Positions 1 to 64,000 of a stretch of DNA of 64,000 bases are shown piece by piece; position 1 is the stretch's first letter; every line of letters starts with the position of its first letter. Made by a program: the position numbers and the translations under genes. Origin of the DNA: Xiphophorus maculatus (Eukaryota; Chordata; Actinopteri; Cyprinodontiformes; Poeciliidae); the NCBI RefSeq assembly GCF_002775205.1, contig NC_036456.1, positions 5,781,463 through 5,845,462 on the forward strand, in the 5' to 3' direction. The notes beneath the pieces are model-generated. The model was not told the origin of the DNA and did not search any database. It was given only the letters and a program-made list of their open reading frames with translations.

Positions 1-1307
1 AATAATCACATTATTATGTGGCTAAGCCATGAGAGGAAACTAGTCAAAAGGATCAGGTTTAACTGATCCACACACAGCATGCATGTTCACGACTAGAGCT
101 TTCCGCTCGGCAGTATTGTTCTGCCAGCTTACGGTGCCGAAATGCACGAAGACAACTTTTTTACTTAAGCCTTCATACATGGGTGCTTCAGGGCTTTAAA
201 ACTTAAGTCACATGCGGTTTTCCACAAAATACTAATTTATGATATTTCTTAGATTTTTTTTTTTTCTCAAAAGCTGATTTTTTTGCTGCGACTGTGTGAT
301 TGCTTTAAACATTCCTCCTTCTGCCGATGTTGCTTTATCTCTCAATCGTGATTAAAAGAATATTAAATAAAATGACAATTTCTTCTTGGCATTCACTTGC
401 AGCCGAGCACTTAAGCAACGAAACACATGTAAATATTTCCATTGACACTTATTCAGGCGGAAACAGAGCGGACTGACAGGATGTCTGACTCCACCACACC
501 GCACATACTTCCTCCTACAAATGCTCTGTATTTACCGTCTGCTCACCGGCAATGCCAGGGTGTCGTCGCTTCAGCTGCCCATCAAGGCTGGTGTGGCAGC
601 AAAACCTACCTTAAGTGTTTTCATACTTTGTACCACGTTAGGCTTCGGAAGTAAACAACTTTTATAACCCAGCTCAAAAGCAGGGCCTTGTTGCACACGT
701 CAGTTGGAGAGGACAGTTGCAAAAGAGTTTAAGGAAATAACTTTCTTTTCTAAAAAATATTTATGTTTGTTAATACAAATATTGGTGCTGACTGATTGTC
801 ATAGTCGACAGAACATCTGTGTTTCTCAGCCTTTCCACTCTCGCATAGACCAGACTCATACTCTGCCCTTTAAGTCTTTCCAGTTTTCCACAAACTATGG
901 CATCCAGTTATTTCAAATGATGCTAATTTTAGCTTTGTACTTTTATTTCTTCATTTGATTTCTTCTTCTGTTTTCTCGTAATGAACGTTTACGAAAAACT
1001 TTGATCACGCTAACGCCAACATTTTCTACTCCAAATAAGCATTCTTAAGCTAGCTAAGCTTTATTACCAGAAATGTTGTACATTTTTGGTAAAATTTGAG
1101 GCATTTAAGAGTATTGTCAACTAGTACAGTTTTGTCAATTCTGTAAGATTTCAGTTTATCCTATTTCCCACAGCTGATTTGAACTCATCCCATTGAGACC
1201 ACACTCATGCTCGCACTGGAGAACGAGTTATGAGAAGTTTCATGTACACCTGTTTTTTTTTCAGCTGGATTGCTCGCACTCATTCTTAAACTCGATCTAG
1301 AATCATC
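1..1307. other. No gene recognised
   Basis: AT-rich non-coding sequence with T-runs. Short open frames occur on both strands, but none shows a family motif, a splice-site pair or a start context that would support a gene. Confidence 0.5.
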
Positions 1308-1354
1308 ATTTAACCCAGTGCTTCTCAATTATTTTCTGTCATGCCCCCCCCAGG

Positions 1355-1735
1355 AAGAAGAAAACATCTCATATTATATTTTAATATTTTTGATTTTCAG
1401 TTTTGGGCCTTTAGTTTAGCCAAACTTAGCTGTACTGTTATTTGTTTTTGTGTTATTTGTAATTGTATTCTGTTTATTTACCCCTATTGTGTCTTAATTG
1501 GACTGATCAGCCAGTATATAAACCCCTGTGTGTCATTTCTTTGTTAGGTCAGTTATGTTTGTTTGTGCAGCCAGTTTGTTTACATGTTTTGCCTGAGTTC
1601 AGTTTTGTTTCTTTGACCTCATTTATGAGCTCAGTTTATCTTTTGTTATTTATAATCTTTGGGTTAAAATAAAAAACCCTATTTTTCTAATATGTCCCGT
1701 GGCTCCTCCTGTTTTTAACTCGGTCCATCACAGAG
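1355..1735 (+). repeat. Possible nested LTR-like fragment inside the hAT element
   Basis: This stretch between the hAT end and the transposase remnant contains TATAAA near 1518, an AATAAA near 1668, and a tail CTCGGTCCATCACA that resembles the 3' part of fish LTR retrotransposons. No matching second LTR, primer-binding site or internal coding region was found, so this is a weak call. It could equally be the element's own 3' non-coding DNA. Confidence 0.25.
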
Positions 1736-2142
1736 AGAATAAAAAAAGAAAGAAATATGGACCAACCTACAACAAAGAACAGCTTTATTAACTGTAGCAG
1801 AAAAGATTTAAAGTGCATCTGAAATTCAAAAATAAAATGAAATCCTTAATTAAACTATTAACATTTTTTGACTGACCATGTCAAACCACATGATACTGAA
1901 AAATAAAAGGACATGAAATCAATAAATAATAATGCATTCAAACCGATCACCAACATTAACTCAGGAGCACAATATTTTAAAAAAAAACTTTAACCTGCAA
2001 AACAAAAATATATAAAATAATTTGTGCTGATTTTTTTAAATCAAAGATGATGTCTGGATTAATGGCTACAATGAGCACGTTTTGCAATGCACAGCGTTTC
2101 GAAGCGGGTTTGAAGCAGGACACAGCAACTCTCAGCTCCTGC

Positions 2143-3763
2143 TCAATGTGTAGCCGGGACCTGGATTTGCTTTTCAGAGCAGCAACAGCACAGAAGCCAG
2201 ACTCGCACTAAGAGTGGATATTGCTTCTCCACATTCAGCCAGAATTCACTCAGTGTCTGGGATGTGAAACTTAGTCTCAATATGGAGTCAGATGTGATGT
2301 CTATGAACTGCTCCTCCTCTACAGAGCTAAAACCAGTTGGAGCTGGTGCATTAAAAGGATCTCTCACCCAGTCATACTGGGAACTGTTTTCAGGGAAGTA
2401 CTTTGTAAAGAATCCCATCAGTGATGAAATGTGCTGCTTAAAATATGGAATCACTGAGGTGGCATCATAGTCAGTAGTGTCAACAAATTCCTGCAGGTTC
2501 TCAAATGACTCAGTATTTCCTTCATCAAGTCGCCTGCCCCACATTGCGAGCTTTCGAGTGAAAGAGCTGATCTTGTCTGTGACCTGAGGGAGGTGTTGAT
2601 CTTTCCCTTGAAGCTGTAGATTTAGTTCGTTGAGCTTTCCAAATATGTCACTCAGGTAGGCCAGTTTCATCAGAAAGTTCTCATCACTAAACTTTCTTGC
2701 AACTTCATACTTGTGCTCCTGCTCCAAAAACATTCTTATCTCCTCTCTGAGCTCAAAAACTCGGGACAACACTTTTCCTCGTGACAGCCACCTTGCCTCA
2801 CTGTGAAACAGCACAGCTTGATGTTCAGCTCCCATCTCCTCACAGACAGCAGAGAAGACTCTTGTTTTTAGTGGTCTGGTCTTTATTAAATTGACTACAC
2901 CTACAATGTCAGTCATAACCTCACTTCATTCAGAGGAAAGGTGCCTTGATGCCAGTGCTTCTCTGTGTATAACACAGTGTGTCCACTCAGCATTAGGTGA
3001 GGCCTTCGTGATGAGAGTCCGAAGTCCTTTTCTCATCCCTGCCATGGTCTGTGCACCATCACTGCAAACAGCAATGCAGTTCTCCCACTTTAGCCCATTC
3101 TCAGTCAGGACGTACATAAGCAATAAACAAACAGTCTTTGTTGCTGTCAGTTGCTTCAACAAATTGTTTGCCTTTGAGTTTATCTACCAGCTGTTCTTTA
3201 AGATCATCAGCAATGTCATTTATACGTCTAGCAACAGTGTCATTGGACAGAGGGATAGTTTTTATTTTTGCAGCACATCCAGCATGACAGAGACCACGTC
3301 TAATGCTGCAGGCGGTATCAGCTCCTCTGCTATGGTGTGGGGTTTTTTTGCACTGAGCAATTTGGTACGCCACCTTATATGATGCCAACAACGCTCGCTG
3401 GTTTACTGAAGTAGCAGTCACAAAGCGGGATGATTGTTGGCAATATTCGGCACGTTTTCGCTGAGAAAACTCAAGCGGCTTATCAGCGTGGTTGGGGTGT
3501 AATGTCTTTAAGTGACGCCTTAATTTATTTGGCTTCATGCTGTCCGCTGCCAACATTTTGAGACACAGTAAGCACACCGGTCTTTCCTCGTCTCCCACCG
3601 TAGTCACAGTGAAGCCAAGCGCTACATACGCTTCGTCATATTTCCTCGTCTTAGCTTTTGGGAGACTTTCGTTTGTCTCTTTATCTCCGTCTCTCTTCGC
3701 CTGTCTTCTCATCCCTGTTAAATATTTTTCCATGGTGTCACTTGAGGGTTTGCTACACTTCAT
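2143..3763 (-). pseudogene. hAT transposase remnant (BED zinc finger, ZBED5-like)
   Basis: Reading down the minus strand from 3763, the first part has a BED-type finger (CLLC about residue 64, HLKTLH about residue 84) and the family signature TIPLSNDTVARRI. The frame then breaks near 3130-3160, where the segment that should carry the first catalytic Asp is missing. The second part (2926-3162) has the ENGLKWENC and THCVIHREALAS motifs and ends in an in-frame TGA at 2926-2928. The third part (2143-2916) has EEMGAEHQAVLFHSEARWLS and W-x-x-R-L-D motifs. The C-terminal dimerisation segment continues in another frame below about 2180, with the motif SRLHIEQELRVAV. At least two frameshifts, one stop and internal deletions make it non-functional. 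Confidence 0.85.
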
Positions 3764-3967
3764 GTCTACACTTCATACTCATACTATGTGCAAAGCGCGC
3801 AAACCCCTACACCACCGAGTGAATGCTCCCTGCGCACACTCTGCCAATGAGAGCGCCACTGCCCCCTAATGTAGTGGAGGTGCAATTGCACTTTATTCTA
3901 GGACAGTAAAAAAAATAAAAACAAAAAAGCATGTTCCCTGAGGTCAAACGCGCCCACCTTGATGGAG

Positions 3968-3998
<31 letters not shown>
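3968..3998. repeat. 31-base poly-C run
   Basis: Uninterrupted C homopolymer inside the right end of the hAT element. The left end has a short C run at the matching place (CCCCCCCC after 1341), so the tract probably expanded from a C-rich subterminal segment. Its length is likely to be uncertain in assembly. Confidence 0.9.
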
Positions 3999-4984
3999 AC
4001 ACACACTATTTGAGAAGCACTGATTTAACCTAACCTAACCTGTGTGCTGTGGAGGGAAACTGGAGTACAGCACACATTGTTTTCTCTGCCACCACATCAT
4101 GAGCTGCATTAAAGTTCACATGCAGTCAATACTTGAGCGTAACAGTGGTGTGTTACAAATTTGCGAAGAGGAATCAGGCCTGTTAAAACTTTTACGAGAA
4201 ACATTTAGAAAAAAAGGCAGACAGTCTGTTCTGGGGAAACTTTCTTTTCTTACGAGTGGTATGTTTTCTAATAGCAGTGTGAAACTGGTGTTTTCCGATG
4301 GTCCTTGAGGAACATGTTTTACATGTTTTTCTGCTTCAAAATGCTTTGTGTATGTTGACAGATAGTTGCAATGCTTTTCCATAATCAGGTGGCATGCTTG
4401 TGAGTTCATTCATTAGGCATGTTAGCCACAGAGGCACAACCCTGTGCCCTGAAGGCACGGGGTTGAGAAATGCTTGACCAGCCAACTGCTTGTAAACGCT
4501 CTGTTCCCACCAACACTAAAAATAAGTTCAGCTTTCACTGTTTCTAATGGAATTTAATGATTTAAAAAAGCAATAAATCATTTTAAAAAATCTAAATAAA
4601 GAACATTCAGAAGAAACATAACAAAGACTGAGGAGCAGCTTGCCAGTCAGTATCCACATTTCGCTACTTCTTGCCAACTTCCAGCCCTTTTACTCTGATA
4701 AAAAAAATTACCTATATATATGTATTTGTATGTATTTAAAACACACCAGTATATCTTTCATCAGATAAATAATTATTAAAATTATTTATATTATTTTTTT
4801 AATGAAGTTTATAAAATTGCATAATATTTTCTCCGATTGTGGTTTTGATGTTCTGGATGTTCTACTGATTAAGTGTGAGAAATTACCTGGATAACAGATA
4901 TTTACTGGTGTAACACACCTTCCAGTAGGCTACTTCTGGAAAACTACTAATTTTAACATTTCTTCCTATGAGCAAATGTAAAAC

Positions 4985-5410
4985 ATTATAAAGTAAGTCA
5001 GTGTTAGTCAACATGCTAGTAGAGATTCACAAGCTACTGATAGCATTTCAGCTAACTGTGGCATTTTAGCCAAGTTTGATTCATATACTAAGGTTTGCAT
5101 ACTGAATGGAATAAGTAAATATTAGTCAATATGCTAGTGATAGCCCACATACTAATGGCAGCAATAAAGCTAAGATTAGCACGTTAGCTGCTTTTGGTAT
5201 TAAAGCTAAACTTAATATAATGAATGGAGTAAATCAATGTTAGACAACATGGTAGTGATAGCACATGTGTTTTTTAGGTGCTGAAAACACATGTGCATTT
5301 TAGCTAACTTTGTGGTTAGCTATTGGTTTATAATTTTATCTTATAAACCAATATTTACATACTAAAGGGAGAAAGTCACTGTTAATAAACATCTTGTAGT
5401 AACAGCTCCT
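4985..5410. repeat. Diverged tandem repeat, unit about 115-140 bp, about four copies
   Basis: A related phrase (GTAAGTCAGTGTTAGTCAAC, then ATGCTAGTGATAGC) recurs near 4993, 5115, 5232 and 5373 with substitutions. Each copy is followed by GCTAA/TTAGC-rich sequence. No coding content. Confidence 0.6.
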
Positions 5411-8400
5411 TACTTTCACTCAGAAAGTCAGATACGAAAAGACAAAGAAATGAAAAATGTATAAAATGGCAAAAGTTCGAAAGGAGCAGCACCCAAGAAC
5501 AATAAACAACAATACGACTCAAGACAGCAACAATAATGATAGTAATATTAATCATAAAATAAGTAGCCTACATCTTCTTTGATGATGGACAGGACGGCGC
5601 TGGCCCAAAATAGATTGACAAACACGACTCTAGCCTCTATAAGGACAAACATATTTAACTTTAAACATAACAGTGTTGTGCTTAAGTATTATTTTATCAT
5701 TTACCTGAAAGCACTTTTTATCTGTATGCTGCCACATTACATCAAGGGGAAAATGTGTTCAGCATTATTTAGTTTAAATGAGAAAACTCATTGAACGCAT
5801 AGACAGCTACCTATCAATATCTGAACAGTTTGTTAATGTGTAGCTTCATCAATACATTCTGCCCTCACTGGCCTTTTGAGGATGTTTGTGATCTTGATGT
5901 GGCCCGAAACGAAAATGAGTTTGACACCCCTGCCTTAAAGCATTGCTAAGTTTTTTTTTTTTCCCAACCAAGCATTGTAATTCTACCTTTATCACTAACA
6001 TGAAACATGAGATTATTTGCCCAAGGCTGGTCTGAATATCATCTTAAACAAATATGAAATAGCAAACCTAAAACAACTTCTAGTTTCTCATAGTCAGTCT
6101 CCAACTTATTTATGTAATTTTGCTTTTTGCAGGTCATTCCATCAGACTGTTTGCAGATTAAGACTGTTTTGATTTCTCCACCCCATCCGTGCACACCACG
6201 TTGTCAAAGCAATATCAAAATACTGTGAGCGCATAAAACTAAGCAACATTATTGAAACTGGGCAGACCTGCCGAATAGCAACTAAGTGTCTCACCGACAG
6301 GTTGCCTTTATTTCAACATCGGTTTGTGGCATTCCTGAAATTCTTCAATGTGTTCACTTTGCATATGTCTCGGTCATGTGCTGTGAGAATGTTGACACCC
6401 TTGTCATACAGCACAGTTTGACTAAGATAGAAAAAGTACATAGATGACTTCGTGAGATCCGGGTTGTCTGTTTGGCTGCATCATAACAGCAGAGGGGGGG
6501 AAAAAAAGGGATGTGGCAAATCAGTCAGCAGAAAACCTGCACACTTTTCCCTTGACTGTCAGGCAGTCGATAGGTCAAACACTTAAAAACTGGATTTTGT
6601 GTATTCATTAAACATGTATGACTGAAAACTCCCTCTTCAGTAAACTGAACCTAACAGTATGTTCTCTATCGAATCCTCTTGCTTTACATGACATTGATGA
6701 GTTGATGTTTTTTTTTATTCTTACCAGTTTCTTTTCAGCATTTTCTTTTTGTAAACATTTCAATAAAGAAATGTGTTGATTTCCTCTTATTATCGGAAGA
6801 TGCGCTAGTTTCTTTCGAAGGGTTATGTTCAGTTGGAAGCAGATATTTACGTACACCAAATAAAACGACACATCCACTTCTGTTTCTCACTCTGCAGTTG
6901 AATCACAACAAACTTCTTTTGATTTTGCTCAGTTATACTTACCAAAATTATTTCTACTTGATAAATGCCCGAAAAGTTAGAGAGAACTTTTTTTTTTGTA
7001 CCTTTCCTTATATTCAGACATTTACATACGTAGGGTTAGTGTGAGGGGTAATTATCTTTAAAACAGTACGACTTCAGTCAAACCCAGCGGTGTATCAAGC
7101 TTTTCAGAAGTGTGACGGATGTCGTTTGTCTTTGAGGTTCTGATGATGATGCAGGTATGACTAGAAGGACTCGGGCAACTCTTTGAACAGCAACAATGTT
7201 AGCGCCAGTCTGAAAGCTGTGCTTTGCTCTAAATGCAAGCTGAACTTTGAGGATGTCTGGGCTGAATTCTGGGTACTGACCACTTGTTCCAGATGTCTTA
7301 ACATTTCCATTCCTTTTTGCTTGAATCTCCTGAAACTACATGTAATGAGCATCCAAGACTTTGAAGAATTTAGTCCTGTCGTAGTGAGGAGAGGACACTT
7401 ATATGTGCAGGTGCAGTACCTGCGGGGTACAGACGGGATACAGATACTAGGAGAGGCAATAGGAGTGGTACGCAACTTTGTTGCCTTTGAGTAAGGATCC
7501 TGAAAAGTCCCTGCGCTTCTTGTTTTGCAGCTGACAGGCAGCAGCTGAAAGCGCTCCATCGAAGGCATGTATGCTTCTCTGGAGGGACATTTTGAGAATC
7601 TCCAACTCCCCTTTTTTTTTTCAAAAGCACACAGAAGTCTCAGGGCATGTAATTCAGATCTGGCTCAATAATTCCCTCACCACTTCTGTGGGCCCTGAAA
7701 GGCAAACCCTGCCTGGAAAACATCTGCGTATGATTCAAAAGACATCTCCTTGCTGATTCCTACGCGCATTTCTGAACCCGTACTGACCGATCTTCATAAA
7801 TGTGTTGTCATGACAGTCTTATCATGACTAACAGGCCTCTCGCACACGGGAAATTGTTTGTGTACTTTATTCCAAAGAATGCTGCATCTGCATTCGTGGC
7901 TAGAGGTGATGTCTGATAATGAAAGGCTTTGGAGAAAAAAAAAACACTCACGCCCTCAACACCAAGACCGTCATGGAGCCATGGGAATTTCTGGTACCAC
8001 AGCCTTTGAAAGGCCAGAGCGTACTTGGTTCAAACACTGTTTGACAATGAATTTTGGATCTGGTTGACAGCTTACTGATCCAGCTTGTGTCTGTTACCGA
8101 TGACACATAAGAGACACATGCAACAGAAGCATTGTCTGCTTGTCTCGTATCTTTATCTTTATCTTCATTGTCTTTACCTTCCTCCTTCCTCTCTGTCCTC
8201 TTGTCTGTCCCTTCCTCAGTTTCCCCGTCATCCTCACTCCTGGTCGCCCCTTCATATCTTAAGGGGTATTTAAACTTCTGGATTCAACTGTAGCTTTTGT
8301 GGTTTTAAAAAACCTTTGTTTAGGTTACCCCTGTTTAAGGGATGTAATTTTTCCCTATTTATTACATTGAAATAAGTATACTGCAATGTGATTTTTGCTA

Positions 8401-9599
8401 ACTTTTTGTCACTCTCTGAGTTTATTCTTTTATTTCTAAAAAACAGTTAAAACAAAGAAGCCTGACTTTGCACTTTCAAAACTTAAAAAAAAAAAAAAAA
8501 GCCATTCTGGTATTAAAAACTGAAACGCAAAAGAAACCAGTTAAGATTTTTTTCTGGAACTTTTACATACGCATCAGATTTGACACTATGCTTCCTTTTT
8601 TAAAAAGCAGTGTTTATTTCTTTAAATGGCCTATTGTTTGATACAGGCTAGTAATTATAAAGAACAACGTGTTGCCTTCGTTTGATTACTTGTGATTGTA
8701 CTCATCAGAATCACTCCACGGTTTTGTCGTCACAAAAGTCGGAGCGAACAACCTCGCTCAGTTTAGAGCTGAGGCTCTGCGTTGTCGGTCGTACTCTGAC
8801 AGAGCTGTGGACAAGAAACACAACCCTGTTCCTTTACCCAGGGTGTTTACCATTTGGCAAATGGAAAGTAACTATTCAGTTCAGCACACACAAACAAAAA
8901 ATCAGTCGGCAGCTGGCAAGAAACTATGCGCATCAGTTAGTGGTCCGACCTGCTTTAGCAGACGTATCTCGTTCTTCGTCACGTCTCCCGTCTCACACGT
9001 CAACGGGGAGCATTTCTTGGCCCGGTGCCTCTTCATGTTTGTTTCATCAGTTCTCATCTGTCTCAAGGGCACTGGCACTTCGATTAGAGTGATGTTTATA
9101 TTGTTTGGGTAATTCCGAAACTTTGACTTCATTCTTCACACATTAAAAAAAAAAAAAAAAGTATCTGTTGCAGTGACTTGGGTCGCTGTCCTGTTGTTGA
9201 GGCCCAGTTGTTGAGCTGTTGAGACAAATCAGCTCACATTAGTTTTTCCCCCCCCGAGATATTTTAGGAAACATGTTGACAAGGTGACTGAGGTATAGAG
9301 AAATCTTACCCCTGTGCTTGTAACTGTGTAAAAAAAGAGCCAAATGTTTCCGTTTGTTTGAAGCCATTTTAGAAATCTACAGTAAGCCGTCGCTGTTTTC
9401 ATTTCAAATAGAAGAACTTTTAAAGATTTCAGGGCCTAATTTTTCAGAGACGTTTATGTTTTAGACTCCCAAGATCTTCTAGTGTTTATATTTTAAATTT
9501 CATTCTGATCGGCCACAGTTTACTCTCATCAGCTTACTGCAATCTGAGCAATTTTATTTTATTTCTTTAAAAAAAAAAGCATATTTAGTTTTCACCGAG
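5411..9599. other. No gene recognised
   Basis: AT-rich non-coding sequence. The longest open frames (7183-7494 plus, about 103 codons; 8696-9112 plus, about 138 codons) overlap frames of similar length on the other strand, show no recognisable motif and have no convincing splice context. A pyrimidine-rich stretch lies at about 8140-8260. Confidence 0.45.
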
Positions 9600-9992
9600 C
9601 ACTGCTTAAATTGTAAAATTTGACCAAGTGTTTTTGGTCCAGTTTATAGTGAAAATATCTTAGTACAGTTGTAATAAGACCAGACTTAACTTGCAATTAA
9701 CTTTTCAGCAAGATAGAGGAGCTTGTTATTAGTCAATAATTCATTGATACTGATGAAAAAGAACTAGTTTCACAGGCAGATTATTTTCACTTATAACATG
9801 GAAACAGAGAAATAATCTGCCAGTGGAACTAGTACTTCTTTAAAGACATATTAAGGACTTATTTAGTTAAAAAAAAACAACTTACAAGTAACCTTGTAGC
9901 AAGTTATACAAGTTTGTTGTGTCTTATTTCAAGTGTACCAAGATATTTGTACTAGAAAGTAGGCCAAAAATACTTTTTGTATTTTTGCCGTG
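9600..9992. mobile_element. Foldback MITE, copy 1
   Basis: One of three relatives in the window. The left arm starts CACTGC at 9600 and runs through CAAGTGTTTTTGGTCCAG. The right arm carries the inverse (TGTACCAAGATATTTG, then TAGGCCAAAAATAC) and ends GCCGTG at 9992. The centre is also palindromic (AACTAGTTTCACAGGCAGATTATT against AATAATCTGCCAGTGGAACTAG). There is no coding capacity, so it would need a transposase from elsewhere. The family is not assigned. Confidence 0.7.
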
Positions 9993-11506
9993 ATGACACT
10001 GCAGCTAAAATAAATGCTTCACTCTTTAGCAGCTGTATTCGGCTCATTTTAACAAGTTCTCTTATGATGTTTCTAATAAAAAATGTGAAATTAAAAGAGG
10101 ACTTTTCAGTATTTTATGCAGCTCCTACTGTAGTGACGACTGCCGGTGATGACGCACGTTTAATGTAATTTAAATTGCAGGGCACTCGCCTTTGAAAGAC
10201 AATGAAATTTGCAAAGGAGGTAAAATGCGCCTAACACACAAGGTAGATTTGAATGAATTAAAACCAATTTGAAACTATATAAACAAGTTTGTTTAGAGGT
10301 TCATATTGCTTAGTTAAGACATCAAAGGCCATTTGTATAGAGAACTGTCCACTTTTCCATGTGAACACCTTGAACAGGTCAGTGCAGATTCTTTCATTAC
10401 TCGCACCCACATGACCGACAAAGTAGCAAATACGTTTTTCTGGAACTGGAACTTCCTTTTTACTATAAATTACTTTATATATATAATTTATATAAATATA
10501 TATAAATGTATCTTCTGTTAAACTGAAAGGCAGATTTTCAGTCCAGTCATTGCAAATTAGATCTTGATCTCTACGGGGTTTTAATCTGGTTAAATAAAGG
10601 AATATGGAAAAAACTATTTCCATAATAAAAGACTAGATTTAGTTCTGGTTTATTACATTTGGTTTAACCGCAACACAACCACAAGGTTTCAGTCAGCCAC
10701 CACTGAAGATTAGATTTTGTTTTTTTAAGGTCAAAAGCTGAACTGCAGGTATTACCAGTAAGCACCGAGATCGGAAAGGATGATTTGAGGTGTGAATACT
10801 TGAATGACATAACCTGCAGACAGGAATGAGAAAATGAATTCCCCAAAGTGGCTTTTACAGGAAATACATGAATCCTGTTTGGTGAGAAGGAAGCTATCCA
10901 AAAAACAACAAAAGAAACTTCCTGTATTTTGTTTATCGAGGCCGTGGGTTGTCTTTTTTTTGTACGTCAGCGTGCAATTATGTTTCATAAGTTTGAATTC
11001 TCACAGTGCAGAATCAACAAAAGTACCAAACTCTTTCCCTCTTTCTGCCAGACTCAGTGGGACAAGATGTGTTGTCAAATTTTAAACTTTTCCATTTGAA
11101 CTTGACGAGTTGTAGCCTCCTTTTCCACCAACCAGAAAAGTCAGCTCTGTTACAGTGAAGTTATTCAACCAGGTCAGTCAGCCACACTTGGTGGAGATGT
11201 TAGGTGTACAATTCCTCTTCCGTCTGGACTTAAGTTAGGGTGAAGGTTTCCTTTTAAAAATATCAGTTTTATGACATTTTGAGTGATAAGTGTCACCTGG
11301 ATATTGGCATGAGGGCACCAACTCTGTTTTTCAGCATTTTTGCAGCTAAAAACATTCCTTTTCTTTGGCTGTGATACAAAACACCTCAATGACTGTAATT
11401 ATAGGCTGCATTTGAACTTCCTTTGTTCCATTGTTTCCAGTTTACCGTTCATGTTGACATCTGTTAAGGTTTGGTTCCTGACAGAATTATTTTTTTCCCC
11501 CCGCAG
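9993..11506. other. No gene recognised
   Basis: AT-rich non-coding sequence. There is a TATATAATTTATATAAATATATA-type patch at 10476-10506. No supported coding region was seen. Confidence 0.45.
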
Positions 11507-11690
11507 CCATAAGGACGGCCCTTCCACATTTTTTCAGGCCTTCATGCCGGCATTGTGGCGCGAGCACGCGGCGTTCATGCAGCGTTTACCGGAACATTCT
11601 CTGATCCAAACCGGTCTCCGCGTGTCTCTGCTGCCTGGTTACGGCCTTCCACAAGTTATGTCATTAACCAAACATATAAAATGTGAATAA
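11507..11690 (+). CDS. Candidate 3'-terminal exon of an unidentified plus-strand gene
   Basis: A strong acceptor (TTTTTTTCCCCCCGCAG) ends at 11506. The sequence after it is unusually GC- and CpG-rich for this region and stays open for about 60 codons, with text such as PALWREHAAFMQRLPEHS. The stop TAA at 11688-11690 lies inside an AATAAA signal (11686-11691). No upstream exon was found and the protein is not recognised, so it may be a relic or chance. Confidence 0.2.
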
Positions 11691-11702
11691 ACCACTTTTA
11701 TT
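11686..11702. terminator. Convergent polyadenylation signals
   Basis: AATAAA on the plus strand at 11686-11691 and AATAAA on the minus strand at 11697-11702 lie five bases apart. The minus-strand signal is about 215 bases past the stop of ApoL-like gene A and is a good candidate for its poly(A) signal. Confidence 0.5.
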
Positions 11703-11917
11703 AAAAGAGAAAAAGGCACACATTTAGAGTAATTACAATAAAACATTTTAGTCAAGTATACTTAAAAGAATCTAGTGAAATATTTTAGAAAAAGTAACAT
11801 TACTCTGTTCAGTAACGATTGGAAAAAAAAAAAAAATACCAAAGCTATTGCCCCATTTGAGTTTGTCTGTCTTGTTAAAGCCGGGATGCTTCATTTTAAA
11901 CACGCGGCCACCATCCC

Positions 11918-13357
11918 TCAATCTTCAAGTTCAATAAGCTTCTTCAGGTCAGACTTCAACATGTCCTCCTCCTCTTCAACCTCCACCTCTATCCCATCCA
12001 TAGTTTTTTGCAGCTCCTCTTTGATTCGGTTCAGCTCCAGCAACCCGTGCTGCAGGTGCTTACACACCTCTCGGATCTTGGCGGCGAACTCCGTCTTGGC
12101 GCCCTTTCTCAGCTCCATGGAATCCTTCGCCAGGAAGAACACGTCCAGGGCCAGGAAGAGGCCCGACATGACCCCCGTGGTGACGCTCATCACCTGCGCA
12201 GCTTTAGCAGCGCCGCCGGCGACGCTCAGAACCTGGACGGTGCTGATCAGGTTCTCCGTGTTGATGACTAAAGCCTTCCCAGCCCGACCGCCTTCCTTCA
12301 TTACGTGTTTGACGTTCTGGTTCAGGTGCTTCTTTGAGATGCTCTCGGCGTACTTCTCGAAGTTCCACTCCTCGAGCGTCGCCATGCCTTCCTGAAAAGA
12401 TTTGCTTTTTAAACAGCTGACACTCAGAAATCATCACACAAAAAGGAAAAAGCAACGTACACCGGCGTACTTGGGCAACTGTGAATCAAAATAAAGTACA
12501 TTTCTGGCACAAAAAACCCCCTAAAACGTCGAGATCTCAAATTGTCTAGAAAAAAAAACAAACAAACTCAGAACACAAGTTGAAAGTGATCAACTTTTTA
12601 AATTAAGAACATTTTTCAAAAGTTGAAAATGTTCAACTTTTAAAACTAAGAGGAAAAAATTTGTAAATTTCTGTCCAAAAAAAAAAAAAAAAGAAATTCT
12701 AGAAAAGGCTTGGAAATGTCTGACTCTCAAAAGTTGAAAATCTTTGACTTTTAAAAATTTTCTTAAATGAAAAAGTCAAACATTTTCAACTTTTAGAAAT
12801 GTTCTGAGTTTTTTTCTAGAAAATATGAGGGATTTTTTGGTGGAAATGTACTTTTTTTTTTCTTTTTTTTTTAATCCACGATGGCCCCAATACGCCGTCA
12901 AACTAATGCACTTCAGCGTCTGGACTGTGTGCACGTTCTGACCTGTAAGAACTCCAAGCAGTCCTTGATGTCCTTAATTTCATCCTGGTAATCTTGGATC
13001 ATCTTCTCCACCTTCTTGCGGTCGGTCTTTGAATGCAACGTGTCCGTGATGTTGGCCGAGGCAGACGTGACGCCGCCCGCCGTGGCGATGCCGATGCCCA
13101 CCGCTGTGACGATGAGCGACGTACCCGCCGTGAAGGGCGCCAGAATGAGCCCGGTGATGGTGGTGATCGACCCGGCGACGCTGGCCACCCCGCCGCCCAC
13201 GCTGGCCGTCACCGTCTTCTTGTGGAAGTCGTCCGCCAAGTCGGCCAAGGAGAGGAGCTCCAGGATGCGCTGCTGGAGGGAGGCGCCGCGCTGGTTGAAG
13301 AGGCGAACGAAAAGACGCGCGGCCATGAAGACTCGATCGGCGGCTTGTTCCACCACG
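11918..13357 (-). CDS. Gene A ApoL-domain exons
   Basis: These two exons (12943-13357 and 11918-12391) carry the recognisable ApoL core. The first starts VVEQAADRVFMAARLF, continues through a Gly/Ala/Thr-rich hydrophobic hairpin (ASVGGGVASVAGSITTITG and TSLIVTAVGIGIATAGGVTS) and ends in a charged helix (DRKKVEKMIQDYQDEIKD). This hairpin is the membrane-inserting part in the family. The second exon has LEEWNFEKYAESISKK, another Gly/Ala-rich hydrophobic stretch (VLSVAGGAAKAAQVMSV) and a C-terminal leucine/acidic coiled coil ending in a Glu run (about EVEVEEEEDML). The donor at 12942 and acceptor at 12392 are good matches. The intron between them holds a foldback element. Confidence 0.85.
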
Positions 13358-13943
13358 CTAATTAACGGAACGAGAAAAAGGGAAAGAAATGGCAATTACA
13401 AATATGCATATTATGACTACTGGTTAAGTTTTGTAAGGTTGAAATTAGGGATGTGCTCATGGAATGCCAACAAACAGCTTCGCCGCAGCGTTCCGTGGAG
13501 AGAACCGTACACAAATAGTGTTTCGGTTGTCAGGGAACAAGTGGATTTGTTTAATCTAAATAATGTAATACTTCAAAGTTTTTAGTGGTTTTCCTTTTTT
13601 ATAGTGACGATCAATCACTATAAAGTGTTTCTCACTGGTCAACATGATGTTTTTTGTATCGTATTGTCTTAAGTTATGTTTCCTTGCCTTTGTAGAGGGT
13701 TAGGTTTTTTCCTTTTAAGTCTAATCTCATCTAGTATCAGCGTCTTACTCATTCTTGTATTTTCTTTCTTTGTTTTTTTTTTTTTTTTTACTTCCTGGTC
13801 ATGGGACTACAAATAGCCTTTTTGGCTAACTGGCATTTCATAGCTCATGAATTGTTATGTGTTGGATTAAACTGTCCCCTTTCAAATAAATCAAATGAAA
13901 TTAAGTTTCATTATGTTCCAAGCAAGGTTCTAAATTCAGTTCT

Positions 13944-14030
<87 letters not shown>

Positions 14031-17000
14031 TGGATTGGGACTCTCCATATAAACAGATGCCTGTTTTGAAATGTATGATCATCAATGGAGATGATTAGAA
14101 AAATAAAGCAATAGAGACAGCTATAGAAGAAACCATAAAATGAGAGAATTTAAATGGCAGTTCAAACAACAAGTACCATCTAAAATGAGCAATTTCTCGC
14201 TCTTCATCTTAAACCCTAAACAACAAAACCCAACAAGCTTTGTTTTACATACTCTTCAGCGTCATCATTCTGGTTCGCTTCATTCCACTCATTCCATCCT
14301 TGGAGTCAGAGAAGGGTGAAGGGAGAGACAAAAAAAAAAGTTATCTTTATGAAGTTTCAGCTGCACTGAACAAAAACTACTGAGAGCGAAGTTACCTTCA
14401 GCAGTTTTCCACCATGAAAGAAGGCCTTCCTCATCCTGCAAATTCATTTTTTTTATTAAATTGCTTTTCAGGATGCGACTGGCTACTCAAATATAATTCA
14501 TGATTCGGAGCTCAAAAGAAACAGGCGTACGTCCAGAGGGTCCAGTTGTGTTCCTTCACCAGGTACTGGTACTTCGGCCAGCTGTAGTGTTTGAACTTCA
14601 ACGTCCTCCTACAGTGAAGATAACGTATTTCAGAGTTAACTTTTAAAAAAAAAAAAAAGACCAAATGACAGACGGCATCGAAAAGATTCAAATGTCCAAT
14701 TCAGAAGTTATACATCCTGGTAAAATTGTCTCTTCAATGAACTCATGTTGTGTTTTCTATGTCGGCTCTCATAAGATGATTGCAGGGTTCATCCTGCTAA
14801 CAGCAACCTAAATGTGAATGTATGGATCTACCTTCCTGTCCTGACCTGATCTTGGTGAGTCTTTATTCAAGAACGATTTCTCCGTATTTATGCATTTAGA
14901 ATGCAATTCAGTTCCCTTCTGTTTGTTCATATAGCGCCAATTCACAACAATTGTTGTCTAGAGGCAATTTACAAAAAAAATATCATTTGAATTCAATCAC
15001 ATATATTCCAATTGATCACAGTTATCAAACGGTACAGTAAGCTTCACAACTCAAAGTAGTTTAAAAAGTTTATATTTAAAGGAAACCCAGAATATTGCGC
15101 ACTGCAAAAATAAAATCTTACCAAGTGTTTTTGGTCTAGTTTCTAGTGCAAATCTCTTGGTTTTGTCTTTTTTCTAACTCTACTTCTAACTCTGAGTCTA
15201 ACTCTCCAAGAAACTTTTCAGGAAGATACAACTGCTTGTTTCAAATAAATAATTTCTTAAAGAAAAACTACTAGTTCCACTGGAAGATTTGTTTCCCCAC
15301 TTATAACATGGGAAATATGAAATCATTTGCCAGTGGAACTAGTACTTCTGTTTCAATACTAAGGAATGATTCACTTAAAAAAAACAAAAAACTCCCATCT
15401 GGCTGAAAAGTAACTTGTATGTTAGTTTTGTCTCATTTCAAGTGTGCAAATTTAAAAAAAAAAAAAAAAAACCCAAAAAGGTTTAAGCTCAGCTCTCCTT
15501 GAGTGGAAAACAAAAACAACCTTTCACGTGATGACCATCATGTGTCAAAGTATGTGAGTGACATCCACTTGCCAACAGGAAATGCAGCAACACACCAGGA
15601 ACACAATGATCTTAAAATCACCCTGACTTCACAGTTTTTCTATTTTCCTATTCGGAATCATAAAATATTCTGAAACTGTGCTGCAATTGCCGCAGCTCAT
15701 ACAAAGTAACTAACAATTTAGTGAAGACAATAGTTTGTTGTTTTTCCACCGTGTTTAGCTAACTTGGCAAGTGGCAGGGTGAGGTATGTAATTGCAGCCA
15801 GTTGCCAGGAAGTAGCCCTTTAAGCTGGGTGTGAGTTGACAAGAAACTTATTAAAAAAATAAATTAAAACTCCCCAACTAATTCCCAAATCTACAAGAAA
15901 AGGCAATAATTTTACAAAGTGAAAGTAATGGCAAGTGCTGCTAAAATATTCACTTTCTAGCCGCTGCTTTGGATTTGTTTGACATGGTGTTTGATTTTAG
16001 TCTACTGGATGAAATCACTTTTAAAAAAGTAATAAAAAAAAAATTAAAAAAACGTGCGAACACTATGCGACTAGTTCAAGGTGGTATGGTAGATCAACAT
16101 CTGCAACATTTCCTTTTTACAACTTTCACATTCTACACTACAAACCTGAGGCTGCGCCTGAGCAGCTGATGATGGATCTGCAGATTCCTGTAGAGAATAA
16201 AAACATGAATGTGTTGCAGGATAAAGATACTGGATAATCAGAAAAAAAAAAAAGAATGAACAGTCAAATTGACTGGTGCCTGGAAGTGGCTTATTTTATG
16301 TCTTAATTAGTTAATTAGTTAGATTTTAGTTCATCACTAATTAGGACTTTTTTCCATACCTATATATTAAGAGGTTACCATAACAACAGCACCACTGACG
16401 GAAGAAGACTCAAAAGCTTCTTTCCAAAAATAACTTAAAGGCGGGATATAGATGCCTTTTTCACTTGGTCTATATTTTGTGGAGGGATCAAGGAGAGAAA
16501 AGGTTGCAGTCAACCTGCTGTTACACTCCTCAGTGTGTGATTGTTACAGGCTATTTGTAACGTGGACGTGACGCACATCCTTTCTCCTCATTAAAGCGCA
16601 TTGGTGGCGTCACGGTGAACATTTGTTTTGGAGTTTCTTCAGGAGAAGCTGTGCTTGAAAACAGAAGACATTTTGAACAGCTGATGTGTTCAAAATGTTT
16701 ACTTGTGTAAGGTGAAGAATGTAATGACTGGGAGGAAAAGGTAAACAGCGGCTTCGTTCATTTGGAGAAAAATCTTTCGCCTAGCCTAGCAATGCTTTAG
16801 CCATGCACAGCACAAGAATTTCAGCACAAGAGCCACCTCTAATACATTGTGTTATGTCAACCCTAGCAAGAAAATATTTTCAGTGTTGATTTTTGTTTGT
16901 TTTAAAGTTTCTGAAATGTTGCCAGGCGGCTAGATGTCTATTTTGACCCGTCAGGAAAGTAATGCCAGAAATTTATGCACGTCAACTTTACCTTGGATCC

Positions 17001-20000
17001 AGACCCAAAAAATGATTTCGGAAGAATTCTTTTGATAATGAAAGTCTGAAAGACAAAGACACATTCAAATGTTACTCTCACAACTATGTCCTGTTATGCT
17101 GTGGTGCATTCAGTGTGTAACAATGGCAGTGATGATTCAACTTGACAAAATCCAAAACAGTCCCCACTGTTGTGTTTTTCTTGAAATATCATGAAAAATA
17201 TCCTATTATTATTATTATTATTATTATTTTTCCCAGTGTTAAGATGTTTTTCCAGATAATCTAAAGAGAACCACATGGTAGGAAAAAACAAACACCACCA
17301 CTACAAAAACTGGGGTTTTCATAAAGATTGGGTAATGTTTATGGTGACCAACCTTAGTCCTCTCTGTTGGCTGGTTTCCCACCTCAGGCGTGGCGTCTGT
17401 GTACCAAATGGTCTGCAGAGGGCAATGGATTAGTTTGTAACTAGGATGAATTTGTATGTTAGGATCATTTTGGCTGAGCCCAGCCACCAGGCGCTCGCCA
17501 TCGTGTCCCCCCCTCCAGGCCTGGCTCCAGAGTGAGGCTCCTGTGACCTGCGTCCAGGTGAGGGAACACCAAGTCCAAAGTTCTTGTCCATCATAAGGGG
17601 TCTTTGGGGTGTGCTTTGTCTGGTCCCTCACCTAGGACCTGTCTGCCTTGGGTGACCCTACCAGGGGCATAAAGCCCCAGACAGCATAGCTCCTGGGATC
17701 ATTGGGGCACTCAAACCCCTCCACCACAACAAGGTGGCAGAACAAGGAGAGGTAAAAACCCGCCCACCGGCAGGATAGTGGTGTAAAAAACAAACACCAC
17801 TATCAAATAACATTGCTTCCAGTAAGTTAACAACAACACCATGTGATTTTTACCTAGTCACGTGCTTAGCATTGTTGTAGTGAGACATCAGCCTTCTATT
17901 TTTACATCTGAATCTACAACGGATGACAAGTCACCCACCACAAGTGGCTCGTGTACATCATAACTTACATGTCTCTCTATAGCGCTGTCGTCCAGACTTT
18001 CAGAGCTGCTGGAGTTCTCACTGAGCGTAGCTCGCTCAACCTGATGAGTCACAGTGAAATACTGAGTCAACATCAGCTCTGTTAGTTAAACAGAACAAAC
18101 TACACACAATATTGATGGACGTGATACTAATGTAGTAAATGCAAGGCATTTTTTGGTATACAGGTACAGCTCAAAAAGGACAGCTCTCTCCTTTCAGAAA
18201 GCAAAACTCATTATATCTGGATTCAATATATATTGAGTGAAATATCTAAAGCCTTTATTATGGCTTACATGATGATGGAAATCCAAAATTTGGTGTCTCA
18301 TAATAGCCAATTTCAAAGACAATTTTAAAACCACCAAAAAGTAAAGTCTTACCAAGAATTAATGATCTAGTTTCTAGTGCAAATATCTTGGTACAGTATA
18401 CTCAAAATGAGACAAAATTAACTAGCAAATGACTTTTCAGTAGGATATAGTAGCTTTTCTTAAGTGAGCAATTCTTCAGTGAGCAATTCTTCATGTTGAT
18501 GAAAAAGTACTAGTTCCACTGGCAGATTATTTCAAATATAGTTAGTACTTTTACCATCAATACTAAGCAATCACTGATGTAAAACAAGTTCCTATATCTT
18601 GCTGAAAAGTTACTTGCAAGTTAGTTTTGTCTTATTTCAAGTGTACTAAGATATTTGCACTAGAAACTAGACCAAAAACACCGTAAAGATTTTGTGTTTG
18701 TGCAGTGAATGCGTCAATGTTATGGTCATATTATAGCGTACACAATAAACGGAAAGACTGCTCACTGGACAGATGTCCTGAAGACGGTCATAGACACCTT
18801 CCATAAGGAAGGTAAGCCACAAAAAGACATTGCAAAAGAGGGGGGTATTCAATCTGCCAGATCCAAACATATTCACTGAGCGTTGAATGGAAGTGAGACA
18901 TATGGTCAGAAATGTGAACGAGCATTAGTAATCCAGAATCTGGGGCAACTTCAGAAGGAGTGGGCTGAGGGCGGAGTCACCGCATCAGGTGTCTTACCTG
19001 GGCTGAGGAGAAAAAGAACGGGATGTTGCTCAATCGTGCAAAGTTATGTATTCAGATGAACTTAAAGTTTCTATTTTGTTTGGTAACCATTATCACAAAG
19101 CTGTGAGGAAGAGTGGAGAGCTATGGACAATCCACTTTGCCTGAGGTCCAATGGGAAGTTTCCACAGTCAGTGATGGTTTGGGGTACCGTGGTATCTGCA
19201 GGTCTTGGTACACTGGGTTTTCCGAAGTTCACTGTTTACACAGCTGTCTACCAGGAAGCTTTAAAGCCCTTAGTGTTTCCTTGTGCTGAAAAACCTTAGC
19301 TGTCCAGCAGGAATTGGCACCCGTCCAGACTGCCAAAGGTGTCAAAAGCAGAACCAATAGCTGTTCTGAATTGGCCCTCAGAGAATTTACAAACTGTTAT
19401 CAAGAGGAAGATGAGAAACACCAGACCGAAAATGCAGATGACCTGTCAAAGCCACTTTGGCCTCTATTCCATCTCAGCATCGCCACAGGCTGATTGCCTT
19501 AATGCAACGCCACATTGATGACGTAATTTATGCAAACGGAGCCCTAACCACATATTAAGTGCACAAAAATCACCTTTTTAGAGGCTTGATATTTCTGTTT
19601 AAAACTTTTTTTTACTGAAAATGTTCCGAGGAACTGAAATTTGATTATTAATTCCGGATTTTCATTAATTTCGCACCATAGTCATCAAACTTATATAAAA
19701 AATAAAAGGCTTGAAATTGTCCACCATGTTTAATAATTTTATACATCAGTTTCACTTTCTAGCTAGTAAGCGACAGTAAAAATACTGAACTTTGACGACA
19801 GACAAATTCTTTGAGGTGTACCGTACGTGGATTTAGAATACCTTTCCAACAGTGACACACAAATAAAACTTAAAGAGCTCTATGAGGTCATAACAAAAAA
19901 AGCTCACATACTAAGCTAAATGTCATTTGGTGCGTTCTCTGCTTTATTTACCTCAGTCATATTAGAAGGAACAGATGAGTCAGTCTCACAAGCGTCACCT

Positions 20001-23000
20001 GTCACCTGGATCAACAGGTCAGTGAAAAGTTAAATAAGGTTAGAAACGTCAGAGGTTTACAGCTTGTGAAAACGGGTTCTTTTGACGTGACGTTCTTTGC
20101 ATCTTTACCTGTGTGTGTGACTTGAAGGGGTTTACTTTCTGCATCATCCCTTTAAACATCCCGGGATTCTACAATTAAAAACATAAAAAGACACTGAATA
20201 AAAGAAATAGTACTCCTCCCAAGTTTTAAAATCACGTCCTTTGGCGCCACTTAGTGGTTATGCCAAGAATGACACTGATAATGCAAAGTCAAAACCCATT
20301 TTATTAGTTTAGTCGCATAATGTTATGATGGAATATTCTGGATAACAAAATTCAAATAAATTAAACTTATATAGTGTCATTACACTTTAGGTGTTTATTC
20401 CTATACTTTTATGATTATGGCTTAAATCTAATCAAACAACAATTACAATATCTTAGAAAATTTGAATATTATATAAAAACAATAAAAAAATCCTTTCACT
20501 TGAAACACTGCAGCAAGGACACAAACTTTTGGTTTTAGGGCACCAATCAGGCTCAACCAATAATTAAATCATAATGATAACATATTTAACTAAAAAAAAT
20601 GTGTAAAGCGGGTTAATAGATATGAGAAATGCATAGCAAATTTCCAGTAGTAGCCAATGTTCTGGATACCTACGTGCAGTTAAACACTTTTTACTTCCAC
20701 TCAACTTTTCATTCAAGAACCTTAATTATTTTTATTTTTTTTAAACAATTTTTTGTGGCTTACCCCTGTAAGCCACAGTCTTATACACGACTGTGTAGGT
20801 TAAACAGAACATCTTCCTTTTATTATTTTAGCTTTTTTTTATTATTAGTCTTCTGTAATATTGAAATTTCCTAAAAATCTGAATTTTGGGTTTTCATTAA
20901 CCATAAGCCAAAAATAATCAAGAATAACAGAAACAAACACTTAATGTCTAAATTATGAGGTCCACATTCAAAGTTGAATGACTGAAATTTTCAATTATAT
21001 TACCTGTAAATACATCCAGCCATTTTCAAGAAACTGTACTTTGAAATCACTACATTGGGCGCCATCTTGTGGTAATGATAAGTATTACACTATTAGTGTA
21101 ACACTTTATGAAAATCAGAGCAGAAGTTTTCTCCCAATGAGTTTTCCTCTTAGATAACAGTTGTGCGTCGGCCATTTTAGAGTTTTGTCTGAGCCTCTAG
21201 TTGAGCCACTTTGCATCAGTTTTATGTCAGGAAATTTGTGTATTCAAGGCAGGAATTTTGTGTTCAGGCACCAGGTTTTGTGTTTGAAAGAGTAAACTGT
21301 GTTCAGAGTGTCTCCCATTTAAAAACAACTGCAGTACTTAAAGGTGTTTCCCTGAGTTAGCAGATATTTGTCATTAGGAGCATGTGCAGATCTAAATAAA
21401 TCGTAGTTCTTTGCACCAACCTGCTTCTCTGGTACATTGCTGTTGTCCGTTAGGCTTTCAGAGCCCAACGAGGAGGAGTCACTGTATAGAGACCGAGCAT
21501 CCTGAAGATGAAAGCCAGAAAAAAGCAAAGAGAGCATGAGGAGAAGTTGTGTGTAAACAAGTCTCCAAATGTCCCTCAAGATCTCCTAAACAGCCAGACA
21601 TTACATATCAGGACTTTTTAAAAAAATACCTTTGGCTGGGAGGATTTGAATGGGTTGACTTTCTGAATCATGCTCGACATCACCCCCGGATTCTAAGTGA
21701 TGAAGCATTAGAACCAGATTAGAATCAAACCTCGGCACAAACAGGTTGTCTGGAAAAGGCGGGAGAGAATGCAGCTGACCCGTTTGTCTTGAAGGTCTTT
21801 GTCAGGCTGCTGTGTGTTTGCAGGATCACCTTGAGCATCGGTTTTGAGCTGCTTTAAACACAAATGAGAGAAGAAATTAGGTACTTCAGTGCAAATGCCC
21901 CACAGAAATCCTGGTTTCAATCAACATGGGACATTTGTTGTTATGCTTGCAAAAGTGTTGACACCATTAAACTTTGTCCACATTTGTGATGTGGAAAAGA
22001 CGCCGTTCAACGGATTTTACTGGGTTTAGGCGATAGGTCAGCACAAAGCACTGCGCAGAAGTGAAATCGTAGGAATGGGATACATGGTTTCACAAAAAAA
22101 TGACAAACATTAGTGTTCAGCCCCCTTTACTGTGCTTCCACTAAATACAATCCACTCTAACCAACTAGAGAGGTCTACAGCTCAGGTAGGAGTTTCGGAC
22201 GCCATAAATCACAAAATAAGTGGCTGGAAGAAATTTAGTAAGAATTCCTACTTTCAGTTCACCTGAAGAGAGATATCCCTAAATATATGATTTATATTCC
22301 ATGGCTAAATCAATCATATGAGCCAGTTTAGATTTCACTTCATCTGAGAGGTTGCCAATGCACCTCACAGATGCACACCGACATCCCCTACCTTAGTAGA
22401 CTCTAGCGAACAGCCTGGTAGAATAAAACCGTTCTAATACAAGTCAAAACGTTAAGGCTAAAACCTAGAAACTCGGTTCTAAACAGAAGCACAGGTCGTC
22501 AACAGGAACATTTCAAAATAAGACAAAGTGAACACAAAGGTACTATGCGTTTGCTACAAACATCCTGATTCTCAAGAGTTACCCATAAAGAAAATGAAGT
22601 AAATGGAACAGGATCTTACAACACAGCCCTGAGGAGCACCTATATTAATGGGCTGTTGGTTTGTGATAAAGAGGAGGGGAAAACAAAACAGTTAGTGACA
22701 AAATGATAGGCGACTTAAATTTAGAAGTTAGCAGACGAGGTAAAAGTGTATCTAGAAAGAGTAGAAACATGAACATCTTTCCAGGATGTAAAGCTGAACT
22801 AGTCAATACCTGTGCTGAAGACTTCAAGGGATTTACTTTCTGTATGGCTCCTTTGAACACACCAGAACTCTGCAACACAAACACAGAGCAGCCAAAGTTA
22901 AACTAGTCAACATCTTCAAGTAATCTCATAATGAAGAAAGCAGCGTCTGTTGGAGATCTTTTATTAGCTCGACACAATCAGCACTTTGTGTAGGCAACAT

Positions 23001-26000
23001 CGAAATCTCTCAGTCAGCTGCTTTGATTTTCCAATAATTAAGGCGGAGGCATGCAACCTTTGACAGAATTAGTCGCCCAACAGCCTTTACATCTAATTTT
23101 ATTTATCAGTTACCTCAAATGAATTCCAAGAAATTGAATAACTGGAAGTTGCAAATTTCAGTGAAACCACCAGTCAGGCAGCGTGATCACGGTAAGACTT
23201 ATTCGCCAACTCCAAAGGCAATCACTTTTTTATTTTGGCCTTTAACGATGACTTGTGGAACTGTTTATATCTCTTGAATCTTTCTACATTTTTCAACTTT
23301 ACAAGCACAAAACACAAATTATCTATGGTTTTCTCAGTCACAGAGTGGAGGGGTGGAAGTTATCTGCTGTGGCTGTTTATGGTCATCCTAGAAAGTGGAC
23401 CTCGTCCCTAGTCAAGTTTTTTTTTTTTTAGATCTCTAACAGATTTTAATCCGAACAGCCTGCCTGCTTGTTTAACAAATGCATCTCCACAGCCGGATGC
23501 TTCCACTTCGTTTACAGGGTAAACAAGGTGAACACCGATTACCCTGCAAAATGGGGCGATGTGCATTACTAGTTTGGTTTTTCAACACACACACACACAC
23601 ACCATTTTGCATGTAGCCCAAGAAGATTAATGTTGACCTCCTTCGACAGCAGCACCTTTGCGGTGCCAAACATGTAGGAGACACACAGTAAAAACTGTGT
23701 CTAAACGATTCCTTTTCTCAGAACAGCTTGAGGCTAGAGACTCTGTTCCTACACGACTGGAAGCCAGCGCACAGCGCCATGTTCACGAAGACATGGATGA
23801 GTGAGTCTGATGTGGAAGAACCTGACTGGCCCCTATACAGCCCAGACCTCAATCCAATAGAACATCTATCCAGGTGAATTAGAGCAGATAATGCAAGGCA
23901 GTCTTTCTCATCCAGCAGCAGTGGATGACATATCTGATTCTGATTCTGAAAGAAAGAGTCAGGAAACTAATGAAACTCAACCGTAAACCTTCCCGGAAGA
24001 GTTGAAGCACAGGGTGGACAGGCATTGTACTAGACCTCAGTGTAGGAAAACTTGCTATAAAACAAAGTTTTTAGCAAGTTTGTTAAAAACTTTTTGTTTG
24101 GGCCATTTCAACAGTGACACTATGCACATCATACAGAGGATTTCATGAGTTTTCCATGAGCATAATTCACATATTAGATCCTGCTCCTCTTTATAACTCT
24201 GATCCATGCACAATTCCAGTGACAAATGATCAGGAAACGTGTGAATTGTTCTCATTTCGGTTCAGAAGGTTTCTCATTGCCCCACACAAAAATACCACCC
24301 ATGAAGAAATCTACATTAAAAACACTGATTAAAATCATAAATAATTGTACTTTGCACGGTGAACTCCACTCTGTAGACTCACATCTCCCACTCAAATACA
24401 AAGAAGGAGGAAGTTGTTTGGTTCCAACAGTGAATTTTATCAAACAAAAGCACTATTTTTAACAAAACATTATTAAAAACTAACATTGACATTTGGTTTT
24501 ATAAGAAGGGTGAACTATATGTTTTTTGAGTTGGACCTTCAGGCTTAGTTGGACCGGACTGTTTAAGGAAAGGTACGCTCCCAAACATCTCACTGCTGAA
24601 TATGCAGGAGGAACAAATGGGGCACAACATCTCACTTGAAAGAAAAAAAAAAAGCTGTTCAAAAGGAACAAAAGAAGAGCTACAGCTCCCAGCCAGAGTT
24701 AGAAATGGGTGCGGTTCTAAATAGGATATGGGAAAAGGAACGAAGACCTGAAACAAAGGACTCTGGGTTACGTTTCAGCAACTTCCCTACCTGAGACGAG
24801 TCTGGGCTCCTTTCTTGTCCCAGTGAGTCTGAGGACGGAGCTTTAGGCACCTGTATGAGAGAGCAAGCTCAGTGGAAACTTTACTGTCTGGCACAGATCA
24901 GAACGACAGGACTGTCGTTACCTGGGAGGTGGAGGTGGACTTGAACGGGTTCACTCTCTGCACGACTCCTTTTAACATCCCAGGGTTCTGAAACAGAAGG
25001 GACACGGGCATTTCCCCATCCACCATGTAACTTTACACACAAAGCTGTTCTGAACTGGCCCAACAAGGTCTGCTGTATAACACTTAACCTCTGGAGGACA
25101 CATTTTTGTTCTCCACTAGAAAACTGAGGACAGGCGGAGCCTATTTAGAAAGGTCAAATACATTTTAAACTAGGAGACCTTAAAGTCTTAAAATTATGAA
25201 GCAAATCGCAATCTGACTTGCCATTGTTTTTTGATAAACATGTAATTTAAATACACATTTTTCAAAAACCAAGACCTTGCAGGATAGACTGTGTGTGTCA
25301 TTGTGTTTTACATGAAAATGGATTGTTTTGAAAAAAAAAAAAGAAAGAGGTGAATGGGTCATCCACCAGGACTGTGCAACCAATCAAATCTTGGCATCAA
25401 GGAATAACCAAAGGCTGAGAGACGGGAATGATAGTTCATTTGCATTGCAAAGCAGTTATTGTTTGTAATGTTATACATTATTATTACAATAAACCCCTCA
25501 AAATATTGTTTATTATAGTTTAAGTTCATGTTGTCCACTCAGTTTCTTTAAGAAAATATGCAAAATGACACCTCAACTAGTCAAATGACATATCCACTTT
25601 GTTACATGAAAATATAGTGAAAATAAATGAATAACATAAATAAAGAGCTGACAGTGTGTTAAAGTACAAGTTCAATATTTTCCAGAATCCACCCATCTAC
25701 CAGGCTTTCCTATTTGTAAATTAAAAATGGCATCCATGCCATTTCACTAAATCACAAGTCAGTATTTTATTTTACAGGTTTAGCATTTTGTCATCTATTT
25801 TGTGTTGCATCTTTATACCAGTCTTATGACAGTGTTATTCCTTCCCAAGAGACACTAAGTCGGAGTCAAGAGACATTCTTCCAAAAGTTACCTAGACAGT
25901 TTAGTGCAATACTTATTTAGTTTCTTATATCACCGAGCTCTAAAAAGGTTCAGTCAGAAGAGTCTTACTGGTGACACAACAATAAGAACTCCAGTTTTCC

Positions 26001-27271
26001 GATGCTGATTTGAATTGAAAGCCACCTGATTGAGTCAGTAGCCCGCCTTCTCAACATAGATCCTCGTGCATGTCGGGCGACACAAACAAAACCATCACCA
26101 CTTACCTGTGTGGGGTTTGTTGCCTGTTCTAACGATTCAGAGGAAGAAGTTTGGCTGACATTCGAAGACGAAGAGGTCGCCTAAGTAGAAGAAACACGTC
26201 AAAGTTATGCAAGCCAAGGAGCTATTGGTTACTCATTAAATGAAACCTTTGTTTTTCTACCTTTGACGTCGACTTGAAGGGATTGACCTTCTGCACAACC
26301 CCCATCACTCCCGTCTTCTGCTGCTCCCAACGCAAACACAACAAAACCTCCATGAATTAAAGCCAACAGAGCTGACCGACTCTCAGTTAGAGGCCAATAG
26401 ACAAGTGATATCTGACCTTTGCCTTTGGGTCAAGATCATTTGTGTTCAGAAGAAATAAGGACTGTAAGTTCACTGACATTGTCTTTACATTCAAGTTTGA
26501 ACATTTACCTCTAGGGCTGCATTTGATTCAGGATCCTGCGTTAGGTGGCTGTGTCTGACGGGGTTGTCCAGCTCCTAGTAATGCATAAACAGCCTGTTTA
26601 GCCTGGTCTGGAAGTTACTGTGGTGAGAAGTTAACCCTGGGTTTAATAGAAAGGTGTCAGAATACACAATGCTTTACAGTTTGTTGCAGACAAGTCAGGC
26701 TAAACCTTCGTCTCCTCTCTAACGGTGCCAACAATGGGCAACAGATGAAAGTAGCCTGATCTGATGACCCACGTTTTGCTTTAGGACACGTGGGTGGTGG
26801 GGTTCATGTGTGTTGCTAGGGAACACAAAGTGCCAGGTTGCACTATGGGATGTAAGCAAGCCAATAGAAACAGTATGACAAGATAAGGAAAGTTAGGCTA
26901 AGAAACCCAGATGCTGCCAAACAATTATACCGTTTATGGAAAGAATCACAAATCTGAGAATAAATGTAGAATGGCACATGAATGATTTTAAAGAACACAA
27001 CATAAAATTTAAAGTAAACAAAAAAAAACCAGAAGGGATTTGTTGATCATGCAACATCAGCTTACAAAGCTTAAAGGGATCTGCTAGTTGAGGTCGGATG
27101 CCACATCTTTCATGATCCTTCCTGGCAGCGTTACGTAGTAGTCATAATGTTACGCCTGATTGTTTCATGCACATAAGTTATCGTCCTGCATCTCCTCACC
27201 TCTTTAGTGGGTCTTGGCGGAACCACAGGAGTCTGGACAGGTGACCCTTTGTCTCTTCTGAACATGTTCAT
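11918..27271 (-). CDS. ApoL-like gene A: multi-exon apolipoprotein L protein with NPF-module N-terminal region
   Basis: Rebuilt by eye as about 21 coding exons joined by GT/AG borders, giving roughly 690 residues. Coding blocks on the minus strand are: 27200-27271, 26509-26574, 26261-26317, 26106-26180, 24922-24987, 24791-24850, 22810-22869, 21780-21848, 21630-21692, 21421-21501, 20109-20168, 19952-20005, 17969-18040, perhaps 17353-17412, 16992-17045, 16146-16187, 14531-14608, 14396-14435, 14253-14298, 12943-13357 and 11918-12391. All up to 14531 are phase 0; the next four borders have phases 1, 2 and 0, which fit together. The C-terminal two exons encode the ApoL domain. The middle is a string of short alternating modules. 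ApoL proteins are amphipathic, membrane-inserting and mostly intracellular. No signal peptide is seen at MNMFRRDKG. Extra exons may have been missed and individual borders are unproven without transcripts. Confidence 0.75.
12492..12855. mobile_element. Foldback element in the last intron of gene A
   Basis: The outer parts are inverted copies: AAGTACATTTC near 12493 pairs with GAAATGTACTT near 12843-12853, and TCTAGAAAAAAA...ACTCAGAACA near 12545-12577 pairs with TGTTCTGAGTTTTTTTCTAGA near 12800. The inner part repeats AAGTTGAAAATG and its inverse several times. No coding content. It probably is a MITE. Confidence 0.55.
13945..14028. repeat. (AC)n microsatellite, about 42 units
   Basis: Uninterrupted dinucleotide repeat within an intron of gene A. 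Open frames that cross it are artefacts of the repeat. Confidence 0.95.
14253..14608 (-). CDS. Gene A exons 17-19: junction segment before the ApoL domain
   Basis: Three exons lead into the ApoL core. The exon at 14531-14608 encodes an acidic/hydrophobic linker (EDVEVQTLQLAEVPVPGEG). The exon at 14396-14435 (40 bases) encodes DEEGLLSWWKTAE. The exon at 14253-14298 (46 bases) encodes WNEWNEANQNDDAE. Phases 0-1, 1-2 and 2-0 match across the borders. Gene B has counterparts of the last two with identical phases (LLEWWYTVE at 32186-32225 and WDEVASDEEDAAV at 32063-32114), which supports the calls and shows the two genes are paralogues. Confidence 0.75.
15100..15460. mobile_element. Foldback MITE, copy 2 (right end truncated)
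   Basis: Starts CACTGCAAAAATAAAATC at 15100 and shares the TTTTTGGTCTAGTTTCTAGTG arm and the palindromic centre (CTAGTTCCACTGG against CCAGTGGAACTAG) with the copies at 9600 and 18331. The right arm is lost in an A-run near 15450-15470. It sits in an intron of gene A. Confidence 0.65.
16146..17412 (-). CDS. Gene A exons 14-16: degenerate module region
   Basis: Exon 16146-16187 encodes ESADPSSAAQAQPQ. Exon 16992-17045 encodes TFIIKRILPKSFFGSGSK, which lies where an NPF module is expected and keeps the shape (hydrophobic, KR, hydrophobic, F, Ser) but has lost the NPF. Block 17353-17412 is phase 0 with good borders (CTGCAG acceptor, GTTGGT donor) and reads YTDATPEVGNQPTERTK, but it abuts LINE-derived sequence, so it may be a chance open stretch. 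The first two are fairly secure and the last is weak. Confidence 0.5.
17413..17760. mobile_element. LINE-derived fragment (RTE/Rex-like, family uncertain)
   Basis: GC-richer than its surroundings, and contains phrases shared by many fish LINE copies, such as GTCCCTCACCTAGGACCTG, TACCAGGGGCATAAAGCCCC and CAAACCCCTCCACCACAACA. It is a fragment with no intact coding region, inserted in a gene A intron. The clade is from memory of fish repeats and should be checked against a repeat library. Confidence 0.6.
17969..26574 (-). CDS. Gene A module array: alternating Ser/acidic linker and VNPFKS exons
   Basis: Short phase-0 exons alternate. Module exons: 26261-26317 (GVMGVVQKVNPFKSTSK), 24922-24987 (NPGMLKGVVQRVNPFKSTS), 22810-22869 (SSGVFKGAIQKVNPLKSSAQ), 21630-21692 (NPGVMSSMIQKVNPFKSSQ) and 20109-20168 (NPGMFKGMMQKVNPFKSHTQ). 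Linker exons: 26509-26574, 26106-26180, 24791-24850, 21780-21848, 21421-21501, 19952-20005 and 17969-18040, mostly Ser/Asp/Glu-rich (for example SDSSSLGSESLTDN and SENSSSSESLDDS). Linker and module are often only about 100 bases apart, which fits duplication of a two-exon unit. NPF is the core ligand of EH domains (Eps15, EHD proteins), so the array would be a multivalent EH ligand if exposed. That function is inference. Confidence 0.75.
18331..18707. mobile_element. Foldback MITE, copy 3
   Basis: Left arm CACCAAAAAGTAAAGTCTT and CTAGTTTCTAGTGCAAATA; right arm TATTTGCACTAGAAACTAG and ACCAAAAACACCGTAAAG ending GTGCAGTG at 18707. The palindromic arms match those of the copies at 9600 and 15100. 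It lies in an intron of gene A directly beside a dead Tc1-like element. Confidence 0.75.
18710..19570 (+). mobile_element. Degraded Tc1-like transposon with transposase remnant
   Basis: Plus-strand phrases follow the order of a fish Tc1-type transposase gene: CTGCTCACTGGACAGATGTC (about 18757), CATAAGGAAGGTAAGCCACA, GTTTCCACAGTCAGTGATGG with TTTGGGG (about 19160), CACCCGTCCAGACTGCCAAA, TCAAGAGGAAGATGAGAAAC (about 19400) and CACAGGCTGATTGCC. Every frame is broken by stops and deletions. It sits in the gene A intron where an additional NPF module exon would be expected between 18040 and 19952. Confidence 0.75.
21945..22190. mobile_element. Tc1-like transposon end fragment
   Basis: Contains GCAGAAGTGAAATCGTAGG and GTGTTCAGCCCCCTTTACTG followed by CTAAATACAATCCA, phrases typical of the terminal part of a common fish Tc1-type element. 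No coding region. It lies within an intron of gene A. Confidence 0.55.
23600..23965 (+). mobile_element. Tc1-like transposase 3' fragment
   Basis: Translation near 23790-23880 reads through a broken frame with the Tc1 signature DWPLYSPDLNPIEHL, which includes the conserved Asn-Pro-Ile-Glu that ends the DDE catalytic core. Flanking frames contain stops. It is an old fragment in a gene A intron. Confidence 0.7.
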
Positions 27272-27275
27272 GGTG
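27200..27275 (-). CDS. Gene A first coding exon
   Basis: Acceptor CTGCTTCCAG ends at 27276. The exon begins CACC followed by ATG at 27271-27269, a strong start context, and encodes 24 residues (MNMFRRDKGSPVQTPVV...). It is basic and proline-rich and lacks a signal peptide. The donor GAG/GTGAGG follows at 27199. The acceptor implies at least one upstream non-coding exon. Confidence 0.65.
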
Positions 27276-30200
27276 CTGGAAGCAGAGGTGAGTAGCAACC
27301 AGTTACATTTACTTGAACATTTTAGGGGGATATTTTTGCTTTTAGGGGTAAATTTACTGCACTGAACATTTTACTCTTACTTGAGTATTGTTAGTAGGAA
27401 TTATTGCTGGTCTTATTTGAAGAAAGTAAACTTTCTGGTTACTTTCTGATTACTTCACTGAATCAAGAGCAAGCAGGTTATGGAAAAATACAGCAGGTAC
27501 AGACACCTAAAATGAAGATATGGGTATTGTGTTTAAAGGAAATTGATTTAGAAGAGCGTTTCTTGTGCTTAAAAATAATTATTTTGCCATTCACCGACTG
27601 TTTTTTTCCCCCATTATAGGGTTTAAAATATCAGAATTTGCATATTAAGCTTGACCTTTTTGTCTGATAACATTTTTAAAATATTAAAGCAGAGGTTACT
27701 CAATACTTCAGCAGCATGTTTGCCTAATTTTTCTGCCTACCTAAAGCTGTGAGCAAAGCACGATGAGCTCACAAGCCAATCAGCAAAAGCAAACCCAGAG
27801 TTTGTCCTTCCGCCGTCGTGCTCCTGTGTTTAAAAGCACTCAGACTTGTTACAGTTGAAACCAGAACCAGAAATCGCCCGTGAAAGTTTCGTGAAGGGCG
27901 TGACGAAGAGGCGGACTGATAATGTCACGTTGGAACTTTCTGCTCACGAAAACAAAAAGGAAACAGCTCCTTAAACTGTACACAACTTCACCTTTTTTTT
28001 TTTTTTTAAATAAAATAATCCGCAACCTGCTTTCGTGGCGACCTTTACATCATATCCAACGGAATGCGGGGCGACACGGACACGAAACTGAGCGAAAAGA
28101 GCCAATCGCAGCCGCGCAGTCAGACGAAAAGCCAATAAAAGTCGGCTCACAGCAAAACAACACGAACCAGTTGTTGAACTTGGCCTCTCAGCCCTTCACT
28201 TCCTTTTCCCTTGTCGTCGAGCAAATGAAGGAGACAAACCGGTTTGGCCCAAAAATAAAAAAAATAAATAAAAAAAAAGTGAGGTGAACCCAAACAGGAG
28301 TCACATTACAGACTGAAGAAAGTGCAACGTCAAGTTTTAGCTGCATGACGGTAAACAATGGGCTGACTGTGAGCGGGTCGCCACGCCCACTCAGCTGTGG
28401 AGAGCTGGCGGAATCAGCTGGAGGGGGCGTGGCTTATCGTCCACCGCGTGGGTTTCTCTTTTTTTTTTTTTGTCGTTTGTCAGGAATGTTGCACAACCGC
28501 GCGGCACATCGTCGCGCGCTGCGTAGTTGTGAAGTGCCACGGAAAGGGCAAAGGGTTTGGATTAAAAAGTCAGAAATATGGAAGGTGGTGTTTGTTTGGT
28601 TGGCCAGTATTGCTGCGTTACCTTTTACTCCAATCACAGCTGCAGCCTTTGCACGTCTAGAGACCGGAGGGTTTTTGCTTATTGTTCTTTACAAATAAGT
28701 AAAAAAATGTTCTAAAACCATTCCTCTTTTTTTTCTTTTTTTTTTTTTTTTTACCCCTGGTGTTATGTTTAAGGTAATTTCCCACTCCATGCTGGCCCTA
28801 AATCTTTTGTAGCTTCAAACATGTTTTCTTGCAGGATTGTCCTGTTTTTGTTTTGTTTGTTTGTTTGTTTTTTCAGCCATCTTTCCATCAACTGTGACCA
28901 ACTTTAATTTGCTGCTGGAAGAAATAGAGACAGCCCCCAGAGCATGATGCTGCCACTACCAACTCTCAACATGGGGACGATGTATCCATATGCCGTTATG
29001 CTTCCTTCACACGTGTCCACCAATCAGCTGAGAGATGAAGAAGAGTCAGTGAGTCGAATTCATGAATTCCATTTATTAATACCGAAATACAGCCGGTCCA
29101 TTTCTCATGCTACCTTTAGGAGTTAGCAGGACAAAATGGTGACAAGCAACACTTGGTAACGTCCTTTATTAGCCTCTGTCTAAGCTACGCCCTGAAGAGG
29201 GCCTTTAACTGTAGCTTTGAGGGCGTTTCCTGTCATTTCCTTTAGTTTTAGCTTTGCAGCTAGCTAAAAGAGACAGAAGGAAAAACATAGAATTATTCTC
29301 AACATTGCATACAGATTGGAAGTGATTTCTAAATGTTGCTCTGGGTTTTAAAGGAGTTTGAAGGCACGCACACATCTCAGGATTTCAAGTTTCAGAGTTT
29401 TGACCCTTTAATTGCTCGTTCATTTCAGAATTACGCACCTGAATTTAATCCCAACCAACTAGAATGAAGTTTGTGGTTTTATCGTGAAACGTAAAAATGT
29501 TCAAGAAGACTACACATAGGCGTGACACTACAAGATTACTTACTTTTTTTTTTTTTTAGATAATCCACTCGAATCTTTTTTCTTCACACGAGCAATCATT
29601 CCACCAATTGAATTTCGCAGACGGTGTTAAAAAAATTAAAACTGGAAGATGTACTGGCAGTAATCAGTCACCATAAAACCACAATGTTGGTGAGTTTTTG
29701 GAAATTATGTCAAGTTTACACTTTTGTATATAATGTTATAATGGTACTTTGAACAAACTATAAGCTACATCTAATATTCAGTTGGAGATTAATATTTCTC
29801 TACTGAATAAAAAATAAACACAGCATTCTTTGCCTCCAGGTGAAAATGTGTCAATAGGTCATTTTTACATTTTATTCTTGGGTTAACCAGTACATATTGA
29901 ATATAGTAAAACAGAACAATGTAAAACCTATACAGTTACATTCATTTCATGTTAAAATGCAAATAAATGAACAAATGCCCCAGCATTGCTAAGTCAGTGA
30001 CCTATCAAAGTTGGATAAGTCAAAATGTTAAGTATGACAATAATTAAATGTGGCCACAGGTAAAATAGCTGCTATATGATTCAATATGGTTGATAAAAAT
30101 GATAATGCGCCTTTAATCAAGCAGAAAAACTTCAGTTTGTCATACAACATGCTTTGCATTCATTCAAGACAGCTCTTTAAGGAAAAATAAAAAGCATTAA

Positions 30201-30868
30201 AATGTGTTCAAGCTTCTGAATGAACCAAACTAACTCCCTCGTTTAAAAACATAAGATATATTTCGAACAAACGGATTTAAGTTATAAGAATAAATGTGTC
30301 TATAGACACCAGATTATGAAAGCAAGATTCTTTTTTACAACGTAAAAGTTTAAAAGTCTCATTTACAGTAGACGGGTCTTTAACCTGCAGAACATTCTGC
30401 CAAAATCTGACAATCATCACTTCGGTTCACTAGATTAACTGTTAAACATATTCGAACCTTATTGCTTCATATTATGTCAATATAATGAAGAGGGTTACAG
30501 ACTTTGTCAAAGTCTTTGATAAACTATTTCAAGGTATAGTAAATCAACTATTTCCAAACTGACTCAATTCTAACAAAGTAAACCTCCTGTCACATTTATA
30601 TAGGAAAAAACTTTGGTGCTGCTCAAGCTGAACAAAAGGGTGAATGAATAAAGAAACTGATCTGTGTTTTACTTTTCAAGTACAAAATTCATCTGGAGTT
30701 AAAAAAGCTGGAAAAAAGTCATTTCTCAGCCACAATGCCAAAAATATCTTCAGGAGTTTCACAGAGGTGGAATATTTTCCACCAATGATGCAATATGGAA
30801 GAGCAGTTCTTGGTTTCAGCCAGGAGATGTCAGTGGTGAGCCGTGCTCAGCGTGATCATGAAGGTTGT
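27276..30868. other. Intergenic region between genes A and B; possible gene A promoter
   Basis: A patch at about 27780-28560 is CpG-richer than the surroundings and contains GGGGGCGTGGC (about 28422) and CCACGCCCAC (about 28381), which resemble GC-box/KLF sites. It is about 0.5-1.3 kb upstream of the first coding exon of gene A and is the best promoter candidate. A Tc1-type phrase (CCCCCAGAGCATGATGCTGCC near 28935) marks an old transposon remnant at about 28775-29010. No gene was recognised; the open frames here are short and carry no motif. Confidence 0.4.
28775..29010 (-). mobile_element. Tc1-like transposon remnant
   Basis: The stretch CTTGCAGGATTGTCCTGT, TTCCATCAACTGTGACC and CCAGAGCATGATGCTGCCAC follows the order seen on the complementary strand of fish Tc1-type transposase genes. 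It is heavily diverged and lacks ends. Confidence 0.5.
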
Positions 30869-32225
30869 TCACATCTGTCCAGTAGCATCCTGCAGATTCT
30901 CTCTGATGGCGTTCAGCTCCACGATGCAGTCATTCAGCACGTTTGCCACTTGTCTTATTACGGCCACAATCTCCTTCTTGCAGCCTTTCTTCAGCTCTCT
31001 GGTTTCGTTTACGAAGTACTTGTCCATTCCTTTGAAGAGTCCTCGCAGGGAGCCCACAACGTCGTCGGTTATCTCTGTCGCTCGCATCACAGGCGAATCC
31101 ACAATGCTGATCATCTGGACCGCCCTGCGGACTTCCCAGTCCTGGGAATAGTGCTGCGTGCCGGACCTGAGGAAAGGGTGGCCGCGCAGCCTGCGCAAGC
31201 CCTGGTTGACGAAGTGGAGGATGTTCGAGATCTCCAGCATTCGCTCTTCGTACTCCTGCAGCAGACCCTCGATCTATTTACGGACAGAGAACGTTAAATT
31301 AGTGATTTCACACAGAAGAGAAAGGAGCAGAGTGGTCAAGACGTGCGGCCTCTGCAGCTGCCATCATGTCTCGCTGCATCAGAAACCCGCATTACCTTTT
31401 TGCGGTCGTTCTTGTTGTTGACGTTATCGGAGATGGCCGCAGAGGCGGAGGTGATCCCCCCGGCCGTTGCCACCCCCACGCCCACGGCCGTGATTACGAG
31501 GGACGCTCCGAAGGTCACGGGAGCCAAGGCCAGGCCAGTGATGGCCGCCACAGTGCCCACCGCGGTGGTGGTGCCCCCGCTGATCCCAGCGATCTTGGCT
31601 TTGTGATGGAACTCGTTGATGTCGTCGGCAAGAGCGTGGAGCGAGATGATGGACTCCCACAGGACCTCGGCTTGTTCGGTGAACACCTTGTTGAAGAGAC
31701 GCAGGCCGCGTTCGACCTTCTCTGCCAAGATGGTGAATGACCTGCAATCAAAGGAAGATTTTAGAAGAGCCAGTTCTTAGTAGTTTCTTCTTTCTTTGCT
31801 TCTGTGGTACTCAAACCTATAACCTTCTTGTAAATTGATCCTTTTACCCAATTACTCATCATCGAATTCGAATAATAAACTGAACTTGACTGCATTGATA
31901 ACTAGAATCATTTGGAGTGCATGCGACTTTTGATAACCCGCGGCTGTTGTGTTTACTGGTGCTACACAAGTATAAAATCAAAACACATTGCATAGTATCC
32001 CATAGTAACCAGTGAGTTGACCAAGAATTACTGCTGGTAAAAACAAATGATCGCACTTTGACTCATCCTCTTTGACGGCTGCATCCTCTTCATCCGATGC
32101 CACTTCGTCCCATTCTGAAATACAAATCCAGCACCATCCATCATCAGTTCACTTGATTTTAAAATCGGTTTGGATGTTGACTTACTTTCTACCGTGTACC
32201 ACCACTCCAATAAACTGTCCGTGTC
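30869..32225 (-). CDS. Gene B ApoL-domain and WW-linker exons
   Basis: Exons 32186-32225 (LLEWWYTVE) and 32063-32114 (WDEVASDEEDAAV) match gene A in phase. Exon 31396-31741 has KVERGLRLFNKVFTEQ, then the Gly/Thr/Ala-rich hydrophobic hairpin (GTTTAVGTVAAITGLALAPV and VITAVGVGVATAGGIT) and ends NKNDRKK. Exon 30869-31273 continues IEGLLQEYEERMLEI and finishes with an amphipathic helix (VIRQVANVLNDCIVELNAI) before the stop at 30869-30871. The hairpin is the predicted membrane-inserting part. The exon split after DRKK differs from gene A, where about 26 more residues precede the intron. Confidence 0.85.
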
Positions 32226-35200
32226 CTAAAGACGAAGATACAAAACGTAGTCAAATATATGTCTGACTTTTCTTCAGAGGAGCGTATACATTTCTTCTGT
32301 GTTGCATAATGAATCTAATATGGGAAATTTACAGGAAAATACTTAGAGGGGAGTATGCTGGGACACGGGGGGTAAATATGGTTGTTTCCCGGCCAAAACG
32401 GGAAACTTGATGATCTGTTTCTGAATTATTTTATATAGAATATTGCATGTTGCTTTTGAAATTTAGGAACATTTCACAAAAAATGTGGCTACTACAGTTA
32501 ATTTAGAATTTACCTTAGGGAGTGACTGGCTTATCACACAGATACAGGTCAGCTTGGATATTTTTTTTTTAGTTTTTTCACTAAATGAAATCAAATGCTT
32601 ATTATATTTACACAAGTTATCTTCATCTCCTAAAAACAGGAGAAACCTGTAGTGGGAAAATAGTTTGTCACACAACTAGGCCTGTCGCAATAAATCAATC
32701 ACAAATTAAAATGAACTCATTTTCAATGATTTATCATTTTTCTCTTTTCTCTCCGTTTCTACCAAAAACTTTGTGATGAAGGTTTTCTGTCTGGTGCTTT
32801 TGTCTCAGATAGCTCTGTTTCGGAAGGACAATTCGGTTTACCAAGACGTCATCCTTTATCTTATTTGTCGTTTCTGTGGTTTGGTTTATATATTTTAGAG
32901 ATTTAAAATGCGTTAGTCATCCAGCGTTAAATGTTCATTAGGATTTAAAGTTTATTGATCTATGAGAATGTGTTCTTGCCTTATTGTGCCATTACTGACA
33001 TCTTGAAAATTGCCTCAAAAACAACAATATCTTTGTTTATCGTAACAAACCTCTGGGGCAATTTATCGTCCAGCAAAGTTTGTTATCAAGCCTACATATG
33101 ACTTTACATGAAATAATTCTGTTCCTATAAAAACAGAGAGTCCGTAAATAAAAGCATCCAGAATTTTTGTAAGAGCCAAAGAAACTGACCCCGTCTTCCT
33201 CCTCATCCTCCTCTTCGCCGGCTGCAACCTGTTCGTCCATCCGAGCAGCCTGCCATGCCGCCTGAGTGAGGGAAGAAGATGAGTTAATCAGCAAGTGTTT
33301 GCAGCATGCGTCACCATTTTAAGTAACTTAAGGCGGCACTGCAGGCCTTTATACACAGCAGTAGGCGTTTCAGTGAAGATGGTATGCTGCTGAACCAGTC
33401 CGCTAACATGCTACCAGGATGTGTCAAGGTCCAATTGAGAAAAGAAATCAAACAGACCAAAACAACAGCATGAGAGGATTTGAGACTATAGTTTGCTATC
33501 ATGAGGGTTTAATCAATCAGATCTGCATTGTGGCTAAAAGCTTGCTCATGTAACCACTGTACTGTATTCATTCCCCCCCCCCCAGTTTCTGGTAACTTTC
33601 ACTTTAAATGCATTTCAAATGAAATATATAGGAAGTCTTCATATTGTTCTTCTGCCTGACTGACAAGAGTCAAGATTCCCACTCAAAGCAAATCGTTTAT
33701 AGAGTTGGTAGAACGTTTTAAAATCTGATAGTTGGCAGGTGGAGATTATCTGAACTGTTAATGCACAGCCATCACATGACGGTGAACGTTAGAGAAGGAG
33801 TTCGTAAGTAAAGATTAGAGTACAGTGTTGCAAAAGCACTGGGATTTTTTTCCCCACACAGGCATTTTCCACAATAAATGTCAATGTACTTCATGCTGTA
33901 TAACATGAAGTACAGCATGTTATACATACAGTATACTCCTGTACAACAGGAGTCTGAGCTGGAGCTTCAACAATGGCTTTTGAATTGGCTGAAGATGGTG
34001 CAGAAGCAGCAACTTTTTAAAAATGTAGATTTTCGACATGTTAATTTCTTGTTTTTAAGTGTAGATATGAAAAATAGAGATTTTAGCCATTTTGTAAAAT
34101 TTATATTTAAAAGTAGATATTAAAAATAGAGATTTTAGGCATTTTTTATTTACCTTGTTTAAATGTAGATATTAAAAATAGAGATTTTTTGCATGGAATA
34201 AATCCTGCATTAAATTTCAGACTTTAAAAAAAACTGAATGACAAGTATCAATGATATATACTTCTCATTATTTCACTGGAAACCAAGTACTTTTTTTCTC
34301 TGTTTACATAATTCTTTAGAAACATCAACATCCCATATAGAAGAAAACATCCTGATCCTCTTTTAGTAAAGGTTTTTATATTTGTCTTTCATTTAAACCC
34401 TAAAACACAGAAATAAAATTATGTTTAAAATAAATAAATAGACCACAAAGTTCCTATAGTAGATATTAAACATTTTGTTTGTAGCTGTAAATGTCTTTAG
34501 TTGGAGTAATGGCAAAAAGTTGCAAAGTGGTTGCAGACCCCCTTCTGTAGACCAACCCAAAGCAAAGCTCAATTGTGATGTGGAGGGAAAATGGTTCATG
34601 CTTTATTACATTTTATTTCAAATAAAATAAGATCTGAAAAGCATAGCATTTGCTTGAAACTGTACACAACCAACTGGCTTTTAAAAACCAACCAATAAAT
34701 AGAAAATAGAGGGAATATGGAACCATTTCAGACACAGAGACACGGCCGTATCTAACGGGATATGAGAAGCAGACAAAAGGTCCGATTGTAACTTTTGGAG
34801 GAACTGCAGAAAACCACAACTCAATCTGTTGACAGGAAACGACTTGCTGTGCTCGCCACAAATCTGCTCTCTTTCTGGAGGAGCCAATGAAGACAGAAAG
34901 ACAAGAACTAGAATTGTAACGATCCAAGTACAGGATCGTTACAGCAAACAGCGAACCTAGGAAGCAGGTGTTTATTCCGAATGAAAGAAAAAACGGAGCT
35001 TTGTCAGAGGCTACAAAAGATTTGAAATCCGTTGAAGTTGAGACATTGCATCCGACTGAGAATCTTAAACATACCCCACTAATAACTTGGCCCTCCAAGC
35101 CATTTCAAACTCCGTTCTGGCTCTGATGAGACAATTTGAAAAGCTGTCACTGAGGAATCAGTATCAGATCGTTTTTCCCCATCAGCACTTTAACAGTTGA

Positions 35201-38200
35201 AAAGTTGCAGACGTACCTGGGCAGCCTCAGACAGGTGCTCATCAGACGGGGCTTCTGATTGGTTCTTGGCCTTTTTGCTCTGATGAGAGAAGATTCAGTC
35301 TGAGAATGTTGCACACGTCCATCAACGATTCCTCTGCTGTGGTCAGAGCAAACAGACTCACCTTGTGCTTGTGTTTTTTGGGAACTTTAGGCTTAACTGG
35401 CTTTTTCTATTGGGAAGAAAATAAGTGCGTCAAAGGTGTTTTCTCATGAAAAAAAACTAAACAAACAAAAAAAAACACTGGAGTCTAAATAAAGAACAAA
35501 GAATACCAGTTTGAGCATTTCAATCTCATCTGGATCTTCATCATACTCCTCTTCGTGAGACTTCATGTCTTTTTCTGTCATTTCATCATCAGTGGAGCCC
35601 TTCTGACAATAAACACCAGTAATAAATTCAATATAAGAAGCACGTTAACCATTAAACACTTACAGGGATTTGACTCCGCCTACCTCATTCAGTCCATGCG
35701 ATGCCTTAGATTTGTGTGGCAGATGAATCTTATGTTTGGACTTTTTCTGCCAGAAACAAGAAGACGATTTTGTTTTTGTACTTTATAGTGAAGAAATACT
35801 AATAACTACTAAGGAGATAAGCGTTTCAGTTAAAGCAATAATAATAATCAATGCGCATTAAGTTGTATTTCCCAAAGACTTAAAAAAACAAAACAAAGAA
35901 CAGCTGCTGATATAAGCTTATTGTGATCAGTTTTATGCAGTTTGTAGTTTCATTTTTTTTTTAAAAAAAGGCAGAAAGTTACATGTTTGCGTTCTTTGCT
36001 CAATTCAACGTCGTCGTCCCCCTGCAGACTCGGTGAGTAACGATGAGACGTTTGCTGTTCGTCGTCCGTGAAGGCAGCCTGATTTTCACATTAAAAGTTT
36101 GATTATGTAGTTTATCAGTGAAAACACTGGATGTTATTTAGTTGGTAAAGATTTATTACCTTAGCTGAGCGACGGCTGAGGGCTTCCACCTCCTCGAGGC
36201 CTTCAAAATCATCATCCTGAACAAAAAATAAAACGGACAGCGTAGAGAAATTAGAATAATATACTACGCAGAGTAATAAGGCTGGAAAATTATTTGCAAA
36301 GCTACTATAAGCGGCAACATCTGATAATGTGGTTATTGGTGATTCTGACATTCGAAATCGTAATCTCACACACAAAAAGGTGTTTGAGATATCTTCGCCA
36401 CAAGTCACATGTTCCAGAGCTTTTGCCAGGACTATTGTAAAGGTTTGCCCACAATTGTTGGGATTGGTGGCTTACACTGGGGGTCTACATGCTGTTTTTC
36501 TTCATCGCTCAACGTCATCAGGAACCCGCGATGGTGACAGATATATTTTCCCACCACACAGAACGTAGGTGGAAAATATTAATTTTAGTCTCTTCTGCCC
36601 AGAGTTCATGTCGTTCCCTACACGGCTTCAGGTAAACTGTAGATGGAACTTCTTATGGCGCTTCCTTGACCCTCTTCCATGAGCTCAGATAAGATGATAT
36701 TTGTTTCAACTCCTCTTTAAAACAAGAGGTGTTGCTTGGTCTGCAATTATGCTGCTCGCTAATGTTCCCCAACAAACCTGAAAGCTGCTGCAGAACAGCT
36801 TTAAACAGTTGAACTCTATTGACCAATCAGCTGACTTCTGAAGGCAGTCAGGGGGCCTGAATATAATTATTCACTAAACTAAAGTTGGCGAAAGTCTTAA
36901 GAAGGGATGTGAAGTAACGCACGGTGCGTGAATACTTTTGCAAAGCATCGCAAGAACCGTAAACTGTGGAAAACTGACAAAAAATATCAAACTATGCTAT
37001 CTCAGGTCAGCATCCTATCTACAGTCACATCAGACACAGGCTGTTGTTGTTGTTGAAACTGAAATAGATCGCTACCTGGAGCTTGTCACGAGGTGTGTAG
37101 CCATGCGCTCCAGACTCTTCAACAGATTTGTCCTGCGAGGGTGAAAACATCCCAAACATGTGGCACCGTTCAGACATCCTCATTCCACAAACATGGCAAT
37201 CACAAACAGTTGACCAGCCACAAGTCCCTGTCATACCTTTGAGCCCTTGCGAGACGTGTAGCCATGAGCTCCTTTTGGTTCATTGTGTGACTGTAGAAAA
37301 CAAAGAAGTTGAAATGAGGTGGGATTTTTGCATTTTGTTTTTAATGTTTTAAATTGAGAAGTGATGCAATCAGAGTATCAGGGTGTAGCAGACGTTTCCT
37401 ACCTTCTCTAATGATATGGCAAATCCTCTTTGTGGCACAAACTTGACTTTCACCTTGCTATTCCTCCTCTGGAGGAAAACAACTTAGGTTTAGAAGAAAA
37501 GGCAGAGCAGGTTCTGTTTTCACGTGAGCAGAAATGTGTTTCTGAGTAACGAGGGAAAAATCTAACAACCTGCCGATGGCCACCTTTCTCCCCATCCTCA
37601 TAATCTTCTCCGTCCAACACCGAGTCCTGAGAAATAGTTCAAGTTTAAGCAGCAACAGACTTAAATATGACTCCATGTTGAGCTGAAAACCTGACCTGCT
37701 GTTTTTCCACATTTAACTTGAAGAATGGAGGTTGCTTACCGCCGACTGTCGACGTACAGTGGTGTTTCTCCTCTTGCTGCTTTTCTTCTGGTCACCGTCC
37801 TGTTGGAGAGGATTTAAAAACTCCCTGACACATTCAAGCATCACTTTGCTTTCACAGAAGAATTGTAAGGAAAGCTGGAGTGAAATCTCTTAGAAAATCT
37901 CCTACAAGCTCCTTTAGCCTACCTTTGAATGTTGCAGTGAAAGCTCGTCATCGTACGCAGAGGAACCAATGGAGGCTCTCCGAAACAGGCGATTGACTTT
38001 GGTCTTTGTAGATTTTTTCTAGAGGCATTAAGTATATCATAAAATAAATTCGTCAACCAGATTTATAGGCAGATTTTATACTGTTGGCAAACAGAACATA
38101 CTTTATAGTCCAAACTATAAGGATCTTCATCATCTCCTGTGGAAATATGGTCACTGGAACCAAAGTCCTGCAAAACAGAAGCCAAATAACCTTCATAAAG

Positions 38201-41200
38201 ACCAGCTAGCATAAAACAACAACGGCTGGTGTTACAACATGTGATGATCTCTACCTTGGGGGATTTTCGTCGACTGGGCAGCGTGTTGCTCTTTTCCCCC
38301 ATGGCATCATCTGAGTACTTGTCCTACATTGTCAAAGTTGTTACCATTTTAATAAAACAAGGCAAAACAAGAAAATATTCCTTTAGCAGATCAGATTTAC
38401 CTTTGAGCTTCTTCTGGACAGCAGCGACATTCGCAGTTTCCTGTCCCTTTTCTGGAAAACGTTCAGAGTTTAGCTGAAGCTGCAGCTGGAGCAGGAGAAC
38501 AAGGAAGAAGGAGCAAAGGTTCTACCTTAACGTGGCCAAAGGTACCGTCGGGGTCTTCGCTGCTTCCTCCGTCTGACTCCATCTTGACCTAAAAACAGGC
38601 AGCAGTCTGCAGCTGATTTTCTACGGTTTTAAAAATCGGCAAAGTTTAACAGACGAAACTGAACTGACTGACTGACCTTCAGCGACTCTCTTCGTAGCTT
38701 AAATGTTCCCGACTTTGAGAAGTCAGACAGAAAAACACATTCAAATTCAAAGTTTCAAGGACTTAAATTGGAATCTGTTGTAAAAGATAAATAAAGAAGA
38801 ACATTTAGATTTGTTTTCTTACTGGCTTAAAGTCTGGATCCAGCTCAGGACTGTCCTCAGGCCAATCCTCCACACAGCGTTCCTGATTCGTAGAGGGAAT
38901 AAATGTTTGCATTTTGCTTCAACTTCATAAAACAGATCAGCACATATTTCTGGATAAGTGATTTATTTCTTCATTGGCATCAGATTTTTTTTTTTCCTGG
39001 TAGGACACTTGTGAAAAAGCTCTATGATCTCATTCATACAGCCTGTGTATGAATGTAGTGGTGTATTCTGTGACCGACATGGTAGGATGTCAAACCACCC
39101 GAAACTGATAAGGCCACAAAAGTTATGATGCTTTTTTTTAAATGTCAAAAGAGGTTTTCATTGCATTACAATACAGGAGAGCGATTAAAAAACACATTTG
39201 AGTGTGCCTGTAAAACATTCAAGTTTTAATTTATCATGCACATAGTTCAGACTTTTAGCCCTTAGCACAAAAAAACTGGCTACCAGTAGCAACAAAGATG
39301 GAAATAAAAATGTTCTTGTATGAATCAGAGCAATGTATACAGAAACCAGGTATTAATTAACATTGACTAACACTGTTGTGCATGTGGATTAATCTCAAAA
39401 GACAGGTTAACTTTTTAAATATTCAGCATTTTCAACTTCAGGTACCATTTAGTTATGTACTAAATGGTACATAACTAGTTTTTGCAGTGTTCTGCTTTAG
39501 ACTTGATCAAACTTTTAGTTTGCTCTTTGGTATTTTGGACACTGCTCGTTTCAAGGTGGGGAATTTCTTGCAAATTTTGAATGTTATTATACACTTCTAG
39601 TGCACTTAAAATAAATCTGGCATGTAACATTTGTCGCTTTTTCCGTTGTACCGTCACCCTACTGACCTCTGACTCCAAAACATGACATTACAGTTTTCCA
39701 ATCTAGAAGAAGCATCGTATCTTTCATTCTGACCAAAATCTGTACAACATTTAACAAAGTGAAACTTTCAGCTTTGCAGTTGGGAACATTTTTCTAGGTG
39801 AAACTCACCTGTCCGATAAGGAGGACGTCCTCAAACACGACAAAGTTCTCAGGTTCCAATGGTTTGCTCTCCTGCAAAACAAATATATAAAACATCCATG
39901 TTGAGCAACTTTCTATCTGGTGTAAAAAAAAAATAATGAGATGAGCACTCAAATTAAATATCAATAAGAAGCAGAAAATAACTTCGCATGGCAACATTCC
40001 TGTTGCCCAGACATGATTCACAAATCTGCCATTGGTTTATGATATAAGTTACAATATACAGTAAAAACTGCATTCACTATGAGAAAAAAACAGTCCCAGA
40101 GTTAGGCAGACGTTAGTCATAAGTTATATGCAGAGATGTAGATTGCTGGTTTTCTCTTGAATTTTAGTTTTGCATTTCTTTCTCTATATAAAAACAGAAA
40201 ATACAGATTCTATGTCTGTGTAACAATAGAGATGACCCATTTGAACACCACATTACAAATCAGACTTCATACCATTTTCTTTGGTTTGTGAGGAAGGACT
40301 GGTTTAGGAAGAGGTTTGAGGACTGGTTTGAGGACTGGTTTAGGCGGCGGTTTTGGCGGTTCTGGCTCAGCAGTGTGTGGTTCAGGTACTTCTGGTTCCA
40401 CTTTAGTCTAAGAGTTTAGAGGAGAGAAGGAGTTTATACAGTCACAAGTCTCCTCATTGATGGAGTTCAACACAAAACATCAGAAAATCATCTGTGTTTT
40501 TGAGGCTTACAGAGTATACTGGGGGTGGAGGCCTCTCTGGTTTTGGTGGCTTCTCTGCTTTGGGGCGTCGAGTTCGAGGAAGGGGTCTTGGTGGCCGTTT
40601 GAAAGTTTGCACCTGTATGACGTATGAAATGACTTTAAAGTAGCCTTAAAGTGTTTAGTCTTGCTGTTTGAAATAAGAGTAACATACGTGAGTCACATCA
40701 GCTGGAGAAAAGCTGGGCGAGGAGGACAGACTGCTGGCCTGGCTGAAGGAGGTCGGCTCAAGAAATTCCTCTTTGCTTCCCTGAGGCGTCGTCAAAAAAT
40801 CTTTTGGTTTGGTTGCAGGCTTTCGTGGAACAACTGGAGGAACTTTTGGTGGAGTTTTCTTTGCTAAACCTGTTGAGACCGGCGTGTCTAACTTCATCTC
40901 AGATGGGCGATTGGTTAAAGGTGTAGAGGACATTGTCTTGGAGGGAGTTGGACCGAAAGGATCATCCAAACTGGGGACATTGAATAAATTCCTTGGGAGC
41001 GGACGTGGGAATGGATCCACAGGATTTGTAGGCGGTGAAAATACGTCAAATCCTTTCTTAAAAGAATTGTCATTGTCGGTGCTGGGGGTATTGTCTGGAT
41101 GGAAGAGTTCCTCACTGTTCCTGGAAAACAAATCTGCTTCTGAGGCCGAAGTTTTACAAAATGGGTTTGGTGCCTCGGCTTTGTTAGGTGAGCCAAACAA

Positions 41201-42414
41201 AGCATCCACATCATCCGTGACAACGTCTGAGCCATTTCTCTGTCTGCGTTTAGAGAACTTTTGTGTTTGAACCAAATCATGAAAATCCCCATTGGCGGTG
41301 GTGTTGAGCCTCAGAGAGGACGGACTGAAGAGCTCGTCTTTAGGGTCGTACCGCTGAGGCACATTAAGATCTTTGTTTTCCGTGGTCTTGATTTCATAAC
41401 CAAGTTCCTGAGGTGAGCTTATGAATTTCATAGTGGGTACAGAGATGAAATTGTCTGGTTGTATTGAAGCCTCTGTTCCATCAGTGCTGCTGGTCGATTC
41501 CTAGCAGCAGAACATAACTACGTTTGGGATGTGTTCAGTAAAAGTCAATGTTGTCAATAGGCAGAGATCCGTAACATACATACCTTGTAATGTGCATAAA
41601 AAGGGTTTGCTCTGATCAAATCTGCAGAGTCTCCGTTCTATATGACGTAACAAGAATTCAATATTAAATAAATAAATAAAATACAGTTAAAGCTACACAG
41701 CTACGAGAAACAGTCATTCCAAAACAAACCTGAAGCCTTGACGGAAAGTCTTCTTGGACTCCATTCTGAAAAAATGACAAAAACTATGAGTCCTGCTTTT
41801 GCATCATGGATCATCAATTTAGACCATTACAGGAACCAATGCCATGCTGGTTTTAAAAGAATCATCAGCTCTCCACCACCACACTCCAGTTTCTGTGCAT
41901 TATAGCCAAACATCAACACTTCAGCCTGGTTTGTCCAAAGAAAATCGTTCCAAAAATGCATTCAGGTGTCGCTTTTCAAAACCCAAGACAAGCAGGTCGA
42001 ACTCCTCGGGTCATTTTAAACTTCCCTCCTTGTAAAGGTTTTGTAATTCATGATAACATTTAACCTTTGACCTAAAAATGTTAAAATGCAGCTCTCAGGT
42101 TTTCACGCCTTCTGAGCACAAACCTACCATGCAAGACTAACATGTCCACCATTTCCAAAATAATGGAGACTGATTCTGGTCTCCCTGGAGACATTCATCT
42201 CCTTGGTTTATAATTAAAGAAAGAGAGAACGTTGCTGCTAATGGTTGTTTAAATCTAAAGAAGCTCAAATATCTTTCAGTTTGTAAGTTTCTACTCTAAG
42301 GGGAAAAAAGTCAACAAAGTAATTTGGAAGTAATTCCAATTTTGATTGTGTATTTGTGCAACCACTTACATTGTAGTGACGATGAGGGGGATCATGAGAA
42401 GCCATTTTCAGCAT
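30869..42414 (-). CDS. ApoL-like gene B: long endocytic-motif N-terminal region joined to an ApoL domain
   Basis: Rebuilt as about 29 coding exons (about 1,100 residues). Minus-strand blocks: 42370-42414, about 41723-41758, about 41588-41641, 40688-41500, 40511-40612, 40273-40407, 39809-39871, 38823-38882, 38677-38697, 38526-38588, 38401-38451, 38255-38323, 38102-38167, 37923-38018, 37740-37799, 37570-37626, 37403-37468, 37237-37290, 37076-37132, 36160-36216, 35983-36078, 35684-35746, 35507-35602, 35362-35406, 35217-35279, 33190-33261, 32186-32225, 32063-32114, 31396-31741 and 30869-31273. All early exons are phase 0. The start is ATG 42414, or ATG 42405, which has the better context (AAAATGG). 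It is a tandem paralogue of gene A, same strand, about 3.6 kb upstream of it. The end-to-end join is inferred from phase and spacing. Confidence 0.72.
32671..33095. mobile_element. Possible hAT-type non-autonomous element
   Basis: Left end TAGGCCTGTCGCAATAA and right end ACAAAGTTTGTTATCAAGCCTA-like sequence (about 33075-33095) form imperfect inverted termini; the inner ends carry AATTTATCG-type text. No clear 8-bp target duplication is left. It sits in an intron of gene B. Confidence 0.4.
33190..39871 (-). CDS. Gene B middle block: about 22 short charged exons
   Basis: Almost every exon is a phase-0 unit of 15-32 codons, alternating acidic (DDDFEGLEEVEALSRR, ERCVEDWPEDSPELDP, GDDEDPYSLDYK) and Lys/Arg/Ser-rich (KKSTKTKVNRLFRRAS, KKPVKPKVPKKHKHK, KRDRKLRMSLLSRRSSK) composition. 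Two neighbouring exons share the phrase GAHGYT followed by P/S-R (37076-37132 and 37237-37290), a sign of exon duplication. The 21-base exon at 38677-38697 (LRRESLK) is a possible microexon. The block looks intrinsically disordered with many basophilic-kinase-like RRxS sites. No known domain was recognised. Exon borders rest on splice consensus and phase only. Confidence 0.65.
33886..33927. repeat. Overlapping alternative hairpins
   Basis: GTACTTCATG (33886-33895) pairs perfectly with CATGAAGTAC (33904-33913). The overlapping TGTATAACATG (from 33897) pairs perfectly with CATGTTATACA ending about 33927. The two stems exclude each other. Located in a gene B intron. Confidence 0.7.
34015..34195. 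repeat. Short tandem repeat, unit about 50-70 bp
   Basis: The phrase GTAGATATTAAAAATAGAG with ATTTT recurs about three to four times with small changes (near 34062, 34112, 34165). AT-rich, intronic, non-coding. Confidence 0.6.
36650..36930. mobile_element. Probable Tc1-like end remnant
   Basis: Contains ACTCTATTGACCAATCAGCTG, TGACTTCTGAAGGCA and GTGAATACTTTTGCAAAGCA, resembling the terminal part of fish Tc1-type elements. It occupies the largest gap between exons in this part of gene B. Confidence 0.4.
39442..39477. repeat. Overlapping alternative hairpins
   Basis: GTACCATTTAGT (39442-39453) pairs with ACTAAATGGTAC (39459-39470), and TAGTTATGTAC (39450-39460) pairs with GTACATAACTA (39467-39477). 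It has the same arrangement as the pair at 33886 but an unrelated sequence. Located in a gene B intron. Confidence 0.75.
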
Positions 42415-42435
42415 ATTTTGTAGAGTCGCAACACT
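40273..42435 (-). CDS. Gene B N-terminal block with NPF/DPF and proline-rich motifs
   Basis: Exon 42370-42435 holds the start (MASHDPPHRHYN). Exons near 41723 (NGVQEDFPSRLQ) and 41588 (DLIRANPFYAHYK) follow. The large exon 40688-41500 (271 codons) contains EAPNPFCKT, NPVDPFPRP, SLDDPFGPT, DVFSPPTNP and VPPVVPRKP. Exon 40511-40612 is Pro/Arg-rich (FKRPPRPLPRTRRP, ERPPPPVYS) and exon 40273-40407 has a KPVLKP repeat. NPF binds EH domains, DPF binds the AP-2 alpha appendage, and PxxP-R runs bind SH3 domains, so this part resembles the unstructured tail of an endocytic adaptor. No globular domain is visible. Assigning an endocytic role is inference from motif density. Confidence 0.7.
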
Positions 42436-42652
42436 CTGCAGAGACAAACCATTGCTTCACTGATGATGCATACATTTAGCTTCCTTCATGATTTAATCAG
42501 ACATTTTAAACTATGGTGAAGATGCAAAAATTGGTTCCTTTTAGGATTCAACTTGCAAACATAAATCTCGACAAAGAGGAGAAAATAAGTATTTGATACA
42601 CTGCCAGTTTCTCCAAGTTTCAGCACCTACAAACAATGAAGAGGAGGACAGA

Positions 42653-42654
<2 letters not shown>

Positions 42655-42726
<72 letters not shown>
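42655..42726. repeat. (AT)n microsatellite
   Basis: About 36 AT units, uninterrupted, upstream of the first coding exon of gene B. Confidence 0.95.
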
Positions 42727-42730
<4 letters not shown>

Positions 42731-42949
42731 AATAGTAAATCTGATTGTAGGATTTTTAAGTTACTAATTTAAACTTTTGCTGATGATATTTCACAAGCGT
42801 CACCAGGTATATAAATGTTCGTTTCCAAACGTAGTTCGACCGGCTTGTGATTTGGCACGCTCTAAAACAGAACAGAAACAATGCTAAAAACAAAATGATC
42901 AACAAGAACCTGAAAAACTAGACTGCAGAACTGAAACTGTCATATGCAA

Positions 42950-43110
42950 ATACCCATCCACCCATCCATCCATCCATCCATCCACCCATTTTCTAACACC
43001 TTTGTCCCTAGTTGGGTCAGGAGAGGTGCTGGTGTCTATCTCCAGATAACGTTCCGGGCGAGAGGCGGGGTCACTCTGGACAGGTCGCCAGTCTGTCGCA
43101 ATACCCAAAC
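42950..43110 (-). mobile_element. LINE 3'-end fragment with (CATC)n tail
   Basis: A CCATCCATCC tetranucleotide run (about 42955-42988) is followed by CATTTTCTAACACCTTTGTC, GATAACGTTCCGGGCGAGAG and GGACAGGTCGCCAGTCTGTC. This order is characteristic of 3' ends of fish LINEs read on the minus strand, with the repeat as the tail. Confidence 0.65.
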
Positions 43111-43257
43111 TTTTGTAAACAGAAGACTGCACTCAAGCATCTTACACAGAATTGCTGTTGTCGTCTTTAGCATGTTTACAGGTATAAATCAACAAAATTT
43201 CACAGTGAATTGACTGGTGATATTTCTGCAATGCCGAGTCTGTAAATTCAGTCTGTC

Positions 43258-43440
43258 ACGAAGGAAAGGAAGGAAGGGAAGAATGGATGGCTAGGCGGAA
43301 GGACGGACAACTGAAAGAATGAACTAATGGAAGAATGAAGGGGTAATGAACGGATGGACGAAGAATTTATAGAAGGAACAATCATTTGGATGGCACCACC
43401 CTGATGGATGGATATACGGATGAATGGATGAAAATTTAGA
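43258..43440. repeat. Imperfect GGAA/GGAT-rich repeat
   Basis: Purine-rich degenerate tetranucleotide sequence (GAAGGAAAGGAAGGAAGGGA, ATGGATGG, GGACGGAC). Non-coding. Confidence 0.6.
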
Positions 43441-43585
43441 CAATGGGATAGAGAAAGTTTGGAAATGCAAATATCGTTTTACAACCTACTTATTCAAACC
43501 TGGAAAAGACTTGAATTCCAAACTGCAAAGAAACATGTAATTATCCAACCACGAACCAAAAATATAATACTCTACAACATCTGTT

Positions 43586-44575
43586 TAGGGCTAAAATGAT
43601 TCCTCGAGTGATTCGAGTGCCTCGATTATTAAAATTCCTCGAGGAAAATTTATCTGCCTCGAAGCTTCGTTCAGTTATATTTTATTATTTAATACACCGT
43701 GTTCCGGCCGGGTTATAACTAGCATCGCGCAGAGCTCTCACTTCCGCCTGAGTTGTTGACGAAAGCTAAGTGTTAGCAACATAACGTCCAGTTTTCAAGT
43801 TCTGGCCCGGGAGGATTTTATTGATTCATGATAATGTCTGGGTCTTTGTCGTTTTTATACGTTTTTACCAATAAGCATCCTTAAAATGACTGGCGCAATG
43901 CCTGGAGTACGGCAGCCTTTTCTCCTCCCGGAGCTGCTGAGTGGTGGCCGGTTCAGAGCGAACAGCGGGGAAGAGCGCTATACAGGTGAGCGGCTATGAA
44001 CAAGATTAACATAAATGTGGCTTTACGGACAAACGGGAAAATGTATTTCATATCATCTCGGTCTCAACAAATGTGTGGCAGAGTGCGTTGTGGCGGCACG
44101 TAGCTGGTAGATGAGTTTCTGTGTGTGACAAACAAAGGTGTCAAATCCTGTGGCTGACATGAACACAAAAGGTATAAATGTCTGAGCAAGGTGAGAGTTC
44201 ATCTATTAAATTAACTGAAGATGAATACACAAACCAAAAGCTGGAGTGTAGACATTTTTATGAGTGTATTTGTGAGACTATCTCTTTATTATTAAATTGA
44301 ACATAATTTAAGATTTTTGTACAACTTTTCTTCAGGTTAACTAAGAAAGTGAGCTATTATTGTTACAGGTTAATTTTCTAAACTACAGAAAATGTATTGT
44401 TAGGGAAGCTCAAATGTGGAAAATTGGACTGATGTTGATATGCGATATTTATATTGCTGTTATGTTAGATTTACCAATGCTTTACTTTATTTTTTTTTAA
44501 TCCGATTACTCGATTAATCATAAGAATAATCGATAGATTACTCGATTAATAAAATATTCGTTTACAACAGCCCTA
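43586..44575. mobile_element. hAT-type non-autonomous element, both ends and target duplication visible
   Basis: The ends are TAGGGCT at 43586 and AGCCCTA ending at 44575. An exact 8-bp direct repeat CATCTGTT flanks it (43578-43585 and 44576-44583). Subterminal TTCCTCGAGTGATTCGAG and GATTACTCGATTAATAA motifs are seen. The 990-bp interior includes GC-rich text near 43700-43990 but no open transposase frame. Confidence 0.85.
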
Positions 44576-44836
44576 CATCTGTTCATATGTGCAGTCATAA
44601 CGTTGCAAATTCAGAAACTTTAATATTCAATACACCTATTTTTACACACGAACTTGCTTTCATTGCTGATGTCAGAGATTAGAAGAGGAAACAATGCAGC
44701 AGGAATTCACAGTTACCATGACAGTCTGGGTTTGGCAGTACAGTTTGTTTGTTAGGAGAGATGATACAGACAGTGATACTTAGAATGCTACCAGTGGAAA
44801 AAAAAAAAATCAGCACTGCCCGTCTGAAAATTAATG

Positions 44837-44878
44837 TTTTACTTGTATCATATTTTCCAAAATATGATACAAGTAAAA
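44837..44878. repeat. Perfect 20-bp inverted repeat, 2-base loop
   Basis: TTTTACTTGTATCATATTTT (44837-44856), CC, then the exact reverse complement (44859-44878). Near-perfect palindromes this long are unusual outside transposon ends, and no such end is evident here. Confidence 0.9.
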
Positions 44879-44935
44879 TACAATATTTTAGAAAACGGTG
44901 GAATTACTTGATGTCATACTTTGGAACCAACAAAC

Positions 44936-44940
<5 letters not shown>

Positions 44941-45005
<65 letters not shown>
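44941..45005. repeat. (AC)n microsatellite
   Basis: About 32 AC units, uninterrupted, between the hAT element and the candidate 5' exon of gene B. Confidence 0.95.
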
Positions 45006-45009
<4 letters not shown>

Positions 45010-45045
45010 CATATTTGTAGCAGAAAACCAATTTAAAAGACTTAC

Positions 45046-45107
45046 AGGTCGCCTCCCGAGTGAAGTTAGTGGTGCTGCTCCTCCAGGTTCAACCACTTAA
45101 ACTCCAT
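45046..45107 (-). other. Candidate non-coding 5' exon of gene B
   Basis: On the minus strand a strong donor (GACCT/GTAAGT) follows sequence that holds a 13-codon upstream frame (45107-45066, MEFKWLNLEEQHH then stop). The frame that would join the next exon has no ATG, so this would be untranslated. No acceptor or promoter could be fixed. Weak support. Confidence 0.25.
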
Positions 45108-47850
45108 TTTCCTTTTTTGATTTTTTTTTTGTGTGTAAAAAATAAAACAAAAAAAGCACAACAATTACAAATTAAACGTGAGTGACAATGCCTGTTTTGA
45201 TTAAAAAAAAACTAAACTTTTCACAAATATGAATCAGCTTACTAGTAACGCTGCCTGTTTTTTCTCTTTTTCCAAAAGGTATTTTATTTAAAAAATAATA
45301 ATAATAAACTTACCACAGCCGTTTCTCCCCTTACGTCCTTCCTGAACTTATTTTTAACACAATATGTTTGATCCCAGAACAGAATATTTTATTCTCTCGT
45401 AATAAAACTCATCACTGCCTTCCAGAGGTCCGCACCGCTTTGGTTTGTAATTACCTCTCTGCTGGAAACGCCTGCTGGAAGGTGGATGTACGAAGCAAAT
45501 AAACTTCCGGTTGTTAGATGTTTCAAAATAAGATTCTTCTCGAATTTCCTCTGCCTAAAAAAAAATGCTGTTTCGTTTCAACAGGAAGGAGCGAGGAGCC
45601 AGCAATATATTCACTAACTGTAAACTATGTTTGTTTTGCTGAAAAGCACGACGGAATAAAACGTGAACTTTTACCGCAGATCACAATTTATTACATTCAT
45701 GAATTATGAAACAAGAGGCAATGTTGAGAAGATATTTGGCTTACACAAATTAGCTTTGTTGATGTAAGGTTCAATGTGAAGTCCCAAATATTTTGTGGTT
45801 GAATTTGACTCCAAACTATGTGTATGGTTTCTCATAACTGAAACACATTAAAATGATAATAGATACTTTTTTAGGTGCCTTTTCTGGATGGAGTCGGTTT
45901 ATGTGCTCTATCCATAGAAGAAAAACAATTAATATTGCTGCTTACAGAATGGTAATATTCAGGCCTATACATGAACAGGTATTAATACATGGGAGGTTGT
46001 ACAACTCCTAGCTGGATACATGTTGTAAGAAAAAAAAAGTACTATAACTTTATAATTATTAGATACTTCAGTATTGTTGAGTTCATAAAAATCCAAAAAT
46101 ATTATTACAACTAACCTGTTATAAGCTGATGAGATTTATATAAATAGTGTCTACAAAACATGCACTTATATAAAAAAAAGTAAAATAAAATAATAATATT
46201 ATTATTATTCTATATTTGGGTCCCTCCTGTTGTCTGGCTCAGCAAAACCCATAAATGCAAAAGCATTTGTTAAGTTAAAGGTAATTACAAATAAGTTAAA
46301 GGCAGCTCTTTCACTTACAAGTGAGGCCACAAATCTGTCAATGAAGCCACATGCACTACATGAAAAGTATTTAGTGAAATTAAATATATTACTTTTTATG
46401 TTAAGACCCAAATAACTATTTTTTTTACCCCCAACGCCACAACATTTGCATCACTACAGGTAATAAAAAAGTTAAAAATGCATCCGCACAGATAGCACAT
46501 TATTTTGAAATACAGATCTGGGTTGTTTCCGGTTTCAACGCCGCTGCCGGCTGACGGAAGTCCGCTGCGGTTTCATCCGAAGCGCAGTCGCCTCGAAGCG
46601 GACAGACCGGTCGTCCTGTCCCCGCCGAACCGGGTGGAGTGGTCCGGGTGTGTTATCCTGACAGACGATGTCATGGCTTGAATTGTTTTAGTTCTCATGA
46701 AATTGCGCTAAGTAACAATGATGCAGGAGATTTTTTTTTATATAACATGCACCGCCTCAGTGAGTGTCACGTTTTCCAAACACCACCTTCTTGACTTTTT
46801 TTTTTTCTTATCAAACAATGATACAGCAGGAACGATGGGAAACAACATTCCAGCAAAGTTCACAGGAGTTTGGAGTGTAAAACAAAAAAAGATTTTCACC
46901 AACTTTGACCTGAATATCCAGTATGTCTGCCTTCGCATAGAAAACCTTATAATGGCCACAGTAAAATTTAATATTTATTTTCACTGTTACACCATATAAG
47001 CAAACATAATTCGTCTGCTTGATCAATTAAAATTAATAACATAGTCTGACCTTTATTGCAAAAAGAAATATTTCATGTAATATACAGTTGTCTAGTTGTC
47101 CTGTTTTTTTAAGATGTCATATAGATGAATGTTATGATGGTTTCCTGCTGTTGACTGATTGTTATTAATAATGTTGTCATTATACATACACACACAGTGG
47201 TTTTAATTGTTGGAAAAACAAAACAAAACGTGGTGTTTTAAGATTATGGAAGTTGTTGAAATTTTCTCAACTTCTTTATTTTCCCCCAGCAGTTCCTACT
47301 TACAGCAAAGATTAATTTGTTTGAACAAAAGCACCGTTTTAGCTATTGGTGTTAATCACCACAGTTATTAATTTTTCTTGCTAACAATTAAGAGAAATAT
47401 TGGCTGGAAGAACCACTACTGGCAGCCCAATGCCTCATATGGTACTTGGACAAACAAACCGCTGAGTCAACGACTCCAGGACAAACTAATCAACATTTCC
47501 AATTGTGCAAAAATAGAGATACTGATAATGTCCACATGGTGGCACTGTGTTCATTTTCAGTGCTTTAACTGCTGTAGATGGAGACGTTTTTTGTAACCAT
47601 CACCGGTTTTGTTTCTTCACAAAGTCAAAGAATTGAGTCACTGCTTGCTGACGCCTTGGGCCGACTCTGACTGTTCACAGTGACACAGAGGTGATTATGT
47701 ATTCTGCAATCCTAATTTTGAAATAAGGGGCTCTTGAGAAAAGCAACAAGCAATTTTCTGCTTTGGGCTCATCAAGTAAGCGAACCGTCAAGAAAGCAGA
47801 ACTAAACCCCATGTTAAAACCACTTATTCCTGTCTGGGGAGAAACTGATT

Positions 47851-47905
47851 TGCCAGGATATGCCGAGATGTTTGCCGAGCATCATCTGGTGACTTTATGT
47901 CATGT
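47851..47905 (+). repeat. Dispersed 60-bp repeat, copy 1 (diverged)
   Basis: GATTTGCCAGGATATGCCGA followed by GATGTTTGCC resembles a short repeat found at four further places around the SecA-like genes (49600, 56354, 57683, 58738). Confidence 0.4.
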
Positions 47906-48409
47906 GGAAAAAAAAAACAACAAAAAAACAGAAGAAGAACAACGTAAATTCCAGGAAGTCTACGTTCGGAGTCGCACAGGCACAGCATGGTGCTGCAATT
48001 GACGAGTCATTGTTGTTTCACATGTTTGATGATTCATCTATCCTGGTTCCCACCAATGAAAGACGACAGACTGGATCCTGGCTGCAGGCTGAGGCTGTGC
48101 CCTGTTGATCGTGGTGGCTCTGGTTTCAGTCTCTTGTTTTGAAAATGTATGAAATCATCTTAAAAATGCTTAACGTCATTAACAACTCATTACATTTTGT
48201 GTTTAATGTGTTTAAAATTAAGTTGTAAATGGCTTAAAATTTAAAAGGAAATCTAAAGAGGTCATTTTCACAAAATGTGGGTGAGAGTTGGCACTAATGT
48301 GTTTATGTAAATTGAGGCCAACGCACATGAGTGTATATTTAGACATATGTAAACCCAGGTAAAATGGAAAATTAATTATCCTGTTTATTTTTATTTTTGA
48401 TTGGATTTA

Positions 48410-48612
48410 TTAATGAGGGCCCATCTGAAAATATTGTATGAGTTTATGGGGTAGGAGTTCATAAGTTTCTCACTTCTTCCTACTCCCTTTCGAGCATGTT
48501 AAGATGACTGTGGTACGAAACTGTGTGTCTTTTGCATTCCTTGTTCGTGTGCATGATTTTATACTTCTATCATGTTCGAAATAAAGTTTCATTTCATTTC
48601 ATTTCATTCACT
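48410..48612 (+). mobile_element. LINE 3' tail
   Basis: Ends CTATCATGTTCGAAATAAAG followed by (TTTCA)n. The TCTTCCTACTCCCTTTCGAG and TGTTCGAAATAAA phrases recur at 3' ends of fish LINE copies. It is a heavily 5'-truncated insertion. Confidence 0.6.
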
Positions 48613-49599
48613 TTAAACAATTAAGAACATAATTTGACCTTTGCTTACACAAGCTAGGTTTAAAGTTAGTGCTCTGAAGATTCACTGATCAGGCATAACG
48701 AAGTTTGGTGTTCAGGCAGGCAGCACCTGGTGACCCAAAGCGTCCCAGTAGAACTTTGGTTAAATCATACGACTGTTTCCGTCTGTTTGCCTTCTTCACG
48801 TCTTGCTGTAAAGTGTTTTCTTGTGGTAAGAAACACAGATTTACCTCCATCCAGATGATGTTGAAGAGAATTAAAATTTCTACACCACGTCACCTTATTG
48901 CATTGCGCCACGGCCCGGTTCTGATGTTCACCTGCCCTTTGTTGGGTTTTTTAGGTAGTGGCCGACATTGGGACCCAAACTGGTCTGAAACTGTGCGGAC
49001 TCATAAATAAGAAACCACAAAAACCGTAAAACAGCATGTAACCTAACACCTTTCTGTCAGAACCAACATTCAATTCTTCTGTAATTTTAGGGAGTTTTGG
49101 ATCTGAGCACACGGGCGTCGACCCAGCTGCCGGTTCACCGCGATTCCTTCCATCGGACGACTTTCACAGAAGAGAAAGAGAACTATATGCTCTTTGTGTG
49201 CTTTGGCAAAATCCAAAGTGAAATAAACATTAGGTGAAATTGAACATTTAGATTTTAGTTCCACTTCCCTCGGTGATTGTTACATTTGGCCGCTCATGTG
49301 ACTGGGGCAGTTTTGATCCCGGCTGAGGACGTCGTTTCTTTCGTCAAGCAGCTTCTGCTCTGGCTGTTCCTGTTCCAGTCAGGCTGGTGGTCAGTTGTCA
49401 AAGACAAAACTGTATTCCCGGCTTGTGGTTCGTCTAATTTGACCCCGTTGTGGGTCATTTTAAGATTGCAGATGCTCTGATTGCGTTAGAGGAAAGCCTG
49501 TAGTTTTAGCTCAACGGTAAACAAAAAGTCCCAACAACAGTGAAACAGAAGAAATCAAGCACGATTGTTTGGCAGAGTATTTCATTTTAGCTATCTCCA

Positions 49600-49990
49600 A
49601 AATAACAAGCTTGCTAGCACATGTCGAAGACACTTGGCCAAACAAAACGCACCTGGGTTTTTCTGTGCATGGCTGGAGAACCGGTCGTAACAAGCAAAAC
49701 TGAAAGCATGCTTTAGGGTTAAGTGAGGCCAATAGTCAGCTCAGCTGGAGTTATGAATATGTTTTAACTTGTCAGCACAGCCTGACTTTAACCAAAACAA
49801 GAAAAGTCATCTGAGGTCACTTTTTGAACCGTCTCTCCAAACACTCGGCTTCAAATATACACGTTCAAGGTATTTCAATTGTTTACATTTTGACTAATTT
49901 TATTCGTAACATTTAGAAAATAAAAATAGAAACTTTTGGATTAAAAAAAAAAAAAAAAAACTTTTATTAAAGTTGAGCTGACTTGAAATT
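49600..49990 (+). repeat. Duplicated upstream block of SecA-like copy 1
   Basis: Shares an ordered series of phrases with 56354-56740: AAAATAACAAGC, CAAACA, CTGGGTTTTTCTGT against CGGGGATTTTCTGT, TTATGAATATGTTTTA against TTATGAACATGTGTTA, TCCAAACACTCGGCTTCAAA against TCCAAACACTTGGCTTCAAA, GTTCAAGGTATT, and GAGCTGACTTGAAATTGTCC against AAGCTGACTTGAAAATGTAC. This marks the edge of the tandem duplication that produced the two SecA-like genes. Confidence 0.65.
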
Positions 49991-50695
49991 GTCCAAACTA
50001 AATTCTGCTGCACTGAGGAGTGAAAATCTTACATGAAATAAAAGTGACTGGTCAACATTTAGAAACTACTTAAAGGAGTGTGTGTACAGGTGTGCACACG
50101 GGCCGATGAAAACGACTGGGTTTGTGAAGTAAAAATAGGACCATAATAAACAATTTCGTTACTTTTTTCCACATGGCGTCACATTAAACCTGTGTAATTA
50201 GAAAAGAAAAAACAAAACAGGTCCATCCATCCATGGACTGAAAGTTTATGTGTTGCCATCTGCCACTCAAGGTGTTGCATCCATTTGCTGTTACTTGAGT
50301 ATGAGGTAAGCTCTCTGTTGGTGTGTGATCGACTCATTCGGACCTCCAACCTTCTGACAGAAACTTGGAAACTGTGCTGGAAATCACGCTTTGCCACCAT
50401 CACAAAACGATTGACCATTTGAAGCCAGCAGCTTCTAAAACTTGAAAGTCGGACCTCCGGTTCTTGAACTGGGAAATCACAATAACGTGCAGCAGTCTAA
50501 TTGCAAAGCCACCCCTTGATGTATAAATGTGTAAGTATACGTTTTTATGAAGTGCCGCAAATCTCTACAGTGCTGTGGAAAACAGCACACAGGTACCAAT
50601 CATCACCAGATAATGTCACAACGACTGATCACAGAAATTGTGCCGTCTGCATGTACAATAAGTCACTTTGTTTAGAGTAAGTGGAGCTAAAACCT

Positions 50696-50743
50696 GGAAA
50701 TTCCCTCTGGGCGGCGCAGGGTCTACAAAGCAAAAGTGAAACC
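50696..50743 (+). promoter_or_regulatory. kappaB-like plus IRF-like site pair upstream of SecA-like copy 1
   Basis: GGAAATTCCC at 50696-50705 is the complement of GGGAATTTCC, a full match to the kappaB consensus. AAAAGTGAAACC at 50732-50743 resembles an IRF half-site/PRDI. The offset between the two starts is 36 bases, the same as upstream of copy 2. Seen by consensus only. Confidence 0.4.
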
Positions 50744-50838
50744 AACACAAAAGTTTTAAAAGGATAAGAGTGACTTCTCGCAGCAGGAGGAAGCGTCGGC
50801 AACTCAGTTGGAAATAAACGTACGACTCTGGTAATCAG
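50744..50838 (+). other. Possible distal non-coding first exon, SecA-like copy 1
   Basis: A segment just downstream of the kappaB/IRF pair ends in TAATCAG/GTGAGTCAG, a strong donor at 50839. The start is unknown. No ATG-led frame of note. Confidence 0.35.
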
Positions 50839-51109
50839 GTGAGTCAGAATGTTAATAAGGTCTTGATTCTACTAGTTTCTGAGTGTCAGAGTAAAAGGGA
50901 AAAGAAAAAATATGTTTATGCTTTAATTATATTTTTCCAAACTTCAAGTCATCGTCACTGAAGTAGAAATAGTGTCTCAGTTACAGCACAGAGCCATAAG
51001 ACATGTTTTACTAACATGAGCTATAATCATTTCTACATGCAGGGTTTGCAGCATGTGGACGTCAGAGCAGTTCTGTCATTACATGCCAATGCTTCGTTAG
51101 ATGAAGTAA

Positions 51110-51238
51110 ACAGCCAGAGGCCCCCTGGGGGTTGGTGCCAATGTAAAGACAGCAACGTTGAAGCAGCGACCAAGTTAAAAAGACAAATATGATCACAGGG
51201 TGACACATCTGCTGCTTGATTTACCGTTTTTGTACCAG
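51110..51238 (+). other. Proximal non-coding first exon, SecA-like copy 1
   Basis: Ends TTTTTGTACCAG/GTGAGTCC at 51238, matching the copy 2 exon end (CTCTGTACCAG/GTGAGTCC). The upstream text AAGTAAACAGCCAGAGG followed by CCCCCTGGGGG is the counterpart of the copy 2 kappaB region, but the site is degraded here. The start is unknown. It splices to the acceptor at 51466. Confidence 0.45.
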
Positions 51239-51484
51239 GTGAGTCCACTGCTCTTAAAATTAACTTTGTAATCCAGCACTGCTGAAAACTGCTTTGTGTA
51301 AATATGATCCACAGCTTTTACTTAGCTAAATATTATGAATGTTTGGCATGGTGTTTCGTTGCAGCCATAGCAAATTGTTAGATGTTGTCAAATGCTGTTA
51401 TATGTTTCTCTGTTAAAAATGTTTCTATAAAACACTCTCTAAGCTATTTACTCTCTTCTGTTTTAGCCAGACTTGAGCAAAGAA

Positions 51485-54400
51485 ATGGATCCCAGAGTGA
51501 TTCACCGAGTTGTAACTTCCTTCCTTGCTCCCCGTTTATTCTCTCCAAATGAAAATGAAAAGAGTCTCGTCAAGCTGCTGCAAGGACTGGTCAGGAGTAT
51601 TAAATGGAGACCTGAAGACGTCAGTGAACTGTTTGAAGCCCTTCTGCAGAGATTTGAGTCGGTGTGTAGAAATGACAGATCGCATCTCCTCACATGGTTG
51701 CTCCAAATGTTGCACTGGATTCAAGTTAACTACATCACACCCACCTGGAGATCTAATTCAGGAAGAAGCCTTCTGGAGTTGGTCAGAGACACGGCAGTGA
51801 CCAATGAAGCGCTCAAGGCCTGTTTGGGAGATGATGAAGACAAAACCTTGGATGAGATCATTAAAGAAATCCGAGATGGAGAGTTGAACCAAGTTAATAA
51901 TGAGCTGTTGGCCGAGATCAGAGATATTGTCTCATCAGTTCAATCTGCTCTTAGGTCCCGCAGTTCAGGATCGCAGCTGACTGGCCTGAGAAAAGTCTTG
52001 CTGACTCTTTGCCAGGCAGCAGAAAAAACTAACTTCAGACCACGGCTGACCCAGATGGTGAGCTGGTGTCTCATGGCTCCAGCCAAAACGGGGCGCCTCA
52101 TTCAGGTTGGCACTGGAGAGGGGAAGTCCTGCATTGTGGCCATGTTTGCAGCCTATCGAGCTCTGAGAGGAGAGAAAGTCGACATCATGTCGAGTTCATC
52201 TGTTCTAGCAGAGAGAGACATGAGAGAATGGAAGAAATTCTATGATGTTTTAAAGATCAGCGTGGACTGCAACATCAACAAGCAAGACGAAGACTCAAAA
52301 AAGTGCTATGAGAGCCAGATTGTTTATGGTACCGCAGAGCAGTTCACTAGAGACTGGCTGAAACATCATGTTCTTAGGAAGGACATATTTGGCCAGAGGA
52401 CATTCCAGTGTGCAATTGTGGATGAGGTGGATTCCTTGATGTTGGACAAAGGTCATGATGTTCTCTACCTGAGCAGTGACATGCCTGCTCTTCAGCATCT
52501 CAACCCTCTCCTGGCATTAATATGGGCCACTGCTAACCAGTACAGCAAGGTAGGGTCAGGTCACATTGTTGGGCGAAAATATCCCTTTCATCAAGTTGTA
52601 TTAGAACAGATCAAGCAGGAAGGATTGGATGAGTTGACTGTTCTTCAAATAGCCGAGGAGACAGGTGTACTGGCCAATGGCATAGTTACGGAAATACAGA
52701 GGAAACCAAGTCTTTTAGATGAGAAAATTGCAACAACTGCAAATGTTGCAGCCAATAAGCTGGTCGAGTTCTTTAGGGCAGTGGAGACCAGATTCCCATC
52801 ATGTCAGTTTGTTCTACACAACCTCAATACAGATGGATCCGTAAAAGATCTGAACAGGTCGTCAGGAGGAAGAGGTCAGAGACGAGTGTCTCTGCTTTTG
52901 AATGGTGGCTTCTGTCAATACATGTATCCTGATACAGACAGTGTAGTGAGAGCTACAGAAAAGGAAGTAAGGTGTTTTCTGCATTTCACACCACGTGAAC
53001 TGAACAAGTCTGAAGGAAGCTGCTACATCCCAGGTTTCCTTTCAGATCTTGTAGAATCTAAACTAAAGATCTGGATTGAAAATGCATTCCATGCACAAAC
53101 CATGGAAAGAGATCAAGAATATATCTTTGAAGGTGATGTAATTGTACCTGAGGACTACAGCTGCACAGATGTGATTGGAAACAGCTTGAAATGGTGTGAT
53201 GGTCTACAGCAGTTCCTTGAGATGAAACACCAGACGAAGTTGAGTGATATGACCATCATCACCAACTACATGTCCAACGTTGGTTTGCTTCAAAAGTACA
53301 AAAGTCAGATTTATGGGCTGTCTGGGACTCTTGGAGAACAAGCAGCGATTGAGAGCATGAGGAAAACATTTCAGGGCATCAAAACTTGCCAAATCCCTTC
53401 ATACAAGCGCAGGAAGCTGTTTGAGGTTCAGGGAGTTATCATGAAGGATGAAAGAAGATGGATCGAGAAAATCTGTGAAGTTGTGCTTGATCAAATCAAG
53501 CCTACACCATACAGGTCTCCAAGAGCTGTGCTAGTGACTTGTGAGTCCATCAAGCTAGCAAAGTTTCTGTACCAAATTTTTAGTGGTAGAGTCTCAAGCA
53601 CAATGCTTTACATCAAAAACGACAAGGACAACAGTGTTGTCTTTAAAAAGAAGTTGGGTGCAGGAGACGTCATCATAGCAACAAATCTGGCTGCTTGTGG
53701 AACGGACCTTCAGGTTTCTGACTCTGTAAAGTCAGCTGGGGGTTTGTTCGTTGTGCAAACTTTTCTGCCTGATAATTCCCGTGTGGAGGCTCAGGACATT
53801 GGACATACAGCTAGACAAGGATCACCAGGGTCTGCTCAGATGGTTGTCTGCTTCACTCATCTGTCAGAGCCTCTGCAATTGCTAATTCTAACACGTAACC
53901 TTTTGTCCTTCATGGAAAATATTGCAGATGCGTCTGCAACTTTTCTGCAGTTGTTTCTTATGCACTTGCGGCAATATCAGAGGAGCAACACCAGGGGAGA
54001 AAGTCAAGAAATGTCCTCGCTGCTGCATCGTATTTTGAATGAAAACACCAACTCTGATTTGATGATGGTTAAAGAGATCAGAGATGCATTAATGGCTGAA
54101 CAACTGTCTAGCTATGTGGAGTCTGATCTACCAAACATAAAGAAGAAAGAAGAGCTCTTCGGTCAGTACCTGGACACACTGGATCTGCTCCACAAGAGCA
54201 ACAACAACAAACCGACTGAATCAGATGTTTCCGCACTCAATGAGTTTTGGGGAATGTGGCTCCTTACAAAGTTTTCTGAGGAAGACTCTGCTGTTAGATT
54301 GAAAACCATCCTGAGTGCAGACCTTAGTACAGCCTTACAAAAACTAAGGCAGAGAGAGTCTCCCTCATCCAACGTCCACTACTACACTGCCAAAGGTAGT

Positions 54401-55042
54401 GAGCTCGAAAAAATGGGAAGGCTTTCAGAGAGTATTGACATGTATACTAAAGTCATAAACCAGGACCCCTGTTGGGCAGCAGTTGCATTTTACAATCGTG
54501 CTTCTGCGTCTTTAACCCAACACAACAGGAGCCAGGACCCTGAGTGTCTCAGTCAGGCTCTGGAAGATTTGCAAAAAGCTCTCATGTCTGTGAAGCTCCA
54601 CACTGACCAGCTGGATGTCACTTACAGATACGTCACACAGCAAACCACAAACCCCGCTGGCAACTTGACAACCAGATTCGACAAACACATCATGGCCAGA
54701 CACACAGTTCTGGTGTCCTTCAAAACAAATATTTACGAAGCAATGCAGAAGATAGACCGGGCCAGCAACACGAGCGGGTCTGTTAGAGTGAAGAAGACCC
54801 CTGTCTACTTCCTGGTTTCTCTGGAGCATCTTCTTCCCATGCCAGTAATCTTGTTGGAATCAGCCAGGGCGATTTATTCCAGAAACCCTCTGTTGAGGCA
54901 CCAACTCGCCAATCACCCCTCCTTAGATATTTTCAATGAAGTCATGAGTCTTGAATCTATGGGACTTACTCACGTCTATGTCTTAGAGATACCGTCTTCT
55001 TTGGCTACCTTCTTTTCAAAGATAGCTCGGGCCTTTCACTGA
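51485..55042 (+). CDS. SecA-like ATPase with C-terminal TPR-like region, copy 1
   Basis: An intron-free 1,185-residue coding exon; acceptor CTTCTGTTTTAG ends at 51466 and ATG 51485 has a strong context (GAAATGG). Order: helical N-terminal region (1-200); Walker A GTGEGKS (209-215); IVYGTAEQFTRDWL; DEVDS (313-317); a segment like the SecA WSDGLHQ region (KWCDGLQQFLEM, about 569); GLSGTL (611-616); motif V ATNLAACGTDL (732-742); motif VI GHTARQG (773-779); TPR-like repeat (about 963-1040, KGSELEKMGRLSESIDMYTK); helical tail. SecA is the bacterial preprotein translocase motor; a vertebrate has no SecA export pathway, so the substrate is unknown. Motif V has Cys738 and motif VI His774 where SecA has Arg, so ATP turnover may be impaired. 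The frame is otherwise intact, suggesting it is kept. Bacterial contamination is unlikely: spliced 5' exon, fish repeats on both sides and a tandem copy. Confidence 0.85.
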   Translation: MDPRVIHRVVTSFLAPRLFSPNENEKSLVKLLQGLVRSIKWRPEDVSELFEALLQRFESVCRNDRSHLLTWLLQMLHWIQVNYITPTWRSNSGRSLLELVRDTAVTNEALKACLGDDEDKTLDEIIKEIRDGELNQVNNELLAEIRDIVSSVQSALRSRSSGSQLTGLRKVLLTLCQAAEKTNFRPRLTQMVSWCLMAPAKTGRLIQVGTGEGKSCIVAMFAAYRALRGEKVDIMSSSSVLAERDMREWKKFYDVLKISVDCNINKQDEDSKKCYESQIVYGTAEQFTRDWLKHHVLRKDIFGQRTFQCAIVDEVDSLMLDKGHDVLYLSSDMPALQHLNPLLALIWATANQYSKVGSGHIVGRKYPFHQVVLEQIKQEGLDELTVLQIAEETGVLANGIVTEIQRKPSLLDEKIATTANVAANKLVEFFRAVETRFPSCQFVLHNLNTDGSVKDLNRSSGGRGQRRVSLLLNGGFCQYMYPDTDSVVRATEKEVRCFLHFTPRELNKSEGSCYIPGFLSDLVESKLKIWIENAFHAQTMERDQEYIFEGDVIVPEDYSCTDVIGNSLKWCDGLQQFLEMKHQTKLSDMTIITNYMSNVGLLQKYKSQIYGLSGTLGEQAAIESMRKTFQGIKTCQIPSYKRRKLFEVQGVIMKDERRWIEKICEVVLDQIKPTPYRSPRAVLVTCESIKLAKFLYQIFSGRVSSTMLYIKNDKDNSVVFKKKLGAGDVIIATNLAACGTDLQVSDSVKSAGGLFVVQTFLPDNSRVEAQDIGHTARQGSPGSAQMVVCFTHLSEPLQLLILTRNLLSFMENIADASATFLQLFLMHLRQYQRSNTRGESQEMSSLLHRILNENTNSDLMMVKEIRDALMAEQLSSYVESDLPNIKKKEELFGQYLDTLDLLHKSNNNKPTESDVSALNEFWGMWLLTKFSEEDSAVRLKTILSADLSTALQKLRQRESPSSNVHYYTAKGSELEKMGRLSESIDMYTKVINQDPCWAAVAFYNRASASLTQHNRSQDPECLSQALEDLQKALMSVKLHTDQLDVTYRYVTQQTTNPAGNLTTRFDKHIMARHTVLVSFKTNIYEAMQKIDRASNTSGSVRVKKTPVYFLVSLEHLLPMPVILLESARAIYSRNPLLRHQLANHPSLDIFNEVMSLESMGLTHVYVLEIPSSLATFFSKIARAFH

Positions 55043-55668
55043 TTAGGTTGACTTTGTGAGAGTGAAGAAACTGAACACAGTATATTTGTGACAAGATACA
55101 ATATCCACATATTAGTTTAAATTATGCACAAAAAAAGGTTTAGGGTTGTTGACAAGTGATTAAAAAAGGGGCCTAAGGAGATGGAGATGCATTTGTTTCG
55201 TGCCTTTGTGTTGTTTCCATGAGCAGGTCAATGACTTTTGGTAAGGGGTGGAAATATTCTGCCCATAACAACAATTGTCCAGCATTGAAAAATAGATGTT
55301 TTTCTGACTACTTGTTTGGATTCTATGAAAATGGATGGAAACTTATTAACTTTGCATATTATGACTGTTTTTTTTTTCATAATGAATTGCTGTAAAGCAG
55401 TTTACATGGCTACAGAGGAATCCTTCTCTAACTTTTGTTTTAGAAAAAAATGATACATTTTTCTTTTACATCTCACTGCCTACATTTCTGAAAAAAGTTG
55501 AACATTTTCAATTTTTATAATTTTAAGTCCAGTTTTGATATATAACGTAACAATCACACTGACATGATATTTTATGTTACCATGTGAAACTTTATTATAT
55601 GTGACAAAGACACAAAGAGTCATGACAAAGTGTCTTGTATGTGTTCCGTCGTAACTTGATGGATTTCC

Positions 55669-55712
55669 TTATTGTGTATGTGTTGTGCACATGCACAACA
55701 CATACACAATAA
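55669..55712 (+). terminator. Perfect 20-bp hairpin carrying a poly(A) signal
   Basis: The left arm (55669-55688) and right arm (55693-55712) are exact inverses with the 4-base loop ACAT. The right arm ends in AATAAA (55708-55713), about 665 bases past the stop of SecA-like copy 1, and is a candidate 3' end for its transcript. Confidence 0.6.
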
Positions 55713-56353
55713 AACACTGAGTTTTAAATTTCACATGCACAGACGGTCTAAATTAAAAGAAATTATGCTGAGAGAAAACTCTCAATTGAGGCAGTACTAT
55801 AAAGATTTTAATTTTATATAAATTAGAGAAAACTGTGAGGAAACCCACATGTAAGCATGAAAATATCTGTGAAATGATTAAAAAAAGGACTTTCTGCTGA
55901 GAAATAAAAAGTGCAGACATAAATAGCATATCAAAATAAAATGTTTATTAAAAAATGGTTCTGCTTAGTGTTTGGATTGTCTATAATTTATGTTGTGGTG
56001 TTTAAATGTACTTTGTTAACATCTGTTCTGTAAATATTACAGAACTAAAAATAAACACATTTATTTATGTCCATGTCTGACAGAATATCCTACCCATAGT
56101 GAAACAGAATAAAGGAGGAATTTGTACCAACAAATTCAGATGATGCAAACATATGTTGTTGTTTTTTTGTCTGCTGGATAGAAAGCTATCTAAAAAAAAT
56201 ACAAGAGAATTAAAGAAAATGATGCACTGATTAAGCCAATGATGCGTCATAATGACCTCAAAATCCGGGGTCAAAGGTCGTTGGTGAGCTCAAATAAAAC
56301 AGTTTCCATTGACGTTATTAACTGGTTTCACATGATTCCACTTCCTTGCATAC

Positions 56354-56740
56354 CTGCAAAAATAACAAGCCTGCCAGAGCATGTTGAAGACATTTGCCAA
56401 ACAAGCCGCACCGGGGATTTTCTGTCTGTAACCATTATGTAAAGCAGACTTACCAAAGTAAAACCAAAAGCAAATCTGAAGGTTATGTGAGGACAATAAT
56501 CAGCTGATTTGGAGTTATGAACATGTGTTATTTTGTCACTACGGCTCTGCCCTCAGTTTTCTGACTGTCCCTCCAAACACTTGGCTTCAAATATATCGAT
56601 AATATAAAATATAAATATATTGAAATATACAGTATGTTCAAGGTATTAAATAAATATTGAATTAAAGAAAGCTGACTTGAAAATGTACTTCATCAACAGA
56701 CTAAATTTCAGCAGCACTGTGAATGTAAAAACATAAAGGA
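56354..56740 (+). repeat. Duplicated upstream block of SecA-like copy 2
   Basis: Counterpart of 49600-49990 (see that entry), in the same orientation. It is followed by a longer region before copy 2 that contains two more copies of the 60-bp repeat and a Tc1-type insertion. Confidence 0.65.
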
Positions 56741-58737
56741 TAGACAGTAGACCGTTGTTGTAATATGCTTTTTTACTTTTTCTGTGTGGCTTAATATGTA
56801 ACTGAGAATAGTTTGCATCTCCTTCTGCTTGGCTGTCAGTCTTTTGGTTCACTATGTGAAATTTGAGAAGATGCAATAAATGTTACATAATTATTTTGTA
56901 GAAAAATTAAAAATGATCAAGCTAGAACTGAAATTCTCTTAGATTTTTAGTTTGAAGCTGATTTGATATTAAAAAGTTCATTTTTTGCAGCGTTTTAAAG
57001 GAAAGTCAACATTGTTCCACTTTGATATCTGAATGCCACACAAGCTGGATGCATATTGATCAATACTTGTGCAAATCTGTCAATAATATATCTAATACAC
57101 AATTTTGTAAATGTCTAATAAAATTCACATTTATTAACGTTAAGGTAATATAGAACTTCAATATTCAATACTGCTTTATTTCATGTGATTATTTCACAGC
57201 AAGTTACCCGCAAACTAATCAGCTATCATAACTCTGTTGGCCCCACCCACTTATTTTAATTTTTAAAAATAAATCCACCATATGCTACAATGTACGCTTT
57301 CAAATAACAAATACTGGAATAATTGTGCAATTGTTGTCTTTGGAGCGGACTTCAACTTGACATCACCAAGCCAACCGAAAACTATCTGAATAAAATGACT
57401 AATAATAATTTAAAAAAGATGAATTCATGAGGGGAGGGGGAAGGCCGGACACTGTTTGCCCATTTCAGAGAGAAGTAAAATGATGCTCAAAGGATCTTTT
57501 GAATAAGTTATACTTTTAAACTAAAAAGATCTGCATGTCACATTTGCAGTAACATGTTCAGTGAGCATATTTACTGTCGAAATCATCTCACATCCCGACA
57601 CTTCACTGCTTAGAAACTGTATGAATGTTGAGAAAATGAAAGAAAAACCATGTCACGCCGTCTGACCGCTGCGCTGGAATAACGCCCTTGGCACGACATG
57701 GTGACAATGTTTGCCAAACAGGCAGTAAAGGAATTTCTACCCTGTAATGAATTTTAGCTCCTTTAATTTAGAGGCTAAAGGTCAAAAGCTGCCTTAAGAT
57801 TATGAGTAAAATGAATTTTATAATGCTGACAAAATTAAAACACAAAAGAATTATAAGTTAAATACTGGAAAACACATAAACATACATTCTGTGTCCAAGG
57901 TCATTTAGAACAAAAATACTCTATTATCCCACTGAGGGAAAATTCAGATTCAGACAATTCATCAAGAGAAAAAGAACGTTTAGCTGTTAGCAGCATTAGC
58001 TCAGCTGATGCCCCCCTCGAAGAAAGAACTACCCTGATGCAGTTTTTATGAAACAAGGGAAAAAAGCAGAGATAACTTAAAGCTATCAGTCAAAATAACT
58101 GAGAAATAATGCATAATTGGAGAGAAGGAAGAAAATGCAGCTGATCAAAGAGAAGTGGACGGCTTGTCTTCCAGTAACCTAAGTAACTTACATAACTACA
58201 GGAGAATCAAAGTCAGTCTAACTATAAGGTTTTTAAAAAAGGAAAGTTTTAAACCTAGTCTTAAAAGTAGACAGGGTTTCTGCCTCACAGACTAAAGTTG
58301 GGATAACTAACAACCAGCCTCCCATTCTACTTTCAGAAATTCTAGGAATCAGCAGTAAAACCTGCAGAGTAAAATGCTCTGTTAGGAACATAAGAAACAA
58401 TCAGATCTCTGATGCATGATGGGGATTATGAGTGAGAAGTGTGATTTTATTTCTATTCTGGAAACAGTAATTCAGTACTAATGTAGCCTTTTCACCAAAT
58501 ACTTTTTATGTATCGGGGAAAAAATAGATATATGGCTTGTTTTTTATTGTTCTACTTGAGTAAACTGGAGTTATGTTACACTTATTTGGCTACAGTGGAT
58601 AAACTTTATCTTCATCTTCTGATAAATTGACTTTGCACTTCTGGAAAATGTCCAACTGTAAATAAAAGTGAAAGAGGAAAAAAAAAAAAAGAAAGTCACA
58701 TTAGATTCTTTTTGTGTAGCAGTTTTATTTCCAGAAG
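56741..58737. other. No gene recognised
   Basis: AT-rich intergenic sequence between the SecA-like copies, with no coding motif. A 60-bp repeat copy lies at 57683-57745 (GGCACGACATGGTGAC, AATGTTTGCCAAACAGGC). Confidence 0.5.
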
Positions 58738-58814
58738 AACGGGTTTGCCAGGACGTGGTGAGGATGTTTGCCAAACAGACGCCAATGGGATATTCTGCAA
58801 CTCTGAATAGAAAG
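58738..58814 (+). repeat. Dispersed 60-bp repeat, best-preserved copy
   Basis: GGTTTGCCAGGACGTGGTGA followed by GGATGTTTGCCAAACAGACG. The same core appears at 57683, 56363, 49609 and 47851. The Tc1-type insertion starts right after it. Confidence 0.55.
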
Positions 58815-58816
58815 TA

Positions 58817-59206
58817 CAGTACAGACCAAAAGTTTGGACACACCTTCTAATTCAATGGGTTTTCTTTATTTTCATGACTATTTATAAGGCAAGAAATCCC
58901 ACTTATTAACCTGACAGGGCAGGTTGACCTATGAAGTGAAAACCATTTCAGGTGACGACCTCTTGAAGCTCATCAAGAAAATGCAGAGTGTGTGCAAAGC
59001 AGTAATCACAGCAAAAGGTTGCTACTTTGAAGAAACTAGAATATAAGGGCTATTTTCAGTTGTTTTACACTTTTTTGTTTAGTGCATATTTCCACATGTT
59101 ATTCATAGTTTTGATGCCTTCAGTGTGAATCTACAATGTCAATAGTCATGAAAATAAAGGAAACTCATTGAATTAAAAGGTGTGTCCAAACTTTCGGTCT
59201 GTACTG
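58817..59206. mobile_element. Tc1-type non-autonomous element with TA target site
   Basis: Inverted ends CAGTACAGACCAAAAGTTTG (58817) and CAAACTTTCGGTCTGTACTG (ending 59206), with TA at 58815-58816 and 59207-59208. Inside, GACGACCTCTTGAAGCTCAT and GAGTGTGTGCAAAGCAGTAA are leftovers of a Tc1 transposase gene. The interior is deleted, so it cannot move by itself. Confidence 0.9.
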
Positions 59207-59668
59207 TATATCTGAAGGTTGAGGGAGAATGGTAGTTAAGTGTGCAAGAATTGTAATAAGGTCTTAATTTTGTGCATATTTAACCAGGTCATTTTTTTTC
59301 ACTAAGAACAGATGATAACTTTTAGACCATTGAACATTTACTAATTTTATTTATGATAAAGGCCTCCAGACCTGGTCAGAGTGAGCTATGCGTGCAGGTG
59401 TGTGTAAAAACTGAAATGTCTGGGTGCATTTGTCAGTGAAGGATAAATTAATATTTCTGCTTTAAATATAATTTTCCAAACTTTATTCAACCATGATTAA
59501 AGTAGAAATAGCAGTCATAGCATGAAAATGTTTTTGCTAACTCTGTGATCTGTAATCATTTATGTGTACAGAGAATACAAGATTTAGTGAAGTACAGTCA
59601 TTACATACAAATGCTGATTTATGTTCAGCAGAGCATAATTTGGTTATAGTGACATGAAGTAAAAAGCT

Positions 59669-59715
59669 GGGAACTCCCTGAGGGAGGTGCCCAGGTGGAC
59701 AGGTAAAAGTGAAAG
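59669..59715 (+). promoter_or_regulatory. kappaB-like plus IRF-like site pair upstream of SecA-like copy 2
   Basis: GGGAACTCCC at 59669-59678 fits the kappaB consensus GGGRNNYYCC. AAAAGTGAAAG at 59705-59715 resembles an IRF half-site. The 36-base offset equals that of copy 1. It lies about 90-130 bases upstream of the exon 1 donor at 59803, a plausible core-promoter distance. Confidence 0.45.
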
Positions 59716-59802
59716 AAAACCAAACTTAATAAAAGAGACAGGTATGATCACAGAGATTATAGAGAGAGCCAGCAGCTGCTCGGATTCTCATCTCTGTACC
59801 AG
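59716..59802 (+). other. Non-coding first exon, SecA-like copy 2
   Basis: Ends CTCTGTACCAG/GTGAGTCC at 59802, with a counterpart in copy 1 at 51238. The start is unknown. It would splice to the acceptor at 61378 (TTCTTCTGTTTTAG), removing an intron that contains a Tc1-type element. Confidence 0.5.
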
Positions 59803-59853
59803 GTGAGTCCTTTTTTCTTAATATGAATTTTGTAATCTAGCATTATTAAAAAA

Positions 59854-61230
59854 TACAATTCATCCGGAAAGTGTTCACACCGCTTCACTTTTTTCACATC
59901 TTATCATTACAGCCTTGTTCTAAATTGTATTTAATGAATCTCTTTCCTCAAAATTGCACATAAATTCTGACAACGTGGAAGAAAGTTTTTGAGATTTTTT
60001 TCCAAATGTATTAAAAACAGAAAACTAAAAAATAACATTTAGTTTTCACAACCTTTGTTGATCCACCTTTGGCAGCAATTACAACCTCAAGTCTTTTTTT
60101 TTTCTTTTAACATGTCCTGTCAAGTAGTGTGGGGCTCTGAGTTGTCATCCATCAAGGTGAGGCCAGATTTACTTTCACAAGTGGAGCATATATATGTATA
60201 AAACTTTATTAGAAATTGTTTTGGGTTTATTTTAAATGAAATTATCACAGGAACGGAAAAGAAAGAAGAAAAGACAGGGAGAAAGTTTGGGGAAAGGTTT
60301 TAAGGGAATTGGGATAAACGTAGACAGAGCAGGAGTGGGATTCATTTTCAGTTTCATGTCTCAGCTCCCACTTTAGAGAATGACCCATCATTATTAAAAT
60401 TATGTAATTATAATCTTACATGTCCACAATGGCGTGCTGTTGCAATTCAGTGTATTTTTCTTAAATATTACCAGATTTCCTGACTTTAAGGCAATTATGG
60501 AGTGTCACGTGTCAAAAGACATTTAAATGATGCACCGTAATGTAATACACCGTAATGCCACAGGATTCATCGATCTGATTAAACATAGTTTGCCTCACAC
60601 GTTTCATCATCCTCAGTTGATGTTACTAACCACAAGCTTATTTTTGTGAAAAAGTTGCCAATTTTTGCACATTTAGTTGGTCCGTTTCCAAAGCTTTCTT
60701 CTTTTCCTTCTACGCGTCACTCTCGCTCATTCTACCTTCCATCTTTTATGCTCCAGTGACTGAGAGCATTGACGTGTTTCATCAAAGCGCTATCTGGAAA
60801 AAGAGAAAAGGAAAGATGAAAGTGGAGATGTTTTGTGACTATGTGCTGCTCCGGTATAGAGCAGTCTTTCACACACTGCGGTCACTGGACCACTTGTAGT
60901 CCGGAGTTATTTTGTTTTGATTGACCATCAAGTGGACCTTAGGTAAATTCAGTTTTACCTAAGGTTTAGTTTTAGCTAAGGTGTACAGTTAAGAGTGATC
61001 ATTGAAAACAGCCAAATTTTTTTAGCCTCTTGTCAAAGGCTGTGAATACTTACAGAAATGTGATTTTATTTATGAGTCTTAAATTTGAAAAAAAAAAAAA
61101 AAAAAAACAACAACAAACAAACTGAACATCGTTGAAGAAAGAGATTAAATTTAACATAACTTGGAATAAAGTTGTAACAAAAAATGTGGGGGGAAAAAAA
61201 GCATGGTAAATACTTTCCAGATGCATTGCA
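59854..61230. mobile_element. Tc1-type element inside the 5' intron of SecA-like copy 2
   Basis: Left end ATTCATCCGGAAAGTGTTCA followed by CCTTTGGCAGCAATTACAA. Right end AAAGGCTGTGAATACTTACA, then GGAATAAAGTTGTAACA and TACTTTCCAGATGCATTGCA. These are the two ends of a fish Tc1-type family. The interior (about 60130-61010) is not transposase and may be replaced or nested DNA. The copy 1 intron (51239-51466) lacks the insertion. Confidence 0.75.
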
Positions 61231-61393
61231 GCTCTGTACAAATATACCTCAAAGCTTTTTTGTAGAGCTCTAGCAAATTGTTAATGTTAAATGCAGTTGC
61301 ACACTTACCTGTTAAAAATGTTTCTATAAAACACTAACCCAACCCTTGCCCTAAGCAATTTACCTTCTTCTGTTTTAGCCAGATTTGAGCAGC

Positions 61394-64000
61394 ATGGAGG
61401 ATATGAACCCAGATCTCAGAGAGATTAGCCAAGTTGAAAATTATTTTCTTGCTCCTCATCTATTTTCTCCAAATGAAAATGAAAAGAGTCTCGTCAAGCT
61501 GCTGCAAGGACTGGTCAGGAGTATTAAATGGAGACCTGAAGACGTCAGTGAATTGCTCAATGCCCTTCTGCAGAGATTTGAGTCGGTGTGTAGAAATGAC
61601 AGATCACATCTCCTCACATGGTTGCTCCAAATGTTGCACTACATTGAAGTTAATTACATCACACCCACCTGGAGATCTAATTCAGGAAGAAGCCTTCTAG
61701 AGTTGGTCAGAGACACGGCAATGACCAATGAAGCGCTCAAGGCCTGTTTGGGAGATGATGAAGACAAAACCTTGGATGAGATCATTAAAGAAATCCGAGA
61801 TGGAGACTTTAACCAAGTTAATAATGAGCTGTTGGCCGAGATCAGAGATATTGTCTCATCAGTTCAAGCAGATCTTAATTCAACCATTTCAGGATCGCAG
61901 CTGACTGGCCTGAGAAAAGTCTTGCTGATTCTTTGTAAAGTTGCAGAAAAAACTCACTTCAGACCACGGCTGACCCAGATGGTGAGTTGGTGTCTCATGG
62001 TTCTTTCCAAGACGGGACGCCTCATTCAGGTTGGCACTGGAGAGGGGAAGTCCTGCATTGTGGCCATGTTTGCAGCCTATCGAGCTCTGAGAGGAGAGAA
62101 AGTCGACATCATGTCGAGTTCATCTGTTCTAGCAGAGAGAGACATGAGAGAATGGAAGAAATTCTATGATGTTTTAAAGATCAGCGTGGACTGCAACATC
62201 AACAAGCAAGACGAAGACTCAAAAAAGTGCTATGAGAGCCAGATTGTTTATGGTACGGTTGATGAATTTGCAGGAGACTGGCTGCGGCATCATTTTCATA
62301 GGAAAGACATATTTGGCCAGAGGACATTCCAGTGTGCAATTGTGGATGAGGTGGATTCCTTGATGTTGGACAAAGGCCATCATGTTGTCTACCTGAGCAG
62401 TGACATGCCTGCTTTGCAGCATCTCAACCCTCTCCTGGCATTAATATGGGCCACTGCTAACCAGTACAGCAAGGTAGGGTCAGGTCACATTGTTGAACAA
62501 AAATACCCCTTTCACCAAGTTGTATTAGAACAGATCAAGCAGGAAGGATTGAATGAGTTGACTGTTCTTCAAATAGCCGAGGAGACAGGTGTACTGGCCA
62601 AAGGCAGAGTAGAGGAGATACAGAGGAAACCAAGTCTTTTAAATGAGAAAACTGCAAATGTTCCAGCCGATAAGCTGGTTGAGTTCTTTAGGGCAGTGGA
62701 GATCAGATTCCCATCATGCCAGTTTGCTTTGCACAGCATCAACAAAGACGGATCCGTAGAAGAGCTAAATAGAAGACCACCAAGAGAAAGTGGTCAGAGA
62801 CGAGTGTCTCTGCTTTTGAATGGTGGCTTCTGTCAATACATGTATCTTGATAAAAACAGTGTAGTGAGAGCTACAGAAAAGGAAGTAAGGCGTTTTCTGC
62901 ATTTCACTCCATGTGAGCTGAACAAGTCTGAAGGAAGCTGCTACATCCCAGGTTTCCTTTCAGATCTTGTAGAATCTAAACTAAAGGTCTGGATTGAAAA
63001 TGCATTCCAAGCACAAAGCATGGAAAAAGATCATGAATATATCTTAGAAAGTCATGGAGTTGTACCTGTGGACTACAGCTGTACAGGGGTTGTGGAAAAC
63101 TTCATGAAATGGAGTGATGGTCTACAGCAGTTTCTGGAAATGGAACATGTGCTTAAGTTGAGTGATATGACCATCATCACCAACTACATGTCCAACGTTG
63201 GTTTGCTTCAAAAGTACAAAAGTCAGATTTATGGACTGTCTGGAACACTTGGGCAACAAGCAGAGATTGAGAGCATGAGGAAAATATATGAGGGTATCAA
63301 CACTTGCAAAATCCCTTCATACAAGCGCAGGAAGCTGTTTGAGGTTCAAGGAGTTATCATGAAGGATGAAAGAAGATGGATCGAGAAAATCTGTGAAGTT
63401 GTTGTTGAACAAAGTCAGTCTACAACCCATGTTGGTCAAAGAGCTGTACTGGTCGTCTGTGAGACTATCAAACTAGCAAATACTATTGATCAAGCATTAA
63501 AAGAGAAAGTCAAAAATAAAATGCTTTACATAAACAACAACAGGGACAACAGTGCAATCTTTGCCAAGGAGTTGGGTGCAGGAGACGTCATCATAGCTAC
63601 AAACCTTGCTGGTCGTGGAACAGACCTTCAGGTTTCTGAATCAGTAAAAGATGCTGGGGGTCTATTTGTTGTCCAAACTTTCCTGCCTAAAAATGCTCGT
63701 GTGGAGGCTCAAGCCTTTGGCCGAGCAGGGAGACAAGGATCTCCAGGATCAGCTCAGTTGATTATCAGTTCCAGCCATCTCACAAAGCCCCTACAATTAC
63801 TTATTTTAACAACAAACATTCTGTCTTTTATTGAAAACATTCTCTCTTCATCTTGTCAAAAGCTGTTTCTTCTGCAGTTGAGGCATTATCAGAGAAGCCA
63901 CTCCTGGGAGGAAAGTCAAGTTATTTCCTCACTGCTGAACCATGTTTTGGCTGAAAACTCCAACACAGATATGATGATTGTTAAAGAGATCAGAGATGCA
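61394..64000 (+). CDS. SecA-like ATPase, copy 2 (cut by the window edge)
   Basis: Opens at ATG 61394 (AGCATGG context), 16 bases after the acceptor at 61378, and stays open for 869 codons to the window end. It starts MEDMNPDLREISQVENYF and then follows copy 1 closely. Walker A GTGEGKS (214-220) and DEVDS are conserved, KWSDGLQQFLEM is closer to the SecA consensus than copy 1, and GLSGTL follows. Motif V is ATNLAGRGTDL (735-745) and motif VI is GRAGRQG (776-782), both canonical for SecA/DEAD-type ATPases. This copy therefore has every catalytic motif that can be judged by eye. The TPR-like and tail regions lie beyond the edge. Up to the edge no stop or frameshift is seen. Confidence 0.85.
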   Translation, partial: MEDMNPDLREISQVENYFLAPHLFSPNENEKSLVKLLQGLVRSIKWRPEDVSELLNALLQRFESVCRNDRSHLLTWLLQMLHYIEVNYITPTWRSNSGRSLLELVRDTAMTNEALKACLGDDEDKTLDEIIKEIRDGDFNQVNNELLAEIRDIVSSVQADLNSTISGSQLTGLRKVLLILCKVAEKTHFRPRLTQMVSWCLMVLSKTGRLIQVGTGEGKSCIVAMFAAYRALRGEKVDIMSSSSVLAERDMREWKKFYDVLKISVDCNINKQDEDSKKCYESQIVYGTVDEFAGDWLRHHFHRKDIFGQRTFQCAIVDEVDSLMLDKGHHVVYLSSDMPALQHLNPLLALIWATANQYSKVGSGHIVEQKYPFHQVVLEQIKQEGLNELTVLQIAEETGVLAKGRVEEIQRKPSLLNEKTANVPADKLVEFFRAVEIRFPSCQFALHSINKDGSVEELNRRPPRESGQRRVSLLLNGGFCQYMYLDKNSVVRATEKEVRRFLHFTPCELNKSEGSCYIPGFLSDLVESKLKVWIENAFQAQSMEKDHEYILESHGVVPVDYSCTGVVENFMKWSDGLQQFLEMEHVLKLSDMTIITNYMSNVGLLQKYKSQIYGLSGTLGQQAEIESMRKIYEGINTCKIPSYKRRKLFEVQGVIMKDERRWIEKICEVVVEQSQSTTHVGQRAVLVVCETIKLANTIDQALKEKVKNKMLYINNNRDNSAIFAKELGAGDVIIATNLAGRGTDLQVSESVKDAGGLFVVQTFLPKNARVEAQAFGRAGRQGSPGSAQLIISSSHLTKPLQLLILTTNILSFIENILSSSCQKLFLLQLRHYQRSHSWEESQVISSLLNHVLAENSNTDMMIVKEIRDA

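Follow-up and report, generated by a model that had tools for sequence, protein, structure and literature searches.

SecA-like ATPase genes in the fish Xiphophorus maculatus: five intact frames, including a tandem pair with one predicted ATPase-impaired copy

SecA is a textbook bacterial motor that has been studied as a drug target because animals are not known to have one. Motors of its family have a fold in common with RNA and DNA helicases, and the wing/scaffold region of SecA carries a two-helix finger. The closest described proteins form a eukaryotic SecA-like clade published in 2013, which in the section devoted to it comprises proteins of insects, Daphnia, dictyostelids, Tetrahymena and Salpingoeca, and is described as exchanged with Wolbachia (wBol1_1091/1092) and Amoebophilus (Aasi_1610/1144), with two transfers into bacteria (PMC3639933). 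Further accounts describe a SecA of Wolbachia phage WO that is nearer to invertebrate than to bacterial proteins (PMC5062602), SecA-like domains among the effectors of Amoebophilus (PMC3482391), SecA-like ATPase domains in giant actinobacterial toxins (PMC8195603), and secondary SecA_DEAD proteins of Planctomycetes and others in which the wing-scaffold has been lost completely or partly (PMC4452313).

Here, we describe SecA-like genes of X. maculatus that probably add to this published eukaryote/endosymbiont branch a vertebrate member of which we found no account. Literature searches on broad terms, which could miss genes described under another name, returned no account of vertebrate SecA-like genes; "SecA-like" with "teleost" retrieved nothing, and "SecA" is absent from the main text of a compendium of animal horizontal transfers (PMC13342648). 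Likened by description, the fish genes and the 2013 clade both have long SecA-domain frames with little evidence of true introns, occur in multiple copies, stand apart from prokaryotic SecA and are tied to intracellular bacteria, whereas the section on that clade names no fish or other vertebrate and no ATPase-dead copy. The phage WO protein can likewise be compared by description only, and the relevant part of its source names no vertebrate. As described, the Amoebophilus effectors and actinobacterial toxins also carry a SecA-like motor, within large multidomain conflict proteins, but are bacterial; the Planctomycetes proteins share with the fish genes the loss of the wing-scaffold, but are bacterial and adjoin type I secretion genes. 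Our overall explanation, to which we give a probability of roughly 0.55, is that the fish genes are host-resident SecA-like ATPases of the eukaryote/endosymbiont branch, and no export SecA.

The window, meaning the whole 64,000-nucleotide stretch of DNA that was analysed, lies on a 27.9 Mb contig (C14) of a 704 Mb assembly in 101 contigs. It holds one complete SecA-like gene and the greater part of a second, with the following structure:

49599..49859, + strand: 5' block of copy 1, either promoter or first UTR exon, with a repeat of it ahead of copy 2
51239..51466, + strand: putative 5' UTR intron of copy 1, 228 bases, with a GT donor and TTTTAG acceptor kept in copy 2
51485..55042, + strand: coding frame of copy 1, 1185 aa, SecA-like, predicted ATPase-impaired (Pfam SecA_DEAD E 2.7e-31; motif table)
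56359..56595, + strand: 5' block of copy 2 (direct repeats and blastn)
59803..61378, + strand: putative 5' UTR intron of copy 2, 1576 bases, donor and acceptor conserved between copies
61394..64000, + strand: coding frame of copy 2, cut by the window end and continuing to 64954 in window coordinates (SecA_DEAD E 2.9e-30; motor motifs all intact)

Both long frames are intact, as the first-pass annotation had proposed from the letters alone. From stop to stop, copy 1 spans 51467-55042 (1191 aa) and copy 2 spans 61379-64000 within the window, the whole frame in the assembly measuring 1192 aa (G000:C14:5842841-5846416). The tandem duplication suggested by that annotation is confirmed at the sequence level by 82% nucleotide identity over 3.7 kb, covering the coding exon, and by short upstream blocks in common (direct repeats D1, D3, D4 and D6, 76-85% identity, spacing about 6760; blastn E 2e-24 and 1e-7). 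The copies also have in common a donor (TGTACCAG before and GTGAGTCC after the junction) and an acceptor (TTCTGTTTTAG followed by CCAGA). Since the first ATG lies downstream of this acceptor in both copies, five or six codons into the coding exon, the upstream exon is probably UTR; the spliced 5' exons first proposed thus have conserved splice sites in their favor, a support that comes from sequence. Measured in hundred-codon blocks, dS between the copies rises from 0.08-0.21 within the first 600 codons to 0.61-1.33 within codons 701-1185, a gradient of the kind that would arise were gene conversion to hold the 5' halves alike.

The genome holds more such genes than the two first noticed. Five intact SecA-like frames lie on three chromosomes, the host contigs measuring 27.9-32.4 Mb: besides the window pair, contig C6 carries two 2680-aa frames, 98% alike, together with a truncated third copy, and contig C11 carries a 1764-aa frame whose upstream exon is joined, as judged by eye, by a phase-0 GT-AG intron (L014:1045-1168). 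In the C6 frames the first motor lobe occurs once more, in degenerate form, ahead of the intact motor, and dN/dS of the C6 pair is 0.267 over 2680 codons.

Motor motifs were tabulated for 23 SecA cores: five from the fish, three canonical, and 15 others (L030, two plasmid rows, and 12 Chlamydiota rows, three of them from one genome). The first nucleotide-binding domain, with Walker A, DEVD and the SecA_DEAD match, is present in both window copies; the second sets them apart:

52109..52129, + strand: copy 1 Walker A, GTGEGKS (sequence, motif table)
52421..52435, + strand: copy 1 motif II, DEVDS (sequence, motif table)
53678..53707, + strand: copy 1 motif V, degenerate (ATNLAACGTD); GRGT in 22/22 other cores
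53789..53830, + strand: copy 1 motif VI, degenerate (GHTARQG); GR here in 22/22 other cores
63596..63625, + strand: copy 2 motif V, intact (ATNLAGRGTD; motif table)
63707..63748, + strand: copy 2 motif VI, intact (AFGRAGRQGSPG; motif table)

Every motor motif is kept in copy 2, the C6 pair and C11, so the earlier statement that SecA motifs run in order through both frames stands for copy 2 and fails for copy 1 at motifs V and VI. There AGRGTD of copy 2 is AACGTD, and FGRAGRQG is IGHTARQG; the motif V arginine and the first motif VI arginine, kept in all 22 other cores, are gone. On these residues copy 1 is probably ATPase-dead. Taking the 53 positions that at least 90% of the other 21 rows have in common, copy 1 is the sole departure at six and copy 2 at one (p 0.125).

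These losses, and a longer tree branch (0.14 for copy 1, 0.06 for copy 2), would also be seen if copy 1 were simply a pseudogene at an early stage, which would leave the pair with copy 2 as its one working gene. That is a real possibility, although we consider the opposite likelier: the 1185 codons of copy 1 are free of stops, three of its six sole departures fall within just two motor motifs, and the dN/dS of the pair is 0.396 over 1177 codons and about 0.3 in the diverged 3' half, a pairwise measure that cannot tell whether copy 1 by itself remains constrained.

Profile searches place both proteins in the SecA family. Pfam SecA_DEAD, P-loop_SecA and DEAD exceed their cut-offs in both copies, NCBIfam SecA profiles match both at E 1e-30 to 3e-59, and the PDB profile match of copy 1 is to SecA chains (E 1e-31). 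That the proteins are instead nucleic-acid helicases or translocases, with a SecA-type motor acting on RNA or DNA, would suit the match of the generic DEAD model (E 2.2e-8 and 4e-9), the Helicase_C match above its Pfam cut-off in copy 2, and a preprotein-binding domain that is mostly unrecognisable. We regard this as unlikely, however, since SecA_DEAD outperforms DEAD by 21-23 orders of magnitude, the best NCBIfam SecA models outdo RecG by 37 or more such orders, and copy 2 scores above the SecA_PP_bind cut-off (24.4 vs 23.5 bits). SecA-family identity is thus well supported, while substrate and role are matters that we infer.

The proteins nonetheless differ from canonical SecA and SecA2. Both motor lobes and all motifs of the latter are found in copy 2, but the fish proteins have no SecA_SW match, their binding domain is rebuilt, and all eight NCBIfam SecA/SecA2 models score far below their curated cut-offs in both copies (106-201 bits vs 725-1493). 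The suggested Pfam comparison yielded SecA_DEAD in both copies and a partial SecA_PP_bind match in copy 2, but no wing/scaffold: SecA_SW gave no Pfam match in copies 1 and 2 (E up to 1), in copy 2, C6 and C11 (E up to 0.5), or in the C-terminal piece of copy 1 (E up to 5). Two further features of copy 1 belong here:

52490..53026, + strand: insert, aa 336-514, replacing most of the preprotein-binding domain (hhalign); predicted alpha/beta, tentatively OTU-like
54374..54472, + strand: TPR-like repeat (Pfam TPR_1 E 3e-4, below cut-off)

The substrate-binding domain appears from alignments to be rebuilt, with only its last stretch recognisable. The SecA_PP_bind match of copy 2 covers profile positions 50-110 of 110 only, and none is listed for copy 1; in local hhalign against canonical SecA no more than the final 46 columns align (E 2e-6), while a forced global profile alignment spans the region with no clear similarity in between. 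Between DEVD and a point just beyond GLQQ, the fish proteins measure 262-303 aa, against 129 and 143 in two canonical rows and 258 in a chlamydial canonical row. A structure model of copy 1 aa 330-625 shows an alpha/beta domain (pLDDT about 80 over aa 340-499), whereas the whole-protein AlphaFold model is uninformative (mean pLDDT 41), so that the picture of a motor with a clamp rests on sequence.

An OTU-like fold of the insert is a weak, model-based lead. VIA-align returned OTU-fold proteases in 37 of 50 rows, with Z of 5.0 or less; its top two rows were filovirus nucleoproteins, and every Z (best 6.1) fell under the stated background. Foldseek gave a best E of 0.07 against the PDB (an OTU domain) and 5e-3 against viral models (an uncharacterised protein). 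By sequence, Pfam found no OTU domain in five inserts, and profile comparison found none against the PDB (best rows TrmBL2, E 0.008) or against the C-terminus of the bacterial homologue L031; with the low OTU Z scores, these negative results keep the fold a lead only. Of the TPR-like C-terminal region proposed for the complete copy, one repeat was matched in copy 1, at 20.9 bits against a cut-off of 27.8.

Past the end of their alignment to the window pair, the C6 and C11 frames run on into a hydrophobic segment resembling the one in L030 and L031 (C6 vs L031, E 1e-13), which makes membrane work by the family possible; the C6 C-terminus has no Pfam match over cut-off. A true translocase, with the window pair as the soluble part of a protein-export route across a host membrane, is on present evidence quite improbable: the segment has no match in or after the window pair, where tblastn of the C6 C-terminus finds only the preceding part, the wing/scaffold is unmatched, and the only hydrophobic stretch of note is a marginal one in copy 1 (1.63), with none over 1.6 in copy 2.

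We scanned 84,980 prokaryote species genomes with exact patterns for the family signature. Four of 90 pattern matches were confirmed: one is a 3959-base contig of a Myxococcales MAG, two are contigs from a single Parachlamydiales MAG, and the last is an Acidobacteria SecA of canonical appearance; neither Wolbachia nor Amoebophilus was returned by this exact-pattern scan. The Myxococcales MAG is the only match among 193 genomes of its phylum (E <= 1e-30), so its contig, which has a start resembling a ribosome-binding site by eye, may be mis-binned or a eukaryotic contaminant. Within Chlamydiota, 29 of 151 genomes match at E <= 1e-25. Twelve were returned as loci. Rows from three of these genomes (G001, G052, G062) fall in the fish-type clade and seven make up a clade of their own; of the remaining two, one served as a canonical row and the other, a partial locus, was omitted. 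The 17 further genomes, unplaced in the tree, appear by frame length and score to carry ordinary SecA. Of 88 plasmid records matching copy 2, the best three belong to Ca. Megaera, Ca. Bandiella (these two being symbionts in a ciliate culture) and Legionella geestiana.

Among the sequences compared, alignment and tree indicate that the nearest relatives are large SecA-like proteins of mostly intracellular bacterial groups. The tree (23 rows, 622 of 928 columns, rooted on canonical rows) leaves out the partial loci L043 and L053, the truncated third C6 copy, the L. geestiana homologue (L057), the repeats L034, L035, L036, L039, L040, L041, L042 and L058, and Chlamydiota matches not taken as loci (17 of 29 genomes, and second matches). 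All five fish rows form one clade (95/92) inside a 13-row clade (100/100) with Parachlamydiales, other Chlamydiota, Rickettsiales and L030, and the three canonical rows, one of odd composition, lie outside it (100/100). L030 has a long branch (2.1) and a weak place beside the fish (71/39); the C6 frame is collinear with it over 1278 columns (E 5.5e-142), a resemblance that extends outside the motor. The comparison with bacterial SecA that had been suggested set the fish genes apart, and "bacterial-type", as they were first described, does not fit them, given these nearest relatives and the eukaryotic clade already in print; the idea of a repurposed motor agrees with both the separate clustering and the unmatched wing/scaffold.

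Four relatives can be compared directly: L031 and L032 of Parachlamydiales SW_11, L055 of Ca. Megaera and L056 of Ca. Bandiella. All four have the motor type and GTLG of the fish proteins, and three have GLQQF or GLHQF (L055 has GLHPF); the hydrophobic region of L031 is common to the fish C6 frame. They differ in being bacterial, in frame length (1595 to 4507 aa) and at the aa 336-514 insert, the greater part of which is passed over by profile hits.

That the genes are contamination, or came recently from an intracellular bacterium, would agree with the bacterial origin of the relatives obtained for comparison, but is extremely improbable: the five frames are spread over three contigs of chromosome size, splice sites are conserved and CpG is depleted. 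As regards recent acquisition, fish copies on different chromosomes are also 1.4-2.2 changes per site apart, which makes the family old in the fish lineage if the copies share one entry. Contamination we reject as largely refuted, and the first-pass claim of resident genes holds. CpG observed/expected is 0.24-0.35 in the fish frames, 0.55 over window positions 1-50000 and 0.92-0.94 in L031 and L030; since the AT-rich relatives L055 and L056 reach 0.45 and 0.43, this depletion alone is not decisive for residence.

Capture from a DNA virus or phage was also considered and is unsupported: from two alignments against IMG/VR, 0/56 and 0/16 pattern matches were confirmed. A phage collection searched with copy 1 gave 22 weak records, with identities of 21-39% and E 2e-4 to 5e-14; three of them carry an annotation, and these are ordinary SecA.

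Five intact vertebrate SecA-like frames, one apparently motor-dead, suggest that the motor has been kept for something other than export, and connect a family of vertebrate genes with large proteins known from Chlamydiae and Rickettsiales. For these host-resident SecA-like ATPases, we propose that copy 2 would clasp a polypeptide, with its motor lobes on one side and the rebuilt domain on the other, and would spend ATP to pull, unfold or remodel it; such ATP-driven remodelling of protein substrates we put at about even odds. The proteins would be cytosolic, and their N-terminal and TPR-like C-terminal arms may dock partners. Copy 1 would bind ATP without efficient turnover and could act as a scaffold, decoy or regulator; a regulatory role is a tentative suggestion, which we rate slightly above that of a pseudogene. 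Copies 1 and 2 offer a testable active/inactive pair.

The likeliest setting would involve intracellular microbes, as host defence or as a captured microbial effector in host use, given that the nearest relatives are large proteins from bacterial groups with a life inside eukaryotic cells; our confidence in this setting, which draws on relatives and neighbouring genes, falls somewhat short of even. A more specific version, which we think very unlikely, is an innate-defence machine in which a SecA motor shared with bacterial endosymbionts has had its clamp rebuilt on an inactive OTU-like module that recognises ubiquitin; the active copy, with its ATPase-dead partner, would then grip and pull apart proteins of microbe or host that carry a ubiquitin or UBL tag.

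Immune-type genes occur nearby: two ApoL genes lie in the window, and an AIG1 GTPase gene lies about 11 kb from the C11 gene. Such neighbours fit a microbe-related setting but prove nothing, and may be coincidence. On C6, ApoL genes lie 3.8-3.9 Mb away from the SecA-like genes. The ApoL profile, which matches none of 14 prokaryotic controls, does so at 17 places in the genome, in line with a vertebrate origin.

The two SecA-like frames that lie in tandem, copy 1 (51485-55042) and copy 2 (61394-64954, running past the window end), differ along a steep gradient of synonymous divergence, with dS rising from about 0.1-0.2 to 1.3, and this gradient likely marks a gene-conversion tract. Further SecA-like frames lie on contig C6 of the same assembly (G000):

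G000:C6:20177502-20185541, SecA-like frame of 2680 aa
G000:C6:20196298-20204337, second SecA-like frame of 2680 aa
G000:C6:20210222-20211163, third SecA-like copy, truncated

Both 2680-aa frames begin with MGNVPS, which resembles an N-myristoylation signal, and have an N-terminus rich in Cys. Each also contains a hydrophobic segment, and the first lobe of the motor is present in an additional, degenerate copy.

Large SecA-like proteins are also found in bacteria. Two Parachlamydiales loci (L031 and L032) encode proteins of ~4500 aa that bear a CGDGAC motif at the C-terminus, similar to the OTU active site; a piece of the L031 protein matched nothing in Pfam or PDB. On a Ca. Megaera plasmid (L055), a long (15.7 kb) and a short (4.8 kb) SecA-like gene adjoin, resembling the long/short pair of Wolbachia wBol1, which has one short and one long SecA-like gene, numbered consecutively (PMC3639933). 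Such adjoining genes could possibly form a two-part system. In L030 (1-3959), a 3959-base contig of uncertain origin in a Myxococcales MAG, the SecA-like frame starts directly past the first motor lobe.

The window also holds other frames and genes:

2143-3772, minus strand, two transposase-like frames
11918-13395, minus strand, first ApoL (apolipoprotein L) gene
30869-31776, minus strand, second ApoL gene

The transposase-like frames have what we judge to be a hAT/ZBED look, and a weak zf-C2H2_12 match in one of the two was the only match from Pfam. The ApoL piece 30872-31273, searched alone, had no Pfam match; across the genome, ApoL matches 17 places, on contigs C5, C6, C14, C16 and C23. 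The SecA-like gene on C11 has one further gene some 11 kb downstream:

L015:7220-8182 (G000:C11:15195220-15196185), AIG1/GIMAP-type GTPase gene (E 5.6e-62)
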